From Rathayibacter sp. VKM Ac-2754 (lineage in GTDB: Bacteria; Actinomycetota; Actinomycetes; Actinomycetales; Microbacteriaceae), in assembly GCF_009807095.1 (NCBI RefSeq), contig NZ_WUCC01000003.1, positions 62,001-126,000 of the forward strand: a stretch of DNA of 64,000 bases. Direction: 5' to 3'. Below the pieces are notes generated by a model, which was not told the DNA's origin, made no database searches, and saw nothing but the letters and a program-made list of their open reading frames with translations. Position 1 is the stretch's first letter, and each line of letters starts with the position of its first letter. Positions 1-64,000 of the stretch are shown one piece after another. Made by a program: the position numbers and the translations under genes.

Positions 1-22
1 GCCTTTCACGGTGACGGCGGGC

Positions 23-1057
<1,035 letters not shown>

Positions 1058-3193
1058 CTACAGCATGCAGCTGACGCAGCCGTCGACCTCCGTGCCCTCC
1101 AGCGCGAGCTGGCGGAGACGGATGTAGTAGATGGTCTTGATGCCCTTGCGCCAGGCGTAGATCTGCGCGCGGTTGATGTCGCGCGTGGTCGCGGTGTCCT
1201 TGAAGAACAGCGTGAGCGAGAGTCCCTGGTCGACGTGCTGCGTCGCCGCGGCGTAGGTGTCGATGATCTTCTCGTAGCCGATCTCGTACGCGTCCTGGTA
1301 GTACTCCAGGTTGTCGTTCGTCATGAACGGCGCCGGGTAGTAGACGCGGCCGAGCTTGCCCTCCTTGCGGATCTCGATCTTCGACGCGATCGGGTGGATC
1401 GACGACGTCGAGTTGTTGATGTACGAGATCGAGCCGGTCGGCGGGACGGCCTGCAGGTTCTGGTTGTAGATGCCGTGCTCCATGACCGAGGCCTTGAGCG
1501 CGCGCCAGTCGTCCCGGGTGGGGACGGCGATGCCGGCCTCGGCGAAGAGGCGGGCGACGCGCTCGGTCGAGGGTGCCCACTCCTTCTCGGTGTAGGTGTC
1601 GAAGAACTCGCCCGAGGCGTACTTCGAGTCGGCGAAGCCCTCGAAGGTGGTGCCGCGCTCGATCGAGAGGTTGTTGGAGGCGCGCAGAGCGTGGAACAGC
1701 ACCGAGTAGAAGTAGATGTTCGTGAAGTCGATGCCCTCCTCGGATCCGTAGTGGATCCGCTCGCGGGCGAGGTAGCCGTGCAGGTTCATCTGGCCGAGGC
1801 CGATGGCGTGCGACTTGTCGTTGCCGTCCTCGATCGAGCGCACGGAGGTGATGTGCGACTGGTCGGACACCGAGGTGAGGCCGCGGATCGCGGTCTCGAT
1901 GGTGCGGCCGAAGTCGGGCGAGTCCATGGTCAGCGCGATGTTCAGCGAGCCGAGGTTGCACGAGATGTCCTTGCCGATGGTGGCGTAGGACAGGTCCTCG
2001 TTGTAGGTCGTGGGGGTGTTGACCTGGAGGATCTCGGAGCAGAGGTTCGACATGTTGATGCGGCCCTTGATCGGGTTCGCCTTGTTCACCGTGTCCTCGA
2101 ACACGATGTAGGGGTAGCCCGACTCGAACTGGATCTCGGCGATGGTCTGGAAGAACTCGCGCGCCGAGATCTTGGTCTTCTTGATGCGCGGGTCGTCCAC
2201 CATCTCGCGGTACTTCTCCGAGATCGACACGTCGCCGAAGGGCACGCCGTAGACGCGCTCGACGTCGTACGGGGAGAAGAGGTACATGTCCTCGTTGTTC
2301 TTCGCGAGCTCGAACGTGATGTCGGGCACGACGACTCCGAGGGAGAGCGTCTTGATGCGGATCTTCTCGTCGGCGTTCTCGCGCTTGGTGTCGAGGAAGC
2401 GCAGGATGTCGGGGTGGTGCGCCGAGAGGTACACCGCGCCCGCGCCCTGGCGGGCACCGAGCTGGTTCGCGTAGCTGAAGCTGTCCTCGAGGAGCTTCAT
2501 CACGGGGATGATGCCCGAGGACTGGTTCTCGATCTGCTTGATCGGCGCACCGGCCTCGCGGATGTTGGAGAGCGAGAGCGCCACTCCGCCGCCGCGCTTG
2601 GAGAGCTGCAGCGCGGAGTTGATGCCGCGGGCGATCGACTCCATGTTGTCCTCGATGCGGAGGAGGAAGCACGAGACGAGCTCGCCGCGCTGCGCCTTGC
2701 CGGTGTTGAGGAAGGTCGGGGTCGCGGGCTGGAAGCGGCCGGCGACGATCTCCTCGACGAGGGCGATGGCGAGCTTCTCGTCGCCCTGGGCGAGGCCGAG
2801 GGCGGTCATCACGACGCGGTCCTCGAAGCGCTCGAGGTAGCGCTTGCCGTCGAACGTCTTCAGCGTGTACGAGGTGTAGTACTTGAAGGCGCCGAGGAAG
2901 GTCGCGAAGCGGAACTTCTTGGAGTAGGCGAGGTCGTTCAGCTCCTGGATGAAGTCGAACGAGTACGCATCGAGGACGGCCTGCTCGTAGTACTCCTTCT
3001 CGACCAGGTAGTCGAGGCGCTCCTTGAGCGTGTGGAAGAAGACCGTGTTCTGGTTGACGTGCTGCAGGAAGTACTCGCGAGCCGCCTCGCGGTCCTTGTC
3101 GAACTGGATCTCTCCGCTCGGGCCGTAGAGGTTCAGCATCGCGTTGAGCGAGTGGTAGTCCATCTGTGCGGCGTCGCGGGGAGCGTCGATCAC
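1058..3193 (-). CDS. nrdE: Class Ib ribonucleoside-diphosphate reductase, alpha subunit NrdE
   Basis: This is the catalytic large subunit, which reduces ribonucleoside diphosphates. The protein is about 711 residues and ends in CVSCML, the redox cysteine pair re-reduced by Nrd[19 protein letters not shown] and CNLGSLNIA carry the active-site cysteine regions. There is no N-terminal ATP-cone, as expected for class Ib. I chose GTG at 3193 because it overlaps the nrdI stop as GTGA. ATG at 3163, giving [10 protein letters not shown], is a good alternative because the family similarity starts there. An open frame continues upstream to 3289 but overlaps nrdI and is Arg-rich, so I reject it. Confidence 0.96.
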
Positions 3194-3606
3194 TGCTGCG
3201 TCCAAAACGTGTCCAATCCTTCGTCGACGGCGCGGACGTCGTCGGGTGTTCCGAATACTTCGAATCGATAGAGGTGCGGCACCTCGCACTTGCGGGCGAT
3301 GATGTCGCCGGCGAGGCAGTAGGCCTCACCGAAGTTCGTGTTGCCGGCGCCGATGACGCCGCGGAGCTGGGCGCGGTTGCCCGGTTCGTTGAGGAAGCGG
3401 ATGACCTGCTTGGGGACCGCTCCCCCGCCGTTGCCGCCGCCGTAGGTGGGGAGGACGAGCACGTAGGGCTTCTCGACGTGGAGCGTGTCGAGCTTCGTCC
3501 CGTCGCGCCTGGCGTGCAGGGGGATGCGGACCGCGGGCCGCCCCAGCTTCTCGATGAAGCGGTGCGTGTTGCCCGAGCTGCTCGAGAAGTACACGAGTCC
3601 GCTCAT
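3190..3606 (-). CDS. nrdI: Class Ib RNR-associated flavodoxin NrdI
   Basis: NrdI is a small flavoprotein that supplies the oxidant for assembling the dimanganese-tyrosyl cofactor of NrdF. The 138 residues begin with a flavodoxin-like strand and FMN phosphate loop ([12 protein letters not shown]). They include the NrdI-typical [11 protein letters not shown] segment near residue 100. A good ribosome site (GAAGGGAG) precedes the ATG. The stop overlaps the nrdE GTG, implying translational coupling. A 223-bp gap separates it from nrdH; most of the nrdH-proximal part of that gap is a long imperfect palindrome. Confidence 0.95.
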
Positions 3607-3730
3607 CGTGCGCTCCCTTCGCTGCCCGTTCTTCGTGTCGTGCCGACCCGCCGATGCGGATCCGTCGTCGGCCCGGGGCGGAGCCCGCTCACCCGGACCG
3701 ACGAAGTCGTGTCACTGCCCACCAGCACCC
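3607..3730. other. Spacer between nrdI and the palindromic element
   Basis: This is noncoding sequence upstream of the nrdI ribosome site. I see no gene here. With the adjoining palindrome it makes the nrdH-nrdI gap unusually long for this operon, so it could hold an internal promoter or processing site. No clear -10 or -35 pair stands out. Confidence 0.4.
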
Positions 3731-3836
3731 CCTCTGAGGTGCCTGAGTGGTGAGCTGCAAGGCGGAGGAGGAAGCCGTAGCGGCGCTACGGCGCCCGACG
3801 ACAACGCCGCAGATCGCCGCTCAGGTGCCTCAGAGG
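3731..3836 (+). repeat. Structured palindromic element, copy 1 (nrdH-nrdI gap)
   Basis: This is a 106-nt imperfect palindrome. The outer arms are 3731-3758 and 3809-3836. The conserved inner blocks are 3750-3775 and 3791-3815, and an apical hairpin lies at 3774-3792. Both inner blocks are identical to those of the copy at 7209-7312, while the apical stem and outer arms differ but still pair. Four of the five outer-arm deviations are G.U wobbles when read as plus-strand RNA and would be A.C mismatches on the minus strand. I therefore give it plus orientation. The nrdH stop codon (3830-3832) lies inside the right arm. The function is unknown to me. Confidence 0.75.
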
Positions 3837-4048
3837 GTCGCGATCTTGTCGGGGCGGAAGCCGGACCAGTGATCGTCGTCCGTGATGACGACCGGCGCCT
3901 GCAGGTAGCCGAGGGCCTTGACGGCCTCGAGGGCCTTCTCGTCGACGGAGAGGTCGAACACCTCGTAGTCGATGCCCTTGCTGTCGAGGGCGCGGTAGGT
4001 CGCCGTGCACTGAACGCAGGAGGGCTTGGTGTAGACCGTCACGGCCAT
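3830..4048 (-). CDS. nrdH: Glutaredoxin-like protein NrdH
   Basis: NrdH is a thioredoxin-reductase-dependent electron donor to NrdE. The 72-residue protein has a thioredoxin fold and redox motif CVQC at residues 11-14. Near the C-terminus is WSGFRPDKI, matching the family's conserved W-S-G-F-R-P-D signature. I chose ATG at 4048, preceded by AAAGGA at good spacing. An in-frame upstream ATG at 4090 only adds unrelated residues. It is the first gene of nrdHIEF, downstream of the NrdR-like boxes. Confidence 0.95.
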   Translation of the reverse strand: MAVTVYTKPSCVQCTATYRALDSKGIDYEVFDLSVDEKALEAVKALGYLQAPVVITDDDHWSGFRPDKIATL

Positions 4049-4192
4049 GCGTGTCGTCCTTTCCGGGAGGGTGTCCTGGGCCGGCTCCAAGGCTTCCCGG
4101 CGGCGTGCCGATCGGGGTGGGAGACGGTCGTGGGTGGTACGTGTGCGGTGGTGCGGGACGCCGGTGGGGCGTTCGCTTCGACCTGCTCAGCA

Positions 4193-4240
4193 ATACTACA
4201 TATAGGGGGGCGCCCGACGGGTGCCCACTAGGGATAGTAA
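4193..4240 (-). promoter_or_regulatory. Two tandem NrdR-like boxes upstream of nrdHIEF
   Basis: Two 16-bp palindromic sites lie at 4193-4208 (core ACTACATATAGG) and 4225-4240 (core ACTAGGGATAGT). Their centres are 32 bp apart, three helical turns, which is the usual geometry of paired NrdR boxes. NrdR is the ATP/dATP-sensing repressor of ribonucleotide reductase operons. The first box is close to the consensus and the second is weaker. The gene for NrdR is not in this window. Confidence 0.6.
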
Positions 4241-4254
4241 TTACATTCGTGTAG

Positions 4255-4373
4255 TTATCCACCGATCGTCCCCGATCCATCCACAGGCCGGAGCCCGTGG
4301 ATCCGCGGGAGGACGCGGATCGCGGAGAGTTATCCACCGCTGTGGAGGAGCGTTCGGGGTTCCCTGTGTACAA
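4255..4373. promoter_or_regulatory. Cluster of DnaA-box-like 9-mers upstream of the nrd operon
   Basis: TTATCCACC occurs at 4255-4263 and again at 4330-4338, one mismatch from TTATCCACA. CCATCCACA at 4277-4285 is weaker. TTGTACACA is present on the minus strand at 4365-4373 and fits TTWTNCACA. All sit within 120 bp, just beyond the NrdR boxes. The arrangement suggests DnaA-linked control of nrdHIEF, as is known for E. coli nrdAB. Binding is inferred from the motifs only. Confidence 0.45.
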
Positions 4374-4476
4374 CGCTCGTCGGCGTGTCGCTGTTCCCGA
4401 CATCCGGGGTCGCGGGCGCAGGTCGACCACCACATGTAGGGGTCGACGAGAGTCCGTGTCCATGCTCGAACGGTAG

Positions 4477-4507
4477 GCCCGACCACCGACATCGGCGGCG
4501 GTCGGGC
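4477..4507 (-). terminator. Possible terminator of the glycerate kinase gene
   Basis: An 8-bp stem GCCCGACC/GGTCGGGC encloses a 15-nt loop with partial further pairing, 7 bp after the stop of the minus-strand glycerate kinase gene. There is no U-tract, so it may only be a 3'-end stabilising hairpin. Confidence 0.4.
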
Positions 4508-4513
4508 GCGCCG

Positions 4514-5608
4514 TCAGACCAGGCCTGCGAGATCCCGCGCGACGGCGCGCAGGTGGGGCAGCGGGTCCGCGATGGCGGCGGCGGCGGACCCTGCCGCCTC
4601 GGTCAGCGACGCAGCCGCCGCGAAGCCCGTGGTGGGGGCCCGGACCGCTCCGGCGACCAGCAGCGCCCGCGCGCCGGCCGCCTCCGCGAGCCCGAGCAGG
4701 TACGACGGCACCTTGCCCGCCATCGACTGCGCATCGAAGCGCCCCTCTCCGGTGATCACGACGTCGGCACCCCCGACCAGCGCCGGCAGGCCGAGAGCCT
4801 CTCCCACGGCGGCCGAGCCCGGTGCCAGGCGCGCACCCCAGGCCAGGAGTCCGAAGCCCGTTCCGCCCGCGGCCCCGGTGCCCGCCTCCTCGGGGTCGGC
4901 GTCGAGGTGGGCTGCCAGGTGGCGCAGCCCGTCGTCGAGGCGCAGGACGTCGTCGAGGGTCGCGCCCTTCTGCGGCCCGAACACATGCGCCGCGCCGGAG
5001 TCGCCGAGCAGCGGGTTCGTGACGTCGCTCAGGATGCGCGCCCCGCCGCTCGGCACGGGCCGCAGCGCGTGGAGGTCGACCGCCGCGAGCTCGTGCAGCG
5101 CGCCGCCTCCGTCGCCGAGATCGTGGCCCGCGACGGTGACGAAGCGCGCGCCGAGCTCGCGCAGGGCACCGACGCCGCCGTCGGTCGACGAGCTGCCGCC
5201 GATCGCGAGGAGGAGGGAGCGCGCTCCGGCATCGAGGGCGGCGGCGATCACCCGCCCGAAGCCGCGGGTGTGCGCGGTGAGCGGGCGGAGCGGGTCGAGC
5301 AGCGTGATCCCGCTGGCCGACGCGAGCTCGACCACGGCGGTCCCGTCCGGGAGCATCAGCCACGCGGTCTCGACCGGCCGGTCATCGGGCCCGGTCACGG
5401 TGAGGCTGTGGCGGTGCGCCTCGGGGACCGCGACCGCGAACGCGTCGACCGTGCCCTCTCCGCCGTCGGCCATCGGCGCGAGCACCAGCTCGTCCGAGGG
5501 CCGCGCGTCGCGCCAGCCGGCGGCGAGCGCCTCCGCCACCTCGACGGCGGTCGCCGACCCCTTGAAGGAGTCGGGGGCGATCACGACGCGGAGGGCTGCA
5601 CTGCTCAT
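4514..5608 (-). CDS. Glycerate kinase
   Basis: This protein phosphorylates D-glycerate with ATP (GlxK/GarK family, 2-phosphoglycerate-forming), feeding glyoxylate or serine-derived carbon into glycolysis. The 364 residues begin with the family motif APDSFKGSATA and continue with MADGGEGTVDA, IGGSSSTDGG and ITGEGRFDAQSMAGK, all characteristic of this fold. I chose ATG at 5608. A much longer open frame upstream to 5842 is a GC-rich extension that overlaps the divergent gene and lacks family similarity. It appears to be monocistronic. Confidence 0.93.
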   Translation of the reverse strand: MSSAALRVVIAPDSFKGSATAVEVAEALAAGWRDARPSDELVLAPMADGGEGTVDAFAVAVPEAHRHSLTVTGPDDRPVETAWLMLPDGTAVVELASASGITLLDPLRPLTAHTRGFGRVIAAALDAGARSLLLAIGGSSSTDGGVGALRELGARFVTVAGHDLGDGGGALHELAAVDLHALRPVPSGGARILSDVTNPLLGDSGAAHVFGPQKGATLDDVLRLDDGLRHLAAHLDADPEEAGTGAAGGTGFGLLAWGARLAPGSAAVGEALGLPALVGGADVVITGEGRFDAQSMAGKVPSYLLGLAEAAGARALLVAGAVRAPTTGFAAAASLTEAAGSAAAAIADPLPHLRAVARDLAGLV

Positions 5609-5765
5609 GCGCCCCAGTGTGGCAGGGCGCGCCGCAGCCCGCCCTGCCGAGGCGAATGGTCTCCAGATGGGGTCTGCGAACGACCCGGAGCCCGTTTCGC
5701 ACCCCTTCGCGTGACCCCTGTGGAGAACCGGAACGGGAACGAGTCGAATCAGGCAGGCTGGCGCG

Positions 5766-6698
5766 ATGCCCCGTCCCGCACCACTCCCCCCTGCGCTCGC
5801 GGGGCGGGCGTTCTCGGTTGCGGAGGCGACAGCGGCGGGCATCGGAGCGGAGCGGCTGCGGGCGCGCGACCTGGAGGCTCCCTTCCGCGGGGTGCGCGTG
5901 CCGAGAGGCGAGGCCGTGACCGTGGAGCAACGTGCTCGCGCCTACGCGACCGTCATGCAGCGCTCGGTGTTCTGCGGGATCACGGCCGCGAGACTCTGGC
6001 CGCTCGATCTGCCCGCTGAGCATCCGGAGGAGTCGCTCCATGTCGCAGTGAGGCCTCCTGCGCACGCCCCGCGCGGCCGGGGCATCACCGGACACTCGAT
6101 CGCCGATCCGGAGCTGCGCGGTGTGCGTCGGGGCGGTCTCCTCCTCGCTGACGGGGCGAGTCTGTTCGTGCAGCTCGCCTCGGTCCTCTCGCTGGACGAT
6201 CTGGTCGCGGTCGGCGACGCCCTCGTCCTGACTCCCGTCCACCCGCGCGGCGGGGACACCCGGCCATGGGTGCCGCTGCGCGAGATGCGGAGGCGAGTCG
6301 AACGCTACGAGGGACGGGGCGCCCGCGCGGCTCGGCGGGCGCTGGACCTCGTCCGGGAGGGCGCCGAATCCCGACGCGAGACCCTCCTCCGCCTCGTCCT
6401 CTCGACGGCCGGGCTCCCCGAGCCCGAGCTGAACCGCGAGGTCTTCGATGCAGAAGGGCTGATCGGCAGGATCGATCTCCTGTTCCCCCGATGGAAAGTG
6501 GCCGTCGAGTACGAGGGCGACCACCATCGCACCGACCGAGCGCAGTGGGATCGGGACCTCGTGCGCTACGAGCGTCTGGCCGCCGCCGGGTGGACACCGG
6601 TGCGGATCGCCGCCACCTCCTTCGATGCAGACCCTCTCGGCTGCGCCGACCGCGTCCGCCGCGCACTCTTCGCGCACGGCTGGCGCCCCTCCGTCTGA
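5766..6698 (+). CDS. AbiEi-like antitoxin domain / DUF559 endonuclease-fold protein
   Basis: This is a 310-residue protein of an actinobacterial family often labelled type IV toxin-antitoxin AbiEi-like. The N-terminal ~60 residues look like a winged-helix segment. The C-terminal third has the DUF559/Vsr-like restriction-endonuclease pattern: a strand-acid motif IDLLFPRWKVAVEYEGDHH followed by a D/R-rich helix and the strand GWTPVRI. The family's activity is not established. No partner AbiEii toxin gene is adjacent, so a working toxin-antitoxin pair here is unlikely. It is divergent from the glycerate kinase gene. Confidence 0.75.
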   Translation: MPRPAPLPPALAGRAFSVAEATAAGIGAERLRARDLEAPFRGVRVPRGEAVTVEQRARAYATVMQRSVFCGITAARLWPLDLPAEHPEESLHVAVRPPAHAPRGRGITGHSIADPELRGVRRGGLLLADGASLFVQLASVLSLDDLVAVGDALVLTPVHPRGGDTRPWVPLREMRRRVERYEGRGARAARRALDLVREGAESRRETLLRLVLSTAGLPEPELNREVFDAEGLIGRIDLLFPRWKVAVEYEGDHHRTDRAQWDRDLVRYERLAAAGWTPVRIAATSFDADPLGCADRVRRALFAHGWRPSV

Positions 6699-7208
6699 CC
6701 GCTGCACACCGTCACTGCGTGTCTGCTCTCCCTCGCACGGAGTCCCGGTCCGGTCCCGGTCCCGGTCCTGGGCCGGTCCGCGAGACGACGCGTACCGTTC
6801 TCTGGGGCCCTTTCAAACCCCACTACGGGTTCACTCATCCCCGACTCACTAGCGAACGGTCCCGCACTGGGCTCTCCTTCGGCCGCAGACCCCAACCAGC
6901 GCCCACTCGAAGGCCCGGTCTCATGTCTGAACCTCGAGACGACACCAACGGGGACCCGACCGCCCCACAGCCCCCCACGCGCGTCCACTCGCACCCGTCT
7001 CCCCACCCGAACAGACGCCAACCGGGCTCCGCGCCTCGCGCACACCCCGTCCAGCGTCCACTCGACGAAACGGCGCGCCCACTACCGAAGCCCCGCCCCG
7101 TCGCCGGCGGGCCGCCGGCCTCGCCACCCTCCGAAGCCCCACCCTCCGAACCTGGCGGGCCGAAGGCCTCGCCCCCCCTCGCCTTCACCTCGCCCCGCCT
7201 GAAGGGTG
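6699..7208. other. 510-bp gene-free stretch with C-rich, low-complexity tracts
   Basis: No credible gene is seen. All open frames are short with skewed Pro/Arg/Gly content. The stretch holds an imperfect GGTCCC/CGGTCC tandem tract at about 6744-6779 and several runs of C on the plus strand between about 6950 and 7200. It separates the convergent DUF559 gene and the hemD-like gene and ends at the second palindromic element. Confidence 0.5.
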
Positions 7209-7312
7209 TCCGCGGGCCTCCGCGCGGTGAGCTGCAAGGCGGAGGAGGAAGCGATACCGGCGGTATCGCGCCCGACGACAACGCCGCAGATCACCGCGCG
7301 GAGGCCCGCGGA
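7209..7312 (+). repeat. Structured palindromic element, copy 2 (3' of the hemD-like gene)
   Basis: This 104-nt palindrome has a 27-bp outer stem (7209-7235 with 7286-7312) broken by only one G.A opposition. It carries the same inner blocks as copy 1 (7227-7252 and 7268-7292). The apical stem is GCGATACC/GGTATCGC where copy 1 has GCCGTAGC/GCTACGGC, a fully compensated change. It starts 4 bp after the TAA of the minus-strand gene. The same G.A opposition is retained in both copies. Strand assignment follows copy 1. Confidence 0.75.
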
Positions 7313-7316
7313 CCAG

Positions 7317-8435
7317 TTAAGGGGTGGCTAGGCGGTAGCCGCGTTTGATCACGGTCGCAATGACGCGCGGCTCCGGCAGCGCCTGGCGCAGGCGGCTGAT
7401 CGCGACGTCGACGGCGTGGTCGTCGAGGGCTTCGGGGGCGGAGGCGGCGAGCACGGATCGGGCGACCGTCGCGCCCTCCGCGGCGACGAGCGTGCGGAAC
7501 AGCGCGAGGGCGACCGGGGTGAGGGCGACGCGCGTGCCGGCGAGGATCGCGTGGCGGCCTCGCAGCTCGAGGGTCCCGTACTCCGTGTCGATGCGGGGGG
7601 CGGACTGCTCGAGGTGCTCGCAGAGGAGGCGGATGAGGGCGCCCATCCGGAATCGGTCGGGCACGATCGGGAGGATCTGCGCCTCCACGAGGGGGGCGGC
7701 GGTGACCGGGCCGACGGCGGCGGCGACGACGGTCTCGCGGAAGGCGGCCTGGAGGTCGTCGAGGCGGCCGGCCGCCTCGGCGACGGTGAAGAGGGCGTCG
7801 ACCGCGGGGGCGCTGGTGAAGGTGACCGCGTCGATGCCGCCTCCGCAGATCGCATCGATCAGGCGGAGGACGCGCGCGGAGTCCTCGTGCGCGGTCCAGC
7901 GGTAGGGGGCGACGGTCAGCACGGTCGCTCCCGCGCGGGTCAGCCTCTCGAGCTGCGCCGGGTCGGTGAAGCCGTGCAGCTGCACGGCGATCGTGCGTCC
8001 CTCGACCCCCTCGCGCAGGGCCAGATCGACGAGGGAGGTGGTGGTCTCGCGCTCGCTCATGCCGTGGTCGTCGAGGCCGGCGGCGCGGATCGCTCCGCGT
8101 GCCTTGGGTCCGCGGACGAGGATGCGGGCCGACGATAGGGCGTCGGTGAGCTCGAGGCCGGCGGCGTCGGCCGCCTCGAGCCAGCGGCGGAGGCCGTAGG
8201 AGGTCGTGGCGAGGAGCACGTCGGGCCGGGCCGCGATGATCGCGCGGGTCTCGTCCTCGAGGACGCCCTCGGTGTCGACGGCGCGCATCCGGATGGTCGG
8301 CGCGTGCGTCACATCGGCTCCGCGGCGCTCGAACGCGGCGATGAGGTCCTCGGAGCGGCGGTCGGACGTGACTCCGATGCGGAAGCCCTCGAGCTGGTCG
8401 GGGCGGAATCCCGGGGACGGGTCGAGGTCGGTCAT
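7317..8435 (-). CDS. Uroporphyrinogen-III synthase fused to an OmpR-type winged-helix domain
   Basis: The 372-residue protein has a HemD domain at about 15-265, which cyclises hydroxymethylbilane to uroporphyrinogen III. A C-terminal DNA-binding domain of the Trans_reg_C type covers about 285-370: ALTPVALALFRTLV, then a helix-turn-helix and DVAISRLRQALPE, ending VIKRGYRLATP. This fusion is known in actinobacteria next to nitrite reductase genes (the Rv0260c type in mycobacteria). ATG at 8435 starts just after the cobA stop, in the nirB-cobA-hemD order. It may both supply siroheme precursor and regulate the cluster; the regulatory role is inference. Confidence 0.88.
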   Translation of the reverse strand: MTDLDPSPGFRPDQLEGFRIGVTSDRRSEDLIAAFERRGADVTHAPTIRMRAVDTEGVLEDETRAIIAARPDVLLATTSYGLRRWLEAADAAGLELTDALSSARILVRGPKARGAIRAAGLDDHGMSERETTTSLVDLALREGVEGRTIAVQLHGFTDPAQLERLTRAGATVLTVAPYRWTAHEDSARVLRLIDAICGGGIDAVTFTSAPAVDALFTVAEAAGRLDDLQAAFRETVVAAAVGPVTAAPLVEAQILPIVPDRFRMGALIRLLCEHLEQSAPRIDTEYGTLELRGRHAILAGTRVALTPVALALFRTLVAAEGATVARSVLAASAPEALDDHAVDVAISRLRQALPEPRVIATVIKRGYRLATP

Positions 8436-8445
8436 CGGCGGCCTC

Positions 8446-9456
8446 TCACGTGGTGAGGGCATCGACCGCGCGGGCGATGCTCTCGGGATCCCCGGCATCA
8501 TCGCACACGGCCTGCCGGACGACCTCGCCGATGACGATCACCGCGGGCGAGCGCGGGGCGAGGTCGGGGAGCAGTCCGAGGACGCCTCCGACCGAGGTGA
8601 TCGTGGTGCGCTGGTCGCGCGACCAGCCGCGCTCGACGATCGCGAGCGGCATGTCGCCGGTCATCCCCGCGCGCTGCAGACCCGCGACGAGATGCGGGAG
8701 GGTGTTCACGCCCATCAGGACGACCAGCGTGCCGCCGAGTCCTGCCAGGTGGCCGAGCTCCTGGTCGCTGAACGGGGCGTGACCCGAGACCACGGTGAAG
8801 GCGCGGCTCACCTCGCGGTGCGTCACCGGGATGCCCGCGGCGGCCGGGACCGAGATCGCGCTCGTGACTCCGGGGACGATCGTGAACGGGACGCCGGCCG
8901 CGCGGCAGGCGCGGACCTCCTCCGACCCGCGGCCGAAGACGAAGGGGTCGCCGCCCTTGAGGCGCACGACGTCGAGGCCCTCGAGGGCGCGCGACACCAT
9001 CAGCCGCTCGATCTCGTGCTGCGGGACGGCGTGGTGGCCGGGGGTCTTGCCGACGTCGATGAGCTCGGCGCCCGGGGCCCATTCGGCGAGTCCGTCGTGC
9101 GGGCCGAGGCGGTCGAAGAGCACGACGTCGGCCTCGCGGAGGGCGCGGTGGGCGGCGAGCGTCATCAGCTCGGGGTCGCCGGGGCCTCCGCCGACGATGC
9201 TGACACGGCCGACGGAGCGCAGCGCGGCGGGTGCCTCATCCACCGTCCAGATCCCGTGACGGTCGACGACCGCGCGGAGGGACGCGGAGCCCTCGACCCA
9301 GACCACGAGATCCGGCCGCCAGGCGAGGTCCAGCCACTCCTGCGCTCGGGCGACGATCGCGCCGGCGGCGCGGTAGCGGGCCAGCACGCGGCGTGCTCCG
9401 GAGGCGGTGCCCACGACGAGCACGCGGCGGCCGGTGAGATCGAGCGAGAGCTGCAT
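8446..9456 (-). CDS. cobA: Uroporphyrinogen-III C-methyltransferase (siroheme pathway)
   Basis: This SAM-dependent enzyme methylates uroporphyrinogen III at C2 and C7 to precorrin-2, the siroheme precursor needed by NirB. In the 336-residue protein, SUMT motifs start at about residue 80 (VSIVGGGPGDPELMTL), with VVRLKGGDPFVFGRG in the middle and VTSAISVPAAAGIPVTHR later. Residues 1-75 resemble a reduced CysG N-terminal NAD-binding domain (RRVLVVGTASGARRVL). That part looks too short to be a full precorrin-2 dehydrogenase. The ATG overlaps the nirB stop as ATGA, so it is coupled to nirB. Confidence 0.92.
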   Translation of the reverse strand: MQLSLDLTGRRVLVVGTASGARRVLARYRAAGAIVARAQEWLDLAWRPDLVVWVEGSASLRAVVDRHGIWTVDEAPAALRSVGRVSIVGGGPGDPELMTLAAHRALREADVVLFDRLGPHDGLAEWAPGAELIDVGKTPGHHAVPQHEIERLMVSRALEGLDVVRLKGGDPFVFGRGSEEVRACRAAGVPFTIVPGVTSAISVPAAAGIPVTHREVSRAFTVVSGHAPFSDQELGHLAGLGGTLVVLMGVNTLPHLVAGLQRAGMTGDMPLAIVERGWSRDQRTTITSVGGVLGLLPDLAPRSPAVIVIGEVVRQAVCDDAGDPESIARAVDALTT

Positions 9457-12053
9457 CACGCCTCCGTCACGGACGCGGCGGGCGCCACGGCACCCGGCCC
9501 GATCGGGATCGTCGTGCCGGCCACCAGCACCGGCCCGTCCGGCCGCTCGTCGCGCAAGGCCGGCCGGGACTGCCCGCGCTCGCGCACGGTCGCCACTCGC
9601 GGATCCGCGGTGTCGGGCGCGTTCACGAACGAGCGGAAGCGCCGGAGCCGGTCGGGATCGGCGAGGGTCGCCGCCCACTCGTCGACGTAGGTGTCCACGT
9701 GCGTCGCCATGGCGGCCTCCAGTTCGGCGGCGATCCCGAGGGAGTCGGCGCAGACCACGTCGCGCACGTGCTCGAGCCCTCCGGGGAGCTCCTCCTGCCA
9801 GCGCGCGGTGCGCTGCAGGCGCTCGGCCGTGCGGACGTAGTACATCACGTAGCGGTCGATGTAGCGCACGAGGGTCTCGTCGTCGAGATCCTGCGCGAGC
9901 AGCTGCGCGTGGGCGGGCTGGTAGCCGCCGTTGCCGCCGACGTAGAGGTTCCAGCCGAGATCGCTCGCGATCACGCCGATGTCCTTGCCGCGGGCCTCGG
10001 CGCACTCGCGAGCGCAGCCGCTCACTCCGAGCTTGAACTTGTGCGGCGAGCGGAGCCCCCGGTAGCGCTCCTCGAGGAACACCGCCATGCCGACCGCGTC
10101 CTGCACGCCGTAGCGGCACCAGGTCGAGCCGACGCACGACTTCACCGTGCGCAGCGACTTGCCGTAGGCCTGCCCGGACTCGAAGCCGGCGTCGACGAGC
10201 AGCCGCCAGATCTCGGGGAGCTGCTCGAGGCGGGCGCCGAACATGTCGATCCGCTGGCCTCCGGTGATCTTCGTGTAGAGGCCGTACTGCTCGGCGACCT
10301 CGGCGATCACCTTGAGCTTCGCGGGGGTGATCTCACCGCCGGGGATGCGCGGGACGACCGAGTAGGTGCCGTCCTTCTGCATGTTCGCGAGGGCGCGGTC
10401 GTTGGTGTCCTGCAGCGGCGCCTGGCCCTTGTCGAGGATGTAGGCGTTGGTCTGGGTCGCGAGCACGGAGGCGATCACGGGCTTGCAGACGTCGCAGCCG
10501 AGCCCGGAGCCGAAGCGCTCCATCACCTGCTCGGCCGAGTGCAGGCCGAGGATCCGCACAGACTCGAACAGCTCGCTCCGGCTGAGCGACACGTGCTCGC
10601 AGAGGGCGCGGGACACCTCCACCCCGGCGCGGGTGAGCTCGGTGTCGAGCAGCTTCTTCACCAGCGGCACGCACGAGCCGCACTGGGTCCCGGCGCGGGT
10701 GCAGGCCTTCAGCGGGCCGAGCTCGGTGCAGCCCTCGCCGATCGCGTGCCGGACGTCGCCGACCGAGACGTTGTTGCACGAGCAGAGCTGGGCGTCGTCG
10801 GGCAGATCGCCGGACGGCGCCTCTCCCCCGGCCGCCGCGAGGTAGGCGCTCGGCTCGGCCGGCAGCTCACGGCCGAGCAGCGGCCGCAGGGAGGAATAGG
10901 GTCCCGCGTCGCCGACGAACATGCCGCCGAGCAGAGTGCGGGCGTCGTCCGACACCACGATCTTCTGGTACAGCCCGCGGGCCGGGTCGGCGTAGACCAC
11001 CTCGAGCGCGCCGGCACTCGCTCCTAGCGCGTCGCCGAAGCTGGCGACCTCGACTCCCGAGAGCTTGAGCTTCGTCGCGTCGTCGACGCCCGGGAAGGTC
11101 GCGTCCCCGCCGAGGAGCCGGTCGGCCACGACCTCGGCCATCGCGTTGGCCGGCGCGACGAGCCCGACGGTGCGGCCGTCGATCGCCGCCACCTCGCCGA
11201 TCGCCCAGACGTGCGCGCGGCTGGTGCGGCACGCCTCGTCGACCACGACGCCGCCGCGGGGCGCCGTCTCGATGCCGACCGCGCGGGCCAGCTCGTCGCG
11301 GGCGGTGATGCCGATCGAGAAGACGACGAGATCGGCGCTGATGGTGCTGCCGTCGGTCATCGTCACTCCGAGCACCGTGCCGGTGGGCGAGGTGAGGACG
11401 GCGGTGGGCCTGGTGCCGAGGTGCAGGGTGACGCCCTGCGCGGTGATGATGCGGCCGAGGGCCTGGCCTGCGCCCTCGTCGAGCTGGGCGCTCATCAGCC
11501 AGCGGCCGGAGTGGATGAGCGCGGTGCGCGCGCCGAGCCGGTGAGCGCCTCCCGCGGCCTCGAGCCCGAGGAGGCCGCCGCCGACCACGACGACGTTGGC
11601 CGGGCGGCCCCTGCGGAGGCGGAACGCGGCGAGATCCTCGACGAGCGAGTCCACGTCCTCGAGGGTGCGGTAGACGCGGCCGTGCTCGGCGCCCTCGATC
11701 GGCGGCACCGTGGCGGAGGATCCGGTGGCGAGCACGATCTCGTCGCCGTCGAAGAGGCGACCGTCGGCGAGCTCGACGCGGACCGCGTCGGGGTCGATCG
11801 CGGTGACGCGGGAGGAGGTGACCAGGCGGGCCGACTCCCACAGCGCACCGTCGCCGAGGGTGAGGTCGACAGTGCCCTCCAGGCGCTTCGAGAGCGCGAC
11901 GCGGTCGTAGGGGTGGTGAGCCTCCTCGCCGAAGACGGTGATGTCGAGCGGAGTCGAGGCCCGCGCGACGAGCGCGTCGACGAGGCGGTGCGCGGCGGGG
12001 CCGGCGCCGACGACGAGCACGCGTCGGGGTGCTGCGGGGATCGCTGGGGTCAT
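9456..12053 (-). CDS. nirB: Assimilatory NAD(P)H nitrite reductase, large subunit NirB
   Basis: This enzyme reduces nitrite to ammonium with siroheme. In order, the 865-residue protein has an FAD/NAD(P)-binding oxidoreductase part (about 1-400, RRVLVVGAGPAAHRL, VVVVGGGLLGLEAAGG), a BFD-type [2Fe-2S] domain (LCSCNNVS ... AGTQCGSCVP), and a C-terminal sulfite/nitrite reductase half. In the last part KSCVGSTWCRYG and GVSGCARECAEARG supply the four cysteines for the 4Fe-4S/siroheme centre. I chose ATG at 12053; an upstream extension has no similarity. It is divergent from a gene whose N-terminal domain is the small subunit NirD. Confidence 0.96.
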   Translation of the reverse strand: MTPAIPAAPRRVLVVGAGPAAHRLVDALVARASTPLDITVFGEEAHHPYDRVALSKRLEGTVDLTLGDGALWESARLVTSSRVTAIDPDAVRVELADGRLFDGDEIVLATGSSATVPPIEGAEHGRVYRTLEDVDSLVEDLAAFRLRRGRPANVVVVGGGLLGLEAAGGAHRLGARTALIHSGRWLMSAQLDEGAGQALGRIITAQGVTLHLGTRPTAVLTSPTGTVLGVTMTDGSTISADLVVFSIGITARDELARAVGIETAPRGGVVVDEACRTSRAHVWAIGEVAAIDGRTVGLVAPANAMAEVVADRLLGGDATFPGVDDATKLKLSGVEVASFGDALGASAGALEVVYADPARGLYQKIVVSDDARTLLGGMFVGDAGPYSSLRPLLGRELPAEPSAYLAAAGGEAPSGDLPDDAQLCSCNNVSVGDVRHAIGEGCTELGPLKACTRAGTQCGSCVPLVKKLLDTELTRAGVEVSRALCEHVSLSRSELFESVRILGLHSAEQVMERFGSGLGCDVCKPVIASVLATQTNAYILDKGQAPLQDTNDRALANMQKDGTYSVVPRIPGGEITPAKLKVIAEVAEQYGLYTKITGGQRIDMFGARLEQLPEIWRLLVDAGFESGQAYGKSLRTVKSCVGSTWCRYGVQDAVGMAVFLEERYRGLRSPHKFKLGVSGCARECAEARGKDIGVIASDLGWNLYVGGNGGYQPAHAQLLAQDLDDETLVRYIDRYVMYYVRTAERLQRTARWQEELPGGLEHVRDVVCADSLGIAAELEAAMATHVDTYVDEWAATLADPDRLRRFRSFVNAPDTADPRVATVRERGQSRPALRDERPDGPVLVAGTTIPIGPGAVAPAASVTEA

Positions 12054-12098
12054 GCACTCCACCGTAGGCACGCGGGGTTTCGCCGCCGTTGCCCCGAC

Positions 12099-12168
12099 GT
12101 AACGCTGTGTGACCGGCGCCTCTCGGCCGCGATCGGCCGCCGTGAGAGGTTCGTTACGCAGGTGACTC
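12099..12168. promoter_or_regulatory. Possible GlnR-like sites between nirB and the nirD-cbiX fusion
   Basis: GTAAC-n6-TGACC at 12099-12114 and GTTAC-n6-GACTC at 12153-12168 partly match the actinobacterial GlnR pattern GTnAC-n6-GaAAC. They lie in the 208-bp region between the two divergent arms of a nitrate/nitrite assimilation cluster, where GlnR control is expected. The second half-sites are poor, so this is tentative. Confidence 0.3.
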
Positions 12169-12261
12169 CTGCCGCGTGCTCCCGCGAAACGTGGGCTCTC
12201 TACCGTGGCCTCACCGCCTCCGATCGGAAGCGGACCCCCGAACCGGAGAGGAGGCGCGACC

Positions 12262-13311
12262 GTGACCGCACTCGCCCTCGCCCCCGCCACGACCTGGGCG
12301 CCGGTCTGCAGCCTCCTCGAGCTCGAGCCGCTCTGGGGAGAGGCCGCCCTGGTCGGCGGCGTGCAGCTCGCGCTGTTCCTCGTGCCCGACGGCCGCGTCT
12401 TCGCCGTCTCGAACCTCGACCCCGCGACCGGAGCGGCCGTGCTCTCGCGCGGCATCGTCGGATCCCGCAGCGTCGACGGCGTGCAGCGGCCGACGATCGC
12501 CTCGCCCCTGCACAAGGACGTCTTCGACCTCGAGACGGGCCGGTGCTACACGAAGGAGAGCCTGCACCTCGCGACCTGGAGCGTGCGCGAGGTCGACGGC
12601 GTCATCGAGGTGGCGCAGCGGACCGCGCTCGTGGCCGCCTCGCACGGCACCTCGGACGACGACGGCCGCCGGGCCGTCGCCGCCCTGGTCGAGGCCGTGC
12701 GGCGCGCGAATCCGGCCGTCGACGTCCTCGACTCGTTCGTCGACGTGCAGCAGCCCGACGTGCCGGCGACTCTGGGCACCCTCGAGCCGGGCCGCTCCGC
12801 CGTCGTGGTGCCGCTGCTCCTCTCCGCCGGCTATCACGTGCACGTCGACCTCGCCGAGGCGGCGGCGGAGGCGGAGCGTCCCGTCCGCGTGTCGGGCGCA
12901 CTCGGCCCCGACCCGCGACTCGCCCGGGTGCTCGCCCGCCGCCTGCAGGAGGCGGGGCTCGCCGACGGCGACCGCGTCGTGCTCGCGGCCGCCGGGTCGA
13001 GCGACTCCGGCGCCGTCGCCGACTGCTGGAGCACGGGGCGCCTCCTCGCCGCCGAGCTCGGCCGCGACGTCAGCGTCTCCTTCATCTCGGCTGCGGAGCC
13101 GCGAGTACCGGAGGCCGTGGCCGCCGAGCGCGCTGCGCACCCCGGCTCCCGGGTCGCCGTCGCGACCTACCTGCTCGCGCCCGGGTACTTCGCCGGCCTC
13201 GCCGTCGCGGCCGGCGGCGACCTCACGTCCGCTCCCCTCCTCACGGCCGTCGACGCGCCCGCGCGCGAGCTGGTCGACATCGTCTCGGAGCTGTTCGGCC
13301 GCAACGCCTGA
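12262..13311 (+). CDS. NirD - sirohydrochlorin chelatase (CbiX) fusion protein
   Basis: The 349-residue protein joins two functions of the nirB pathway. Residues 5-115 are NirD-like, the Rieske-fold small subunit of NADH nitrite reductase without cluster ligands (WAPVCSLLELEPLWGEAALV, SPLHKDVFDLETGRCY). From about residue 120 it is a CbiX/SirB-type chelatase (ALVAASHGTSDDDG, VVVPLLLSAGYHVHVDL, VATYLLAPGYF), with the metal-binding His in ASHGT and the GYHVHVD segment. GTG at 12262 follows GAGAGGAGG at 8-nt spacing. The chelatase half would insert iron into sirohydrochlorin. No separate nirD or dedicated ferrochelatase gene is seen in the window. Confidence 0.88.
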   Translation: MTALALAPATTWAPVCSLLELEPLWGEAALVGGVQLALFLVPDGRVFAVSNLDPATGAAVLSRGIVGSRSVDGVQRPTIASPLHKDVFDLETGRCYTKESLHLATWSVREVDGVIEVAQRTALVAASHGTSDDDGRRAVAALVEAVRRANPAVDVLDSFVDVQQPDVPATLGTLEPGRSAVVVPLLLSAGYHVHVDLAEAAAEAERPVRVSGALGPDPRLARVLARRLQEAGLADGDRVVLAAAGSSDSGAVADCWSTGRLLAAELGRDVSVSFISAAEPRVPEAVAAERAAHPGSRVAVATYLLAPGYFAGLAVAAGGDLTSAPLLTAVDAPARELVDIVSELFGRNA

Positions 13312-13394
13312 CGCTCCCTCCCACACCACCACCGCTCCACCTCCCCTTCCCGAGCGCGCCCTCGCGCGCGCCGCCCACTCCCCGGAGGAACACG

Positions 13395-14786
13395 ATGACC
13401 GCTGCACCGCCGACCACCGCCACCATTCCCGCCCCGATCACCGACTCCGGCCTCACCCGCCGGCCGGGCCGCTGGATCGACGGCTGGAACCCCGAGGACG
13501 CGACGCAGTGGGAGGCGGAGGGGCGCTCGGTCGCCGCCCGCAACCTGCGCTGGTCGATCTTCGCCGAGTTCCTCGGCTTCGTCGTCTGGCAGCTCTGGTC
13601 GGTCGTGGTCGTGCAGCTGCCCGCTGCCGGCTTCGACTTCACGACCGGCGAGATCTTCTGGCTCATCTCGATGCCGAGCCTCGTCGGCGCGACGCTCCGG
13701 ATCCCCTACACGTTCATGGTCCCGCGCTTCGGCGGCCGCAACTGGACGATCGTGTCGGCGGGGCTCCTGCTGATCCCGAGCATCGGCCTCGCCCTCGCGG
13801 TCGGGAACCCCGGCACTCCTTTCGGAGTCATGCTGTTCGTCGCGGCGCTCGCCGGCTTCGGCGGCGGCAACTTCGCGAGCTCCATGGCCAACATCACCTT
13901 CTTCTACCCGCACGCCCAGAAGGGCTACGCGCTGGGTCTGAACGCCGCCGGCGGCAACCTCGGCGCCTCCGTCGCGCAGCTGATCGTGCCGATCGCCATC
14001 ACGATCGGCGCCGCCGCGACGCTCAACCTGCCGCTCGCGGGCTGGATCTGGGTGCCGCTGATCGTCGTCGCGATGATCGGCGCGTACAAGCGGATGGACA
14101 ACCTCTCCGCCGCGAAGGCCGACGTCGCCGCCTCGCTCGCCGCGCTGCGCGAACCGCACCTGTGGCTGCTCGCCGTGCTCTACATCGGCACGTTCGGCTC
14201 GTTCATCGGCTTCGCCGGGGTGTTCCCGAAGCTCATCGCCGACACCTTCCCCGAGTACTCGCAGTTCACCGTCGGCTCCGCGACCCTGACCCTCGCCTTC
14301 CTCGGAGCCCTCGTCGGCTCGCTCGCCCGCCCCTACGGCGGCCGGCTCGCCGACCGCTTCGGCGGCGCCCCCGTCACGATCGCGGCGTTCATCGCCATGG
14401 GCGCCGGCATCCTCGGGGTCATCGCGACGCTGCCGCTGGGCAGCTTCTGGCTGTTCCTGCTCGGGTTCCTGGTGCTCTTCGCCGCCGCGGGCATCGGCAA
14501 CGGCGCGACCTACCGGATGATCCCCACCGTCTTCGCCCTCCGCGCCCGCGAGAGGGGCGGCGACGGGATCGGCGCCCAGCGCACCGCGGCGGCAGCCCTC
14601 GGCCTCATCTCGGCGATCGGCGCCTACGGCGGGTTCGTCATCCCGCAGCTGCTCGGCTACTCCAAGACCACGTTCGGCGACTACACGACGGCGCTCGGCT
14701 GGTTCGTCGGCGCCTACGCGGTGATGCTCGCGATCACGGCGGGCGTCTACCTCCGCCTGGCGGCGAAGACCGGGACCCGGATCTGA
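13395..14786 (+). CDS. narK: Nitrate/nitrite MFS transporter NarK
   Basis: This major facilitator transporter takes up nitrate and exports or imports nitrite across the membrane. It has 463 residues with about 12 membrane segments. The nitrate-porter signature GFGGGNFASSMANITFFYP lies at about residues 155-173, and a second Gly-rich nitrate motif is AAAGIGNGATYRMIP near residue 370. The start ATG follows GGAGGAA. It sits 83 bp after the NirD-CbiX gene and 2 bp before the nitrate reductase gene, consistent with one assimilation operon. Confidence 0.95.
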   Translation: MTAAPPTTATIPAPITDSGLTRRPGRWIDGWNPEDATQWEAEGRSVAARNLRWSIFAEFLGFVVWQLWSVVVVQLPAAGFDFTTGEIFWLISMPSLVGATLRIPYTFMVPRFGGRNWTIVSAGLLLIPSIGLALAVGNPGTPFGVMLFVAALAGFGGGNFASSMANITFFYPHAQKGYALGLNAAGGNLGASVAQLIVPIAITIGAAATLNLPLAGWIWVPLIVVAMIGAYKRMDNLSAAKADVAASLAALREPHLWLLAVLYIGTFGSFIGFAGVFPKLIADTFPEYSQFTVGSATLTLAFLGALVGSLARPYGGRLADRFGGAPVTIAAFIAMGAGILGVIATLPLGSFWLFLLGFLVLFAAAGIGNGATYRMIPTVFALRARERGGDGIGAQRTAAAALGLISAIGAYGGFVIPQLLGYSKTTFGDYTTALGWFVGAYAVMLAITAGVYLRLAAKTGTRI

Positions 14787-14788
14787 CG

Positions 14789-16879
14789 ATGACGCATCCG
14801 CCCGCCCCCACCGACTCCCATTGCCCGTACTGCGCCCTGCAGTGCGCGATGACACTGACACCCGCCGACGGGGCGACGCCGGTGAGCATCGAGGGCCGGG
14901 AGTTCCCCACCAACCGGGGCGGGCTGTGCGCGAAGGGCTGGACGGCCGCCGAGCTGCTCGCGAGCGGGCAGCGGCTCCGCGCCCCGCTGATGCGCGGTGC
15001 CGACGGCGGCTTCGTCGAGGTGTCGTGGGCCCGCGCGCTCGACGCGGTCGCGGAGGCGGTGCTCGGCACGCGCGAGCGGAACGGCGCCGACGCGGTCGCC
15101 GTCTTCGGCGGAGGCGGTCTCACCAACGAGAAGGCCTACCAGCTCGGGAAGTTCGCGCGGATCGCGCTGGGCACCTCCCGCATCGACTACAACGGCCGGT
15201 TCTGCATGTCGTCGGCCGCCGCCGCGGGCAACCGCGCGTTCGGCGTCGACCGCGGGCTGCCCTTCCCGGTGACCGATCTCGACGACGCCGACACGATCCT
15301 CCTGCTCGGCTCGAACGTCGCCGCGACGATGCCGCCGTTCCTCGCGCACCTCGCGGGGGCGCGCTCGCGAGGCGGCCTCGTGGTCGTCGACCCGCGCCGC
15401 TCCGCCACAGCGCGCCTCACCGAGGAGGGCGCCGGGACCCACCTGCAGCCCGCCCCCGGCACCGACCTCGCGCTCCTGCTCGGGCTCACCCACCTGGTCC
15501 TCGCGGAGGGCCTCGCCGACACCGCCTACCTCGCCGCCCGCACCACCGGGTTCGACACGGTGCGCCGCAGCGTCGCGTCGTGGTGGCCCGAGCGCACCTC
15601 CTCCGTCACCGGCGTGCCGACCGAGCTGCTGCGCCGCACCGCCCGGCGGCTGGCAGAGGGCCGCTCGTACGTACTCACCGGCCGCGGTGTCGAGCAGCAC
15701 GTCGACGGCACCGACACCGCCACGGCCGCGATCAACCTCGCGCTGGTGCTGGGCCTCGTCGGCCGCCCGGGATCCGGCTACGGCACGCTCACCGGCCAGG
15801 GCAACGGGCAGGGCGGGCGCGAGCACGGGCAGAAGGCCGATCAGCTGCCGGGCTACCGCTCCATCCGCGATCCGGAGGCGCGCCGTCGGGTCGCCGAAGT
15901 GTGGGGCGTCGACCCCGCGACGATCCCCGGCGCAGGGCTGCCCGCCGTCGCGCTGCTCGCCGAGCTCGGCCGCTCGGTGCGCTGCCTGCTCGTGCACGGC
16001 TCGAACGTGGTGGTGTCGGCGCCCGACGCCGATCAGGTGCGCGCCGGCCTCCAGGCGCTCGACACGCTCGTCGTGTGCGACTTCTTCCTCTCCGAGACGG
16101 CCGCGCTGGCCGACATCGTGCTGCCCGTGCCGCAGTGGGCGGAGGAGGAGGGGACCATGACCTCGCTCGAGGGCCGGGTGCTGCGTCGCCGGAAGGCGCT
16201 GGAGCCGCCCGCGGGAGTCCGCAGCGAGCTGTGGATCCTGAGTGAGCTGGCCCGCCGTCTCGAGGCGCCCGGCGCCTGGTCGACGGTCCCCGCCGAGGTG
16301 TTCGACGAGCTCGCCCGCGCGTCCGAGGGCGGCATCGCCGACTACTCCGGCCTCTCGCACGCCCTCCTCGACACCGGAGTCGCGGCCTACTGGCCGTACC
16401 CGGTCGGCAGCACCGGCAGTCCGCGGCTGTTCGGCGAGCGCTTCGGCCACGCGGACGGCCGCGCGCGGATGGTCGCCGTCACTCCCCGCGCCGTCCCCGT
16501 GCGCGACCGCGGCGACGAGCTGACGCTGATCACCGGCCGCTACCTGCAGCAGTACCAGTCGGGGACGCAGACCCGCCGGGTCGCCGAGCTCGACGCCGCG
16601 CGCCCCGAGGCCCGCCTCGAGATCCACCCCGCGACCGCCTCCCGGCTCGGCGTCTCCGACGGCGCGCGAGTCGCCATCGGCAACGGCCGCGGAGTCGTGC
16701 GGGCGCGCGCCTCGGTGACGGCCGACATCCGGCACGACACGGTCTTCCTACCGTTCCACTACGCCGGCGAGCAGTGCGCCAACCTGCTGACGGAGGCGGT
16801 CGTGGATCCGATCTCGTCCATGCCCGAGTTCAAGCGCACGCGGGTCTGGGTCCGCGCAGAGGGAGCCGTCGATGCCTGA
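14789..16879 (+). CDS. Assimilatory nitrate reductase, molybdopterin catalytic subunit
   Basis: This enzyme reduces nitrate to nitrite in the cytoplasm using Mo-bis-MGD. The 696-residue protein (NasA/NarB type) has an N-terminal 4Fe-4S motif with cysteines in HCPYCALQC and LCAKGW. RFCMSSAAAAGNRAFG gives the active-site loop with the Mo-ligating cysteine. QGNGQGGREHGQKADQLPGY is the family's typical pterin-binding region, and the C-terminal domain (ITGRYLQQYQSGTQTRRV) is molydopterin dinucleotide-binding. There is no C-terminal BFD domain; that function is on the next gene. ATG at 14789 lies 2 bp after narK. Confidence 0.94.
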   Translation: MTHPPAPTDSHCPYCALQCAMTLTPADGATPVSIEGREFPTNRGGLCAKGWTAAELLASGQRLRAPLMRGADGGFVEVSWARALDAVAEAVLGTRERNGADAVAVFGGGGLTNEKAYQLGKFARIALGTSRIDYNGRFCMSSAAAAGNRAFGVDRGLPFPVTDLDDADTILLLGSNVAATMPPFLAHLAGARSRGGLVVVDPRRSATARLTEEGAGTHLQPAPGTDLALLLGLTHLVLAEGLADTAYLAARTTGFDTVRRSVASWWPERTSSVTGVPTELLRRTARRLAEGRSYVLTGRGVEQHVDGTDTATAAINLALVLGLVGRPGSGYGTLTGQGNGQGGREHGQKADQLPGYRSIRDPEARRRVAEVWGVDPATIPGAGLPAVALLAELGRSVRCLLVHGSNVVVSAPDADQVRAGLQALDTLVVCDFFLSETAALADIVLPVPQWAEEEGTMTSLEGRVLRRRKALEPPAGVRSELWILSELARRLEAPGAWSTVPAEVFDELARASEGGIADYSGLSHALLDTGVAAYWPYPVGSTGSPRLFGERFGHADGRARMVAVTPRAVPVRDRGDELTLITGRYLQQYQSGTQTRRVAELDAARPEARLEIHPATASRLGVSDGARVAIGNGRGVVRARASVTADIRHDTVFLPFHYAGEQCANLLTEAVVDPISSMPEFKRTRVWVRAEGAVDA

Positions 16880-18470
16880 GCCGCTCCGCGTCGTCCTCCT
16901 CGGCTACGGCCCCGTGGGCGCGCGTCTCGTCGAGGAGCTGCTGCCCTCCGTCCGCTCCGGCTCCGTCGCCCTGACGGTCGTCGGCGCCGAGCCGCACGAC
17001 GCCTACAACCGCGTCCTGCTGGCCGAGTACGCCGTCGGCCGTGCCACCCGGGAGCGCCTCGACCTGGGCGATCGGCTCGCGGCGGAGGAGGCGGGCGTCG
17101 TCTTCCGGCTCGGCTCCGCCGCGGTCGGCCTCGACCGCGCGCGCCGCACGGTGCGGCTGCACGACGACGAGCGGCTGCCGTACGACCGCCTCGTCCTCGC
17201 CACCGGTGCCCGGGCCAACGTCCCGACGCTGGCAGGCATGGAGCGGGCGCGGCGCGATCGCCGGGTCCGCTCCGCCCTCCCCGAGACCCTCGACCGCGGA
17301 GCGACTCCGCTGCCCGAGCGCGTCGTGGCGCTCCGCGACCTCGACGACGCGCACGAGGTCCGCGACGCCGTCCGCGCCGGCTCGCGCATCGTCGTGCTCG
17401 GCGCCGGCGTGCTCGGCGTCGAGTTCGCGCTCGCGGCCTCCGAGCAGGGCGCCGAGGTGGTCGTCGCCTACCACGGCGACATCCCGATGGGGCGCAACCT
17501 CGATCACGGCGGCGGCCGGATGCTCGCCGCGGCCGCTCGCTCCGCCGGCGTCGAGATGGTCTCGCACGCCCGCTCCGAGAGCATCCTGCTGGCCCACGAC
17601 GAGCACGGGCGCGCCCGCTTCCAGGCCCTCGTCTGCGCCGACGGCAAGCAGATCGAGGGCGACCTGCTCGTGCTCTCGTGCGGAGTCGGCGCCCGCACCG
17701 AGCTCGCGGCGAGCGCCGACCTCGCGGTGTCGACGGGGATCCTCGTCGACGAGCACCAGCGCAGCTGGAGCGATGCGGACGTGTACGCGATCGGCGACTG
17801 TGCGCACGTCGCTCCGCGCGGCTCCGCCCTGCCCGACGGCCGGGTGCCCGGCGGCCCCAGCGGTCTGATCGGCCCGGGCTGGGAGCAGGCCGATCGTCTC
17901 GCGGCGCGCCTTGCGTCGGAAGCGGCGGGCCGCCCGGCCGATGATCGGGTGCCCGAGCAGCGTCGGGCGGTCGTGATGCTGAAGGCCGAGGGGGTCGACC
18001 TGGTCGCGGGCGGCGACGCCACGGCCGAGCCCTGGGACGCGGTCACGCACTCCTCCGGCTGCGCGGAGCACGCGGAGGTGACCGTCTGGGCCGACCCCGC
18101 GCGCGGCGGCTACGCGAAGCTCGTCACGGTCGCAGGCGTGCTGCGCGGCTTCGTCTCGGTCGGCCTGCCCCGCGCCGGCGCCGAGCTGACGCTCCTGTTC
18201 GAGCGCGGCTCCGAGCTGCCCGCCGACCGCTCGAGCCTGCTGCGCCTCGACGCGCCCGATGCCGGAGCGGCCCCGACCGGCGATCCGTTCGCTCCCGACG
18301 CGACCGTCTGCTGGTGCAACGGCGTCTCGACCGCCGCCGTCACCGCCTCGATCGCCGACGGCGCCGACAGCGTCGCCTGCGTCGGCTCCGCCACCCGGGC
18401 CGGTACCGGCTGCGGTGGCTGCAACGGCCGCATCTCGGAGCTGCTGGCGCGCCTCAGCGTGCCGGCGTGA
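16872..18470 (+). CDS. FAD-dependent oxidoreductase with C-terminal BFD [2Fe-2S] domain (nitrate reductase electron donor)
   Basis: This is a 532-residue NasB/NasC-like protein likely to pass electrons from NAD(P)H to the preceding nitrate reductase. The FAD-binding strand is VVLLGYGPVGARLVEEL at the N-terminus, and the NAD(P)-binding GxGxxG is VVLGAGVLGVEFAL at about residue 175. YAIGDCAHV closes the FAD site. A BFD-type domain lies at about 470-525, with cysteines in VCWCNGVS and GTGCGGCNGR. The start overlaps the upstream stop by 8 bp. The direct electron-transfer role is inferred from coupling and domain content. Confidence 0.9.
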   Translation: MPEPLRVVLLGYGPVGARLVEELLPSVRSGSVALTVVGAEPHDAYNRVLLAEYAVGRATRERLDLGDRLAAEEAGVVFRLGSAAVGLDRARRTVRLHDDERLPYDRLVLATGARANVPTLAGMERARRDRRVRSALPETLDRGATPLPERVVALRDLDDAHEVRDAVRAGSRIVVLGAGVLGVEFALAASEQGAEVVVAYHGDIPMGRNLDHGGGRMLAAAARSAGVEMVSHARSESILLAHDEHGRARFQALVCADGKQIEGDLLVLSCGVGARTELAASADLAVSTGILVDEHQRSWSDADVYAIGDCAHVAPRGSALPDGRVPGGPSGLIGPGWEQADRLAARLASEAAGRPADDRVPEQRRAVVMLKAEGVDLVAGGDATAEPWDAVTHSSGCAEHAEVTVWADPARGGYAKLVTVAGVLRGFVSVGLPRAGAELTLLFERGSELPADRSSLLRLDAPDAGAAPTGDPFAPDATVCWCNGVSTAAVTASIADGADSVACVGSATRAGTGCGGCNGRISELLARLSVPA

Positions 18471-18482
18471 CCGCGGCGACGG

Positions 18483-18908
18483 TCAGGACGCGTCGGCGTC
18501 CAGCGCCTCCGCGAGGCGGCGGGTGACCGCGCGCAGCTCGAGCTCGACGCCGCGGAGGCGCTCCTCCACCAGCCCGGTGCGCTCGTCGGCCGCGGCGAAG
18601 AGCGGCGGAGTGGCGCCGAGCGACTCCTCCGTCGAGGCCCGCCACGACGCGACAGCCTCGCTCAGCGAGCTCGTCGACGAGCGGAGGACTCCGAGCTCGT
18701 CGCGCAGCCCGGCGATCTCGTCGCGCACCGCGGCGATCTCGACCCGCAGCGCCGCGGTCTCGTCCCGCACCTCCTCGGTGCGCAGGCGCGCCTGTTCGAA
18801 GTACGGCGCCACCAGACGGTGCACCGCCTCGCGCAGGGCCGCGCCGCCCTTGCCGAAGCGCGTCGGCGCGGATCCGGGGTTCTCGCGGAAGTCGTGGTCA
18901 CTGGTCAT
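18483..18908 (-). CDS. Small coiled-coil protein of unknown function
   Basis: This is a 141-residue, highly charged protein. From about residue 40 to 135 it shows heptad-like runs of Leu/Val with Arg and Glu (VRDETAALRVEIAAVRDEIA, VEERLRGVELELRAVTRRLA), predicting coiled coil, with no signal peptide or membrane segment. It starts 11 bp inside the 3' end of the preceding glycosyltransferase gene, so it is translationally coupled to it. It may be a scaffold or chain-length-type partner of that enzyme, but I recognise no family. Confidence 0.7.
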   Translation of the reverse strand: MTSDHDFRENPGSAPTRFGKGGAALREAVHRLVAPYFEQARLRTEEVRDETAALRVEIAAVRDEIAGLRDELGVLRSSTSSLSEAVASWRASTEESLGATPPLFAAADERTGLVEERLRGVELELRAVTRRLAEALDADAS

Positions 18909-20205
18909 CGTCGTCGTCCCGTCCGGAGAGGCGGCGGTGGAGCAGATCCATCGCCCGCCGATCCTTGTCCATGATGTCGGCCTCGATGCCGGTGTCGGCA
19001 GTCCGCTCGCCGAGACCCGGTCGGCTCCGGCGCTCGAGCGAGCGCTCGAGGAGGTCGACCGAGCGCTCGAACGACAGCGGTCCGCGCGCGGCGGCCGCTC
19101 CGCGCCGGCCGAGGCCCTCGAGATCGACCGCCCCCGACACGACATCGCGCATCGCCGCGAGCAGCGACGAGGTCGAGCGCGTGATCTTGAGGCAGTCCAC
19201 CCCGTCGATCAGGAACTCCGCCACTCCGCTCGACGCGGTGACGATCGGCACGCAGCCCACCGCCGCCGCCTCCACGGGAGCCACGCCGAACGCCTCGCCC
19301 GCCCAGGTCGGGAAGAGGAAGGCGTCGGCCGAGGCGTGCGCCGCCAGGACCTGGTCGCGCGGCGTCGCCCCGTGGAACTCGACGAGGCCGTCGAGGCCCG
19401 CCTCCGCCGCGCGCGCCCGGTAGCCGTCGACGTCGCCGTCGCCGTAGAGGTCGACGATGAAGTCGCGGGTCTCCTCCGCGAGCAGCGCGGCCGCCTCGAG
19501 CACGAGATCGACGCCCTTGTGCTCGCCGAGCGACGCGGCGAAGGTGAAGCGCGTGATCCCGCCCTCGCGGTACCGCCGCGGCTCGCCGGAGTCGGGCGGC
19601 ACCGTCACTCCGCGCCCGATCACCTCGACCTCGCCGAGCTCGAGCCCGCCCGCCTCGATCGCGTCGACGAGGGAGCGGCTGACCGCCACGATCTCGCCGC
19701 GGTCGAAGTGGTCGGCGGCATCGGCCCCGTAGACCGCGAGGACGCGCTCGGGGAGGCCGTCGATCAGGCTGTTCGGGGTGCGGTCGCCCAGGTTCCACAT
19801 CCACGCGGCCTCGACCGTGCGCAGCAGGTCGATCAGGGCGAGCCCGCCGATCCCGACGATGTTGAAGGCGACCACGTGCGTCGGCTCGAAGTCGCGCAGC
19901 TCCTCGAGCAGGATCCGCGTGTTCTCGAACCGCGACACCGAGCTCTCGTGGTGCATCAGCTGCGCGACCTCGCCGCCGGTCTGCGGCAGGGGGAAGTAGG
20001 TCCGCAGCCCGAGCGTGCGGTGCACCTCGACCGAGGAGGGCTCAGGAGGCAGGTAGGTCGGCGTCGTGAGGACCCGCACGGTGTGCCCGCGCGCCGCCAT
20101 CGCCTCGGCGACGCGCGCGCAGGTCATCTCGTAGCCGCCGAGCACCTGCGGCGGGTAGAGGTTGCTGAGGAAGAGGAGTCGCATCGGACCTTCCGGAGTC
20201 GTCAT
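18898..20205 (-). CDS. Glycosyltransferase family 4 protein
   Basis: This is a GT-B fold, retaining glycosyltransferase of 435 residues. The N-terminal acceptor half starts FLSNLYPPQVLGGYEMTCAR, and the nucleotide-sugar half includes FAASLGEHKGVDLVLEAAAL (the K of the GT4 motif). FLFPTWAGEAFGVAPVEAAA supplies the EX7E motif. The donor and acceptor are unknown. The C-terminus is a charged tail ending in an acidic run. The start overlaps the upstream gene's stop as ATGA, and the coiled-coil gene overlaps its 3' end, forming a coupled three-gene operon. Confidence 0.9.
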   Translation of the reverse strand: MTTPEGPMRLLFLSNLYPPQVLGGYEMTCARVAEAMAARGHTVRVLTTPTYLPPEPSSVEVHRTLGLRTYFPLPQTGGEVAQLMHHESSVSRFENTRILLEELRDFEPTHVVAFNIVGIGGLALIDLLRTVEAAWMWNLGDRTPNSLIDGLPERVLAVYGADAADHFDRGEIVAVSRSLVDAIEAGGLELGEVEVIGRGVTVPPDSGEPRRYREGGITRFTFAASLGEHKGVDLVLEAAALLAEETRDFIVDLYGDGDVDGYRARAAEAGLDGLVEFHGATPRDQVLAAHASADAFLFPTWAGEAFGVAPVEAAAVGCVPIVTASSGVAEFLIDGVDCLKITRSTSSLLAAMRDVVSGAVDLEGLGRRGAAAARGPLSFERSVDLLERSLERRSRPGLGERTADTGIEADIMDKDRRAMDLLHRRLSGRDDDDDQ

Positions 20206-21206
20206 CGGGCGTCCCGTCCCGCATCGGCGGCGATGCGCTCGGTGACGGCCGGAGTGTAGGTCGCGCGGGCCTGGCGGTCGTTGCCGCCGTCCCAGTAGTT
20301 GACGAGGTAGAGCCCGGTCTGCTGCGTCCGGGGCACGAACGGGAACAGCTCCGCCCGCGGCTGGATCTGCGCGATCCGGTAGCCCGCGTCGACCGCCCGC
20401 ACGTGCAGCCAGATGTCGTCGGCGTCCGGAGCGACCTCGCGGAACGCGTCGCCGTGCGCGGCGACCGCCTCCATCAGCCCGCTCGGGAAGAGCTGCCCCG
20501 AGACCGACGTGCCGAAGACGTCGAACCCCGCGCGGGTGTCCTCGACCGGGCGCCAGCTCGTGTACGGCGCGACGGCTCCGTCGACCACCGCGACCCGGTG
20601 CGCGCGGTAGCAGAGCACCGTCTCGCGCGGGTAGCGCGCCCGGGCGTCGAGCAGCCCGCGGAGCCAGTGCCGCGGGTAGACGATGTCGTCGTCGGAGGTG
20701 ACGACGTCGCGCTCGCCGGCGCGCCCGGACAGCAGGTGCGGGTAGTACTTGGTGTGCACGCGGTGACCCTCGACGAGGTGGATCTCGAGACCCCGTCGGC
20801 GGAGGCGGCGCAGGCTCGCCGGCAGCGCCGCGACGAGGGCCGGATCGTCGAGCCAGAGCGCCAGGCGCGCCGGGCGGGCGGCGCCGCGGGCGATCGACTC
20901 GAGGGCGATGTGCACGCGGTGGATGCGCTCGCCGTGCGTCGTCATGGTGACCAGGACCTCGCCATCGGGGTCGACCACCGGGCGGCGCGAGAACCGGTTG
21001 GCGAGCTCGAGCATCAGCAGCTCGCGGCGGAAGGCGAGCGAGGAGGGATGGTCGATGGGCCGGGCGGCGACGGCGGCCGCGCGGCGCTCGCGCAGGCCGG
21101 ACAGCACGGCCAGGATCCGCGTCCTCGGGCGCACCCGACGGCCGAGCGCGGCGAGCCGGGTCCGGGGCCGGAGGCGGCGGCCGAGCGCGGCGAGGGCGGG
21201 ATGCAT
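20202..21206 (-). CDS. Glycosyltransferase-like protein (GT-A type)
   Basis: This 334-residue protein has a GT2-like central region: EVLVTMTTHGERIHRVHIAL, then SDDDIVYPRHWLRG holding the metal-binding acidic triplet, and DADDIWLHVRAVDAG downstream. The family resembles uncharacterised polysaccharide glycosyltransferases. The N-terminus carries a perfect-register 13-residue duplication (LAALGRR-L/V-RPRTR, residues 5-17 and 18-30), Arg-rich and probably a recent expansion. It heads the operon with the GT4 and coiled-coil genes. A role in cell-surface polysaccharide is likely but unproven. Confidence 0.8.
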   Translation of the reverse strand: MHPALAALGRRLRPRTRLAALGRRVRPRTRILAVLSGLRERRAAAVAARPIDHPSSLAFRRELLMLELANRFSRRPVVDPDGEVLVTMTTHGERIHRVHIALESIARGAARPARLALWLDDPALVAALPASLRRLRRRGLEIHLVEGHRVHTKYYPHLLSGRAGERDVVTSDDDIVYPRHWLRGLLDARARYPRETVLCYRAHRVAVVDGAVAPYTSWRPVEDTRAGFDVFGTSVSGQLFPSGLMEAVAAHGDAFREVAPDADDIWLHVRAVDAGYRIAQIQPRAELFPFVPRTQQTGLYLVNYWDGGNDRQARATYTPAVTERIAADAGRDAR

Positions 21207-21247
21207 CGATCCAGGATAGTCAGGGCCCGCTGGGCGCCCGACGTCGG

Positions 21248-21925
21248 TCAGTCGGCGTCGAACATCGCGTAGGCGCGCACCGGGAAGGTCCCGAATCCGC
21301 GCACCTTCGGCGGGACCGCGGTGAAGCGCGCTCCCCTCGGCGGCAGCGCCTCGAGCCCTGTCAGGTGCTCCACGACTGGCACGCCCGCGGCGAGGAGGAG
21401 GCTGTGCGCCGGCCGCGCGCCGCCTCCCTCGGTGTCGTCGATGTTGAGGGAGTCGATGCCCACCAGCACCGCGCCCGCCGCCACGAGGGCCTCGGCACCC
21501 GCCTCGGTCAGGTAGGGCGCGCCGTGGGCGTAGGCCGGGGTGGCGAAGTGCGCGTCCCAGCCGGTCGAGAGCAGCACGGCGGCGCCCTCGACGTCGAGGC
21601 CGGCGAGCGCCTCCGCGTCGATCGCCCGCCCACTCCCCCGCGCGTCCACGACCACCGCGGGCAGGTCGACGAGCGTCTCGAGCGCGAGGTCGGCCAGATC
21701 CGCCCCGCCCTCGTAGCGGTGGTACGGGCTGTCGAGGTAGGTGCCGGTGTTGCCGAGCAGCTCGATGACGTCCATCGCGAACTCGGTGCCCGGCGCGTAG
21801 GAGGCGCGCGACGCCTCCCGAGTCAGGTGCGGACGGATGCGCGGCGCCGGCAGACCGGGGTAGGTCACCAGGCCGTCCGAGACGGTGTGGCTGAGGTCGA
21901 CGAGACGGCGCGCGGAGGAGGTCAT
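21248..21925 (-). CDS. Cyclase family protein (kynurenine formamidase-like fold)
   Basis: This is a 225-residue metal-dependent hydrolase of the cyclase/KynB superfamily. It begins with the family's LVDLSHTVSDGLVTYPG. The metal motif normally H-x-G-T-H-x-D-x-P is here NTGTYLDSPYHRYEG, keeping the Asp, Pro and following His but with Asn/Tyr at the first positions, as in a sub-group of the family. ID-SLNIDD near residue 170 is also conserved. The substrate cannot be called and formamidase activity should not be assumed. ATG at 21925 excludes an unrelated upstream extension. No strong operon link is seen. Confidence 0.82.
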   Translation of the reverse strand: MTSSARRLVDLSHTVSDGLVTYPGLPAPRIRPHLTREASRASYAPGTEFAMDVIELLGNTGTYLDSPYHRYEGGADLADLALETLVDLPAVVVDARGSGRAIDAEALAGLDVEGAAVLLSTGWDAHFATPAYAHGAPYLTEAGAEALVAAGAVLVGIDSLNIDDTEGGGARPAHSLLLAAGVPVVEHLTGLEALPPRGARFTAVPPKVRGFGTFPVRAYAMFDAD

Positions 21926-22048
21926 GCGTCCGATCCTGGCGGTGGCAGTAACACGCTGTCCCGCGAAGAACTGCCAGCCGCCGAACCGATCGAGCCAGCC
22001 GTGGCACCTCCGGCCCGATTCCACGAGCCCGAGCTCGACCCGGAGCCG

Positions 22049-23200
22049 CTACCGCTTCGGCAGCGCCGCCGCCAGGTCCGCGATCAGGTCGTCCGCGTCC
22101 TCGATGCCGACCGAGAGCCGCACCAGCGACTCCGACACCTCGAGCGGCGTGCCCTTGACCGAGGCGTGCGTCATCTCGCTCGGGTACCCGATCAGCGACT
22201 CGACCCCGCCCAGCGACTCCGCGAGCTGGAACAGCTTCGTCGACTCCGCGAACTTCCGCGCCGCCCGCGGCGTCGCCAGCTCGACCGAGAGCATCCCGCC
22301 GAAGCCCGACATCTGGCGCTTCGCCAGCTCGTGCCCCGGGTGGCTCGGCAGCCCCGGGTAGTAGACGGCCGTCACGGCCGGGTGCCCGACGAGGTACTCG
22401 GCGACCGCCTGCGCGTTCTTCGAGTGCCGCTCCATCCGCACCGCGAGCGTCTTGATGCCGCGGACCGTCAGCCACGCGTCCATCGGCCCCGAGATCGCGC
22501 CGACCGCGAACTGGAGGAAGCCGATCTTCTCGGCCAGCGGCCCCGAGCGCAGCGCGAGAGCCCCGCCCACCACGTCGGAGTGCCCGCCGAGGTACTTCGT
22601 GGTCGAGTGCACGACCACGTCGGCCCCGAGCGCCAGCGGCTGCTGCAGCGCCGAGGAGGCGAAGGTGTTGTCGACCACGACGATCAGGTCGTGCGCGTGG
22701 GCCAGATCGGCCAGCTCCGCGATGTCGCTGACGGTCATCAGCGGGTTGGACGGCGTCTCGACCCAGAGCATCTTGGTCTCGCCGGGGACGATCGCCCGCT
22801 GCACCTCGCGCAGGTTCGACATGTCGACGGCGGTGTTGCGGATGCCCCAGGCGCCGTGCACCCGGTCGATCAGCCGGTGGCTCCCGCCGTAGGCGTCGTT
22901 GCCGAGCACGATGTGGTCGCCGGGGGCGAGCGCGGCGCGCAGCAGCGTGTCCTCCGCCGCGAGGCCCGAGGAGAAGGAGTAGGCGACGTCGGCGCCCTCG
23001 AGCGAGGCGATCAGCTCCTGCAGGGAGTCGCGGGTGGGGTTCGCCGAGCGGGCGTACTCGTAGCCGCCGCGGAATCCGCCGATGCCGTCCTGGACGAACG
23101 TCGAGGTCATGTAGACGGGCGGGACGACCGCGCCGGTGGTCGGGTCGAACTCCTGACCGGCGTGGATGGCGCGGGTGTCGAAGTGCTGCTTCTTGGGCAT
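22049..23200 (-). CDS. metB: Cystathionine gamma-synthase / gamma-lyase (PLP, Cys/Met metabolism)
   Basis: This PLP enzyme has 383 residues, a typical length. It has YEYARSANPTRDSLQE at the N-terminus, SSGLAAEDTLL, ETPSNPLM, VVVDNTFASS with the PLP-binding Asp, and the Schiff-base lysine in HSTTKYLGGHSDVVGG. The C-terminal half ends with a typical SVGIEDADDLIADL. Located immediately downstream of cystathionine beta-synthase, it may act as gamma-lyase in reverse transsulfuration (cystathionine to cysteine) rather than, or as well as, gamma-synthase. Sequence alone does not separate these. Confidence 0.9.
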   Translation of the reverse strand: MPKKQHFDTRAIHAGQEFDPTTGAVVPPVYMTSTFVQDGIGGFRGGYEYARSANPTRDSLQELIASLEGADVAYSFSSGLAAEDTLLRAALAPGDHIVLGNDAYGGSHRLIDRVHGAWGIRNTAVDMSNLREVQRAIVPGETKMLWVETPSNPLMTVSDIAELADLAHAHDLIVVVDNTFASSALQQPLALGADVVVHSTTKYLGGHSDVVGGALALRSGPLAEKIGFLQFAVGAISGPMDAWLTVRGIKTLAVRMERHSKNAQAVAEYLVGHPAVTAVYYPGLPSHPGHELAKRQMSGFGGMLSVELATPRAARKFAESTKLFQLAESLGGVESLIGYPSEMTHASVKGTPLEVSESLVRLSVGIEDADDLIADLAAALPKR

Positions 23201-23247
23201 GGCTGCATGCTTTCCGGGTCGAGGTGGAGGGGAGGGAGGTGCGCCGG

Positions 23248-24627
23248 TCACCCGGTGGCGAACGAGAGCAGGTCCTGCCGCGTGATCACGGCGACCGGCT
23301 TGCCCTCGTCGGTGACGAGCAGGGCGCTGACCTCGGTGAGGGCCGCGCGCGCCGACGAGATGCTCTCGCCGAGGCCGATCAGCGGCAGCGAGTCGCCGGA
23401 GGAGGCGCCGAGCGGATCCGTCATCGCCGCCGCGCCGCTGAACACGCGGTCGAGCAGCTCGCGCTCGTCGACGGCTCCGACGACCTCGCCCATCACGACG
23501 GGCGGCTCGGCGGTGAGGACGGGCAGCTGCGAGACCCCGTACTTGGTCATGATCTCGATCGCGTCGCGGACGGTGTCGCTCGGGTGCGCGTGCACGAGCG
23601 CGGGCAGCTCGCCGGTCTGCGGATTCGCGGCGCGGGCGCGGAGGACGTCGCGGACCGTCCCCTCCTCGGGCATCTCGAGGAAGCCGTAGGAGCGCATCCA
23701 CCGGTCGTTGAAGATCTTGCCGAGGTAGCCGCGCCCGCCGTCCGGGAGCAGCACGACGACCACGTCGTCGGGCCCCAGGTCGGCCGCCGCCTTGAGCGCG
23801 ACCGAGACGGCGAGCCCGCTCGAGCCGCCGACGAGCAGCCCCTCCTCGCGGGCGAGGCGGCGGGTCATCGCGAACGACTCCGCATCGCTCGAGGCGATGA
23901 TGCGGTCGACGACGCTCGGATCGTAGGCGCTCGGCCAGAAGTCCTCGCCGACGCCCTCCGTGAGGTAGGGCCGCCCGCCGCCGCCCGAGTAGACCGAGCC
24001 CTCGGGGTCGGCGCCGATGATCTGCACGCGGCCGTCCGACACCTCCTTGAGGTAGCGCCCGACTCCGCTGATGGTGCCGCCGGTGCCGACTCCCGCGACG
24101 AAGTGGGTCAGCCGCCCGGCGGTGTCGCGCCAGATCTCGGGGCCGGTGGTCTCGTAGTGGCTGAGCGGACCGTTGAGGTTCGCGTACTGGTTCGGCTTGA
24201 ACGCGCCGGGGATCTCGCGGGCGAGGCGGTCCGAGACGGAGTAGTAGGAGTCGGGGTCCTCCGGCGCGACGGCCGTGGGCGTCACGACGATCTCGGCGCC
24301 GTAGGCGGTGAGCACGTTGCGCTTGTCCTCGCCGACCTTGTCGGGCAGCACGAAGACGCAGCGGTAGCCGCGCTGCTGCGCCACGAGGGCGAGGCCGATG
24401 CCGGTGTTGCCGCTGGTCGGCTCGACGATCGTGCCGCCGGGCTTCAGGAGTCCGTCGCGCTCGGCCGCGTCGATGATGCGGGTCGCGATGCGGTCCTTCG
24501 ACGAGCCGCCGGGGTTGAGGTACTCGACCTTGACCAGGACGGTCGCGCTCACTCCGGAGGCGGTCGGTCCGAGCTTCACCAGCGGGGTGTCGCCGATCAG
24601 GTCGAGCACCGATTCGGCGTAGGCCAT
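23248..24627 (-). CDS. Cystathionine beta-synthase
   Basis: This protein joins serine (or O-acetylserine) and homocysteine to cystathionine. The PLP domain (about 1-320) has the Schiff-base lysine in NPGGSSKDRI, the substrate loop PTSGNTGIGL and the phosphate-binding GVGTGGTISG. Two CBS-type repeats follow (about 330-455, HPSDTVRDAIEIMTKYGVSQ and the second ending KPVAVITRQDLLSF), which distinguishes it from a plain cysteine synthase. I chose ATG at 24627, preceded by GGAGA at good spacing and matching the family start. ATG at 24669 is the alternative. It is in an operon with metB, 47 bp apart. Confidence 0.91.
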   Translation of the reverse strand: MAYAESVLDLIGDTPLVKLGPTASGVSATVLVKVEYLNPGGSSKDRIATRIIDAAERDGLLKPGGTIVEPTSGNTGIGLALVAQQRGYRCVFVLPDKVGEDKRNVLTAYGAEIVVTPTAVAPEDPDSYYSVSDRLAREIPGAFKPNQYANLNGPLSHYETTGPEIWRDTAGRLTHFVAGVGTGGTISGVGRYLKEVSDGRVQIIGADPEGSVYSGGGGRPYLTEGVGEDFWPSAYDPSVVDRIIASSDAESFAMTRRLAREEGLLVGGSSGLAVSVALKAAADLGPDDVVVVLLPDGGRGYLGKIFNDRWMRSYGFLEMPEEGTVRDVLRARAANPQTGELPALVHAHPSDTVRDAIEIMTKYGVSQLPVLTAEPPVVMGEVVGAVDERELLDRVFSGAAAMTDPLGASSGDSLPLIGLGESISSARAALTEVSALLVTDEGKPVAVITRQDLLSFATG

Positions 24628-24828
24628 CCCGGTCTCCGGGCGTGCTGACAGGGCTCGATCGAGGGTCATACCGCCAGGGTACCAACCGGTTCGGAGCGTA
24701 TGACGGGAGCCCCCGACAGCCCCTCGAGAGGCCTCTGGCCGGGTCGCGCGAGGTGCTGTCGCCGCGATCCGGAGTGCCCTATCGTGGGGGTCCGCGAGCG
24801 CCGCCGCTGTGAACGGAACGGACCCCGA

Positions 24829-26073
24829 ATGACCTCTCCGATCGCCGCACCGCCGCGGCGTCCGGCCGATGCGCACCTCCTGCGGCTGCTGGGTCCGGCC
24901 ATGGTCGCCGGAGTCGCCTACCTCGATCCGGGCAATGTCGCCAGCAACATGACGGCGGGCGCCCGCTTCGGGTATCTGCTGGTCTGGGTCGTCGTCCTCG
25001 GCAACCTGATGGCGTGGCTGATCCAGTACCTCTCGGCGAAGCTCGGCCTGATGACGGGCAGGAGCCTGCCCGAGCTGCTCGGCGAGCACCTCCGCGGCCG
25101 CTGGGGCCGGCGTGCCTACTGGCTGCAGGCCGAGACGGTGGCGATGGCGACCGACCTGGCCGAGGTGATCGGCGGGGCGATCGCCCTCAACCTGCTCTTC
25201 GGCCTGCCGCTGCTGGTCGGCGGTCTGGTGACGGGCGCGGTGTCGCTCGTCCTCCTCCTGGTGCAGACCCGCGGAGGCGCGCAGCCGTTCGAGCGCGTCA
25301 TCACGCTGCTCATGGTCATGATCGCGGTCGGCTTCACGGTCGGAGTCGTCGTCGATCCGCCCGACGCCGGATCGGCGATCGCCGGCCTCGTCCCGCGGTT
25401 CGAGGGGTCGGAGTCGGTGCTCCTCGCCGCCTCGATCCTCGGCGCGACCGTCATGCCGCACGCGATCTACGCCCACTCCGCGCTCGCCCGCGACCGCTTC
25501 GGCCGCGTCGACGGCGTCGGCGCCCGGCGGAGGATCCTGGTCGCCACCCGGATCGACGTCACCGTCGCGCTCGCGATCGCCGGCACCGTGAACCTCGCGA
25601 TCCTCCTGCTCGCCGCGCACTCGCTCTCGGGAGTCGCGGGCACCGACAGCCTCGAGGGCGCCCACGCCGCGATCGGCGCCGCCCTCGGCCCGGTCGTCGC
25701 GACGCTCTTCGCGGTCGGCCTGCTCGCCTCCGGACTCGCCTCGACCTCGGTCGGCGCCTACGCCGGCGCCGAGATCATGCACGGGCTGCTGCAGGTCCGC
25801 GTGCCGCTGGTCGCCCGGCGCCTGGTCACGCTGATCCCGGCGCTGCTGGTGCTGGCGATCGGCTTCGACCCGACGCGCGCCCTCGTGCTCAGCCAGGTCG
25901 TGCTGTCGTTCGGCATCCCGTTCGCCCTGGTGCCGCTGGTGATCCTGACCCGCGACCGCCGCCTGATGAGCGACCAGGCGAACCGCTGGTTCACGACCCT
26001 CGGCGCCACCCTCGCCGCCGCCTTCCTGATCGTCTTGAACGGCCTGCTCCTCTGGCTCACCTTCGCCCCCTGA
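24829..26073 (+). CDS. mntH: NRAMP-family divalent metal (Mn2+/Fe2+) transporter
   Basis: This proton-coupled metal importer has 414 residues with about 11 membrane helices. The metal-binding motif DPGN is in helix 1 (AYLDPGNVASN, about residue 34), and the second site MPH is in helix 6 (ATVMPHAIYAHSA). Both are intact. It is divergent from the cystathionine beta-synthase gene across a 200-bp region. I could not find a convincing MntR or Fur box. It is followed 120 bp later by the DUF3105/DUF305 pair. Confidence 0.93.
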   Translation: MTSPIAAPPRRPADAHLLRLLGPAMVAGVAYLDPGNVASNMTAGARFGYLLVWVVVLGNLMAWLIQYLSAKLGLMTGRSLPELLGEHLRGRWGRRAYWLQAETVAMATDLAEVIGGAIALNLLFGLPLLVGGLVTGAVSLVLLLVQTRGGAQPFERVITLLMVMIAVGFTVGVVVDPPDAGSAIAGLVPRFEGSESVLLAASILGATVMPHAIYAHSALARDRFGRVDGVGARRRILVATRIDVTVALAIAGTVNLAILLLAAHSLSGVAGTDSLEGAHAAIGAALGPVVATLFAVGLLASGLASTSVGAYAGAEIMHGLLQVRVPLVARRLVTLIPALLVLAIGFDPTRALVLSQVVLSFGIPFALVPLVILTRDRRLMSDQANRWFTTLGATLAAAFLIVLNGLLLWLTFAP

Positions 26074-26193
26074 TCAAGGGTCCCGGCCGGCATTGATCCG
26101 ATCCGGAGGCTGTCTCGTTATCCTCTGTGAGCGCCTCTCAGGCGCTGCGCCCGCTGCCGGCGCGCCATCCACCACCAGAACGAGAGACGCCGC

Positions 26194-26823
26194 GTGCCCA
26201 GAGACACGATGTCCGCGAAGAACCGCGCCCGCCAGGAGAAGCTCGAGGCCTACCGGCGCGAGCAGGAGAAGCGCAAGCGGAGCGGCCGCATCTGGATCTG
26301 GTCGCTCTCGGCCCTCGCCGTCCTCGCCGTCGGGGCGATCGTCGCGGTCACGGTCATCGGCAACCAGCAGATCGTCGAGGCGCGCCAGATCGACGGCCTG
26401 CAGACCTTCGAGAACGACGCCACCCACGTCGCCGGCACCGTCGACTACGAGCAGACGCCGCCGGCGGGCGGCCCGCACAACTCCGTCTGGATGAACTGCG
26501 GCGTCTACGACCAGCCCGTCCCCAACGAGAACGCGGTGCACGATCTCGAGCACGGTGCCGTCTGGGCGACCTACGACCCCTCCCTCCCGCAGAGCGAGGT
26601 CGACGCCCTGATCGAGGCGATGCCCGACACGTACGCCGTCGTCTCGCCCTACGAGGGACTCGAGTCGCCGATCGTGCTGAGCGCCTGGGACGCCCAGGTC
26701 GCCATCGACTCCCCCGACGACCCGCGGATCGACGCGTTCGTCGAGCGCTTCTGGCAGGCCTCCACCGCGCCCGAGCCCGGCGCGCCCTGCACCGGAGGCA
26801 TCGACGCCCCCGGCAAGCAGTGA
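26194..26823 (+). CDS. DUF3105 membrane-anchored extracytoplasmic protein
   Basis: This 209-residue protein has a Lys/Arg-rich cytosolic N-terminus, one membrane segment at about residues 33-55 and an extracytoplasmic DUF3105 domain. Conserved motifs are YEQTPPAGGPHNSVWMNCGVY, whose His and Cys could bind metal, and AVHDLEHGAVWATY, with two His. GTG at 26194 or ATG at 26209 could start it. Its stop overlaps the GTG of the DUF305 gene. The biochemical role is unknown. Confidence 0.85.
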   Translation: MPRDTMSAKNRARQEKLEAYRREQEKRKRSGRIWIWSLSALAVLAVGAIVAVTVIGNQQIVEARQIDGLQTFENDATHVAGTVDYEQTPPAGGPHNSVWMNCGVYDQPVPNENAVHDLEHGAVWATYDPSLPQSEVDALIEAMPDTYAVVSPYEGLESPIVLSAWDAQVAIDSPDDPRIDAFVERFWQASTAPEPGAPCTGGIDAPGKQ

Positions 26824-27497
26824 CGCCCCCGGTGAGCAGCAAGGGCCGCCTCCTCATCGCCGCCGTCGCGATCGTCGCCCTGCTGCTGGGGGCGGCGGGC
26901 GGCTACGTGCTCGGCGCCCTCGCCCCGTTCTCGCAGACCGCGACTCCGTCGAGCACCAGCGCGGAGGCGGGCTTCGCGCGCGACATGCAGGTCCACCACC
27001 TGCAGGGCGCCCAGCTCGCGCTGATCGCCCACGAGCGCAGCACCGACGACGAGGTGCTGACCGTCTCGAAGGACATCCTGCTCACGCAGCAGCAGCAGTC
27101 GGGGCAGCTCTTCGGCTGGCTGACCTCGTGGGGCCTCCCCCAGGCCTCCCCCGAGCCGTCGATGACGTGGATGGGGCGCCCGACCCTCGCCGGCGCCGCC
27201 GACGAGCACTCGTCGATGGGCATGGGCACCGAGGACGGAGTCGTGCCGTCGAGCATGCCCGGCCTCGCGACCCCCGAGCAGATCGACGAGCTGACCGCTG
27301 CGTCCGGGCGCGACCTCGACCGCCTGTTCCTGCAGCTGATGATCACCCACCACCGCGGGGCGATCGACATGGCGGAGGCGCTCCTCGCCCGCAGCCGCGA
27401 CACGGTCGCCACCGACTTCGCCACCTCGGTCGTCAAGGCGCAGGAGGCCGAGATCTCCCTGATGGAGCAGATGCTGGCCGACCGCCCCGCTGCCTGA
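26820..27497 (+). CDS. DUF305 family exported protein
   Basis: This 225-residue protein has an N-terminal signal or anchor segment (about 9-33), then a four-helix, ferritin-like DUF305 domain. The paired motifs are MQVHHLQGAQLA at about residue 56 and MITHHRGAIDMAE at about residue 175, each His-His followed by a helix. The second half holds a Met-rich stretch (DEHSSMGMGTED). His/Met content and the family's frequent link to copper suggest metal binding, but that is inference. The start overlaps the DUF3105 stop (GTGA), so the pair is translationally coupled. Confidence 0.87.
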   Translation: MTPPVSSKGRLLIAAVAIVALLLGAAGGYVLGALAPFSQTATPSSTSAEAGFARDMQVHHLQGAQLALIAHERSTDDEVLTVSKDILLTQQQQSGQLFGWLTSWGLPQASPEPSMTWMGRPTLAGAADEHSSMGMGTEDGVVPSSMPGLATPEQIDELTAASGRDLDRLFLQLMITHHRGAIDMAEALLARSRDTVATDFATSVVKAQEAEISLMEQMLADRPAA

Positions 27498-27678
27498 CCC
27501 GGAGGGCGCCGACGCGGTCCGCCCGGCGCACGAGCCCCGTGCACTCTGCAAGAGGCCGTGCGATCTGCAGGAGGAGCACCCCGATCAGGCGGGAATCGCG
27601 CGATGGAGGGCGCTCCCGGGCCACGATCGCCTGCGAATCGCACCCCGTCCGACCCGGAGTCCGGACCCGGCCGGCCCG

Positions 27679-29565
27679 TCAGGCGCCGACGGCCGTCTCG
27701 ACCTGCTGCGCGTACAGCGAGGCGTAGAGCCCCCCGCGCACCAGCAGCTCGGAGTGGGTGCCCGACTCGACGATGCGACCGCCGTCGACGACGTGGATGA
27801 CATCGGCCGACACCACCGTCGAGAGCCGGTGCGCGATCGCGATCGTCGTGCGACCGCGCGACGCGTCGTCGAGCGCGGTCTGCACGATCCGCTCCGAGAC
27901 CGTGTCGAGCGCGCTGGTCGCCTCGTCGAGGATCAGCACCGCCGGATCCTTGAGCAGCACCCGCGCGATGGCGAGCCGCTGCTTCTCGCCGCCCGAGAGG
28001 CGGTAGCCGCGCTCGCCGACCAGGGTGTCGTACCCGTCGGGGAAGGACGCGATGGTGTCGTGGATGTTCGCCGAGCGCGCCGCCGCCTCGAGCTCCTCCT
28101 GGGTCGCATCGGGGCGCGCGTAGCGGAGGTTGTCGGCGATCGAGGCGTGGAAGAGGTAGGTCTCCTGACTGACGATCCCGATGTGCGACACGAGCGACTC
28201 CTGGCGCAGCTCGCGCACATCCGCCCCCGCGAAGCGCACGGAGCCGCCCGTCACGTCGTACAGGCGCGGCACGAGGTACGAGATGGTCGTCTTGCCCGCC
28301 CCCGACGGCCCGACGAAGGCGACGAACTCACCCGGCGCGATCGACACCGAGACGTGGTCGAGGGTCGGCCGCGCCTCGTCGGTCTGGTCGGGGTAGCGGA
28401 ACACGACGTCGTCGAGCTCGACCCGGCCGAGCTCCCCCTCGACCTCGCGGGCGTCCGCCCGGTCGGCGATGGCCGGGCGGAGGTCGAGGTACTCGAAGAT
28501 GCGCGCGAAGAGGGCGCCGGCGGTCTGCAGGTCGAGCGCGACGCGCATCAGGCCGAGCAGCGGCCACATCAGTCGCGCCTGGACCGTCGTGAAGGCGACC
28601 ACGGTGCCGGCGGTCACGGTCGTCCCGCCGAGGATCAGCCACGCGGCGACGAGGTAGACGACGACGGGGATCACCGAGAGGAAGATCTGCACCGTCGCGA
28701 AGAACCACTGGCCCGACATCTGCTGGCGCACCTGCAGGTCGATCTGCCGGCCGTTCTCGTCGGCGTAGCGGGTCACCTCCGACTCCTGGCGTCCGAAGCT
28801 CTTGGCCAGGAGGATGCCCGAGACGCTCAGCGTCTCCTGCGTGATCGCGGTCATCTCGGACAGCGACTCCTGCGTCTTCGTCGCGATGCGCGCGCGGACC
28901 TGGCCCACCCGGCGCTGCGCGATCACGAGGACGGGGGTGAGCACGAGCGCGACGATCGTCATCTGCCACGACAGCAGCAGCATCGCCACCACGGCCGCGA
29001 TCACGGTGACCGTGTTGCCGAGCACGCTCGACACGGTGTTGGTCAGCACGCTCGCGACCCCGCCGACGTCGTTCGCGAGGCGCGACTGGATGACTCCGGT
29101 GCGCGTGCGGGTGAAGAAGCCCAGCTCCATCGCCTGCAGGTGCCGGAAGAGCCGGATCCGCAGCTCCCCCATCACCGTGTTGCCGACCGTCGCCGTCAGG
29201 TAGGTCTGCCAGACGCCGAGGATCGCCGACAGCACCCAGACGAGCACCATGATGCCGACGAGCTCGAGCAGCACGGGGAAGTCCGGCCCGCCCTCCGCGG
29301 GGAAGAGCCCCTGGTCGAACGCGAGCTGGGTGAGCAGCGGCGGCACGACCGTCAGCGCCGCGCCGACCAGCACGAGCGCGATGGTGAGGCTCAGCTTGGC
29401 GCGGTGATCGCGGAACAGCTCGGCGATGCGGCGGAACAGCCCGTCGATCCGCGGGGCGTCGGCGTTGGCCTGCCGCTGGCGGTCGGGGTCGCTGCTCGAG
29501 ATCCTGCCGCGTGCCCCTCCGCCGCGCATCCCGCCGCCCGCCGCGACGTCACCCATCCTGCTCAT
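27679..29565 (-). CDS. ABC multidrug/lipid exporter (MsbA/MdlB-like half-transporter)
   Basis: This 628-residue fused transporter has six membrane helices in about residues 55-345 and a C-terminal ATPase domain. Walker A is GPSGAGKTT, the signature LSGGEKQR, Walker B VLILDEATSALD and the H-loop IAHRLSTV. All ATPase motifs are complete. The N-terminal 45 residues are Gly/Arg-rich and charged. It has no adjacent second half-transporter, so it probably works as a homodimer. The substrate is unknown. I chose ATG at 29565. Confidence 0.93.
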   Translation of the reverse strand: MSRMGDVAAGGGMRGGGARGRISSSDPDRQRQANADAPRIDGLFRRIAELFRDHRAKLSLTIALVLVGAALTVVPPLLTQLAFDQGLFPAEGGPDFPVLLELVGIMVLVWVLSAILGVWQTYLTATVGNTVMGELRIRLFRHLQAMELGFFTRTRTGVIQSRLANDVGGVASVLTNTVSSVLGNTVTVIAAVVAMLLLSWQMTIVALVLTPVLVIAQRRVGQVRARIATKTQESLSEMTAITQETLSVSGILLAKSFGRQESEVTRYADENGRQIDLQVRQQMSGQWFFATVQIFLSVIPVVVYLVAAWLILGGTTVTAGTVVAFTTVQARLMWPLLGLMRVALDLQTAGALFARIFEYLDLRPAIADRADAREVEGELGRVELDDVVFRYPDQTDEARPTLDHVSVSIAPGEFVAFVGPSGAGKTTISYLVPRLYDVTGGSVRFAGADVRELRQESLVSHIGIVSQETYLFHASIADNLRYARPDATQEELEAAARSANIHDTIASFPDGYDTLVGERGYRLSGGEKQRLAIARVLLKDPAVLILDEATSALDTVSERIVQTALDDASRGRTTIAIAHRLSTVVSADVIHVVDGGRIVESGTHSELLVRGGLYASLYAQQVETAVGA

Positions 29566-29700
29566 CGCTCGACCATATCCCCGCCCGCCGACACCGCCCG
29601 AGGCTTCCGCCCACGGCGAAGTCGTGCTCTGCACCAACGCCGACGGCCCGGCGATCCTGCGAGCAGGAGCACCGGGCCGAGGAGGCGGAGCGGGAGAGCG

Positions 29701-30678
29701 TCAGCCCTTCGTGGCGCCGGCCAGCAGGCCGCGGACGAAGAACCGCTGGAGGCTGAAGAACACGATGAGCGGGACGATGATGGAGATGAACGCCCCCGCC
29801 GTGAGCAGCTCCCACGACTGGCCGTAGGAGCCCGAGAGATCCTGAAGCGCCTTCGTGATCGGCAAGCCCTGCCCGGAGGTGAACACCGTCGCGACCAGCA
29901 GGTCGTTCCACACCCAGAGGAACTGGAAGATGCCGAAGGAGGCGATCGCCGGCACCGAGAGCGGCAGGACGATGCGGAAGAAGATCTGGCCGTGGCCGGC
30001 TCCGTCCACGCGCGCCGCCTCGATGACCTCGCCGGGGATCTCCGAGATGAAGTTGTGCAGCATGAAGATCGCCAGCGGGAGCGCGAAGACCGTGTGCGCG
30101 ATCCACACCTTCGCGTACGAGCCGTCCAACCCGTTCACCCCGAGGCCGGGGAGGATGTAGAGGTTGCCGATGCGCAGGCCGTCCGAGAACAGCTGCAGCA
30201 GCGGCACGAGCGCCATCTGGATCGGCACGATCTGGAGCGAGAACACGAGGACGAAGAGCGTGTTGCGGCCCTTGAAGTCGATCCACGCGAAGGCGTACGC
30301 GGCGAGGCTGGCGATGGTGATCGGGATGAGCGCGGCGGGCACCGTGATCACGAGCGAGTTCACGAACGCCTTGCCGAGCGTCAGGCTGTCGCCCGAGTTC
30401 AGCGCGTTCGCGTAGTTGTCGAGGGTGAACCCCGGGTTGGCGAAGATCGTCCACCAGCCGGTGGTCTTGATGTCGTTCGCAGGGCGGAACGAGGAGATGA
30501 ACAGCCCCAGCGTCGGCACGGTCCAGATGACCGCGATGATCAGCGCCGCGATGGTGGCGCCGCGCGACGCGGTGGCCTTCTTGACCTTGCCGCTGGCGGT
30601 CTCGATCTTCGACTCGCCTCGAGCGAGGCGGCGCTGGGTGGTGCGATCGACCGGGACCTGGATCGGGGTGGCGCTCAT
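29701..30678 (-). CDS. Carbohydrate ABC transporter permease (MalG-like)
   Basis: This is the inner-membrane subunit of a CUT1-type sugar importer. The 325-residue protein has six predicted membrane helices. The EAA loop that docks the ATPase is EAARVDGAGHGQIFFRIVLP at about residue 225. A 40-residue charged N-terminus precedes the first helix. The start overlaps the upstream permease stop as ATGA. No ATPase gene lies in the operon, so a shared MsiK-type ATPase encoded elsewhere is likely. The closest pattern is the alpha-glucoside (AglG) group. Confidence 0.93.
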   Translation of the reverse strand: MSATPIQVPVDRTTQRRLARGESKIETASGKVKKATASRGATIAALIIAVIWTVPTLGLFISSFRPANDIKTTGWWTIFANPGFTLDNYANALNSGDSLTLGKAFVNSLVITVPAALIPITIASLAAYAFAWIDFKGRNTLFVLVFSLQIVPIQMALVPLLQLFSDGLRIGNLYILPGLGVNGLDGSYAKVWIAHTVFALPLAIFMLHNFISEIPGEVIEAARVDGAGHGQIFFRIVLPLSVPAIASFGIFQFLWVWNDLLVATVFTSGQGLPITKALQDLSGSYGQSWELLTAGAFISIIVPLIVFFSLQRFFVRGLLAGATKG

Positions 30679-31814
30679 CGGATCTCCCTCTGCTTCGCGA
30701 GCTGGCGGGCGTTGTAGACGACGATCGGCAGGACCAGGAGGAACAGGATGACCGCGAGGGCCGCGCTGTAGCCGCTGCGGGCGCCGAGCTGGAACTGACG
30801 GACCATCTCGAACGCGAGGACCGTGGTGTCGGAGCGGCCGCCGGTCATCGCCGAGACGATGTCGAAGACCTTCAGCGACGCGATCGAGATGGTCGTCAGG
30901 ACGACCACGATCGAGGAGCGGATGCCGGGGACGGTGACGTTCCAGAAGGACTGCCAGGCGTTGGTGCCGTCGAGCGACGCCGCCTCGAGCTGCTCGGACG
31001 GGACGCCCTTGATGGCCGCGGAGAGCACGGTCATCGCGAAGCCGGCCTGGGTCCAGATCAGGACGACGACGAGGAACAGCGTGTTCCAAGGCTCGAGGCC
31101 CAGCCAGTCGACCGGGGTGGCGCCGAAGGCGGTGAGGATGCCGTTCAGGACACCGATCTGCTCGCCCTGGCGCACGTCGTAGAAGAACTTGAAGATGATC
31201 GACGCGCCGACGAACGAGATCGCCATCGGCATGAAGACCAGCAGCTTGAAGAACTTCTCGCCGCGGCTCTTGTCGATGAACACCGCGTACGCGAGGCCGA
31301 TCGCCGTCGCCGTGATCGGTGCGAGCAGCACCCACACGACCGTGTTGAGGAACGCCGTGATGCCGTCGGGGCTGGTGAACACCCAGACGAAGTTGTCGAG
31401 CCCCGCGAATCCGGAGCCGTCGTTCTTCATGAACGCGTTGAGCGCCGTGGTGATCGTCGGGTAGATCAGGCCGATGAGGATGAAGAAGCCCGCGGGGGCC
31501 ATGAACGCGATCAGCTGGAGACCGTAGCCCGCGCCTTTGCGGGATCGGAAGTCGAGCAGGAAGAGCGCACCGCCGAGGACGGCCGCGACCACGGCGACCC
31601 ACATCACGGAGTTGTAGAGACCGAAGGCGAAGAGCAGGGCGACGGGCACGAGCACGCAGATCGCGAGCCTCATGACGGTGTAGCCGGTGCCGCGACGCGG
31701 GGCGATCTCGACGAAGAAGAGGATGATCGCCACGACCGCCGCGAAGGCGATCAGGATGAGCGGGATCTGAGCGAGCGGGGGGATGCTCGCCAGCCACTGG
31801 AAGAATGCGGACAT
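30675..31814 (-). CDS. Carbohydrate ABC transporter permease (MalF-like)
   Basis: This 379-residue partner permease has the EAA loop EAASLDGTNAWQSFWNVTVP at about residue 285. Compared with plain MalF-type permeases it has an N-terminal extension with about three extra membrane segments (residues 12-100). This is also seen in the AglF group of alpha-glucoside transporters. It sits between the binding-protein gene and the MalG-like permease. A hairpin at 31898-31931 separates it from the binding-protein gene. Confidence 0.92.
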   Translation of the reverse strand: MSAFFQWLASIPPLAQIPLILIAFAAVVAIILFFVEIAPRRGTGYTVMRLAICVLVPVALLFAFGLYNSVMWVAVVAAVLGGALFLLDFRSRKGAGYGLQLIAFMAPAGFFILIGLIYPTITTALNAFMKNDGSGFAGLDNFVWVFTSPDGITAFLNTVVWVLLAPITATAIGLAYAVFIDKSRGEKFFKLLVFMPMAISFVGASIIFKFFYDVRQGEQIGVLNGILTAFGATPVDWLGLEPWNTLFLVVVLIWTQAGFAMTVLSAAIKGVPSEQLEAASLDGTNAWQSFWNVTVPGIRSSIVVVLTTISIASLKVFDIVSAMTGGRSDTTVLAFEMVRQFQLGARSGYSAALAVILFLLVLPIVVYNARQLAKQREIR

Positions 31815-31897
31815 GGACGCCCTTTCGAGTGCGACTCTGAACTCAGGTGAAGCCTAGACCCGGGTCCGCCGCAGCGGTCCCGACTCGGGACATCACA

Positions 31898-31931
31898 GGA
31901 GGGCCGCCGCTCCGGGGAGCGACGACCCTCC
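31898..31931 (-). terminator. Stem-loop between binding-protein and permease genes
   Basis: A GGAGGG/CCCTCC stem with inner GCTCC/GGAGC pairing lies just after the binding-protein stop. It has no U-tract. Such hairpins after a binding-protein gene often stabilise its mRNA and lower permease expression, which is the likely role here. Confidence 0.45.
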
Positions 31932-31940
31932 AGGTGACTG

Positions 31941-33284
31941 CTAGGAGGTGTATCCGGCCTGGATGGACTCGAGGACCTGGTCGGTGCTCGATCCGTCGAT
32001 CCAGTCGACCATGCCCTTGAAGAAGCTGTCGGAGCCGACGGCCTTGGGCATGAGGTCGGACGCGTCGAAGCGGAACGTCGAGTCCGGGTTCTGCAGGATC
32101 GCGATGGAGTCCTTCAGGACGTCGCTGCCCGCGTTCTCGGGGTCGAGACCCTTGTTCGCGGAGATGACGCCACCGAGCGAGACGCGGCTGTTGGCCCAGT
32201 CGGCGCTCGAGAGGTACTCCTGGACCTTCGCGGTGTCCTCGTCGTTCGAGAACGCGGCGACGAACTCGCCACCACCGGTGACGGCCTGGTCGTCATCGGC
32301 GTTGACCGGCGGGGTGAGGAAGGCCCACACGTCGCCGTCCTCGGCCACGGTGGCTCCCGCGGAGGTGAGGAAGCCCTCGAAGAACGAGGCCTGGTGGGTC
32401 AGCGCGCAGGTGCCGTTGGCCATGTTCTGCGCGACGTCGCCGAACGCGGTCGAGTTGATCGACGAGACGTCGCCGTAGCCGGCGTTGACCTGGGTCGGGT
32501 CGAGGAGGATCGATCCGACGGAGTCGAACGCGGCCTTGATCTCGGGGTCGGTGAACGAGGTGTCGCCCGCGACCCAGGAGTCGTAGACGTCGGGGCCGGC
32601 CTCGCGGAGGACGGCGTCCTCGATCCAGTCCGTGCCCGGCCAGCCGGACGCGGCGTCGGAGGCGAAGCCCGCGCACCACGACGGTCCGCCGGTCTTCTCG
32701 GCGATCGTCTTGCCGAGCGCCTCCATCTCGTCCCACGTGGTGGGGACCGAGACGCCCCACTCGGCGAACTTCGACGGCTGGTACCAGACGTAGCCCTTGA
32801 CCGACGCCATCAGCGGCGCGCCGTACTGGGTGCCGTCGACCTGGCCGTACTTCTGCCAGTCCTCGGACCAGTTCTCCTTGACGTTGGCCAGCGCGGCCTC
32901 GGGGAGCTCCTGGACCTTGCCGGACGCGACCGTGTCGGCGAGGAGTCCGGGCTGGGGGAAGATCGCGAGGTCGGGGACGTCGCCGCCCTGGACCTTGATG
33001 CCGATCTGCTGCTCGAAGCCCTTGTCGCCGGTGTACTGGATGTCGATGCCCGACTCGTCCTCCCAGTCCTTCCAGGACTCCTCGAGGAGGGTGGCCTCGT
33101 CGCCGTTGATGGTGCCGTAGACGTTGACGACGCCGTCGGCCGTGCCGACCGAGCCGGCTCCGCTTCCGCCACCGGCGTTGGGGTCGTTGGGGTCACTGCT
33201 GCTGGAGCAGCCGGCGAGTGCGATTCCCGCGGCTGCCAGAACGGCGACCGGGACGGTGATACGGCGGTGCAGGGATGACCGCAT
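31941..33284 (-). CDS. Extracellular sugar-binding lipoprotein of the ABC importer
   Basis: This 447-residue solute-binding protein (family 1, alpha-glucoside-like) captures sugar outside the membrane. The lipoprotein signal is RRITVPVAVLAAAGIALAGC with lipobox LAGC and lipidated Cys25. A Ser/Gly linker follows. Typical binding-protein segments are VPTTWDEMEALGKTIAEKTG and DVWAFLTPPVNADDDQAVTG. It is the first gene of the operon and is divergent from a LacI repressor with an operator-like palindrome in between. The exact sugar is not known. Confidence 0.92.
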   Translation of the reverse strand: MRSSLHRRITVPVAVLAAAGIALAGCSSSSDPNDPNAGGGSGAGSVGTADGVVNVYGTINGDEATLLEESWKDWEDESGIDIQYTGDKGFEQQIGIKVQGGDVPDLAIFPQPGLLADTVASGKVQELPEAALANVKENWSEDWQKYGQVDGTQYGAPLMASVKGYVWYQPSKFAEWGVSVPTTWDEMEALGKTIAEKTGGPSWCAGFASDAASGWPGTDWIEDAVLREAGPDVYDSWVAGDTSFTDPEIKAAFDSVGSILLDPTQVNAGYGDVSSINSTAFGDVAQNMANGTCALTHQASFFEGFLTSAGATVAEDGDVWAFLTPPVNADDDQAVTGGGEFVAAFSNDEDTAKVQEYLSSADWANSRVSLGGVISANKGLDPENAGSDVLKDSIAILQNPDSTFRFDASDLMPKAVGSDSFFKGMVDWIDGSSTDQVLESIQAGYTS

Positions 33285-33514
33285 TCTTCCTCCTCATTGA
33301 GTGGTGATTCAGCATCGGGCCTCGGATCGACCGGGTGAGCCGCACCCGACCGGGGACCGGCGGGCTGTGGCGGCTCGAAGCCGAGGTCGCCAGGACTCTG
33401 ATGCTGTTGACGGCGAGGCCAGGAGGAACTCCGAGCCGATCACCGGGTTGCTGTGGGCGGGACCCACGGGGGGAAACCTTTCCACAACTCCGATGAAATC
33501 ACAACGGCCGCGAT

Positions 33515-33524
33515 AGAGCGCTCT
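33515..33524. promoter_or_regulatory. Palindromic LacI-type operator candidate upstream of the sugar importer
   Basis: AGAGCGCTCT is a perfect 10-bp palindrome with the central CG typical of LacI-family sites. It lies about 230 bp upstream of the binding-protein gene and 150 bp from the lacI-like start, in the shared divergent region. The distance from the binding-protein start leaves the link uncertain. Confidence 0.4.
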
Positions 33525-33616
33525 CTGAGATAACGATTCGGCGTCGAACCGGGGTTCTAGCGGGGGTCTCGGCCTCGGGCGCCGATCCGGAGGTGGCCGT
33601 CCTCCTCCCTACGGGG

Positions 33617-33641
33617 TATACATTCCTGGAACCGTTTCCAG
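33617..33641 (+). promoter_or_regulatory. -10-like box and LacI-type operator at the regulator's own promoter
   Basis: TATACAT (33617-33623) resembles a -10 box. It is followed at once by CTGGAACCGTTTCCAG (33626-33641), an interrupted palindrome with CTGGAA/TTCCAG arms. It ends 30 bp before the GTG start, so binding would block transcription and points to autoregulation. The rest of the 33285-33671 divergent region shows no gene. Confidence 0.55.
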
Positions 33642-33671
33642 CATCGACGCCGGACGGTCGGGAAGGACGCC

Positions 33672-34712
33672 GTGCCGGGCATCGAAGAGGTCGCCGAACT
33701 CGCCGGGGTCTCGAAGGCGACCGTCTCGCGCGCCCTCAGCGGCCGCGGCTACGTCTCGGCGAGCACCAAGCAGCGGGTCGAGGGCGCCGCAGCGAGCCTC
33801 GGCTACGTCGTCTCGGCGAACGCCTCGAGCCTGGTCACCGGGCGGAGCAACAACATCGCCGTCATCATCCCCAGGATCAACCAGTGGTTCTTCGGCGGCA
33901 TCATCGAGGGGATCGAGCACGCCCTCCTCGCCGCGGGCTACGACCTGCTGCTGTACACGATGGACAAGCACCTCGACGCGCGCCGCAGCGTCTTCGAGTA
34001 CTACCTCGTCCGCAAGCGCGTCGACGCGATCGTCGCGGTCACCCTCGAGATCTCGCCCGATGAGACGGAGGCGCTCCTCGCGCTGGGCAGGCCGGTCGTC
34101 GGCATCGGCGGCGAGCTCCCCGGCATACCCACCTTCAGCATCGACGACGTCGCCGCCGCCCGCCTGGCCACCGAGCACCTGCTCTCCCTCGGGCACGAGC
34201 GCATCGTCCACATCGGCGGTCTCGCGGAGGAGGAGATGGACTTCCACGTGCACACCAAGCGCCGCGACGGGTTCCGCGACGCGGTGCGCGCGTCCGGCCT
34301 CCCGTACGACCCGGCTTCGTTCGTCCCCACGAGGTTCGACATCCCGGGCGGGCACCGGGCGGGCCGGCAGGTCCTCGGCGACCCGAGGACACGGCCGACG
34401 GCGATCTTCGCCGCCTCCGACGAGATCGCGATCGGGATCATCCTCGCGGCGCGCGAGCTCGGCCTGTCGGTGCCAGAGGACCTCTCGGTGATCGGGATCG
34501 ACGACCATCCCCTCGCCGAGCTGTTCGGGCTCAGCTCGATCAGGCAGGATCCACGGCAGCAGGGCGAGCTGGCGGTCGAGCTCCTCCTGGAGGCACTGGC
34601 GGCGGGCGCCCGGGGCGAGGCTCCTCCCCCGGCGCGTCACACGACGATCCCGGCCACCCTCGTCATCAGGACGAGCACCTCGGCGCCGAGGAGCGTGCGG
34701 ACCGGGGCCTGA
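33672..34712 (+). CDS. LacI-family transcriptional regulator
   Basis: This 346-residue repressor has its helix-turn-helix at the very N-terminus (IEEVAELAGVSKATVSRALS) and hinge helix near residue 45. A periplasmic-binding-like sensor domain follows (NIAVIIPRINQWFFGGIIEG, AIFAASDEIAIGIILAARE, IGIDDHPLAELF). GTG at 33672 gives the usual short lead into the helix-turn-helix. It is divergent from the sugar ABC operon and most likely controls it. The effector is probably the transported sugar; this is inference. Confidence 0.93.
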   Translation: MPGIEEVAELAGVSKATVSRALSGRGYVSASTKQRVEGAAASLGYVVSANASSLVTGRSNNIAVIIPRINQWFFGGIIEGIEHALLAAGYDLLLYTMDKHLDARRSVFEYYLVRKRVDAIVAVTLEISPDETEALLALGRPVVGIGGELPGIPTFSIDDVAAARLATEHLLSLGHERIVHIGGLAEEEMDFHVHTKRRDGFRDAVRASGLPYDPASFVPTRFDIPGGHRAGRQVLGDPRTRPTAIFAASDEIAIGIILAARELGLSVPEDLSVIGIDDHPLAELFGLSSIRQDPRQQGELAVELLLEALAAGARGEAPPPARHTTIPATLVIRTSTSAPRSVRTGA

Positions 34713-34770
34713 CGGACAGGGGCGTGTCGGTCAGGGGCGTGACGGTCAGGGGCGTGACGGTCAGGGGCGC
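34711..34770. repeat. 15-bp tandem repeat, four units, between lacI and marR
   Basis: Four consecutive 15-mers of pattern GACGGTCAGGGGCGT fill 34711-34770, from the lacI stop to just inside the marR 3' end. Units 3 and 4 are nearly identical; units 1 and 2 differ by one or two bases. Because the unit is five codons long, the marR stop codon (TGA, 34761-34763) is repeated in frame in each unit. Confidence 0.85.
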
Positions 34771-35246
34771 GGGGCCACCACGAGGCGCTCGTGCATGATC
34801 TCGACCGCGCGCTCGAGGACGCGGCGGTCCTCCGGCGAGAGGTCGTCGAAGATCGGGGTCAGCGCGTCGCCGAGCTGCGAGCGCCACGCCGCGAGCGCGT
34901 CCGCACCGGCTCCGGCGAGGGCGATCTGCCAGGCGCGCGCGTCGGCCGGGTCCGCGATGCGGTCGAGCCAGCCCGCCTCGACGAGGTTCTTCACGATCTT
35001 GGTCATGGTGGGCTGCGACACCCGGCTCTGCACGGCCAGCTCGCCGAGCCGCATCGGACCCATCGACAGCAGCACCGAGAGGGTGCGCCAGACGGCCTGC
35101 GACTCCTGGTTGTCGGTCGCCTGCGCCGCGAGCCGCGTGATCCGGTGGGTGACCGAGACGAAGTCGCTCAGGAGCTCGCTCAGCGAGACCTCGCTGGGCG
35201 GGACGTCGCGGGCCGGCAGGCCGGCGAGCGGATCGGGTGCTGTCAC
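34761..35246 (-). CDS. MarR-family transcriptional regulator
   Basis: This 161-residue winged-helix regulator has the DNA-recognition region MRLGELAVQSRVSQPTMTKIVKNLVEAGWLDR split around residues 65-97, followed by the wing (DPADARAWQIALA). GTG at 35246 is the start. It lies downstream of rplL in the same direction but after an apparent terminator, so it is probably independent. The 3' end runs into a tandem repeat. The target and ligand are unknown. Confidence 0.88.
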   Translation of the reverse strand: MTAPDPLAGLPARDVPPSEVSLSELLSDFVSVTHRITRLAAQATDNQESQAVWRTLSVLLSMGPMRLGELAVQSRVSQPTMTKIVKNLVEAGWLDRIADPADARAWQIALAGAGADALAAWRSQLGDALTPIFDDLSPEDRRVLERAVEIMHERLVVAPRP

Positions 35247-35290
35247 CCTCCGATCCTAGAGCCCGCGCGGAAGCAGCCCGGGAACGACGA

Positions 35291-35320
35291 AGGGCGCCGC
35301 CTCCGAGGAGACGACGCCCT
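35291..35320 (-). terminator. Terminator after rplJ-rplL
   Basis: An AGGGCG/CGCCCT stem with further inner GAGG/CCTC-type pairing is followed on the minus strand by the T-containing TTCGTCGTT. It lies about 30 bp after the rplL stop. Confidence 0.6.
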
Positions 35321-35348
35321 GCGACCGGCCGGAGCCGGGGAGTGCTGA

Positions 35349-35732
35349 CTACTTGACGGTGACGGTCGCGCCGGCGGCCTCGAGCTGGGCCTTGGCCTTC
35401 TCGGCGGTCTCCTTGTTGACGGCCTCGAGGACAGCCTTGGGGGCGCCGTCGACGACTGCCTTCGCCTCGCCGAGGCCGAGGCTGGTGAGCGCGCGGACCT
35501 CCTTGATGACCTGGATCTTCTTCTCGCCGGCGGCCTCGAGCACGACGTCGAACTCGGTCTGCTCCTCGACCTCTTCGACGGGGGCGGCCGGTCCGGCGGC
35601 GCCTGCAGCGGCGACGGGCGCGGCGGCGGTGACCTCGAAGACCTCTTCGAACTTCTTGACGAACTCAGAGAGCTCGATGAGCGTGAGCTCCTTGAAAGCC
35701 TCGATGAGCTCGTCCTGCGTGAGCTTTGCCAT
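35349..35732 (-). CDS. rplL: 50S ribosomal protein L7/L12
   Basis: This is the acidic stalk protein that recruits translation GTPases. The 127-residue length is typical. An N-terminal dimerisation helix pair ([20 protein letters not shown]) is followed by an Ala/Val/Pro-rich hinge (about 35-58). The C-terminal domain contains the conserved [20 protein letters not shown] surface. It is co-transcribed with rplJ 63 bp upstream, the universal order. The start follows GGAGAAAAATC. Confidence 0.98.
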
Positions 35733-35795
35733 GATTTTTCTCCTAGTTTTTCTTGTCTACGAACCGCGTGCGCACCGTTTCCCGAGGGGAACGGA

Positions 35796-36311
35796 TCAGC
35801 TCGCGGACTCCTGCTTCTCGCGCAGCGCCTCGACCGTGCGAACGGCCTTGGACAGCGGCGCCTGGAACAGATATGCGGCACCGAACAGCGAGGCCTTGAA
35901 GGCGCCGGCGAGCTTGCCGAGCAGAACTTCGCGGGACTCGAGGTCGGCGAGCTTGCCCACCTCTTCTGCGGTCAGCGGGTTACCGTCGAAGTAACCGCCC
36001 TTGACCACGAGCAGAGGGTTTGCCTTGGCGAAGGCACGCAGCGACTTGGCCACGGCGACAGGGTCGCCGTGCACGAACGCGATGGCCGAGGGGCCGGCGA
36101 GCTCGTCGTCGAATGACGTGATCCCGGCGTTGTTCGCCGCGATCTTGGTCAGCGTGTTCTTCACCACGGCGTAGGTCGCGTGCTCACTGATGTCCTTGCG
36201 CAGCGTCTTGAGCTGAGCAACAGTGAGACCGCGGTACTCGGTCAGCAGAACGGCGGTCGAGCTCTGGAACTTGTCCGTGAGCTCGGCGACCGAGGCTTCC
36301 TTGTTCGCCAT
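35796..36311 (-). CDS. rplJ: 50S ribosomal protein L10
   Basis: This stalk-base protein binds 23S rRNA and carries L7/L12 dimers. It has 171 residues, with the N-terminal RNA-binding domain ([28 protein letters not shown]) and a C-terminal helical L7/L12-binding tail. ATG at 36311 follows CAGGAGTAACC. Autogenous control is expected because a structured leader with an attenuator lies upstream. Confidence 0.98.
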
Positions 36312-36440
36312 GGTTACTCCTGTGAATTCTCGTGCCGGTAGCCCGAAAGCAGGCAAAGAAAAAAGCTCCGGCGCAGGAGCGCGGGAGCTTCGGGAGTCGC
36401 GATGAATCGCGGTTCTGATTCTCTTGCACACCTGCGCGGG
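36312..36440 (-). ncRNA. Ribosomal protein L10 leader with attenuator
   Basis: The rplJ 5' leader contains a strong hairpin at 36364-36390 (AAGCTCC/GGAGCTT arms) followed on the minus strand by six Us (about 36359-36364). This is an intrinsic terminator about 50 bp before the rplJ ATG. Upstream is another small inverted repeat, CGCGATTCATCGCG (about 36399-36412). This fits the L10-leader arrangement, where L10(L12)4 binding favours termination. The upstream boundary is approximate. Confidence 0.6.
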
Positions 36441-36611
36441 CCATTCGCTCTGCGAATCCTTCGTCCGGTGGCGATCTCGCGGAGGCCTGGGCCCCTGCTC
36501 GTGCGCACACCGGAAACCGGCGGTCTTTGGCTCCGGAGAGCGTACGACGCGACAGGGGTCCGGCGCAAGTCGGAGTCGGCGGGGCGGTGGCCGGACGGGA
36601 ATCATGGAGTC

Positions 36612-37073
36612 ATGACCGCTCCGTCCTCGTCGCCCGGTGCCGACTCCGCGATCGCCTCGGTCGAGGGCGAGCTGAGCACCCTCCTCACCCGGTTCCGAGC
36701 GGCGATGCGCTCGTACGCCGAGCAGCTGCATCCGGAGCTGTCGCCGCTCGGCTACCGGATCCTGTCGGCGCTGGAGCGTCGCGGCCCGCTCCCCTCCGGT
36801 GCCCTCGCCGAGCTGCTCGAGATGGACAAGTCGGCGCTGAGCCGCCAGATCTCGGCGCTGGACCGGCTGGGATTCCTGGCGCGGACACCGGACCCGGCGG
36901 ACGGGCGCGTGACGATCCTCGCGGTGACGGAGCGCACGGCCGAGCGGCTGCGCGAGATCCGCAGCTCGAACCGGGCGCTGATGCACGAGGAGCTGCGCCG
37001 CTGGGACGTCGGCGACGTCGAGCTGTTCGCGGGGCTCCTGCAGCGGATCAACGCCCTCGACTTCGGCGTCTGA
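36612..37073 (+). CDS. MarR-family transcriptional regulator
   Basis: This 153-residue winged-helix protein has helix-turn-helix [20 protein letters not shown] at about residues 60-79, followed by the wing [17 protein letters not shown] at 36612 is the start. It is divergent from rplJL and 83 bp upstream of the acyl-CoA dehydrogenase-like gene in the same direction, so it could regulate that four-gene cassette. That link is positional only. Confidence 0.88.
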
Positions 37074-37156
37074 CGGCGGTCCCTCCGCTAGCACCGCGGG
37101 GGCTCCCGCGGCAATCGGGCTCCCGGGGGCTCTCGGACTGCGTAGCGTCGAGTGGG

Positions 37157-38170
37157 ATGGATCCCCTCGACCCCGCCCCCCTGCCCGACGACCGCCTGCC
37201 CGACGACGTCGACGGCGCGCTCGCCCTGGCCCGCGGGATCGGCGCCGACGCGCCGCTGCCCGGGTCGGGTCGCACCGCCGAGCTCCTCGCGCTGCTGGAG
37301 CGGCTCGCCCGGCACGACCTCGGGGTCGCCAGGGCCGTCGAGCCGCACCTCGACGCGCGGGCGATCCTCGCCGAGGCGCAACTCGCCCCCTCCGACGTCG
37401 GCATCGCCGCCGACGCGACCTGGGGAGTGTTCGCCGCGGAGGGCGGGGACGAGCCGCTCGTCGCACGCCCCTCCGGCGCCGACTGGCTGCTCGACGGAGT
37501 GAAGCCGTGGTGCTCGCTGGCCGACCGCCTCGACGCCGCGCTGGTCACCGCGCACGTCGGCGACGCCTCCGGTGAGCGCCGTCTCTTCGCCGTCGCTCTC
37601 GGCGACGGACGGGCGGTCCCGGAGGCGGGCGCCTGGCACGCGCGGGGTCTCGTCGAGATCCCGAGCGGCCCGGTCCGCTTCGCCGCGGCACCGGCCCGGG
37701 CGGTCGGCGAGGCGGGCTGGTACCTGTCGCGGCCCGGCTTCGCCTGGGGCGGCATCGGCGTGGCCGCCTGCTGGCACGGCGGGGCCCTCGGAGTGGCGGC
37801 GACCGTCGCGCGGGCGGCCGAGCTGCGCGCGGATCCGCACCTGCTCGCGCACCTCGGCGCGATCGACACGGCGCTGTCGGCCGCTCGGCGCGCACTCGAC
37901 GAGGCCGCCGCGCTGATCGACGACGGCCGGGCGCAGGGGCCCGACGGCTCCCTGCTCGCCAAGCGGGTCCGCGCGAGCGTCGCTGGGGCCGCGGAGGAGA
38001 TCCTCCTGCGTGCCGGCCGGGCGCTCGGACCGGCTCCGCTCGCCCTCGACGCCGAGCACGCCAAGCGGGTCGCCGACCTCTCCCTCTACCTCCGCCAGCA
38101 CCACGCCGAGCGCGACGACGAGTCGCTCGGCCGCGCGGTCCTCGCCTCCGGGGCGGTGGCCCGGTGGTGA
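37157..38170 (+). CDS. Acyl-CoA dehydrogenase-like protein (cassette gene 1)
   Basis: This 337-residue protein has the general acyl-CoA dehydrogenase fold: an N-terminal helical part, a middle beta domain ([20 protein letters not shown]), and a C-terminal helical bundle ([20 protein letters not shown]). It is shorter than the usual ~380 residues, and I do not find a clear catalytic glutamate, so the reaction may be unusual or lost. The stop overlaps the next gene's GTG. It is the first of four coupled genes with a PIG-L deacetylase, a methyltransferase and a glycosyltransferase. Confidence 0.82.
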
Positions 38171-38916
38171 GCTTCGACGGCCACCTCGAGGGCACGCCGC
38201 TCGAGGTCTGGCGGGCGGACGGCCGGTTCGACCGCCTCCCCGTGCTCGAGCAGGGTCTTCTCGCGGCGCCGGCCGTCGAGCGGATCCTCGTCGTCGTGGC
38301 GCACGCCGACGACGAGACGCTCGGCTGCGGGGGCACGATCGCGCTCGCGCGCCGTCTCGGGACACCGGTGGACGTCGTGATCGTGACGGACGGAGCGGCG
38401 GCGCACGGCGACGCCTCCGCCGACCTCGCCGACGAGCGGAGACACGAGGCCGAGCAGGCGCTGGCGCGGCTCGGCGAGGGCATCGGACTCGCCTACCTCG
38501 AGGTGCCCGACTCGGCGACGCCCGACCACCGCGAGCGCATCGTCGACGAGGTGCGGGCACGCGCCTCGGGACCGGCAGGGAGCGTGCTGCTGATCTCGAC
38601 CTGGGCGCGCGACGGCCACCGCGACCACCGCGTCGTCGGCGAGATCTGCGCCGAGGTCGCCGCCGAGCTCGGGCATCCTGCGCTAGCGGCGCCGATCTGG
38701 CTGTGGCACTGGGCGGACCCGGCGCACGAGGAGGTGCCGTGGCCCGAGCTGGTGCGGGTCGAGCTCGACACGGAGGCGGCCGGGCGCAAGCGGGCGGCCC
38801 TCGACTGCTACCGGAGCCAGACCTCGCCGGGACCCGGCGGGACGGACGCGGTGCTGCATCCGCTCTTCCTCCGGACCTTCGCCGGCGGCGACCGACTGGT
38901 GCGGGTGCGCGGATGA
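38167..38916 (+). CDS. PIG-L / LmbE-family N-deacetylase (cassette gene 2)
   Basis: This zinc-dependent de-N-acetylase acts on sugar substrates such as N-acetylglucosamine conjugates. The 249-residue protein has the signature AHADDETLGCGG at about residues 42-53, whose His and two Asp are metal/catalytic residues. The second ligand region WARDGHRDHRVVGE lies near residue 155. GTG at 38167 overlaps the preceding stop as GTGA. The substrate is unknown; it is probably shared with the coupled methyltransferase and glycosyltransferase. Confidence 0.88.
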   Translation: MSFDGHLEGTPLEVWRADGRFDRLPVLEQGLLAAPAVERILVVVAHADDETLGCGGTIALARRLGTPVDVVIVTDGAAAHGDASADLADERRHEAEQALARLGEGIGLAYLEVPDSATPDHRERIVDEVRARASGPAGSVLLISTWARDGHRDHRVVGEICAEVAAELGHPALAAPIWLWHWADPAHEEVPWPELVRVELDTEAAGRKRAALDCYRSQTSPGPGGTDAVLHPLFLRTFAGGDRLVRVRG

Positions 38917-39497
38917 GCTACTTCGACGAGCTGTACGCGCGGCACGAGGACCCCTGGGGGTACACGAGCCGCTGGTACGAGGAGCGCAAGCGCGCCCTCA
39001 CCCTGGCGAGCCTGCCCGAGCAGCGCTACGGATCGGTCCTCGAGATCGGCGCCTCGATCGGCGTGCTCGCCGAGGCTCTCGCCGCTCGCGCGGACCGGCT
39101 GCTCGCCGTCGACGTCTCGGCCGCCGCGGTCGACCGGGCCGCTCGCCGTCTCGCCGCCCTCGAGCACGTCCGGGTCGAGCACCACGACATCACCCGCGGC
39201 GTGCCGGAGGGTCCGTTCGATCTCGTCGTGCTCTCGGAGGTCGGCTACTACCTCGGGGAGCCGGCGCTCGAGGACGCTCTGACGGGCATCCTCGACGAGC
39301 TCGCGCCCGGTGGGGATCTGGTCACGGTGCACTGGCGGCACCCGATCGAGGGCGTCGAGCTCGACGGCGACGCGGTGCAGCGCGCCGTCGGGCGCCTCGG
39401 CCTGCACCGGCTGGTGCGGCACGAGGAGGAGGACGTCCTGCTCGAGGTGCACTCCCGCGACGGGCGCTCGGCCGCGCGGCGAACGGGGCTGCTGTGA
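38913..39497 (+). CDS. SAM-dependent methyltransferase, NodS-like (cassette gene 3)
   Basis: This 194-residue class I methyltransferase has SAM-binding motif I VLEIGASIGVLAEALA at about residues 42-57, motif II around LLAVDVSAAAVDRA, and FDLVVLSEVGYYLGE as the acidic motif. The N-terminus YFDELYARHEDPWGY matches the NodS/nodulation N-methyltransferase group, which N-methylates a de-acetylated sugar amine. That fits the preceding PIG-L deacetylase. The ATG overlaps the upstream stop as ATGA. Confidence 0.88.
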   Translation: MSYFDELYARHEDPWGYTSRWYEERKRALTLASLPEQRYGSVLEIGASIGVLAEALAARADRLLAVDVSAAAVDRAARRLAALEHVRVEHHDITRGVPEGPFDLVVLSEVGYYLGEPALEDALTGILDELAPGGDLVTVHWRHPIEGVELDGDAVQRAVGRLGLHRLVRHEEEDVLLEVHSRDGRSAARRTGLL

Positions 39498-40231
39498 TCG
39501 AGGCGGTCCCCATCGAGCACGTCCTCGTCGTGGTCCCCGCGCACGACGAGCAGGAGCGCATCGGCGGGCTCGTCGCCTCGGTCGTCGCGAGCGCCGAGCA
39601 CCTCTCGCGGTCGCACCCCTGGGTCGCAGTGCGGCTCGTCGTCGCGGCCGACGGCTGCTCGGACGCGACCGCCGAGCGCGCCCGGTCGGCCGGCGCCGAG
39701 GTGCTCGAGATCGAGCGCTGCGGAGTCGGAGCGGCCCGCGCCGCGGGGATCGCGCACGCCCTCGCCGACGCGAGCGCCGCCTCCGACCGGATCTGGCTGG
39801 CGAACACCGACGGTGACTCGATCGTGCCGGTCGACTGGCTGCGCGCCCACGTCGAGCACGCGCGCGAGCACGACGCCCTGCTGGGGACCGTGCGCCCCGA
39901 GCCCGCCGACCTGGACCCGGAGATGTACGGCCGGTGGCTCGACACCCGCGCCCGGGAGGAGTCGATCGGCAGCATCCACGGAGCGAACCTCGGCGTCCGC
40001 GCCAGCGCCTACCTCGCCGCGGGCGGCTTCGGAGCGGAGGCGCTGCACGAGGACGTGCGCCTGGTCGACCGGCTGCGCGCGACCGGCGCGGCGGTGGGGG
40101 CGACCGACCGGGGCGAGGTGGTCACCTCCGGCCGCCGCGACAACCGCGTCGCGGGCGGCTACGGCGCTTACCTGCACGAGCGCTTCGCGAGCGGATCGGA
40201 CCTCGGCGCGCGAGCCTGCTCCTCGGCCTGA
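39494..40231 (+). CDS. Glycosyltransferase family 2 protein (cassette gene 4)
   Basis: This 245-residue GT-A enzyme begins VLVVVPAHDEQERIGGLVAS. The nucleotide-sugar/metal motif NTDGDS lies at about residue 104, and HEDVRLVDRLRATGA near the C-terminus supplies the catalytic-base ED region. GTG at 39494 overlaps the methyltransferase stop. It completes the four-gene cassette. No membrane segment is seen. Confidence 0.87.
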   Translation: MIEAVPIEHVLVVVPAHDEQERIGGLVASVVASAEHLSRSHPWVAVRLVVAADGCSDATAERARSAGAEVLEIERCGVGAARAAGIAHALADASAASDRIWLANTDGDSIVPVDWLRAHVEHAREHDALLGTVRPEPADLDPEMYGRWLDTRAREESIGSIHGANLGVRASAYLAAGGFGAEALHEDVRLVDRLRATGAAVGATDRGEVVTSGRRDNRVAGGYGAYLHERFASGSDLGARACSSA

Positions 40232-40365
40232 GACCCTGAGCGCGCCCGCGTCGCACGACGACAGGGGCCGCTGTCAATGGTCTGGCCCTGAATTGTCATG
40301 AGTCTCCCGGCGAGCCACAGTAGATGACGAGCACGCCCCGTGCTCTCCGTCGGAAGGGTCACTGC

Positions 40366-40599
40366 ATGAATCCCCGCCTCGTCCTGCTGGCACTCGTCGC
40401 TCTCGCCGCCTACGTCTTCGGCGCTCGCGCCGGCCGTGGTCGCTACGAAGAGCTCCGCCATCTCGCGCTCGGCGTGTGGAACGACCCCGCCACGAAGAAG
40501 ACGCGCAAGAAGCTCAAGAAGACCTCGAAGCGTGAAGCGAAGCACTTCGCCAAGGTCGCAGCCAAGGCTCGCGACAAGGTGCAGCGCTCCCTCCGCTGA
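40366..40599 (+). CDS. Small membrane-anchored basic protein
   Basis: This 77-residue protein has one N-terminal hydrophobic segment (about residues 5-19). A strongly basic, Lys-rich tail (KKTRKKLKKTSKREAKHFAK) should be cytoplasmic. I recognise no named family. It lies 92 bp upstream of a YeaQ/GlsB-type protein in the same direction and may be co-transcribed with it. Confidence 0.65.
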   Translation: MNPRLVLLALVALAAYVFGARAGRGRYEELRHLALGVWNDPATKKTRKKLKKTSKREAKHFAKVAAKARDKVQRSLR

Positions 40600-40691
40600 C
40601 CGTCACCACTCGACTCACGACGCCATCACGACCGGCGTCGACGCTCGCATCGGAACGGCCGATCGAGCACTGACACTAAGGAGAAAACACC

Positions 40692-40958
40692 ATGGGCATC
40701 ATCGGTTGGATCGTCCTCGGCCTCATCGCCGGGGCACTCGCAAAGCTCATCCTCCCCGGCAAGCAGGGCGGTGGCTGGATCATCACCATCATCCTCGGCA
40801 TCGTCGGCGCGCTGCTCGGCGGATTCATCGGCGGAGCGCTCTTCGGGCGCGACGACCCGATGGGCTTCAACTTCGTCAGCATCATCCTCGCGGTGGTCGG
40901 CGCGATCATCGTCCTGCTGATCTACGGCGCGATCACGGGCCGCAAGTCCCGCGCGTAA
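40692..40958 (+). CDS. GlsB/YeaQ/YmgE-family stress-associated membrane protein
   Basis: This 88-residue membrane protein has three hydrophobic segments and the family's glycine pattern (GWIVLGLIAGALAKLILPG, GIVGALLGGFIGGALFG). Members are induced by stress or in stationary phase and resemble transglycosylase-associated proteins; the molecular role is unknown. A near-perfect Shine-Dalgarno (AAGGAG) precedes the ATG and a strong terminator follows, suggesting high expression. Confidence 0.9.
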   Translation: MGIIGWIVLGLIAGALAKLILPGKQGGGWIITIILGIVGALLGGFIGGALFGRDDPMGFNFVSIILAVVGAIIVLLIYGAITGRKSRA

Positions 40959-40972
40959 GCATCACGCGACTC

Positions 40973-41002
40973 GAAGGCCCCGGCGTCCGCGCCGGGGCCT
41001 TC
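40973..41002 (+). terminator. Rho-independent terminator after the YeaQ-family gene
   Basis: A 13-bp perfect stem GAAGGCCCCGGCG/CGCCGGGGCCTTC with a 4-nt loop is followed by GTCGTGTT. It lies 15 bp after the stop codon. Confidence 0.8.
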
Positions 41003-41091
41003 GTCGTGTTCGCGCGCCGCGCAAGGCCTTGCAGCCGAGAGGCTCCGGGGCCTGGACTGGAACCTGCACACCGACGAAAGGACGCTCGAGT

Positions 41092-41940
41092 ATGAGCACG
41101 GACGAGAACACTGTCCCCACGATCACCCTGAACAACGGAGTCGAGATCCCCCAGCTGGGATTCGGCGTCTTCCAGATCGACCCCGCCGAGACCAAGGACG
41201 CCACCCTCGCGGCGCTCGAGGTCGGCTACCGCCACATCGACACCGCCGAGATGTACGGCAACGAGGCCGGCGTGGGCGAGGCCGTCCGCGCCTCCGGCCT
41301 GGACCGCTCGGAGGTCTTCGTCACGAGCAAGCTGAACAACGGCTTCCACGCCCGCGAGGACGCTCTCGCCGCGATCGACGTCACCCTCGGCGAGCTGCAG
41401 TTCGACTACGTCGACCTCTTCCTGATCCACTGGCCGCTGCCGAACGTGGGCGACTACCTGGAGACCTGGAAGGCGATGGAGGAGATCTACCGCAGCGGCA
41501 AGGCGAAGGCGATCGGCGTCTCCAACTTCCAGACCAACCACCTCAACCGCCTCCGCGCCGAGGCGACCATCGTCCCGGCCGTGAACCAGATCGAGGTGCA
41601 CCCCTACCTGACCCAGGAGGAGCTGCGCGCCTACGGCACGGAGCACGGCATCGCCACGGAGGCGTGGTCGCCGATCGCGCAGGGGCTCGTCCTCGACGAC
41701 GAGGCCATCACGCGCATCGCCGGCAACGTCGGCCGCTCCCCCGCTCAGGTCGTGCTGCGCTGGCACCTCCAGCGCGGCGACATCGTCTTCCCGAAGTCGG
41801 TGACGCGCGCCCGCGTCGAGGAGAACTTCGCGCTCTTCGACTTCGAGCTGGACGACGAGTCGATGACGGCGATCACGGCGCTCAACCGCGACCAGCGGAC
41901 CGGGCCCGACCCCGACTCGTTCAACTACATCCCCGACTGA
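41092..41940 (+). CDS. Aldo/keto reductase
   Basis: This is an NADPH-dependent carbonyl reductase (AKR5-like, 2,5-diketo-gluconate reductase type by pattern). The 282-residue TIM barrel has the catalytic tetrad D50, Y55, K80 and H113 in HIDTAEMYGNE, VTSKLNN and LIHWPLP. The cofactor region is VFPKSVTRARVEENFALFDF. The substrate is unknown. It appears to be monocistronic and is flanked downstream by a large inverted repeat facing a convergent gene. Confidence 0.92.
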   Translation: MSTDENTVPTITLNNGVEIPQLGFGVFQIDPAETKDATLAALEVGYRHIDTAEMYGNEAGVGEAVRASGLDRSEVFVTSKLNNGFHAREDALAAIDVTLGELQFDYVDLFLIHWPLPNVGDYLETWKAMEEIYRSGKAKAIGVSNFQTNHLNRLRAEATIVPAVNQIEVHPYLTQEELRAYGTEHGIATEAWSPIAQGLVLDDEAITRIAGNVGRSPAQVVLRWHLQRGDIVFPKSVTRARVEENFALFDFELDDESMTAITALNRDQRTGPDPDSFNYIPD

Positions 41941-41952
41941 GCGTCTGACCTG

Positions 41953-42033
41953 ACCTCCGGCTCGTGAAACCACGTTCGGCTCGCAGAATCCGCGGATTCC
42001 TGCGAGCCGAACGTGTTTCTACGAGCCGGAGGT
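41953..42033. repeat. 81-nt near-perfect inverted repeat between convergent genes
   Basis: The arms 41953-41992 and 41993-42033 can pair almost end to end. There are three mismatches in the middle (41964-41970 against 42017-42022) and one single-base bulge near the centre ATCCG/CGGAT. It lies in the 120-bp gap between two convergent genes, with no U-tract. It could be a bidirectional transcription barrier or a REP-like element. Confidence 0.85.
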
Positions 42034-42060
42034 GCTCCCGAGAGGGCTCCCGGTGTGGCG

Positions 42061-42909
42061 TCAGCTCTGCGAGTCGCGCCAGGAGTGCTCGGGGGCGTAG
42101 CCGAGGACCTCGCGGGCGTGGTCGATCGAGAGCAGGGTGTCGTTCACTCCGAGCTCGCCGCGGATCTCGACGCCGGGGAAGACCTCGGCGACCAGCTCGG
42201 CGTTGGGCCGCGTCATGACGGTGTCGGCGGCCGCGATGATGAAGCGGTCGTACCCGGTCGCGTCGAGCTCGAGCGCCTTCTCGACCGCCTGGGCTCCGTC
42301 GCGGCCGTCGATGTAGCCCCAGAGGTTCCACTTGCGGGCCAGGGCGTCGGAGTCGAACGACGGGAACTCGGCGTAGTCCGCCTCGTCCATGACGTTCGAG
42401 AAGCGCAGGCCGATCATCTTGAGGTCCGGGTGCCAGCGGCAGAGCTCGACGGCGAGCGCTTCCTCGAGCACCTTGGTCAGCGAGTACACCGACTCCGGGC
42501 GGGCCGGGTACTTCTCGTCGACGGGGATGTAGGGCGGCGCCTCGTCGAACGGCAGACCGAGGACGGTCTCGCTCGACGCGTGCACGATGGTGCGGATGCC
42601 CGCGCGGATCGCCGCGTGGAAGACGTTGAACGTCGACGTCATGTTGTTGTGGAAGGTGGCGATGTCGGGGACCATCCCGGGAGCCGGGATCGCGGCGAGG
42701 TGCACGAGGGCGTCGACTCCGTCGTACTGGTCGTTCACCGACTGCAGCGCGTCGACGACCTGGCCGTAGTCGGAGACGTCGATGCGGACGAAGCCCGCCC
42801 CGCGCTCCCCCGCACGATCGAGGTTGAACACGTCGTGGCCCGATGCCCGGAGGCGGGTGACGACGCTGCGGCCGAGCTTGCCGGATCCACCGGTGACTGC
42901 GATTCTCAT
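42061..42909 (-). CDS. NAD(P)-dependent epimerase/dehydratase (extended SDR)
   Basis: This 282-residue protein has the Rossmann motif VTGGSGKLGRSVV at the N-terminus and the active-site YxxxK in SVYSLTKVLEE at about residues 140-150. HASSETVLG supplies the catalytic Ser region. It resembles uronate-dehydrogenase-like and sugar epimerase SDRs. The substrate is not determined. The adjacent upstream gene encodes a HAD phosphatase in the same direction, 47 bp away. Confidence 0.88.
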   Translation of the reverse strand: MRIAVTGGSGKLGRSVVTRLRASGHDVFNLDRAGERGAGFVRIDVSDYGQVVDALQSVNDQYDGVDALVHLAAIPAPGMVPDIATFHNNMTSTFNVFHAAIRAGIRTIVHASSETVLGLPFDEAPPYIPVDEKYPARPESVYSLTKVLEEALAVELCRWHPDLKMIGLRFSNVMDEADYAEFPSFDSDALARKWNLWGYIDGRDGAQAVEKALELDATGYDRFIIAAADTVMTRPNAELVAEVFPGVEIRGELGVNDTLLSIDHAREVLGYAPEHSWRDSQS

Positions 42910-42956
42910 GCCTCGAACGCTAGCGACCCCCGCGGATCCGGACGAGGGGTGGCGGA

Positions 42957-43877
42957 TCAGTCGCGGGAGTGGAGCGAGATCCCGCCGCCGACCTCGGGGG
43001 TCGTCTCGTCGGCGACGAGCTCGGTCCAGCGCTTCAGCACGCTCGCGCCGGCCTCGTCGTTGACCAGGCCGTCGACCACGAGCACGGGGTAGGGCTTCTC
43101 GGGCACGCCCTCGGCCGGGCGGACGTCGACGTGGGCGACGTCGTAGGCGTGCTCGAAGAGCCAGTCGGCCATGGCGTAGTCGCTCCGGGAGTCGCCGACC
43201 GTGCGCCAGCGCTGCGGGATCGCCCCCGTCGCGCCGAGCAGCTCGACGGCGCGCTGGGCGCCCAGGTCCTTCCCCAGGCGGTTCGACTCGATGTCGGTCG
43301 AGATGACGGTCGGGTCGATGCGGTACTCGACCTTCCCCGAGTCGTCCGGGTAGCGGATGCCGCGTCGCTCGACACCGAGGCCCGCGGCCGTCATGATCTG
43401 CAGCGCATCGGCGTCGAACACGAGCTGGCGCTCGAGGTAGTCCTCGCTCGCGAGGTCGACGAGCTGCTCGGCCGACACCATCGCGCGCTTGGTCTCGTCG
43501 AAGAAGACCAGGTCGTCGTAGTCGGAGCGGATCATCCGCTCGAGATCGCGCGCCACCGCCTCCGGGATCGCGAGCGACTCGTCGACGATCGGCTCGGAGG
43601 TGCCGCGGTAGTCGACCGTGAACCACACGGCGCCCTTCTCGCAGACGCAGACGATGCGGGCGTCGGCCGAGACACCGCGCTCGAGGAGCGAGGGCAGCAC
43701 CCGCTCGCGGAGGAACGCGTCGGAGCGCCCGGTGTTGAAGACGATCGGGATGCCCGCGTTGGCGAGCGCGACGAGGTCGTCGGCGATCGCCGGGATCGAG
43801 ATCGTGCGGGTCACGGGGCTCGCGATGGGGCCGTCGACGTCGAGGAGGAGGCCGAGAGGCGGGGGTGTGGAGGTCAT
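42957..43877 (-). CDS. HAD-superfamily hydrolase (Cof-type phosphatase-like)
   Basis: This 306-residue protein has motif I LLLDVDGPIA, where the Asp nucleophile and second Asp sit at about residues 13-15. Motif II is IVFNTGRSD and motif IV is RTVGDSRSDYAMADWL. A large cap domain lies between about residues 90 and 200. The substrate is unknown, probably a sugar phosphate. It is in the same direction as the following SDR gene. Confidence 0.85.
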   Translation of the reverse strand: MTSTPPPLGLLLDVDGPIASPVTRTISIPAIADDLVALANAGIPIVFNTGRSDAFLRERVLPSLLERGVSADARIVCVCEKGAVWFTVDYRGTSEPIVDESLAIPEAVARDLERMIRSDYDDLVFFDETKRAMVSAEQLVDLASEDYLERQLVFDADALQIMTAAGLGVERRGIRYPDDSGKVEYRIDPTVISTDIESNRLGKDLGAQRAVELLGATGAIPQRWRTVGDSRSDYAMADWLFEHAYDVAHVDVRPAEGVPEKPYPVLVVDGLVNDEAGASVLKRWTELVADETTPEVGGGISLHSRD

Positions 43878-43972
43878 CCCGCCCCATTCTGCCGTGCGCA
43901 CGCGTCCGGCAGGCGCGTCACGCGGAGGAGACACGCCGCGGGTGCGGCTCGTCGATCAGGTGGGCTCGCGGA

Positions 43973-44422
43973 TCAGGTGGGCTCGCCGACCGGGAGGACG
44001 TCGGCGAAGCGATCGAGGAAGTCGCGGATCGTCGCGAGGGTCGCCGGGTCGTACTCCGCGAGGGCGGTGTCCAGCTCCTCGGCACGGCTGCCGAGGAACC
44101 CGCTGCTCTCGCGCCGTGCCGTCTCGGTCGCGCGGAGGCTGACGATGCGCCGGTCGGTGCTCTCGCGGCTGCGGCGGACGAGGCCGCGCTCCTCGAGGCG
44201 GTTGACGAGGGCGTTCGTCGCGCCCGACGTCAGACCGATCCGCAGCCGGAGTCGCGCGGCCGAGAGCGGGTCGCCCGCGTTCTCGGCCCAGAGGATCTCG
44301 CCCAGTGCCACGCCGTCGGTCGTGGGGAGTCGCATCCACGTCGCGAAGTGGTGCGACGACTCCTGGTAGCGCACCGCGTAGCGGCGGAGGGCCTCGAGGG
44401 TCTCGGAGCGGAGGTCGGTCAT
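43973..44422 (-). CDS. MarR-family transcriptional regulator
   Basis: This 149-residue winged-helix regulator has its DNA-binding region at about residues 52-85 (LRLRIGLTSGATNALVNRLE) and wing ESTDRRIVSLRATET. It lies 34 bp downstream of an FAD monooxygenase gene in the same direction, so it likely regulates its own operon. A TTCAC/GTGAA palindrome upstream of the monooxygenase is a candidate operator. Confidence 0.88.
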   Translation of the reverse strand: MTDLRSETLEALRRYAVRYQESSHHFATWMRLPTTDGVALGEILWAENAGDPLSAARLRLRIGLTSGATNALVNRLEERGLVRRSRESTDRRIVSLRATETARRESSGFLGSRAEELDTALAEYDPATLATIRDFLDRFADVLPVGEPT

Positions 44423-44456
44423 GCCTGGGATTCTGCCGTGTCGCGGAAGGCGCCCG

Positions 44457-45665
44457 TCACCTCGCGAGGCTCGGGTAGCTCGGCAGGTCGGGCACGTTCC
44501 GCGCGCTGGTGAGCAGGGTGCTCTGCGCGAAGCGGCGCAGCGGCGCAGCGGAGGCGATGCGGTACAGGGTCCGCATCGCCCTGACTCCGGCCCGGGTCGA
44601 CGGGTGCAGGAGTCGAGCCCCGCCCGGGGGAAGGCCCTGCGCGCTGTCGGCGTAGCCGCGGAGCAGCCGCTCGTAGCGGGCGAAGGCCTGCTGCGGAGCG
44701 GCGGCCGCCGCGAGCTCTCCGGCCAGGATGTGCGCGCCGACGAGCGACAGCGTCGTGCCCATGCCCGTCGGACCCGATCCCCATGCCGCGTCGCCGAGGA
44801 GGACGACGCGGCCCCTGCTCCAGCGCGAGACGACGACCTGCTCCATCCGCTGGGTGTAGAACTCGTCGGGGCGAGCGTCGAATCCGTCGAGGATGCGCTC
44901 GGTCTGCCAGCCCGCACCGCGGAACCGCTCGCGCAGGATCGACAGCTGCACGTCGACGGGCAGCGTCTCGAACCCCATCGGCTCGGACTCGAACGACATG
45001 CTCGCCCGGATCGTCCCGAGGTTGTCGGGACGGATCGAGGCGACCCGGCCCCTCGTGGCGGTGTACCAGTCCCACTGGTCGACATCGGAGTCGAGGCGGT
45101 CGATCGTGCCGTAGGTGATGCTGACGCCGAAGTCGCGGTACTCGGTCTCGTCGGCGAAGAGGAGCCGCCGTGTCCGCGAGCTGCGCCCCTCGGCGACGAC
45201 GACGAGATCGAAGCGCTCGGCGGCTCCGCTGTCGAATCGGACGTCGACGCCGGCGGAGTCCTGCTCGACCCCCGCGATGAAGTCGCCGTACCGGAGGTCG
45301 ACGGAGTCGGAGACGAGATCGACGAGGATCTGCGCGAGGGCACCGCGGAGGATCTCGATCTCGGCGGTCGGGCCGTCCTCCCCCTCCGCGCGGGGGAACA
45401 GGGCGTAGGGGCGCCCCGCGTCGTCGACGTACCGGGTGCCCTGCTCCCCGGTGAGGTTCTGCATCACCCTCTCGCGGATGCCCATCCGATCGACGACGTC
45501 TCGGCCGATCCCGCGGATGTCGATGTTCTGCCCGGTCTCGCGCTGGGCCGGGGAGCGCTCGAGCAGTGTGACGTCGAAGCCGGACCGCTCGAGGCCCCAG
45601 GCGAGGGCTGGTCCGGCGATGCTCGCGCCGGTGACGAGGACGCGGGGAATGGAGGTGGGGGGCAT
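44457..45665 (-). CDS. FAD-dependent monooxygenase (PheA/TfdB, TetX-like)
   Basis: This 402-residue class A flavoprotein hydroxylase has the dinucleotide motif VTGASIAGPALAWGLERSG at residues 9-27, the middle DG-type motif VVVAEGRSS, and FAD ribityl motif RVVLLGDAAWGSGPTGMGT at about residue 295. Such enzymes hydroxylate aromatics or inactivate antibiotics. The substrate here is unknown. With its downstream MarR gene this looks like a small inducible detoxification unit. Confidence 0.9.
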   Translation of the reverse strand: MPPTSIPRVLVTGASIAGPALAWGLERSGFDVTLLERSPAQRETGQNIDIRGIGRDVVDRMGIRERVMQNLTGEQGTRYVDDAGRPYALFPRAEGEDGPTAEIEILRGALAQILVDLVSDSVDLRYGDFIAGVEQDSAGVDVRFDSGAAERFDLVVVAEGRSSRTRRLLFADETEYRDFGVSITYGTIDRLDSDVDQWDWYTATRGRVASIRPDNLGTIRASMSFESEPMGFETLPVDVQLSILRERFRGAGWQTERILDGFDARPDEFYTQRMEQVVVSRWSRGRVVLLGDAAWGSGPTGMGTTLSLVGAHILAGELAAAAAPQQAFARYERLLRGYADSAQGLPPGGARLLHPSTRAGVRAMRTLYRIASAAPLRRFAQSTLLTSARNVPDLPSYPSLAR

Positions 45666-45734
45666 GGTGGATCGCTTCCGTTCCGAGGCGACCTCGTGCC
45701 GCCTCCGACCACGATAGCTTCATGGTGATAACAC

Positions 45735-45745
45735 TTCACTGTGAA
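45735..45745. promoter_or_regulatory. Palindromic operator candidate in the monooxygenase/CPBP divergent region
   Basis: TTCACTGTGAA is an 11-bp palindrome centred about 75 bp upstream of the monooxygenase start and 44 bp upstream of the CPBP-family start. Size and symmetry suit a MarR-type site; the regulator at 43973-44422 is the obvious candidate. Confidence 0.4.
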
Positions 45746-45783
45746 AGTACCCCGGAGCAGGATCCTCCGCCTACCCTGGGACC

Positions 45784-46566
45784 GTGAAACCCGCGCTCGC
45801 CCCGGCCGCAGGGATCTCGCTCTCGGCACTGCTGCTGTTCGGTCTGCGCCTGCCGATCGCGGGCTACCTCGTGCTCGCGGCGAGCCTCCTGCTGGCGCTC
45901 CTCATCGACCGCACTCTCGCCGTCGACCTGTCGCTGATCGCGGCGGGGCTGGTCGTCGTCAGCACGATCTCGGTCGAGGCCAACCTCGACTACCCCAACA
46001 TGGCGCTGATGGGGTTCGTGCTCTCGGCGGCGGTCGCCGTGCCCTGGGCGATCGACCACTACGGGACGAAGCGGCGGATCATCCGCTTCCCGCTGCGGAC
46101 CGGTCAGCGCTGGACGACCCTCGAGAAGTCCTACCTGCCGGCGGTCGTCGTGCTCGGCTGGATCCTGCTGCCGTTCTACTTCATCCGCTCGGGCGCCTAC
46201 CTGAACTGGCCGGCGATCTCTGCGCCCGACGAGATCGCGCGCCTGTTCGTCGGCGTCGGGTTCGTCGGAATCTGGGACGAGCTGTTCTTCATCTGCGTCG
46301 TGTTCGCCGTGCTGCGCCGCCACCTCCCGATGTGGCAGGCGAACATCCTGCAGGCGGTGGTCTTCGTGTCGTTCCTCTGGGAGCTCGGCTACCGCGAGTG
46401 GGCTCCGGCGTTCACGATCCCCTTCGCGCTGCTGCAGGGCTACATCTTCTCGAAGACGAAGTCGCTCACCTATGTGATCTGCGTGCACCTGCTCTTCGAC
46501 CTGGTCGTGTTCCTCGCGCTCGTGCACGCTCACAACCGCGAGTGGCTGCAGTGGTTCGTGTACTGA
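45784..46566 (+). CDS. CPBP-family intramembrane protease-like protein
   Basis: This 260-residue multi-pass membrane protein has about seven hydrophobic segments. The CPBP/Abi motif region is at WDELFFICVVFAVLRR (about 164-179). It has DE instead of the usual double Glu, then a later conserved FLWELGYREW and a final HLLFDLVVF. The changed first motif makes protease activity uncertain. It starts at GTG 45784. Confidence 0.78.
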   Translation: MKPALAPAAGISLSALLLFGLRLPIAGYLVLAASLLLALLIDRTLAVDLSLIAAGLVVVSTISVEANLDYPNMALMGFVLSAAVAVPWAIDHYGTKRRIIRFPLRTGQRWTTLEKSYLPAVVVLGWILLPFYFIRSGAYLNWPAISAPDEIARLFVGVGFVGIWDELFFICVVFAVLRRHLPMWQANILQAVVFVSFLWELGYREWAPAFTIPFALLQGYIFSKTKSLTYVICVHLLFDLVVFLALVHAHNREWLQWFVY

Positions 46567-46573
46567 GCAGGCG

Positions 46574-47011
46574 CTAGGCGGCCTGCAGCGCGCGGGCCTC
46601 GACCCGGCCCTTAAGCGCCGCGTTGAACGCCGCGTAGCCGCCGTCGTCATGGTTCTTCGCGAAGAGGCCCTCGAACGGCTTCGTGAGGATCCCGGAGAAG
46701 GTCTCGGTGCTGTGGACCCGGGTCGTGCCGGCGTCGTTGCCGACGAGGGTGAAGGTGTGCTCGCCGAGGAAGAGGCGCGCCGTCAGGATCGTCGCCGACC
46801 ACTGCAGCAGGCGGCCCTCGGTGACGTCGGTGACGTCGGACGAGAACCAGAACCCGGGCATCCGCATCGTCAGCGTGGTGCCGAGCTCCGGCGTTCCGTC
46901 GATGCGGGAGAAGTTGCTCCACTCGCCGTACGAGGAGAAGTCGGAGAGGACCTCCCAGACCTCGTCGGGGGTGGCGGTGATGTCGACCGTGGTGGCGAGG
47001 ACGATGCTCAT
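46574..47011 (-). CDS. SRPBCC-domain protein (polyketide cyclase / START-like)
   Basis: This 145-residue helix-grip fold protein starts IVLATTVDITATPDEVWEVL, the standard SRPBCC N-terminus. It contains MRMPGFWFSSDVTDVTEGR and a C-terminal amphipathic helix. The group binds small hydrophobic ligands; the actual ligand is unknown. It is divergent from a TetR gene across a palindromic operator, so it is likely to be controlled by that regulator. Confidence 0.87.
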   Translation of the reverse strand: MSIVLATTVDITATPDEVWEVLSDFSSYGEWSNFSRIDGTPELGTTLTMRMPGFWFSSDVTDVTEGRLLQWSATILTARLFLGEHTFTLVGNDAGTTRVHSTETFSGILTKPFEGLFAKNHDDGGYAAFNAALKGRVEARALQAA

Positions 47012-47067
47012 GATGTCTTCCGTTCCGGGTTCGCGGTGGGTGATGGACTCAGCGTGGCCCAGCCCAA

Positions 47068-47104
47068 AGCTATAGTCAATAGCCATTAGCTATTGATATT
47101 AGCT
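47068..47104. promoter_or_regulatory. TetR-type operator between the SRPBCC and tetR genes
   Basis: The core TCAATAGC-n5-GCTATTGA (47076-47096) is a perfect 8-bp inverted repeat. It extends on both sides to imperfect AGCTATA/ATTAGCT arms. The AT-rich 37-bp palindrome stands out sharply from the GC-rich surroundings and lies midway between the divergent starts, 49 bp before tetR. Confidence 0.7.
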
Positions 47105-47152
47105 GACAAGACGAGCAGGATGAGGTCATGACTCCACTGAACGACGGCCCCC

Positions 47153-47743
47153 GTGCCTAGGGCCGGACTGACCCGCGACCGCGTCGCGGAGGAGGCCGCC
47201 GCGATGGCCGACGAGGTCGGTCTCGCGACGCTCACCCTCTCCGCCCTGGCCGAGCGGCTCGGCGTCCGTCAGCCCTCCCTCTACAAGCACATCGACTCGA
47301 TGGCCGGCCTGCACCGCGACATCGCAGTCCGGGCCAAGCGCGATCTGGGCGAGGTGCTCGCGCGGGCCTCCGCCGGCCGCTCGGGAGCGGAGGCGATCTC
47401 GGCGATGTCCCACGCTTACCGCGCATGGGCGCTGCAGCATCCCGCCCGCTACGAGGCGGCCAACCGGATGCCGGCTCCCGGCGACGTCGAGGACGAGGCG
47501 ATCTCGGTCGCCGCGGTCCAGGTGATCGCCGACGTGCTCACCGCCTACCGGCTCGACGGGAACGACGCCGTCGACGCCATCCGCGCCTTCCGCTCGACGC
47601 TGCACGGGTTCGTCTCGTACGAGACGGCCGGGGCGTTCCAGTGGAGCGCCGGCATCGATCGCAGCTTCGAACGGCTCGTGGGCGGATTCATCGTCGCCCT
47701 CGACCACCGCGCCGAGACGGCCGACCGCTCGCCGTCGCCCTAG
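47153..47743 (+). CDS. TetR/AcrR-family transcriptional regulator (WHG-domain type)
   Basis: This 196-residue repressor has N-terminal helix-turn-helix TLSALAERLGVRQPSLYKHI at about residues 29-48. The C-terminal ligand domain is of the TetR_C/WHG type (YEAANRMPAPGDVEDEA, FRSTLHGFVSYETAGAFQW). GTG at 47153. It probably represses itself and the SRPBCC gene through the palindrome at 47068-47104. It overlaps the convergent GAF-ANTAR gene by 4 bp. Confidence 0.9.
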   Translation: MPRAGLTRDRVAEEAAAMADEVGLATLTLSALAERLGVRQPSLYKHIDSMAGLHRDIAVRAKRDLGEVLARASAGRSGAEAISAMSHAYRAWALQHPARYEAANRMPAPGDVEDEAISVAAVQVIADVLTAYRLDGNDAVDAIRAFRSTLHGFVSYETAGAFQWSAGIDRSFERLVGGFIVALDHRAETADRSPSP

Positions 47744-48459
47744 GCGTCCAGCGGCACGACCCGGTCGATGATGCCGCGGGCCGTGTCGGAGACGCTGGCC
47801 CGGCGCGAGCGGGCGAGGTCGCGGAGGATGTCCCACGCCGTCTCCATGTCGACGGTCCTGCTGTGCGCGATGGCGCCCTTCGCCTGCTCGATGAGCACGC
47901 GCGCCTTCACGGCGAGCTGCAGCTGATCGCGGGCGACGGACGCCTCCCGGACGGTGCGCTGCTGAACGAGCCCGATGGTCGCGACGTCGGCGATGGTCTG
48001 CGCAGCCCGGACGTCACTCGGCCCGAGCTCGCCCGCGCGGTCGCTGAAGAAGTTCAGCGACCCGATCGTCTCGCTCCGCAGGCGCAGCGGCACGGCGTGC
48101 ACCGACTGGTAGCCCGACTCCCCCACTCCCTCGGCGAACGCCGGCCACCGGCTCTGGATGTCGTCGAGCGTGCCCGCGGTGATCGCGGAGCCGGTGGTGT
48201 ACGACTCCATGCAGGGGCCGTCGCCGGCCGAGAGCTGCAGCGCCTCGATGAGGTGCATCCGCTCGCTGGTCGAGGCCATCACCACGAGGTCGCCGTGCGG
48301 GTCGGCCAGGACGATGCCGACGTCGACGGCGTCGAAGATCGCGGCGCACCGCTCGACGAGGTCGTGGAGGAACTCGACGATGTCGAAGTCGTCGACGAGG
48401 GTGTCGGCGACGGCGGTCAGCGTCTCGAGGAGCATCTGCTCGTGAGTCGTGGTGGGCAT
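47740..48459 (-). CDS. GAF-ANTAR domain RNA-binding antitermination regulator (1)
   Basis: This 239-residue protein has a GAF sensor at about residues 20-165 (FDAVDVGIVLADPHGDLVVM, SVHAVPLRLRSETIGSLNFF). The C-terminal ANTAR three-helix domain (QLAVKARVLIEQAKGAIAHS, then an aromatic helix and SVSDTARGIID) binds paired hairpins in nascent RNA to prevent termination. The input signal is unknown. It lies 8 bp downstream of a second GAF-ANTAR gene in the same operon. Confidence 0.9.
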   Translation of the reverse strand: MPTTTHEQMLLETLTAVADTLVDDFDIVEFLHDLVERCAAIFDAVDVGIVLADPHGDLVVMASTSERMHLIEALQLSAGDGPCMESYTTGSAITAGTLDDIQSRWPAFAEGVGESGYQSVHAVPLRLRSETIGSLNFFSDRAGELGPSDVRAAQTIADVATIGLVQQRTVREASVARDQLQLAVKARVLIEQAKGAIAHSRTVDMETAWDILRDLARSRRASVSDTARGIIDRVVPLDA

Positions 48460-48467
48460 GCGAGGTC

Positions 48468-49181
48468 CTACTTTCCGTCGTCCGACGCAGCGTCGGGAGT
48501 GAAGTCCAGGGTTCGCGCGACGACGCGCGACGCGACCTCGCGGACGGTCGTGCCGGTGGCGAAGGCGTGCGCGCGGATCATCAGGAGTGCCTCGTCGGTG
48601 GAGGATCCGGTCTGGCTGAAGACCATCCCGGTCGCCTGATGGACCTCGCGGCGGGACAGCGCCGCGTCGTGCGCGCCGGCGCCGCTCTGCGCCCTCTCGA
48701 GCGCCTGCGCGATGATCGCGCAGGCCAGGACCGCGGCGAGGCCCTTCGCCAGATGCAGATCCTCGCGCTCGAACACGACCGGTGCGTCGCAGTAGAGCGA
48801 GACGGCGCCGACGCCGAGCGTGCCGAGGACGAGGGGGACGCACAGCACCGACTGCACCTCGGCCGCCGCGAGATCGGAGTAGAAGAAGGGCCACGAGCCG
48901 ACGTCCTCGGCGCTGGAGACGTGCAGCTCGACCGGGCGCCCGCTCCGGTAAGCCCGCCAGGCCGGTCCCTCGCCGAGATCGATCTGCGCCTCGTCGAGCG
49001 CACCGGCGCGCGTGCTCGTCGCGACGAGCACCTCGGGGTCGAACGGATCACTCAGCGTGGAGGCGGCGGCGTCGTCGACGGGGAGCATCGTCACGAACGA
49101 CGCGAGCAGCGGAGCGAGCTCGCCGGCGTCGCCGTCCCCGTCGTCGCCGTCAGGAGAGCGGGCGGTCGCGGCGCCCGTCAC
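48468..49181 (-). CDS. GAF-ANTAR domain RNA-binding antitermination regulator (2)
   Basis: A GAF domain (about 20-150: ELAPLLASFVTMLPVDDAAA, VQSVLCVPLVLGTLGVGAVS) is followed by an ANTAR domain (about 165-225: ALSRREVHQATGMVFSQTGS, ALLMIRAHAFATGTTVREVA). The start is uncertain. GTG at 49181 gives 237 residues, like its neighbour. ATG at 49250 has GGAG close by and adds 23 residues without similarity. The two tandem paralogues share architecture but are clearly diverged, suggesting an old duplication. Confidence 0.87.
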   Translation of the reverse strand: MTGAATARSPDGDDGDGDAGELAPLLASFVTMLPVDDAAASTLSDPFDPEVLVATSTRAGALDEAQIDLGEGPAWRAYRSGRPVELHVSSAEDVGSWPFFYSDLAAAEVQSVLCVPLVLGTLGVGAVSLYCDAPVVFEREDLHLAKGLAAVLACAIIAQALERAQSGAGAHDAALSRREVHQATGMVFSQTGSSTDEALLMIRAHAFATGTTVREVASRVVARTLDFTPDAASDDGK

Positions 49182-49356
49182 GAGGCACCGCGGGGAGGGA
49201 TGATCAGCACGGGAACCACAGGACCTTCGGTCGTCGTCATGAAGACGCATCTCCGCAGGAGCAGGGCGTGAACGCTGGTCACACCCTACCCGCGCAGGCG
49301 TTCCGCGGCCCTCGCGATCGGCAACCCCCTGTGCCCCGGCTCCCGGAGCGCGCACG

Positions 49357-49740
49357 GTGGGAGGCATGAGAAGACTCCACTACGCGAGCGGGTTCGTCCT
49401 CGTCGCCGACATCACGTGCAAGGCCGTGCTCCGCTACGCCCGCGCTCTCGCCGATGTCGGCAAGTCCGACGTCGTCACGATCCCGGTCGTCACCGAGGGC
49501 GGGAGCAATGCGTACGCGCACCTCCTGATCGGTCCGGGGAGCCAGCTGTTCTCGATCCCGGTCGAGAAGAGCCACGGCGACGAGCCGGTCGACGAGGACG
49601 TGATCGCGTCCATCGAGCGGGAGACGCGGCGGATGCAGCCGGCCCGGCCGGCGTGGAGCGAGGAGATGACCGACATCTCGGATCTCGACTTCCTCGACTT
49701 CTCGGATCAGGACACCGGAGGAGCACGCCTGCAGTCATGA
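49357..49740 (+). CDS. Small conserved hypothetical protein
   Basis: This 127-residue soluble protein has a compact alpha/beta N-terminal part (VLVADITCKAVLRYARALAD, VVTIPVVTEGGSNAYAHLLI) and an acidic tail (DISDLDFLDFSDQD). I have no function for it. GTG at 49357 has GGAG at 8-nt spacing; ATG at 49366 is the alternative. It is divergent from the GAF-ANTAR pair. Confidence 0.75.
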   Translation: MGGMRRLHYASGFVLVADITCKAVLRYARALADVGKSDVVTIPVVTEGGSNAYAHLLIGPGSQLFSIPVEKSHGDEPVDEDVIASIERETRRMQPARPAWSEEMTDISDLDFLDFSDQDTGGARLQS

Positions 49741-49880
49741 GGTCGCGGCGATCACCGTCGCCGCGGGAGGTCTTACCGGATCGTTACCGCGCCGCGCGCG
49801 CAGCGCGGACTCGACGGCCCGAGGATGAGCGGAGGGGGACGATCCGGGCCTCCGCTGTCCGCTCTCCGGGGGTCTCCGCC

Positions 49881-50639
49881 ATGCACATCCGTTCCCGCAC
49901 ACTCACCGCCGCCGTCCTGACGGTCGTCGTCGCCACCGCTCTGGCCGGCTGCGTCCCCGCCGAGCCGGGAGCGGACCCGACGTCCTCCGCCGGCGAGGCG
50001 GCCCCCGCGCCGACATCGACGGACTCCGCGCCGAGCTCCTCCTCCGCGCCGAGTGACTCGGGTACCGGGACGCCCACCCCCGGCGAGACGCCCGCGATGG
50101 CGGATGCGACGAGCCTCCTGATCGGTCCGATCTCGTTCTCGCTGGTGGACGCCTCCGGGGCCGAGCTCGGCACCTGGGACTACCGCGACGGGACGGGCGC
50201 GATCGCGGCGCTCACGGAGGCGTTCGGCAGCACGCCGACCGAGTCGGACGACGTGCCCTATGAAGGCTTCCGCTCGCGGGCCTACTCGTGGCCCGGATTC
50301 GACTTCAAGGACACCGAGGTCTACGACGCGGGAGATCCGGAGCTGGAGTTCCCCGAGCCCGACTTCATGGTCGGCGCGACCGCCCCCGCGGTCGGCGATG
50401 TCGCCGTCAGCACCCTGGGCGGGGTCTCGGTCGGCGACGCGACCGCCGACGTGCGGGTGGAGCACCCCGATGGGATCCTCGAGGGCGCGGGCCCCGAGTC
50501 CGCCGGGCTCTTCCTGTTCGACGAGACCTCGGTCGGGTCCTCGAACGGCAACGATCTGGTGAATTCGGTGATGGCGATCGCGGACGACGAGGTCACCATC
50601 TCGGCGATCCGCGCGCCGTCCGCGAACTGGGGCGTCTGA
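49881..50639 (+). CDS. Predicted lipoprotein of unknown function
   Basis: This 252-residue exported protein has a lipoprotein signal ending at lipobox LAGC (Cys24). A ~50-residue Ser/Pro/Thr/Ala-rich linker follows (about 25-73), typical of surface-tethered lipoproteins. A folded domain then starts SLLIGPISFSLVDASGAELG. I do not recognise the family. It stands alone. Confidence 0.78.
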   Translation: MHIRSRTLTAAVLTVVVATALAGCVPAEPGADPTSSAGEAAPAPTSTDSAPSSSSAPSDSGTGTPTPGETPAMADATSLLIGPISFSLVDASGAELGTWDYRDGTGAIAALTEAFGSTPTESDDVPYEGFRSRAYSWPGFDFKDTEVYDAGDPELEFPEPDFMVGATAPAVGDVAVSTLGGVSVGDATADVRVEHPDGILEGAGPESAGLFLFDETSVGSSNGNDLVNSVMAIADDEVTISAIRAPSANWGV

Positions 50640-50716
50640 GCAGGCGGCAGCGTCAGCACCGGGGATCGGACCGATCCGGACGCGCACGTGATCGGGCTCG
50701 CCCATCGAGAGGTCGG

Positions 50717-52063
50717 TCAGAAGGATGGTGGCGCCTCCGTGAAGCGCGGTGACGGAGGCGGCTCGGGTGAGTCCTCGGACAGGCCGGGCGGGCGAGTGGT
50801 GACTCGGCGTCCGGTCGGGGTGGCCCACTCCGCGGTGCCGTCCGGATGGAGGACGTAGGTCCAGCGGTCGCCGTGACGGACGTGGTGGTGGCCGGCGCAG
50901 AGCGAGCACAGGTTCTCGAGCGCCGTCTCGCCGCCGTTGCGCCACTCGATGGTGTGGTCGGCCTCGGACGTGGACGCGGGACGGGTGCAGCCCGGGAAAC
51001 GGCAGGTCCGATCGCGCAACTGCAGCGCCAGGCGCATCCGCGGCGGCGGAACCCGGTGGGTGCGGCCGACGGAGACGACCCTCCCGGTCTCCGGCTCGAT
51101 CAGGACCCGGGTGAAGGACGCAGCGGTGCCCACGAGCTCTCGGGCGATGTCGGCGGGGACGAGTCCGTAGCCGTCGAGGTCGGCGGGCGCATCGTCGACG
51201 CCGGCGGCGGTGCTCGCGGAGACGGTGAGCCGCACCTCGGCCCGCACCCCGGACACGAAGGTCGCCGGCGCGTCGTCCGGGCCGATGGCCGGGGACGTGC
51301 CGGCGATGTCGCCGTCGGTCAGCAGATCGGCGAGCGCGTCCGCCCGCAGCTGCGCGAGCGTGCGCTCGTCACGCCTGCCGCCGGGCTCCTCGCTCGCGCC
51401 GTCGCGGAGGGTGCGGGCGATCCGGTCGAGGCGGCCGTACACGCCCATCGCGACCGGCGCGGGCAGTACCGCGCAGAGCGTGGCCATCCCGTCGTACTCG
51501 GGACTCACCCACACCGTCCGATCCGCGCGGGCGCGCGCGTGCCGCTTCGCGAGAGGCTCCCCGTGCACGTCGTCCCGGATGCGGCCCACCGCTCGTCGCA
51601 GCTGCGTCGGCGTCGTGGTGAGGGCCGCTGCCGCGGCGCGCGCGTCCAGCGCTGCCCGCGACTCGATCGGCAGAGTGCTCGCGGCAGCGCAGACGACCTC
51701 ACTCGCCTCCCACAGGATGAGGCCGGCCGCGAGAGCCTCACGGGTGCGCGGGAGATCCTCCACGAGCAGCAGCGCGTGCTCGAGTGCGTGCGACAGCGCC
51801 CGCTCCGACAGCCGCAGCGCGACGGCCAGCTCGGCACGGATCGATCGCTCGACCAGGTCGTGGGACTCGCTCCGAGACAGGTGACGACCGCCCGCGAACG
51901 CCTCCGGGACGCTGAGGGCCGCCCGATACGCCGCGTGCAGCGCCGCGGCCCGCGCGAGGAGCACCTGCGCGGACGCGAACCCGAGGCGCGCCGCGAGATC
52001 GCCGAGCTCACCGACCGTGTCGGTCGTCACCTCCGCCGCTCTGGTCCCGCTCGATTCCTGCAT
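50717..52063 (-). CDS. DUF222 / HNH endonuclease (13E12-repeat-like)
   Basis: This 448-residue protein is of the actinobacterial DUF222-HNH family related to the mycobacterial 13E12 repeat genes. DUF222 covers about 20-300. A C-terminal HNH nuclease motif covers about 345-400: CRFPGCTRPASTSEADHTIE with the zinc-type cysteines and His, then NLCSLCAGHHHVRH. The family is multicopy in such genomes. The function is unsettled (repeat-associated or homing-type nuclease). No flanking repeats are seen here. Confidence 0.88.
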   Translation of the reverse strand: MQESSGTRAAEVTTDTVGELGDLAARLGFASAQVLLARAAALHAAYRAALSVPEAFAGGRHLSRSESHDLVERSIRAELAVALRLSERALSHALEHALLLVEDLPRTREALAAGLILWEASEVVCAAASTLPIESRAALDARAAAAALTTTPTQLRRAVGRIRDDVHGEPLAKRHARARADRTVWVSPEYDGMATLCAVLPAPVAMGVYGRLDRIARTLRDGASEEPGGRRDERTLAQLRADALADLLTDGDIAGTSPAIGPDDAPATFVSGVRAEVRLTVSASTAAGVDDAPADLDGYGLVPADIARELVGTAASFTRVLIEPETGRVVSVGRTHRVPPPRMRLALQLRDRTCRFPGCTRPASTSEADHTIEWRNGGETALENLCSLCAGHHHVRHGDRWTYVLHPDGTAEWATPTGRRVTTRPPGLSEDSPEPPPSPRFTEAPPSF

Positions 52064-52174
52064 ACGAGTATTGAATCAGGGACCACCGACATCGGACTCG
52101 CCTCGACGACCCGGCAGGGGACGACCGACCCCGGCGCGCACCTGTGGAGGAACGGCGCAGGGCGCCCACCCCGC

Positions 52175-52414
52175 TCAGCGACGGCGGAACGCGCGCACGA
52201 GCGCGTAGACGACAGCGGCGCCGCCGATCGCGACCACGATCCAGCGCGCCACGGAGTCGACGGGCGAGTCGCCCGTGCAGACACCGGGCGCGTTCCCGTA
52301 GTCGGTGCAGCTGCCCGATCCGAAGCCGGCCAGGAAGACGAGGACTCCCGCGGCGAGGACCACCGCGACGGCGATCCATCCCCGGCGGACGCCCCGCTCC
52401 GACCGCGCGCTCAT
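52175..52414 (-). CDS. Small two-helix membrane protein
   Basis: This 79-residue protein has two hydrophobic segments (about 12-32 and 58-73). They flank a short extracytoplasmic loop with two cysteines (SCTDYGNAPGVC) that could form a disulfide. I see no family match. It lies 53 bp downstream of the GntP-type permease in the same direction. Confidence 0.65.
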   Translation of the reverse strand: MSARSERGVRRGWIAVAVVLAAGVLVFLAGFGSGSCTDYGNAPGVCTGDSPVDSVARWIVVAIGGAAVVYALVRAFRRR

Positions 52415-52467
52415 GGAGCGACCCTCCGCGCAGCCCCACCCGCCACCGACTTCTGCACGAGGAGGCG

Positions 52468-53889
52468 TCAGCGCAGGAACAGGGAGAGCAGCAGCGTCAT
52501 GCCCAGGGCGAGGACGGAGGCGAGCGAGACGCCGACCGTCACCGATTTGAGGGCGCCGCGCACCGACTGGCCGAGGAAGCTCTGCAGCAGCCAGAAGGTG
52601 TTCGACGTGACGTGGATGCAGAACAGGGCGCCCGAGCCGGCGGCGAGTGCCACCAGGAGCGGATCGAGGCCGAGCGTCGCCGCGACCGGTGCCACGACTC
52701 CGGCGGCCGTGATCGCCGAGAGCGTCACCGAGCCGACCGCGATGTGCAGGACGGCCGCCATCAGCCAGACGAGCAGCAGCGGCGCGGTCGCCGACGCCGA
52801 GAAGTAGCCCTTCAGCAGCTCGCCGAGGTCGCCCTCCGCTATGACGGCCGCGAGGCTGCCGCCGACGCCGGTGAGCAGGAAGATCTGGCCGCCGTCCTGG
52901 AAGCCCTTCGCGACCGCCTTCTCGATCCGCTTCGCCCCGACCACCGAGCGGCCGATCGCTCCGGTCGCGATCACGGCGATCAGCAGGGCGATCACGGGGT
53001 CGCCCAGGAACTGCAGCACCGGCACCTCGGCTCCGGCCACCGTGAGCACGGCCTCGGAGGCGATGAGCAGGAGCGCGACGAGCATCGGGGCGAAGAGCAG
53101 GAGGAGGGGACGCTCGTGCGGGGCGTCGGTGTCGCCTCCAGTACCGGGATCGGCGCGGCCGGGCACCGAGAAGTCGGGGCTCGCGGGACGGTCCGAGCCG
53201 CTCGCCTCCGCCGCCGCCAGCACCGGGACCTCCTCGCGCAGCAGGACCTGCTCGTCGCGAGCCGGGTCCCAGAACCCCATCCGGAACGCGAGCGACATGA
53301 GGAGGATCGTGACCACGACCGTCGGTGCCACGACCGCGAATCCGCCGAGCATCATCACGCCGAGCGGCACGCCCAGAAGCCCGGCGAGGGCCACCGCGGC
53401 GAAACCCGGGACCATCATCACGATCCCCATCTCGAGCCCCACGGCGAAGGTGACGGCGACGATGCCGGTGCCCGCGCGGCCGAGCCGGGGCGCGATCTTC
53501 CGCGCGAGGGGCGCCGCGATGACGATGAGCGCGTCGACGAAGATCGTCTGCAGGTAGGTGGCGAACGAGAGGCCCAGTGCGTACGGGATTCCGCGGCGCC
53601 CGAAGATGCGCATCAGGCCCTCGACGAGGCGCACCACGGCGCCCATCTCGTTGAGCATCGCGCCGATCAGCACTCCCCAGCCGATGAGGAGGCCCGCCTC
53701 CATCATCACCTCGCCGAAACCGCGGGTCATCGTCGAGACGGTGTCGACCGGTCCGAGCCCGGTCAGGAGCCCGATCGCCGCGGCGCCGACCGCGAGCACG
53801 AGCACCGGGTTCTGGCGGAAGCGGACGATCGCCACCACCACGACCACGATGACCGCGCCGACGACACCCAGGGTGTACCACTCGGGCAT
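52468..53889 (-). CDS. GntP-family gluconate/organic acid:H+ symporter
   Basis: This 473-residue permease has about 12-14 membrane segments. Family features include FATYLQTIFVDALIVIAAPL, the central charged cytoplasmic loop (about 235-275), and TGVGGSLAAVIAEGDLGELL and CIHVTSNTFWLLQSFLG late in the protein. It likely imports gluconate or a related sugar acid. ATG at 53889 follows GAGGAGGACAC. It is divergent from a Gfo/Idh dehydrogenase gene across a perfect inverted repeat. Confidence 0.9.
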   Translation of the reverse strand: MPEWYTLGVVGAVIVVVVVAIVRFRQNPVLVLAVGAAAIGLLTGLGPVDTVSTMTRGFGEVMMEAGLLIGWGVLIGAMLNEMGAVVRLVEGLMRIFGRRGIPYALGLSFATYLQTIFVDALIVIAAPLARKIAPRLGRAGTGIVAVTFAVGLEMGIVMMVPGFAAVALAGLLGVPLGVMMLGGFAVVAPTVVVTILLMSLAFRMGFWDPARDEQVLLREEVPVLAAAEASGSDRPASPDFSVPGRADPGTGGDTDAPHERPLLLLFAPMLVALLLIASEAVLTVAGAEVPVLQFLGDPVIALLIAVIATGAIGRSVVGAKRIEKAVAKGFQDGGQIFLLTGVGGSLAAVIAEGDLGELLKGYFSASATAPLLLVWLMAAVLHIAVGSVTLSAITAAGVVAPVAATLGLDPLLVALAAGSGALFCIHVTSNTFWLLQSFLGQSVRGALKSVTVGVSLASVLALGMTLLLSLFLR

Positions 53890-53959
53890 GTGTCCTCCTC
53901 CGCCGCCGCTCCGCGTGCGGTCACACACTAGAGCGTCGGGACGCCGCGAGAACGCGGAA

Positions 53960-53990
53960 GTCGTCGTACTCGATCACCGAGTACGACGAC
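53960..53990. promoter_or_regulatory. Perfect 13-bp inverted repeat between gntP-like and Gfo/Idh genes
   Basis: GTCGTCGTACTCG and its exact complement flank a 5-bp centre (ATCAC). It lies 70 bp upstream of the permease start and 43 bp upstream of the dehydrogenase start. It is a good candidate operator serving both divergent genes. The regulator is not adjacent. Confidence 0.55.
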
Positions 53991-54033
53991 TCTCGAGCGG
54001 GGCGGGCCGGGGAGCGCGGGATAGCGTGGACGA

Positions 54034-55056
54034 ATGGCACTGACGCTCCCGGAACCACGGCTCCCCTCCCTCCTCGATTCGCCCGTCCTGCGCTGGGGGG
54101 TCGTCGCCCCGGGCTCGATCGCCGGGAGCTTCGTCGGCGCTCTGCAGAAGCACACGCGGCAGCGCGTCGTCGCCGTCGGCTCCCGCTCACTCGAGCGCGC
54201 GCAGCAGTTCGCGCAGCGCTTCGGCATCGAGCGCGCCTCGGCCGGCTACGACGCGGTCGTGAACGATCCGGAGGTGGATGTCGTCTACATCGCGTCGCCC
54301 CACTCCGAGCACGCGCGCCAGGCCCTGCTCGCGATCGCGGCGGGCAAGCACATCCTGGTCGAGAAGCCGTTCGCGCCCACTCCCGGCGAGGCGGAGATGA
54401 TCGTGCACGCGGCGCGCGATGCCGGGGTCTTCGCGATGGAGGCGATGTGGATGCGCTACCTCCCGCACACCGACGTGGTGCGCCGACTGGTCGCCGACGG
54501 TGCTGTCGGCCCGCTCGCCCTGGTGTCGGCCGACTTCGGCGGGGCGTTCCCCTTCGATCCGGCGAGCCGCATCTTCGACCCTGCGCTCGCGGGCGGCGGG
54601 CTGCTCGACGTCGGCGTGTACGCGTCGTCGTTCGTCTCGATGGTCGCCGGCACCCCGCAGAGCTCGGAGGTGTCGGGGAGCCTCACCGAGACCGGAGTCG
54701 ACGCGACCGCGACGATCGTGGGGCGGCACGCCGACGGTGTGCAGTCGATCGCGACGTCCACCGTGCTGGCCGACACTCCGCAGGCGGCCTGGGTGGCCGG
54801 GCGCGAGGGGCGGATCGACGTGCACTCGCCGTTCTGGAGCCCGAGCGCCGTGACGCTGACGCGCGGCTCCGAGAGCGGGACGTGGGTCGACGAGTCGCCG
54901 CTCCGGGGCGGCGAGGGGCTCGCCTGGGAGGCGCTGCACCTGGCGCAGTACGTGACGGAGGGGCGCACGGAGTCGCCGCTGCACCCGCTCGACGAGGTCG
55001 TGCAGGTCGTGCGGACGCTCGACGACGCGCGCCGGCGACTCGGGGTGTCCGTCTAG
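54034..55056 (+). CDS. Gfo/Idh/MocA-family NAD(P)-dependent oxidoreductase
   Basis: This 340-residue dehydrogenase has a Rossmann domain (about 20-140) containing VVAPGSIAGSFVGAL and the family's ILVEKPFAPTPGEAEMI, whose EKP motif holds the catalytic Lys. The C-terminal substrate domain begins AMEAMWMRYLPHTDVVRRL, similar to the dihydrodiol dehydrogenase-type branch. It may oxidise sugars or polyols; the substrate is unknown. Confidence 0.9.
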   Translation: MALTLPEPRLPSLLDSPVLRWGVVAPGSIAGSFVGALQKHTRQRVVAVGSRSLERAQQFAQRFGIERASAGYDAVVNDPEVDVVYIASPHSEHARQALLAIAAGKHILVEKPFAPTPGEAEMIVHAARDAGVFAMEAMWMRYLPHTDVVRRLVADGAVGPLALVSADFGGAFPFDPASRIFDPALAGGGLLDVGVYASSFVSMVAGTPQSSEVSGSLTETGVDATATIVGRHADGVQSIATSTVLADTPQAAWVAGREGRIDVHSPFWSPSAVTLTRGSESGTWVDESPLRGGEGLAWEALHLAQYVTEGRTESPLHPLDEVVQVVRTLDDARRRLGVSV

Positions 55057-55061
55057 CGGCC

Positions 55062-56612
55062 TCAGCCCGCCGGCAGCTCCACGCGGAACAGCGTCCGCCC
55101 CGGCGCCGACTCGACCAGCACCCGCCCGCCGTGCGCGTCGACCACCGCGGCCACGATCGCCAGCCCCAGCCCGGTCGAGCCGGTCGTGCGCGCGCGGGAG
55201 GAGTCGCCGCGCGCGAAGCGCTCGAACAGCACCGGCACGAGGGCCGGGTCGATCCCCGGGCCGGAGTCGGTGATCTCGACGACCGCGATGGGCCTGCCGC
55301 GCTCGTCCCGACCCTCCGACAGCGCCGCGACGACGCGGGTGCCGGGAGGCGTGTGCACCGACGCGTTCCGCAGCAGGTTCGCGACCACCTGGTGCAGGCG
55401 GAAGCCGTCTCCGCGGATCTCGACGGGCTCCTCCGGCAGCTCCAGGTCCCACTCGTGGTCGGGGCCCGCGACGTGCGCGTCCGACACCGCCTCGATCAGC
55501 ACCATCGTCAGGTCGACGGGCTCCTTCTCGAGGTCGCGGCCCTCGTCGAGCCGCGCGAGCAGGAGGAGGTCCTCGACCAGCGAGGTCATCCGGGTCGCCG
55601 CCGACTCGATCCGGTCGAGCGAGTACACGGCCGCCTCGGGCAGCTCGGTGTCTCCTCGACGCGGGAGCTCGGCGTAGCCGCGGATCGCGGCGAGCGGCGT
55701 CCGCAGCTCGTGCGAGGCGTCGGCCACGAACTGGCGCACCTTGTTCTCGCTCGCCTGGCGCGCCTCCAGAGCACCGCCGACGTGGTCGAGCATACGGTTG
55801 AACGCGGCGCCCACCCGGCCGACCTCGGTGCGGGTGTCCGCATCCTCCTCCGGGACCCGCTCGACCAGCTCGACCTCGCCGCGCTCGAGGGGCAGCTCGG
55901 CCACACGGGTCGCCGTCTCCTCGACGCGCTCGAGCGGGCGCAGTGCCACGCGGATGATCCTGGTCGCGATCAGCGCCACGAGCAGCATCGCGGCCAGCAC
56001 GACGATGACGACGATCCAGGCGAGGGAGGCGATGGTCTCGGTCACGTCCCCCAAGGGCACTCCGACGACCACGACGGAGTCATCGGCGATCGTCGCCTGC
56101 GCGCGGTACTCGCCGAGCACGCCTCCGAGATCGATCGTCACGGCGTCGCCGCCCGCAGCGACAGCCTCGGTGAGCACCGAGTCCGCCTCCTCGGCGAACT
56201 GCCTGCACATGCCGTCGCCGTCGATGTAGGCCCCCGTGTACCCGCCGTCGGTGGTCTGCACGGCGGTGATCGTGCTGAGGTTCTGGCTGGGACCGTTGCC
56301 GAACGCGCCGGTCGGACAGGTCGTGGCCCGCTCGACGGCCGACGAGCCGGCGAACTGGCTGGGACCGTTGAAATCGCGGAGGCGATCGAGCGAGTCGGAG
56401 AGCTGCGTATCGGTGTTCTCGTACAGGATCCCCCGCAGCGACAGCACGCTCACCGCCCCGACGATGCCGGCGGTGATCGCGACCATGGCGACGACGGCCA
56501 CCACCATGCGGCGCCGCAGGGTCCAGGGCGCACGCCGTCCCGATCGGGAGGCGCGGAGTGCCGAGCGGGTGGCGAAGTCGCCCCAGGTGGGGCGCCCGCG
56601 ATCGGTCGCCAC
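55062..56612 (-). CDS. Sensor histidine kinase (PhoR/PrrB-like)
   Basis: This 516-residue kinase has two membrane helices (about 36-58 and 198-221) flanking a ~140-residue extracytoplasmic sensor. A HAMP domain follows, then H-box FVADASHELRTPLAAIRGYA with the phospho-accepting His at about residue 300. N-box VVANLLRNASVH, G1 DSGPGID and G2 GSTGLGLAIV are all complete. GTG at 56612 shares a base with the regulator's TAG stop (TAGTG), so the pair is tightly coupled. The stimulus is unknown. Confidence 0.92.
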   Translation of the reverse strand: MATDRGRPTWGDFATRSALRASRSGRRAPWTLRRRMVVAVVAMVAITAGIVGAVSVLSLRGILYENTDTQLSDSLDRLRDFNGPSQFAGSSAVERATTCPTGAFGNGPSQNLSTITAVQTTDGGYTGAYIDGDGMCRQFAEEADSVLTEAVAAGGDAVTIDLGGVLGEYRAQATIADDSVVVVGVPLGDVTETIASLAWIVVIVVLAAMLLVALIATRIIRVALRPLERVEETATRVAELPLERGEVELVERVPEEDADTRTEVGRVGAAFNRMLDHVGGALEARQASENKVRQFVADASHELRTPLAAIRGYAELPRRGDTELPEAAVYSLDRIESAATRMTSLVEDLLLLARLDEGRDLEKEPVDLTMVLIEAVSDAHVAGPDHEWDLELPEEPVEIRGDGFRLHQVVANLLRNASVHTPPGTRVVAALSEGRDERGRPIAVVEITDSGPGIDPALVPVLFERFARGDSSRARTTGSTGLGLAIVAAVVDAHGGRVLVESAPGRTLFRVELPAG

Positions 56613-57370
56613 TACTCCGCGGGCTTCAGCATGTAGCCGGCGCCGCGCACCGTGTGGATCATCGGCGAGCGGCCGGCGTCGATCTTCTTGCGGAGGTAGG
56701 AGATGTAGATCTCGACCACGCTCGACTTGCCGCCGAAGTCGTACGACCAGACCCGATCGAGGATCTGGGCCTTGCTCAGCACGCGGCGCGGGTTGCGCAT
56801 CAGAAAGCGCAGCAGCTCGAACTCGGTGGCCGTGAGCTCGACGTCGGTGTCGCCGCGGCGCACCTCGTGGCTGTCCTCGTTGAGCACCAGGTCGCCGACG
56901 ACGACCTCGGGGTCGTCGACGTCGTTCGCGAGCAGGGTCGAGCGGCGGATGAGCCCGCGCATCCGGGCGACGAGCTCCTCGAGCGAGAACGGCTTGGTGA
57001 CGTAGTCGTCGCCGCCCGCGGTGAGTCCGGCGATGCGGTCGTCGAGGGCGTCCTTCGCGGTGAGGAAGAGCACTGGGGTCTCGCTGCCATCGGCGCGGAC
57101 GCGCTGGAGCACCTGGAGTCCGTCGATGTCGGGGAGCATCACGTCGAGCACGATCACGTCGGGGCGGAACTCGCGGGTGATCGTGATCGCGGCGCGTCCC
57201 TCCGCCGCGGTGCGCACCTCCCAGCCCTCGTAGCGGAGCGCCATCTGCAGCAGGTCGGTGAGGGTGCTCTCGTCGTCGACGACGAGGACGCGGATCGGGG
57301 ATCCGTCTGCGCGCTTGAGGCGGGTGCGCTGCGCGGAGGCGACGTGCTTCGAGGGGGCCGGGATGCTCAT
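56612..57370 (-). CDS. OmpR-family response regulator (PhoP-like)
   Basis: This 252-residue regulator has a receiver domain at about 25-140 with acidic pocket VVDDES, phosphoacceptor in VIVLDVMLPDIDG, conserved FLTAKD and VTKPFSLEELVARMR. The C-terminal winged helix covers about 155-250 (ELTATEFELLRFLMRNPRRV, VEIYISYLRKKID, TVRGAGYMLKPAE). It is close in pattern to mycobacterial PhoP. The kinase gene follows with a one-base overlap. Confidence 0.94.
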   Translation of the reverse strand: MSIPAPSKHVASAQRTRLKRADGSPIRVLVVDDESTLTDLLQMALRYEGWEVRTAAEGRAAITITREFRPDVIVLDVMLPDIDGLQVLQRVRADGSETPVLFLTAKDALDDRIAGLTAGGDDYVTKPFSLEELVARMRGLIRRSTLLANDVDDPEVVVGDLVLNEDSHEVRRGDTDVELTATEFELLRFLMRNPRRVLSKAQILDRVWSYDFGGKSSVVEIYISYLRKKIDAGRSPMIHTVRGAGYMLKPAE

Positions 57371-57450
57371 GTCTCACAAGTATCGGCAGATTCCTATGAG
57401 CACGCTATGCGCGCCCGATGCCCTCCCTGTGTCTCGGGAGAGCGGAGGCG

Positions 57451-58881
57451 TCAGCCCTCCTTCGTCGGGTCCGCCGACTCCATGTCGTCGACCTTCGCCG
57501 ACCGCGCGTAGCCCCGCACCCGCCGGTCGATGAACGTCGCGAACCACAGCAGGACGCCGATCACGAGCAGCACCCCGGCGATCTCGTACTGCGCGATGTC
57601 GCGCCCGGAGGTGATGGGCAGCACCAGGTAGAGGCACGCGACAGCGCCGAGGATCGGCAGCACCGTCGGAGTCCGGAAGTGCTGGTGGTCGACCGGCTGC
57701 TTCCGCAGCACGAGCACCGACACGTTCACGACCGCGAAGACGGCGAGGAGCAGGAGCGACGTGGTGCCTCCCAGGAGCACCGCGATGGGGTCGGACGGGT
57801 CGCGCGACACGTACGCGGTGAGCAGGAGCGCGATGACGGTGGTGAAGAGGATGGCGGCCCACGGCGTGCGGCGACCGGGCAGCACGTTGCTGAGGAACGG
57901 CGGGAGCACGCCCTGCCTGCTCATCCCGTAGAGCAGCCGGCTGGCCATCATCATGTTGATCAGCGCGCTGTTCGCGACGGCGAAGAGCGAGATGAACGGC
58001 AGCAGCGTCGAGATCGGGAAGTCGGGCGCCGCGGTCTCGACGACCGTGACGAGCGGAGTGTCGTTGCCCGCGAGCTCGCCGACCGGCACGATCGCGACGG
58101 CGAGGGTCGAGACCAGCACGTAGACGACGGCGGTGATGCCGAGGCCGGTGAGCATCACCTTCGGGAAGATGCGGCTGGGCTCCTTGGTCTCCTCCGCCAT
58201 GTTGACCGAGTCCTCGAAGCCGACCATCGCGAAGAAGGCGAGCGAGGTCGCCGTGCTGACCGCGAGCAGCAGCGACTTGTCCTCGGGGCTCTCGAAGGCG
58301 ACGACGCGCGAGAAGTCGGCGTCGCCTCCGAAGACCGCGAAGAAGCAGACGAAGATCACCAGCAGCAGACCCGAGAGCTCGATCAGCGTGAGGACGACGT
58401 TGAGGCCGACGCTCTCGGCGACGCCGCGCAGGTTCACCAGCGCGATGCAGAGCATGAAGATCAGCGCGATGCTCAGGCGGGTCCCTGCGCCGTCGCCCAG
58501 GCCGAAGCCGATCGCGAAGTTGCTCGCGAAGGCACCGGAGGCGGCGCTCGCCGAGGTGATGCCGCTCGCCATCACGGTGAAGCAGACCAGGAAGGTGACG
58601 AAGTGGATCCCGAACGCCTTGTGCGCCTAGAGGGCGGCACCCGCGGCCTGCGGGAACTTCGTCACGAGCTCGAGGTAGGAGCACGCGGTGAGCGTCGCGA
58701 CGACGAACGCGATGAGGAACGGGAGCCAGGCGGCCCCGCCGACCTCGGCCGCCACCTGGCCGGTGAGGGCGTAGATGCCGGTGCCGAGGATGTCGCCGAC
58801 GACGAACAGGAGCAGGAGCTTGGGGCCGAGGACCCGCTTCAGCTCGGGCGGGGCGGTCTTCGTGTCGCTCGTCGCAGTCAT
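57451..58881 (-). pseudogene. APC-family amino acid permease interrupted by an in-frame amber codon
   Basis: The two halves 58630-58881 (84 residues, KLLLLFVVGDILGTGIYALT) and the rest to 57451 are in the same reading frame, separated only by TAG at 58627-58629 (codon 85). Translation continues in frame as AHKAFGIHFVTFLV, matching the family's usual segment, where a tyrosine commonly precedes the HKAFG-like motif. A TAC-to-TAG change would explain the break. No other damage is seen across 476 codons and about 12 membrane segments. The downstream part might restart at ATG 58575 (374 residues) but would lack the first two helices. Recent inactivation, a sequence error or readthrough remain possible. 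Confidence 0.85.
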
Positions 58882-58971
58882 GATCGGCGCCTCCGTCAGC
58901 TCGTTCCCAGGTGGCGCGAGCCTAGGGCCGAGGGGGACGCCTGCGTAACCCCTCAGAGGGCGGGAACGCCA

Positions 58972-59001
58972 GAAGGGCGGAGGCTCGCGCCTCCGCCCTT
59001 C
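58972..59001 (-). terminator. Rho-independent-type terminator after the Tat-signal protein gene
   Basis: A 13-bp perfect stem GAAGGGCGGAGGC/GCCTCCGCCCTTC with a 4-nt loop lies 13 bp after the stop of the minus-strand gene at 59015. The following sequence on the minus strand is not strongly U-rich. Confidence 0.65.
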
Positions 59002-59014
59002 GTACCCGGGTGAG

Positions 59015-59518
59015 TCAGAGGCAGACGCCGGTGAATCCGGGGAGCGGGGAACGCGAGGTGCCCGAGACGTTCGCCGTGGCGATGTTGTTGCCGAGGTTCG
59101 TGTCGACCGAGCCGGTGGGCAGGCTGACGAGCGCGAAGGTGAAGTTCTGCAGCAGGAACGCAGTGTTGATGCCGGTGAAGGCGACCGAGACCGTGGTCGC
59201 TGCCGTCGTCACAGTGAAGGTGCGAGTCGTGCCCGTGAGAACCCCGGCGCTCAGTCCCGAGGTCGTGAGATTGACGTTGGCGACCGCCGGAGCAGTCAGC
59301 GTCAGCACGGTGCCGACCGGGATGGTGCCCGTGCTCGCCGAGAGCGTGAAGGTCGGGAGGCTGCCGAGAACGCCGAGGAGGGCGCAGTTGCGGCTGACGA
59401 TGTAGTCGGTCGTGTTGGAGGCGGCGGCCATGGGAGCGGCGACGGCCACGGCGACGACCGGGACGCTCCAGGCAGCGGACTTGGCGAGAGTGCGGCGGGA
59501 GATGTTGTTCTCGGGCAC
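59015..59518 (-). CDS. Exported protein with Tat-type signal peptide
   Basis: This 167-residue protein starts with a twin-arginine signal (SRRTLAKSAAWSVPVVAVAV) and predicted cleavage near AAPMAAAS. The mature part is Thr/Ser/Val-rich beta-type sequence resembling an immunoglobulin-like or adhesin-like repeat (IPVGTVLTLTAPAVANVNLT). Its two cysteines (SRNCALL, and FTGVCL at the C-terminus) could form a disulfide. GTG at 59518 follows AAAGGG; a longer upstream frame is rejected. The function is unknown. Confidence 0.78.
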   Translation of the reverse strand: MPENNISRRTLAKSAAWSVPVVAVAVAAPMAAASNTTDYIVSRNCALLGVLGSLPTFTLSASTGTIPVGTVLTLTAPAVANVNLTTSGLSAGVLTGTTRTFTVTTAATTVSVAFTGINTAFLLQNFTFALVSLPTGSVDTNLGNNIATANVSGTSRSPLPGFTGVCL

Positions 59519-59965
59519 GTGTTCCCTTTCGGAGGAGGAGGTCGGAGGGCCGTTCGTGCTGTGGGGCCACGTCCGGATAGGGGAAACGTAGGGAGCCGTC
59601 GCCCGTCCGATCCACACGGCCGGAACGGGCGAGGATCTCTCGACATCCTCGCCCGCTGGGAACGGGCTGGACATCCGAGATCCGAGAGGAGGGACGGATC
59701 CGCGCCGTTCCGCGGCGCGAGCCGACACTTTCGCGACAGCGCCGAGCTCCGCCGACGTGGAAGCCCCCCGCCCAGGCGCGCCGTGACCCCCGAGGAGGTG
59801 TCGCGGATGCGCGCGCCCCTGTCGGCCGCGGCCGGCACGCGACGGCACTCCGCCGGCGTCATCGGCTCCTCATAGCCGACCGCGACAACCGGCATAGCCG
59901 GCGTTCCTAGGGTCGGGTCGCCGAGCGGACCTCACCGCTCGATCCCTCCCCGACCGAAGGAACCC
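59519..59965. other. 447-bp intergenic region upstream of the ABC permease
   Basis: No gene is seen. Near the permease, CATAGCCG occurs twice (59871-59878 and 59893-59900), 22 bp apart (two helical turns). The second copy sits in the palindrome CCGGCATAGCCGG (59889-59901). These sites, about 65-95 bp before the permease start, are plausible operators. The rest shows no clear structure. Confidence 0.4.
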
Positions 59966-61438
59966 ATGTTCGCCACCTATCTCAGGCGAGAGCTCACCAA
60001 CCGGCGACGGCAGACCGTCATCATCTCGGCCGGGATGGCGCTCGCCATCGCCCTGGTGATCCTCGTCAACGCTTTCTCGGCCGGCGTGCAGAACGCCCAG
60101 GCCTCGGTCCTCGAGTCCGTCTACGGAGTCGGCACCGACATCACCGTGACCCGGGCAGCCGAGGCCCCCGCCGAGGGGGGCGGGGCGGGCCAGCAGTTCG
60201 ACTTCGGCGAGGCCGACGGCACCACCGAGGACGGCACGACCTCGGTCAGCCAGTCGCGCCTCGAGGCCGACCGCGGCACGACCACCTTCGACGCGACCGC
60301 TCTCGACACCGTCCTCGGAGTCGACGACGTGCAGAACGCCATCGGCGTGCTCTCGCTGAACAACACGACCTTCGACGGCGAGCTGCCCGACATGAGCCAG
60401 GCGGGCACCGGCACGGCGCCCGGCCAGGGCACGACGGGCGAGGCCCCGACCGGCGGCCCCGACGGCGCGGGCGGCTCCTCGTTCGACGTCGACTCGTTCT
60501 CGGTGCTCGGCCTCGACCCGGCCGGCTCCGCGATCGGCCCCCTGGCCGACGTGAGCCTCACCGACGGCCGCACCTTCACCGCCGAGGACGCGGGACAGAA
60601 CGTGGTCCTGATCGACTCGTCCTACGCCACGACCGCCGAGCTCTCGGTCGGCTCGACCCTCGACATCGGCGGCACCGAGTTCAGCGTGATCGGCATCGTC
60701 ACCTCCGACTCGACCGACGCGAGCACCGCCTCCGACACCTACATCCCGCTCGACGTGGCACAGACCCTGTCCGGCCAGGACGGCATGATCTCGTCCGTCT
60801 ACGTGCAGGCCGCGTCCTCCGAGGACATCGCGCAGATCCAGTCCGACATCCAGACCGCGCTGCCCGACAGCACCGTCTCGACCCAGTCCGACCTCGCCTC
60901 CTCGGTCTCGGGCTCGCTCTCGACCGCGGGCGACCTGGTCGCGAATCTCGGCACCTGGCTCTCGCTGCTCGTCCTCGCCGCCGCGTTCCTCATCGCGACG
61001 CTGTTCACCATCTCGGGCGTCACCCGCCGCACCCGCGAGTTCGGCACCCTCAAGGCCATCGGCTGGACCAACGGCTCGATCGTCCGCCAGGTGGCCGGCG
61101 AGTCGGTGGTGCAGGGCCTGATCGGAGGCGCAGCGGGCATCGTGCTCGGACTCGTCGGCGTCGCGATCGTGAACCTGATCGCGCCCACCCTCTCGGGCAG
61201 CTCCGCGACGACGACCGCGGCGGCCGGCCCCGGCGGCGGCGGGTTCGGAGGCGGTGGCCCCGGTGCCGCGCAGACGGCGACCGCCGCCACCGAGGTGGCC
61301 CTGTCGCTCCCGATCACCGTCCCCGTGATCCTGCTCGCCGTCGGCCTCGCCGTCCTCGGCGGCCTCCTCGCCGGAGCCGTCGGAGGCTGGCGCGCTGCCC
61401 GCCTCCGCCCCGCCGCGGCCCTGCGCTCCGTCGGCTGA
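59966..61438 (+). CDS. MacB/FtsX-type ABC transporter permease
   Basis: This 490-residue protein has the MacB-like layout. There is one N-terminal membrane helix (about 18-40), a large extracytoplasmic domain (about 45-325, Asp/Ser/Thr/Gly-rich), and three more helices at about 330-355, 375-405 and 450-480. The family segment RTREFGTLKAIGWTNGSIVR joins helices 2 and 3. A Gly-rich insert (GPGGGGFGGGGPG, about 417-429) lies before the last helix. It is paired with the ATPase 32 bp downstream and is probably an exporter or mechanotransmission-type system; the substrate is unknown. Confidence 0.9.
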   Translation: MFATYLRRELTNRRRQTVIISAGMALAIALVILVNAFSAGVQNAQASVLESVYGVGTDITVTRAAEAPAEGGGAGQQFDFGEADGTTEDGTTSVSQSRLEADRGTTTFDATALDTVLGVDDVQNAIGVLSLNNTTFDGELPDMSQAGTGTAPGQGTTGEAPTGGPDGAGGSSFDVDSFSVLGLDPAGSAIGPLADVSLTDGRTFTAEDAGQNVVLIDSSYATTAELSVGSTLDIGGTEFSVIGIVTSDSTDASTASDTYIPLDVAQTLSGQDGMISSVYVQAASSEDIAQIQSDIQTALPDSTVSTQSDLASSVSGSLSTAGDLVANLGTWLSLLVLAAAFLIATLFTISGVTRRTREFGTLKAIGWTNGSIVRQVAGESVVQGLIGGAAGIVLGLVGVAIVNLIAPTLSGSSATTTAAAGPGGGGFGGGGPGAAQTATAATEVALSLPITVPVILLAVGLAVLGGLLAGAVGGWRAARLRPAAALRSVG

Positions 61439-61470
61439 GCCGGCCCACCCCCGAGACGAAGGACATCGCC

Positions 61471-62142
61471 ATGTACACCCTCACGAACGTCAGCAAGAGC
61501 TACGACGGAGCGAAGACCGAGGTCACCGCGCTGAAGAACGTCACCCTCTCCATCCCGGACGGCCAGATGGTCGCCATCCAGGGGCCGACCGGCGGCGGGA
61601 AGTCGACGCTGCTGCAGATGCTCGGCGCGCTCGACCGCCCGACCTCGGGCACCGTCGTGCTCGGCGACAACGAGATCTCCTCGGCCGGTGACGGACGTCT
61701 GGCGGCGGTCAGGGCGACGGAGGTGGGCATCGTCTTCCAGAGCTTCAACCTGATCCCGACGCTCACGGCGCTCGAGAACGTCGAGACGGCGCTCGCTCCG
61801 CAGCGGATTCCGTCGGCCGAGCGCGCCTCGCGGGCGAAGGAGGCCCTCGCCTCCGTCGGTCTCGCGGACCGCCTGGACCACCTGCCCGCCGAGCTCTCGG
61901 GCGGTCAGCAGCAGCGCGTCGCGATCGCCCGGGCACTGGTGAAGAACCCGAAGGTGCTGCTGGCCGACGAGCCGACGGGCGCCCTCGACGAGGACACGCG
62001 CGACGACATCATGACGCTGCTCGAGACGCTCTGGAAGGACCTCGGCCTCACCCTGGTGATTGTGACGCACGACTCCGCCGTGGCCAGGCGCGCCCAGCGC
62101 CGCCTCCACATCAAGGCAGGCCACGTGAAGGACGTCGCCTGA
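61471..62142 (+). CDS. ABC transporter ATP-binding protein (LolD/MacB type)
   Basis: This 223-residue ATPase has Walker A GPTGGGKST, the Q-loop in VGIVFQSFNLIPTL, signature LSGGQQQR, Walker B VLLADEPTGALD and H-loop VTHD. It pairs with the preceding permease. All catalytic motifs are intact. Confidence 0.95.
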   Translation: MYTLTNVSKSYDGAKTEVTALKNVTLSIPDGQMVAIQGPTGGGKSTLLQMLGALDRPTSGTVVLGDNEISSAGDGRLAAVRATEVGIVFQSFNLIPTLTALENVETALAPQRIPSAERASRAKEALASVGLADRLDHLPAELSGGQQQRVAIARALVKNPKVLLADEPTGALDEDTRDDIMTLLETLWKDLGLTLVIVTHDSAVARRAQRRLHIKAGHVKDVA

Positions 62143-62175
62143 CGCGGACGTCTACGGCCCCGCCACTCCTCCTCG

Positions 62176-62745
62176 CTGATCGAGCCCGCAGCCCGCGCAG
62201 CGGGCGTATCGAGATCCACCATCGTCAGAAGATCAGCGCAGAAGCCTGATCCGCTGTCGCTGGTGGGTCTCGGAGGAAAAGTAACCTCCTGCGTGCGGTC
62301 CCCTGCCTCGCTGATCGAGTAGCCCGCGCAGCGGGCGTATCGAGATCCACCACCGTCAGCAGCCCAGATCAGAAGCCTGATCTGCTGAAGCTGGTGGGTC
62401 TCGATACGCCCCTACGGGGCTACTCGACCAGCAGGGGAGGGCGACGCCTCAGACTTCCCCCTCACCAGCGAGACGCGAAGCGGCTTCACCGCGACCGGTA
62501 GAGCAGACCTCCCGCGTGCGGCCTCCCCATGCTGATCGAGTAGCCCGCGCAGCGGGCGTATCGAGATCCCCCTGCGTCAGAAGTCGAGGGCAGAAGCCTC
62601 ATCCGCTGACGCTGGTGGGTCTCGATACGCCCCTGCGGGGCTACTCTACCAGCTGATAAGGGGCGACGGCTCAGGCTTCTCCCTCACCAGCGACACGCGA
62701 AGCGCCTTCACCGCGCCCGGCAGAACAGACCTCCTGCGTGCGGCC
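62176..62745. repeat. Three-copy composite intergenic repeat with palindromic cores
   Basis: Units start with CTGATCGAG at 62176, 62311 and 62532. Each carries a GCCCGC/GCGGGC hairpin followed by GTATCGAGATCC, then a GAAGCCTGATC..GCTGGTGGGTCTCG part. Copies 2 and 3 also have a GATACGCCCCT..GGGGCTACTC hairpin and a CTCACCAGCG..CCTGCGTGCGG tail. Copy 1 lacks about 86 bp internally. The cluster fills the gap between convergent genes at 62142 and 62768. No gene is present. Confidence 0.85.
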
Positions 62746-62767
62746 GTGCCCCGACGGACCGCGCGGG

Positions 62768-63493
62768 TCAGATCGCGTGGGCGCGGAGGAACGCGAGCGC
62801 GCGCGGCCAGGCGTCGGTCGCCGCGGCCTCGTCGTAGGTGCCGTCGTTGGAGTCGTTGAAGAACGCGTGGCCGGCGCCCGGGTAGACGACGAGCTCGACG
62901 TCCTCACCGGCGGTGGCCTCGCGGATCCGCGGCACCTGCTCCATCAGCGGCGCGTCCTGGTCGCCGTAGAAGGCGAGCACCGCGACCTCGAGGGCGGCGA
63001 GCTCCTCGTCGGAGGCGGTCGTGTGCCCGTAGAAGGGCACCGCGGAGGCGAGGCGCGGCTCGGCCAGCGCCAGCGCGTAGCTGAAGGTCCCGCCGTAGCA
63101 GAAGCCGGTCACCGAGACGCTCAGCACGCCCTCCTCGCTCAGCAGCCGGCTGACCAGCGCCTGGAGGATCGCGACCGAGCGCTTGGCGTGCTCGGGCGTG
63201 AAGACGGGGGCGAAGAACGTCCGCAGCTCGACCTGGCGCGGGAGCCTGCGCACAGGGTGGTCGTAGTCGGCGCGCTGCTCGGTGTCGAGCTGCTCGAGCA
63301 GCCCGCTCTCGGCCAGCAGCTCGGGCGCGACGACGCGGAACCCCTCGGCCGCGTACCGGTCGGCGACCGAGCGGATGTGCCCGTCCACTCCCCACACCTC
63401 GTGGATCACGATGAGCGCGTGCTCGCCGTCCCCACTCCGGTAGACGGGTACGTCGTGGTCGGCCAGGGTCCAGGTCTCATCGCTCGTGGGCAT
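62768..63493 (-). CDS. Dienelactone hydrolase family protein
   Basis: This is an alpha/beta hydrolase of 241 residues. The nucleophile elbow is VTGFCYGGTFS, with Cys as in true dienelactone hydrolases. The acid is in FYGDQDAP and the catalytic His in GAGHAFFND. It starts ALIVIHEVWGVDGHIRSVAD, typical of the family. It may hydrolyse dienelactones or other esters. No aromatic-degradation genes are nearby, so the physiological substrate is open. Confidence 0.9.
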   Translation of the reverse strand: MPTSDETWTLADHDVPVYRSGDGEHALIVIHEVWGVDGHIRSVADRYAAEGFRVVAPELLAESGLLEQLDTEQRADYDHPVRRLPRQVELRTFFAPVFTPEHAKRSVAILQALVSRLLSEEGVLSVSVTGFCYGGTFSYALALAEPRLASAVPFYGHTTASDEELAALEVAVLAFYGDQDAPLMEQVPRIREATAGEDVELVVYPGAGHAFFNDSNDGTYDEAAATDAWPRALAFLRAHAI

Positions 63494-63537
63494 GGGAGAA
63501 ACCTAGCCTCGCCGTCCGACGGCGGCCTGAGCGCCGG

Positions 63538-64000
63538 TCAGCGGTACTCGCAGACGACGAGGTTCTCGACGTCGCGGGTGAGCGTCGGCTCGCCGCCCAG
63601 GAGGAACGCGTAGTTCTTCGAGTTCGTGGCCATGAAGTCGGTCGTGTAGTCGTGGACGCAGTCGCGCTCCGTCAGCAGCACGGACGAGCCGAGAGCGGCC
63701 GCGCTCGTCGCGCCGGACAGGGCGTCGGCGAACGAGTCGCCGGCCGCGAAGAACACCGTGTCCTGCAGCAGCGACTGCGGGTAGGCGCGGTTGAGCCGGA
63801 CGCTGGTGTCGTGGCGGTTCGAGCCCGCGATCCGCGACACCGTCTCGGCGAGGCCGCGGCGGGTGAAGTCGTCCTGGTACGCCTCGGAGATCGAGGGTCC
63901 GCCGCCGATGAACTCCGCGTGCCCGGGGTCGAGATCCTGCAGCGCCGCCTCGGTCGGGGTGTCGACTGTGGAAGTCGCGCCGTCGACGAGGAGCACGGGC
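63538..64000 (-). CDS. Cell wall-binding repeat 2 (CWB2) protein, 3' end (partial)
   Basis: Only the C-terminal part (about 154 residues) lies in the window; the frame stays open to the edge. It shows CWB2-type repeat features: FIGGGPSISEAYQDDF, RIAGSNRHDTSVRLNR, VFFAAGDSFADALSGATSAA, ALGSSVLLTERDCV and FLLGGEPTLTRDVENLV, about one and a half repeats. Such repeats anchor secreted proteins to wall polymers. The N-terminal enzymatic or adhesive part is outside the window. Confidence 0.85.
   Translation of the reverse strand, partial: PVLLVDGATSTVDTPTEAALQDLDPGHAEFIGGGPSISEAYQDDFTRRGLAETVSRIAGSNRHDTSVRLNRAYPQSLLQDTVFFAAGDSFADALSGATSAAALGSSVLLTERDCVHDYTTDFMATNSKNYAFLLGGEPTLTRDVENLVVCEYR

Follow-up and report, generated by a model that had tools for sequence, protein, structure and literature searches.

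A covarying hairpin with a tandem G.A core on CTAG-flanked elements of Actinomycetota and at gene ends of Rathayibacter

Closest described systems and distribution of the hairpin

Intergenic palindromes for which single-strand folding is implied are known from the REP/BIME sequences with their RAYT transposases and from the ends of IS200/IS605 elements, the latter using lagging-template polarity. Structured RNA candidates from comparative genomics combine variable stems around conserved non-canonical stretches with covariation. In kink-turns and other tandem G.A motifs, tandem G.A/A.G pairs lie beside a 3-nt bulge.

The window, i.e. the whole 64,000-nt stretch of Rathayibacter sp. VKM Ac-2754 analysed here, contains two copies of a hairpin, at 3733–3834 (104.9 bits) and 7210–7311 (106.0 bits; limits from cmsearch). 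The hairpin resembles REP/BIME and the IS200/IS605 ends in being an intergenic palindrome, but it is far longer, the ends of its mobile form are CTAG-flanked inverted repeats and its strand polarity is the reverse of the expected one. It shares variable stems, a conserved non-canonical core and covariation with the surveyed RNA candidates; unlike them, it is housed in mobile elements, and in Rathayibacter its orientation is antisense to the adjacent gene. As in the kink-turn, tandem G.A/A.G pairs of the core adjoin a 3-nt bulge. A kink-turn was considered and rejected: relative to the GA steps, the bulge does not have the side that a standard kink-turn requires, and the core stacks three such steps.

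The nearest known kind is the bacterial MITEs such as RUP and NEMIS, as described in the review PMC2229807. There, RUP of Streptococcus pneumoniae is proposed to be moved by IS630-Spn1 with a TA target, and NEMIS of the Correia/NEMIS repeats is suggested to influence neighbouring genes at the RNA level. Measured against this description, the hairpin elements are likewise about 100–200 nt long, intergenic, with no protein known, and possess a long stem-loop and inverted repeats at their termini that end in TA (here within CTAG). In contrast to RUP and Correia/NEMIS as described there, the nearly invariant core of the hairpin is common to elements that have different terminal repeats and belong to two phyla, its arms vary with compensation and the Rathayibacter copies are devoid of such ends. 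Unlike RUP in the same source, no autonomous partner was found for the hairpin elements between the facing ends examined. Streptomyces is not named in the main text of PMC2267715.

The sequence-only reading did not recognise the repeat as a named RNA class, and this was borne out: Rfam 15 gave no window matches at the gathering threshold, a search of six loci at E up to 5 gave only one weak, irrelevant match, and no identity to a described family was found. Among the open-access papers searched by sequence words and topic, no title described the hairpin. The family is apparently undescribed so far.

The 27-nt left block of the hairpin occurred nine times in the source genome at up to 3 mismatches, and a stricter two-block pattern gave 14 copies there; the controls (reversed in the case of the left block) gave 0, by which chance is excluded for the window repeats. 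Pattern copies were present in all 15 Rathayibacter genomes searched, 2 to 14 in each and 108 in total, with 0 for the reversed control. The nrdH copy of the window was also detected in Rathayibacter sp. SD072 (L049). The exact-pattern scan of named genomes resulted in at least 117 stretches outside the source genome, so the possibility raised at the outset that related genomes hold no further copies can be set aside. The 80 matches listed were mostly from Streptomyces, and also from Rathayibacter, Nocardioides, Pseudonocardia, Micromonospora, Kribbella, Gordonia, Frondihabitans and others; one metagenome-assembled genome (MAG) labelled Clostridiales was among the matches listed. One pattern match (L012), located inside a coding gene, was regarded as chance and dropped.

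With the covariance model, at least 29 of 396 Actinomycetota genomes and at least 11 of 299 genomes from a second phylum (Bacillota, going by the MAG label) were matched; these are lower bounds due to strict filters and the scoring of 10 or 13 candidates per genome. Some of the low-scoring Actinomycetota matches have a different P2, and chance matches may be among these. Matching plasmid records at E up to 1 numbered 27, with 19 of them from Streptomyces. Viral contigs contained no exact pattern matches, and phage carriage was rejected, the only weak match (E 0.3) being inside a portal gene.

Tandem hairpin copies also occur, e.g. 86 nt apart. In Rathayibacter, tandem duplication of the unit is common, with two or three copies at 84–114 nt spacing (L001, L302, L303, L305, L306, L312, L316, L332) and partial remnants in L151 and L304.

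Fold, covariation and the folding strand

Members of the family, about 100 nt long, are built from a long P1 stem of variable sequence, a P2 stem carrying an AA bulge, an internal region and a likewise variable P3 capped by a triloop. In the internal region three tandem G.A/A.G units can be aligned, beside which CAA is bulged; the core is purine-rich and nearly fixed. In copy 1 the 5' side of P1 (3733–3756, + strand as for all parts) pairs with the 3' side (3811–3834). The left inner block GCAAGGCGGAGGAGG (3757–3771) supplies the 5' side of P2, the AA bulge and the 5' side of the G.A stack; it is followed by P3 (3774–3792, 8 bp, triloop GGC) and the right inner block CGACGACAACGCCGC (3796–3810), which supplies the 3' side of the G.A stack, the CAA bulge and the 3' side of P2. 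The corresponding parts of copy 2 are the P1 arms at 7210–7233 and 7288–7311, assigned by cmsearch, the left inner block at 7234–7248, P3 at 7251–7269 and the right inner block at 7273–7287.

The earlier claim of two shared blocks, 26 and 25 nt, was confirmed with a left block of 27 nt: GGTGAGCTGCAAGGCGGAGGAGGAAGC (starting at 3749 and 7226) and the 25-nt GCGCCCGACGACAACGCCGCAGATC (starting at 3791 and 7268) are identical in both copies. As had also been stated, the 19-nt apical hairpins (8 bp plus triloop) and the outer arms differ in letters and keep their pairing, the arms being about 24 bp rather than 27 bp. P1 of copy 1 has four G.T wobbles on the + strand, that of copy 2 has none, and each has one G.A mismatch.

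Alignment A1 consists of 36 sequences picked by us, out of the 67 remaining, for a 54-nt core; this choice is biased towards well-paired copies, and the pattern by which every one of them was retrieved fixes much of both blocks. From the pool were dropped L012 as chance and L065, L104, L026, L030, L045, L086 and L050, which were short, truncated or unaligned in the arm. Then L011, L013, L054, L073, L099, L101 and one copy each of L001, L141 and L224 were left out because of broken, bulged or shared arms. There are 29 invariant columns, 28 in the two inner blocks (23 of these fixed by the pattern) and one at the P3 loop. All 15 columns of the left inner block are invariant, 14 being pattern-fixed. 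In the right inner block 13 of 15 are invariant, with the last nine pattern-fixed; variation is confined to the first C and to an A that is replaced by G in two sequences.

In the structure we specified, 94.4% of the A1 cells were paired, both-sided changes were detected in 30 of 37 pairs (7 of 8 in P3) with 386 double-change cells, and six pairs never varied. None of 500 shuffles reached the observed covariation values, structures slid along the alignment paired only 28–49% of cells, and RNAalifold recovered the same helices unaided. Absence of covariation, which would have spoken against the proposed structure, was thus not what was found. With all 165 copies taken ungapped, 82.2% of the P1 cells were standard pairs (83.8% in the 67 non-redundant ones); set against the 94.4% obtained over all cells of A1, this reflects bulged or broken arms in some copies.

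The register of the core, read by us from the A1 columns, is G33.A69, A34.G68, G35-C67, G36.A66, A37.G65, G38-C64, G39-C63, G40.A62, A41.G61 and G42-C60, with C70, A71 and A72 bulged. Columns 33.69, 34.68, 36.66 and 37.65 were G.A or A.G in 34 to 36 of the 36 sequences, while columns 40.62 (GA 22, AC 10) and 41.61 (AG 31, CA 3) co-vary. Pair 38-64 is A-T in the second-phylum copies L360 and L365 and T.T in others, e.g. L363. The tandem G.A pairs are inferred to have sheared geometry.

The strand preference was determined from the mismatches. With equal penalties, the P1 arms contained 351 G.T against 19 A.C on the strand with GCAAGGCGG, which splits into 278 against 16 and, where the right-hand gene ends within 40 nt, 73 against 3. 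In A1 the corresponding values were 110 and 10 in P1 and 15 and 4 in P3. Ungapped and with no selection of copies, 553 G.T and 90 A.C were counted in 165 copies, and 211 and 45 in the 67 non-redundant ones; as the copies are related, these cells are not independent. The + strand had the lower folding energy in all 36 A1 sequences with both RNA and DNA parameters, the means being −71.4 kcal/mol for the folding strand and −56.7 kcal/mol for the mRNA-sense strand. Since G.U pairs far outnumber A.C on it, the strand carrying GCAAGGCGGAGGAGG is taken as the folding strand.

As the stems change letters yet stay paired around a nearly fixed core, the folded shape itself appears, from these comparisons, to be under selection. 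The RNA form is more likely than DNA, given the strong preference for wobble pairs over A.C. G.T and G.A are the better mismatches in DNA too, so a DNA hairpin or cruciform could also fold from this strand.

Two further repeats in the window are the 34-nt inverted repeat at 41953–42033, which is 91% complementary with a 13-nt loop and unlike the studied hairpin, and the direct and inverted copies of a GGGCGTATCGAGATCC-containing unit at 62179–62745 with spacings of 131 and 221 nt.

Copies at gene ends of Rathayibacter

The window copies lie beside the nrdHIEF operon and a HemD/regulator gene. Copy 1 is inside the operon, between nrdH and nrdI. The stop codon (3830–3832) of nrdH (3830–4048, − strand; glutaredoxin-like, Pfam Glutaredoxin 2e-15) falls within the 3' arm of P1, which overlaps also the last codons, and the 3' end of the gene forms part of the arm. 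Copy 2 is adjoined by the stop codon of a gene (7317–8435, − strand) encoding HemD, uroporphyrinogen-III synthase, fused to a Trans_reg_C domain (Pfam HEM4 3e-34, Trans_reg_C 6.9e-10). A scan with loops of 3–8 nt found no Rho-independent terminator (GC-rich stem plus T run) at either window copy, and no sigma-70-type promoter-like site was seen at either.

At the nrdH site the element was present in 9 of 15 Rathayibacter species and absent in 6, which makes this copy dispensable. The nrdH product has 73–74 residues when the site is empty and 72 when it is occupied, the element arm supplying TGA. No matching palindrome was seen by eye in the empty relatives, and the core was not found at nrdH in the 25 loci read, out of 28, from other Microbacteriaceae genera. 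In the nine occupied orthologues (the second G001 hit, L257 at a contig end, being left out) the arm letters change, pairing of P1 is kept and 95.1% of cells pair, with both-sided changes in nine pairs. No shuffle out of 500 attained the observed pairing or covariation score; for the number of further pair types, 30 of 500 did. G.T outnumbered A.C also here, 30 to 2 in cells or 11 to 2 in pair columns. At another site, where the neighbouring protein ends in FFKGLHAYSGLDTGM, the arms are largely rewritten across distant species and are still paired (L299, L330, L035, L139, L151). The original proposal of a selected nucleic-acid structure is supported by the pairing and shuffle results of A1 and also by those at the single orthologous nrdH site. 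Judged on sequence comparison, selection acting on a single strand in its folded form best accounts for the strand-specific tolerance of wobbles, the covariation at one site and the near-invariant core.

A second hairpin, rich in GC, is located between copy 1 and nrdI (3661–3706). By eye, a related sequence was seen in 12 of the 15 Rathayibacter nrdH-nrdI loci displayed, including all six element-free species; the form is variant in G009 and G012, and it is absent from G002, G003 and G014.

The surroundings of 58 Rathayibacter copies in seven genomes were examined, 53 of the 108 pattern copies and 5 obtained by a looser pattern. Neighbour genes were taken from our own gene finder, except L314 and the miscalled L311, which were assigned by eye. 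The copies fall at 17 genes distinguished by the C-terminus of the neighbour, with L333 as the 18th. At every assigned site the right-hand gene, on the opposite strand, ends nearby, so that the folding strand is antisense to it. The distance from the core to the gene end, for the nearest copy where called, was 11–44 nt, with the exception of L304 (66 nt). The mirror arrangement was found at no site (17 of 17 in one orientation, two-sided P 1.5e-5). Two further copies in G007 (the second in L319, and L323) are at no assigned site and have no such neighbour. Among the pattern matches listed, 125 were distinct; the right neighbour was encoded on the opposite strand in 87 cases and on the same one in 25, and the remaining 13 had no right neighbour called or were within a called gene.

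A 3'-UTR element was one of the roles offered by the sequence-only reading. According to this explanation the mRNA-sense hairpin would terminate transcription or protect the end of the adjacent mRNA, in the manner of NEMIS or bidirectional terminators. Stop codons adjoin the Rathayibacter copies, many Streptomyces copies are at CTAG stop codons, and the mRNA-sense strand also folds strongly, as its mean energy indicates. However, the pairs are kept on the other strand (351 against 19, and likewise at nrdH), which leaves the A.C mismatches to the mRNA strand, the window copies have no U-tract terminator, and the nrdH copy is within an operon. If the hairpin is an RNA, its antisense position means that it is not the adjacent gene's own 3' UTR, which speaks against a simple 3'-UTR role. 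We regard this explanation as unlikely.

In relation to replication, 37 of 39 copies in five Rathayibacter genomes had the same orientation to the fork, with the folding strand in leading-template polarity; the origin was placed at dnaA, the terminus was assumed opposite, and L311 and L268_3581 were counted as one copy. Since sites are shared between species, the independent evidence is reduced to 14 of 15 assigned sites, against a leading-strand gene background of 53–59% (P about 0.003 at 0.57). The bias is confounded with the fixed orientation to the gene and was kept as secondary. The copies of the Streptomyces genomes G093 and G095 had no obvious bias by eye, with the origin assumed central. 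The lagging-template position of the folded strand, expected for IS200/IS605 or RAYT, was not the prevailing one in these five Rathayibacter genomes, and the suggested single-strand-transposed palindrome is in its simple IS200/IS605 form not supported.

These data bear on whether the folded + strand works as DNA, i.e. as a cruciform or a single-stranded hairpin bound by a transposase or a chromosome protein, with no part for RNA. Such a role would fit the related copies being mobile DNA, the better folding of the + strand in 36 of 36 sequences with DNA parameters, and the common replication orientation, which is expected if a replication-linked single strand matters. The shrinkage and confounding of the bias, the Streptomyces copies and the polarity opposite to the lagging-template use of IS200/IS605 stand against it. 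We consider a purely DNA role fairly unlikely, and a strand acting probably as RNA is preferred.

Copies on CTAG-flanked elements and the proposed role

Many of the copies from Streptomyces, Gordonia, Pseudonocardia and the second phylum are located inside short elements with terminal inverted repeats next to CTAG. L348 and others of the Streptomyces type have, e.g., CTAGGG(C/T)CTGTCGTTTGGATC at both ends. In the Streptomyces genome G105 the element occupies the CTAG stop of a gene, with CTAG on either side of the insertion. This gene was matched in 60 of 61 genomes; in the 30 orthologous Streptomyces loci displayed, the core was present in G105 only and lacking in 29. The occupied and empty sites together document one insertion, with the target duplicated. 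L396, one of the 29, starts with CTAGGCCTGTCG and may hold a leftover element end. A MITE mobilised by IS630/Tc1, as RUP would be, is expected to have a TA target within CTAG and ends matching those of an IS630 transposase element; a CTAG target was seen, and no IS630 partner was identified. No gene of an autonomous partner was found in 29 Streptomyces stretches (9 + 20) and 20 second-phylum stretches, the search covering the stretches between facing ends. Thus, the Streptomyces-type copies have the tested properties of MITEs except an identified partner. CTAG on both sides was found in none of the 73 distinct copies from Rathayibacter and Frondihabitans that were examined with flanks of 110 nt, and the arms differ among the copies of one Rathayibacter genome. 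The window copies, having no common ends, were classified as related resident elements.

Four elements of 166–190 nt contain the hairpin (L346–L349), and seven of 79–98 nt (L339–L345) have the same ends without it; as these short forms exist, the terminal ends evidently persist without the hairpin. In Streptomyces, core-less short elements (L339–L345) and single terminal repeats (among L378–L391) were observed, many at gene ends.

Because core-less elements exist, it was considered whether the core had inserted independently into terminator palindromes already present. In L345, L351 and L262, the short repeats CCCCG, CGAC and GCACGG were seen by eye at the junctions, and these look like slippage deletions. 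Independent insertion was rejected as the general explanation; L340 and L350 have no such junction repeat, and there the core may have been inserted.

Template switching at palindromes, which copies one arm into the other, could keep the arms of functionless miniature-transposon relics paired. Quasi-palindrome correction is a known mutational process, replication slippage is indicated by the deletion derivatives with direct junction repeats (L262, L345, L351; by eye), and some copies have broken arms. However, correction should remove G.T and A.C alike, yet they were found at 351 against 19 (553 against 90 ungapped in all copies). Moreover, the inner core is nearly invariant across genera, at pattern-free positions as well, and recurs in the second phylum. 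A lack of function is therefore considered very unlikely.

We find it slightly more likely than not that the hairpin is a structured element on miniature transposons, partly resident at gene ends, which acts as a folded single strand, probably RNA. Carriage by transposable elements, folding of the + strand and the core as a tandem G.A stack lay beyond the view of the initial reading. In the proposed mechanism the hairpin would be a functional module carried by miniature transposons, a partner, either protein or RNA, would recognise its folded single strand by way of the G.A stack, and the Rathayibacter copies would be retained at gene ends for the activity of the hairpin. As a guess, it might stop antisense transcription into the gene or serve as a protein-bound mark. 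The broader proposal, that an ancient module with a stack of three tandem G.A steps is distributed across Actinomycetota and a second phylum by miniature transposons and is kept antisense at Rathayibacter gene ends as a functional element, is put forward tentatively.

If true, structured RNAs (or DNA hairpins) borne by transposons in this way would form a new class, to which a conserved partner protein of its own would belong. The usual view of bacterial MITEs is that of decayed transposons whose middle is dispensable, whereas here it is the middle that is conserved. Its conservation with several sets of terminal repeats and in two phyla, with surrounding stems that change yet for the most part remain paired, points to a factor that reads the folded single strand. 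With many copies per genome, orthologous sites and pairs of occupied and empty species, the question is directly testable.
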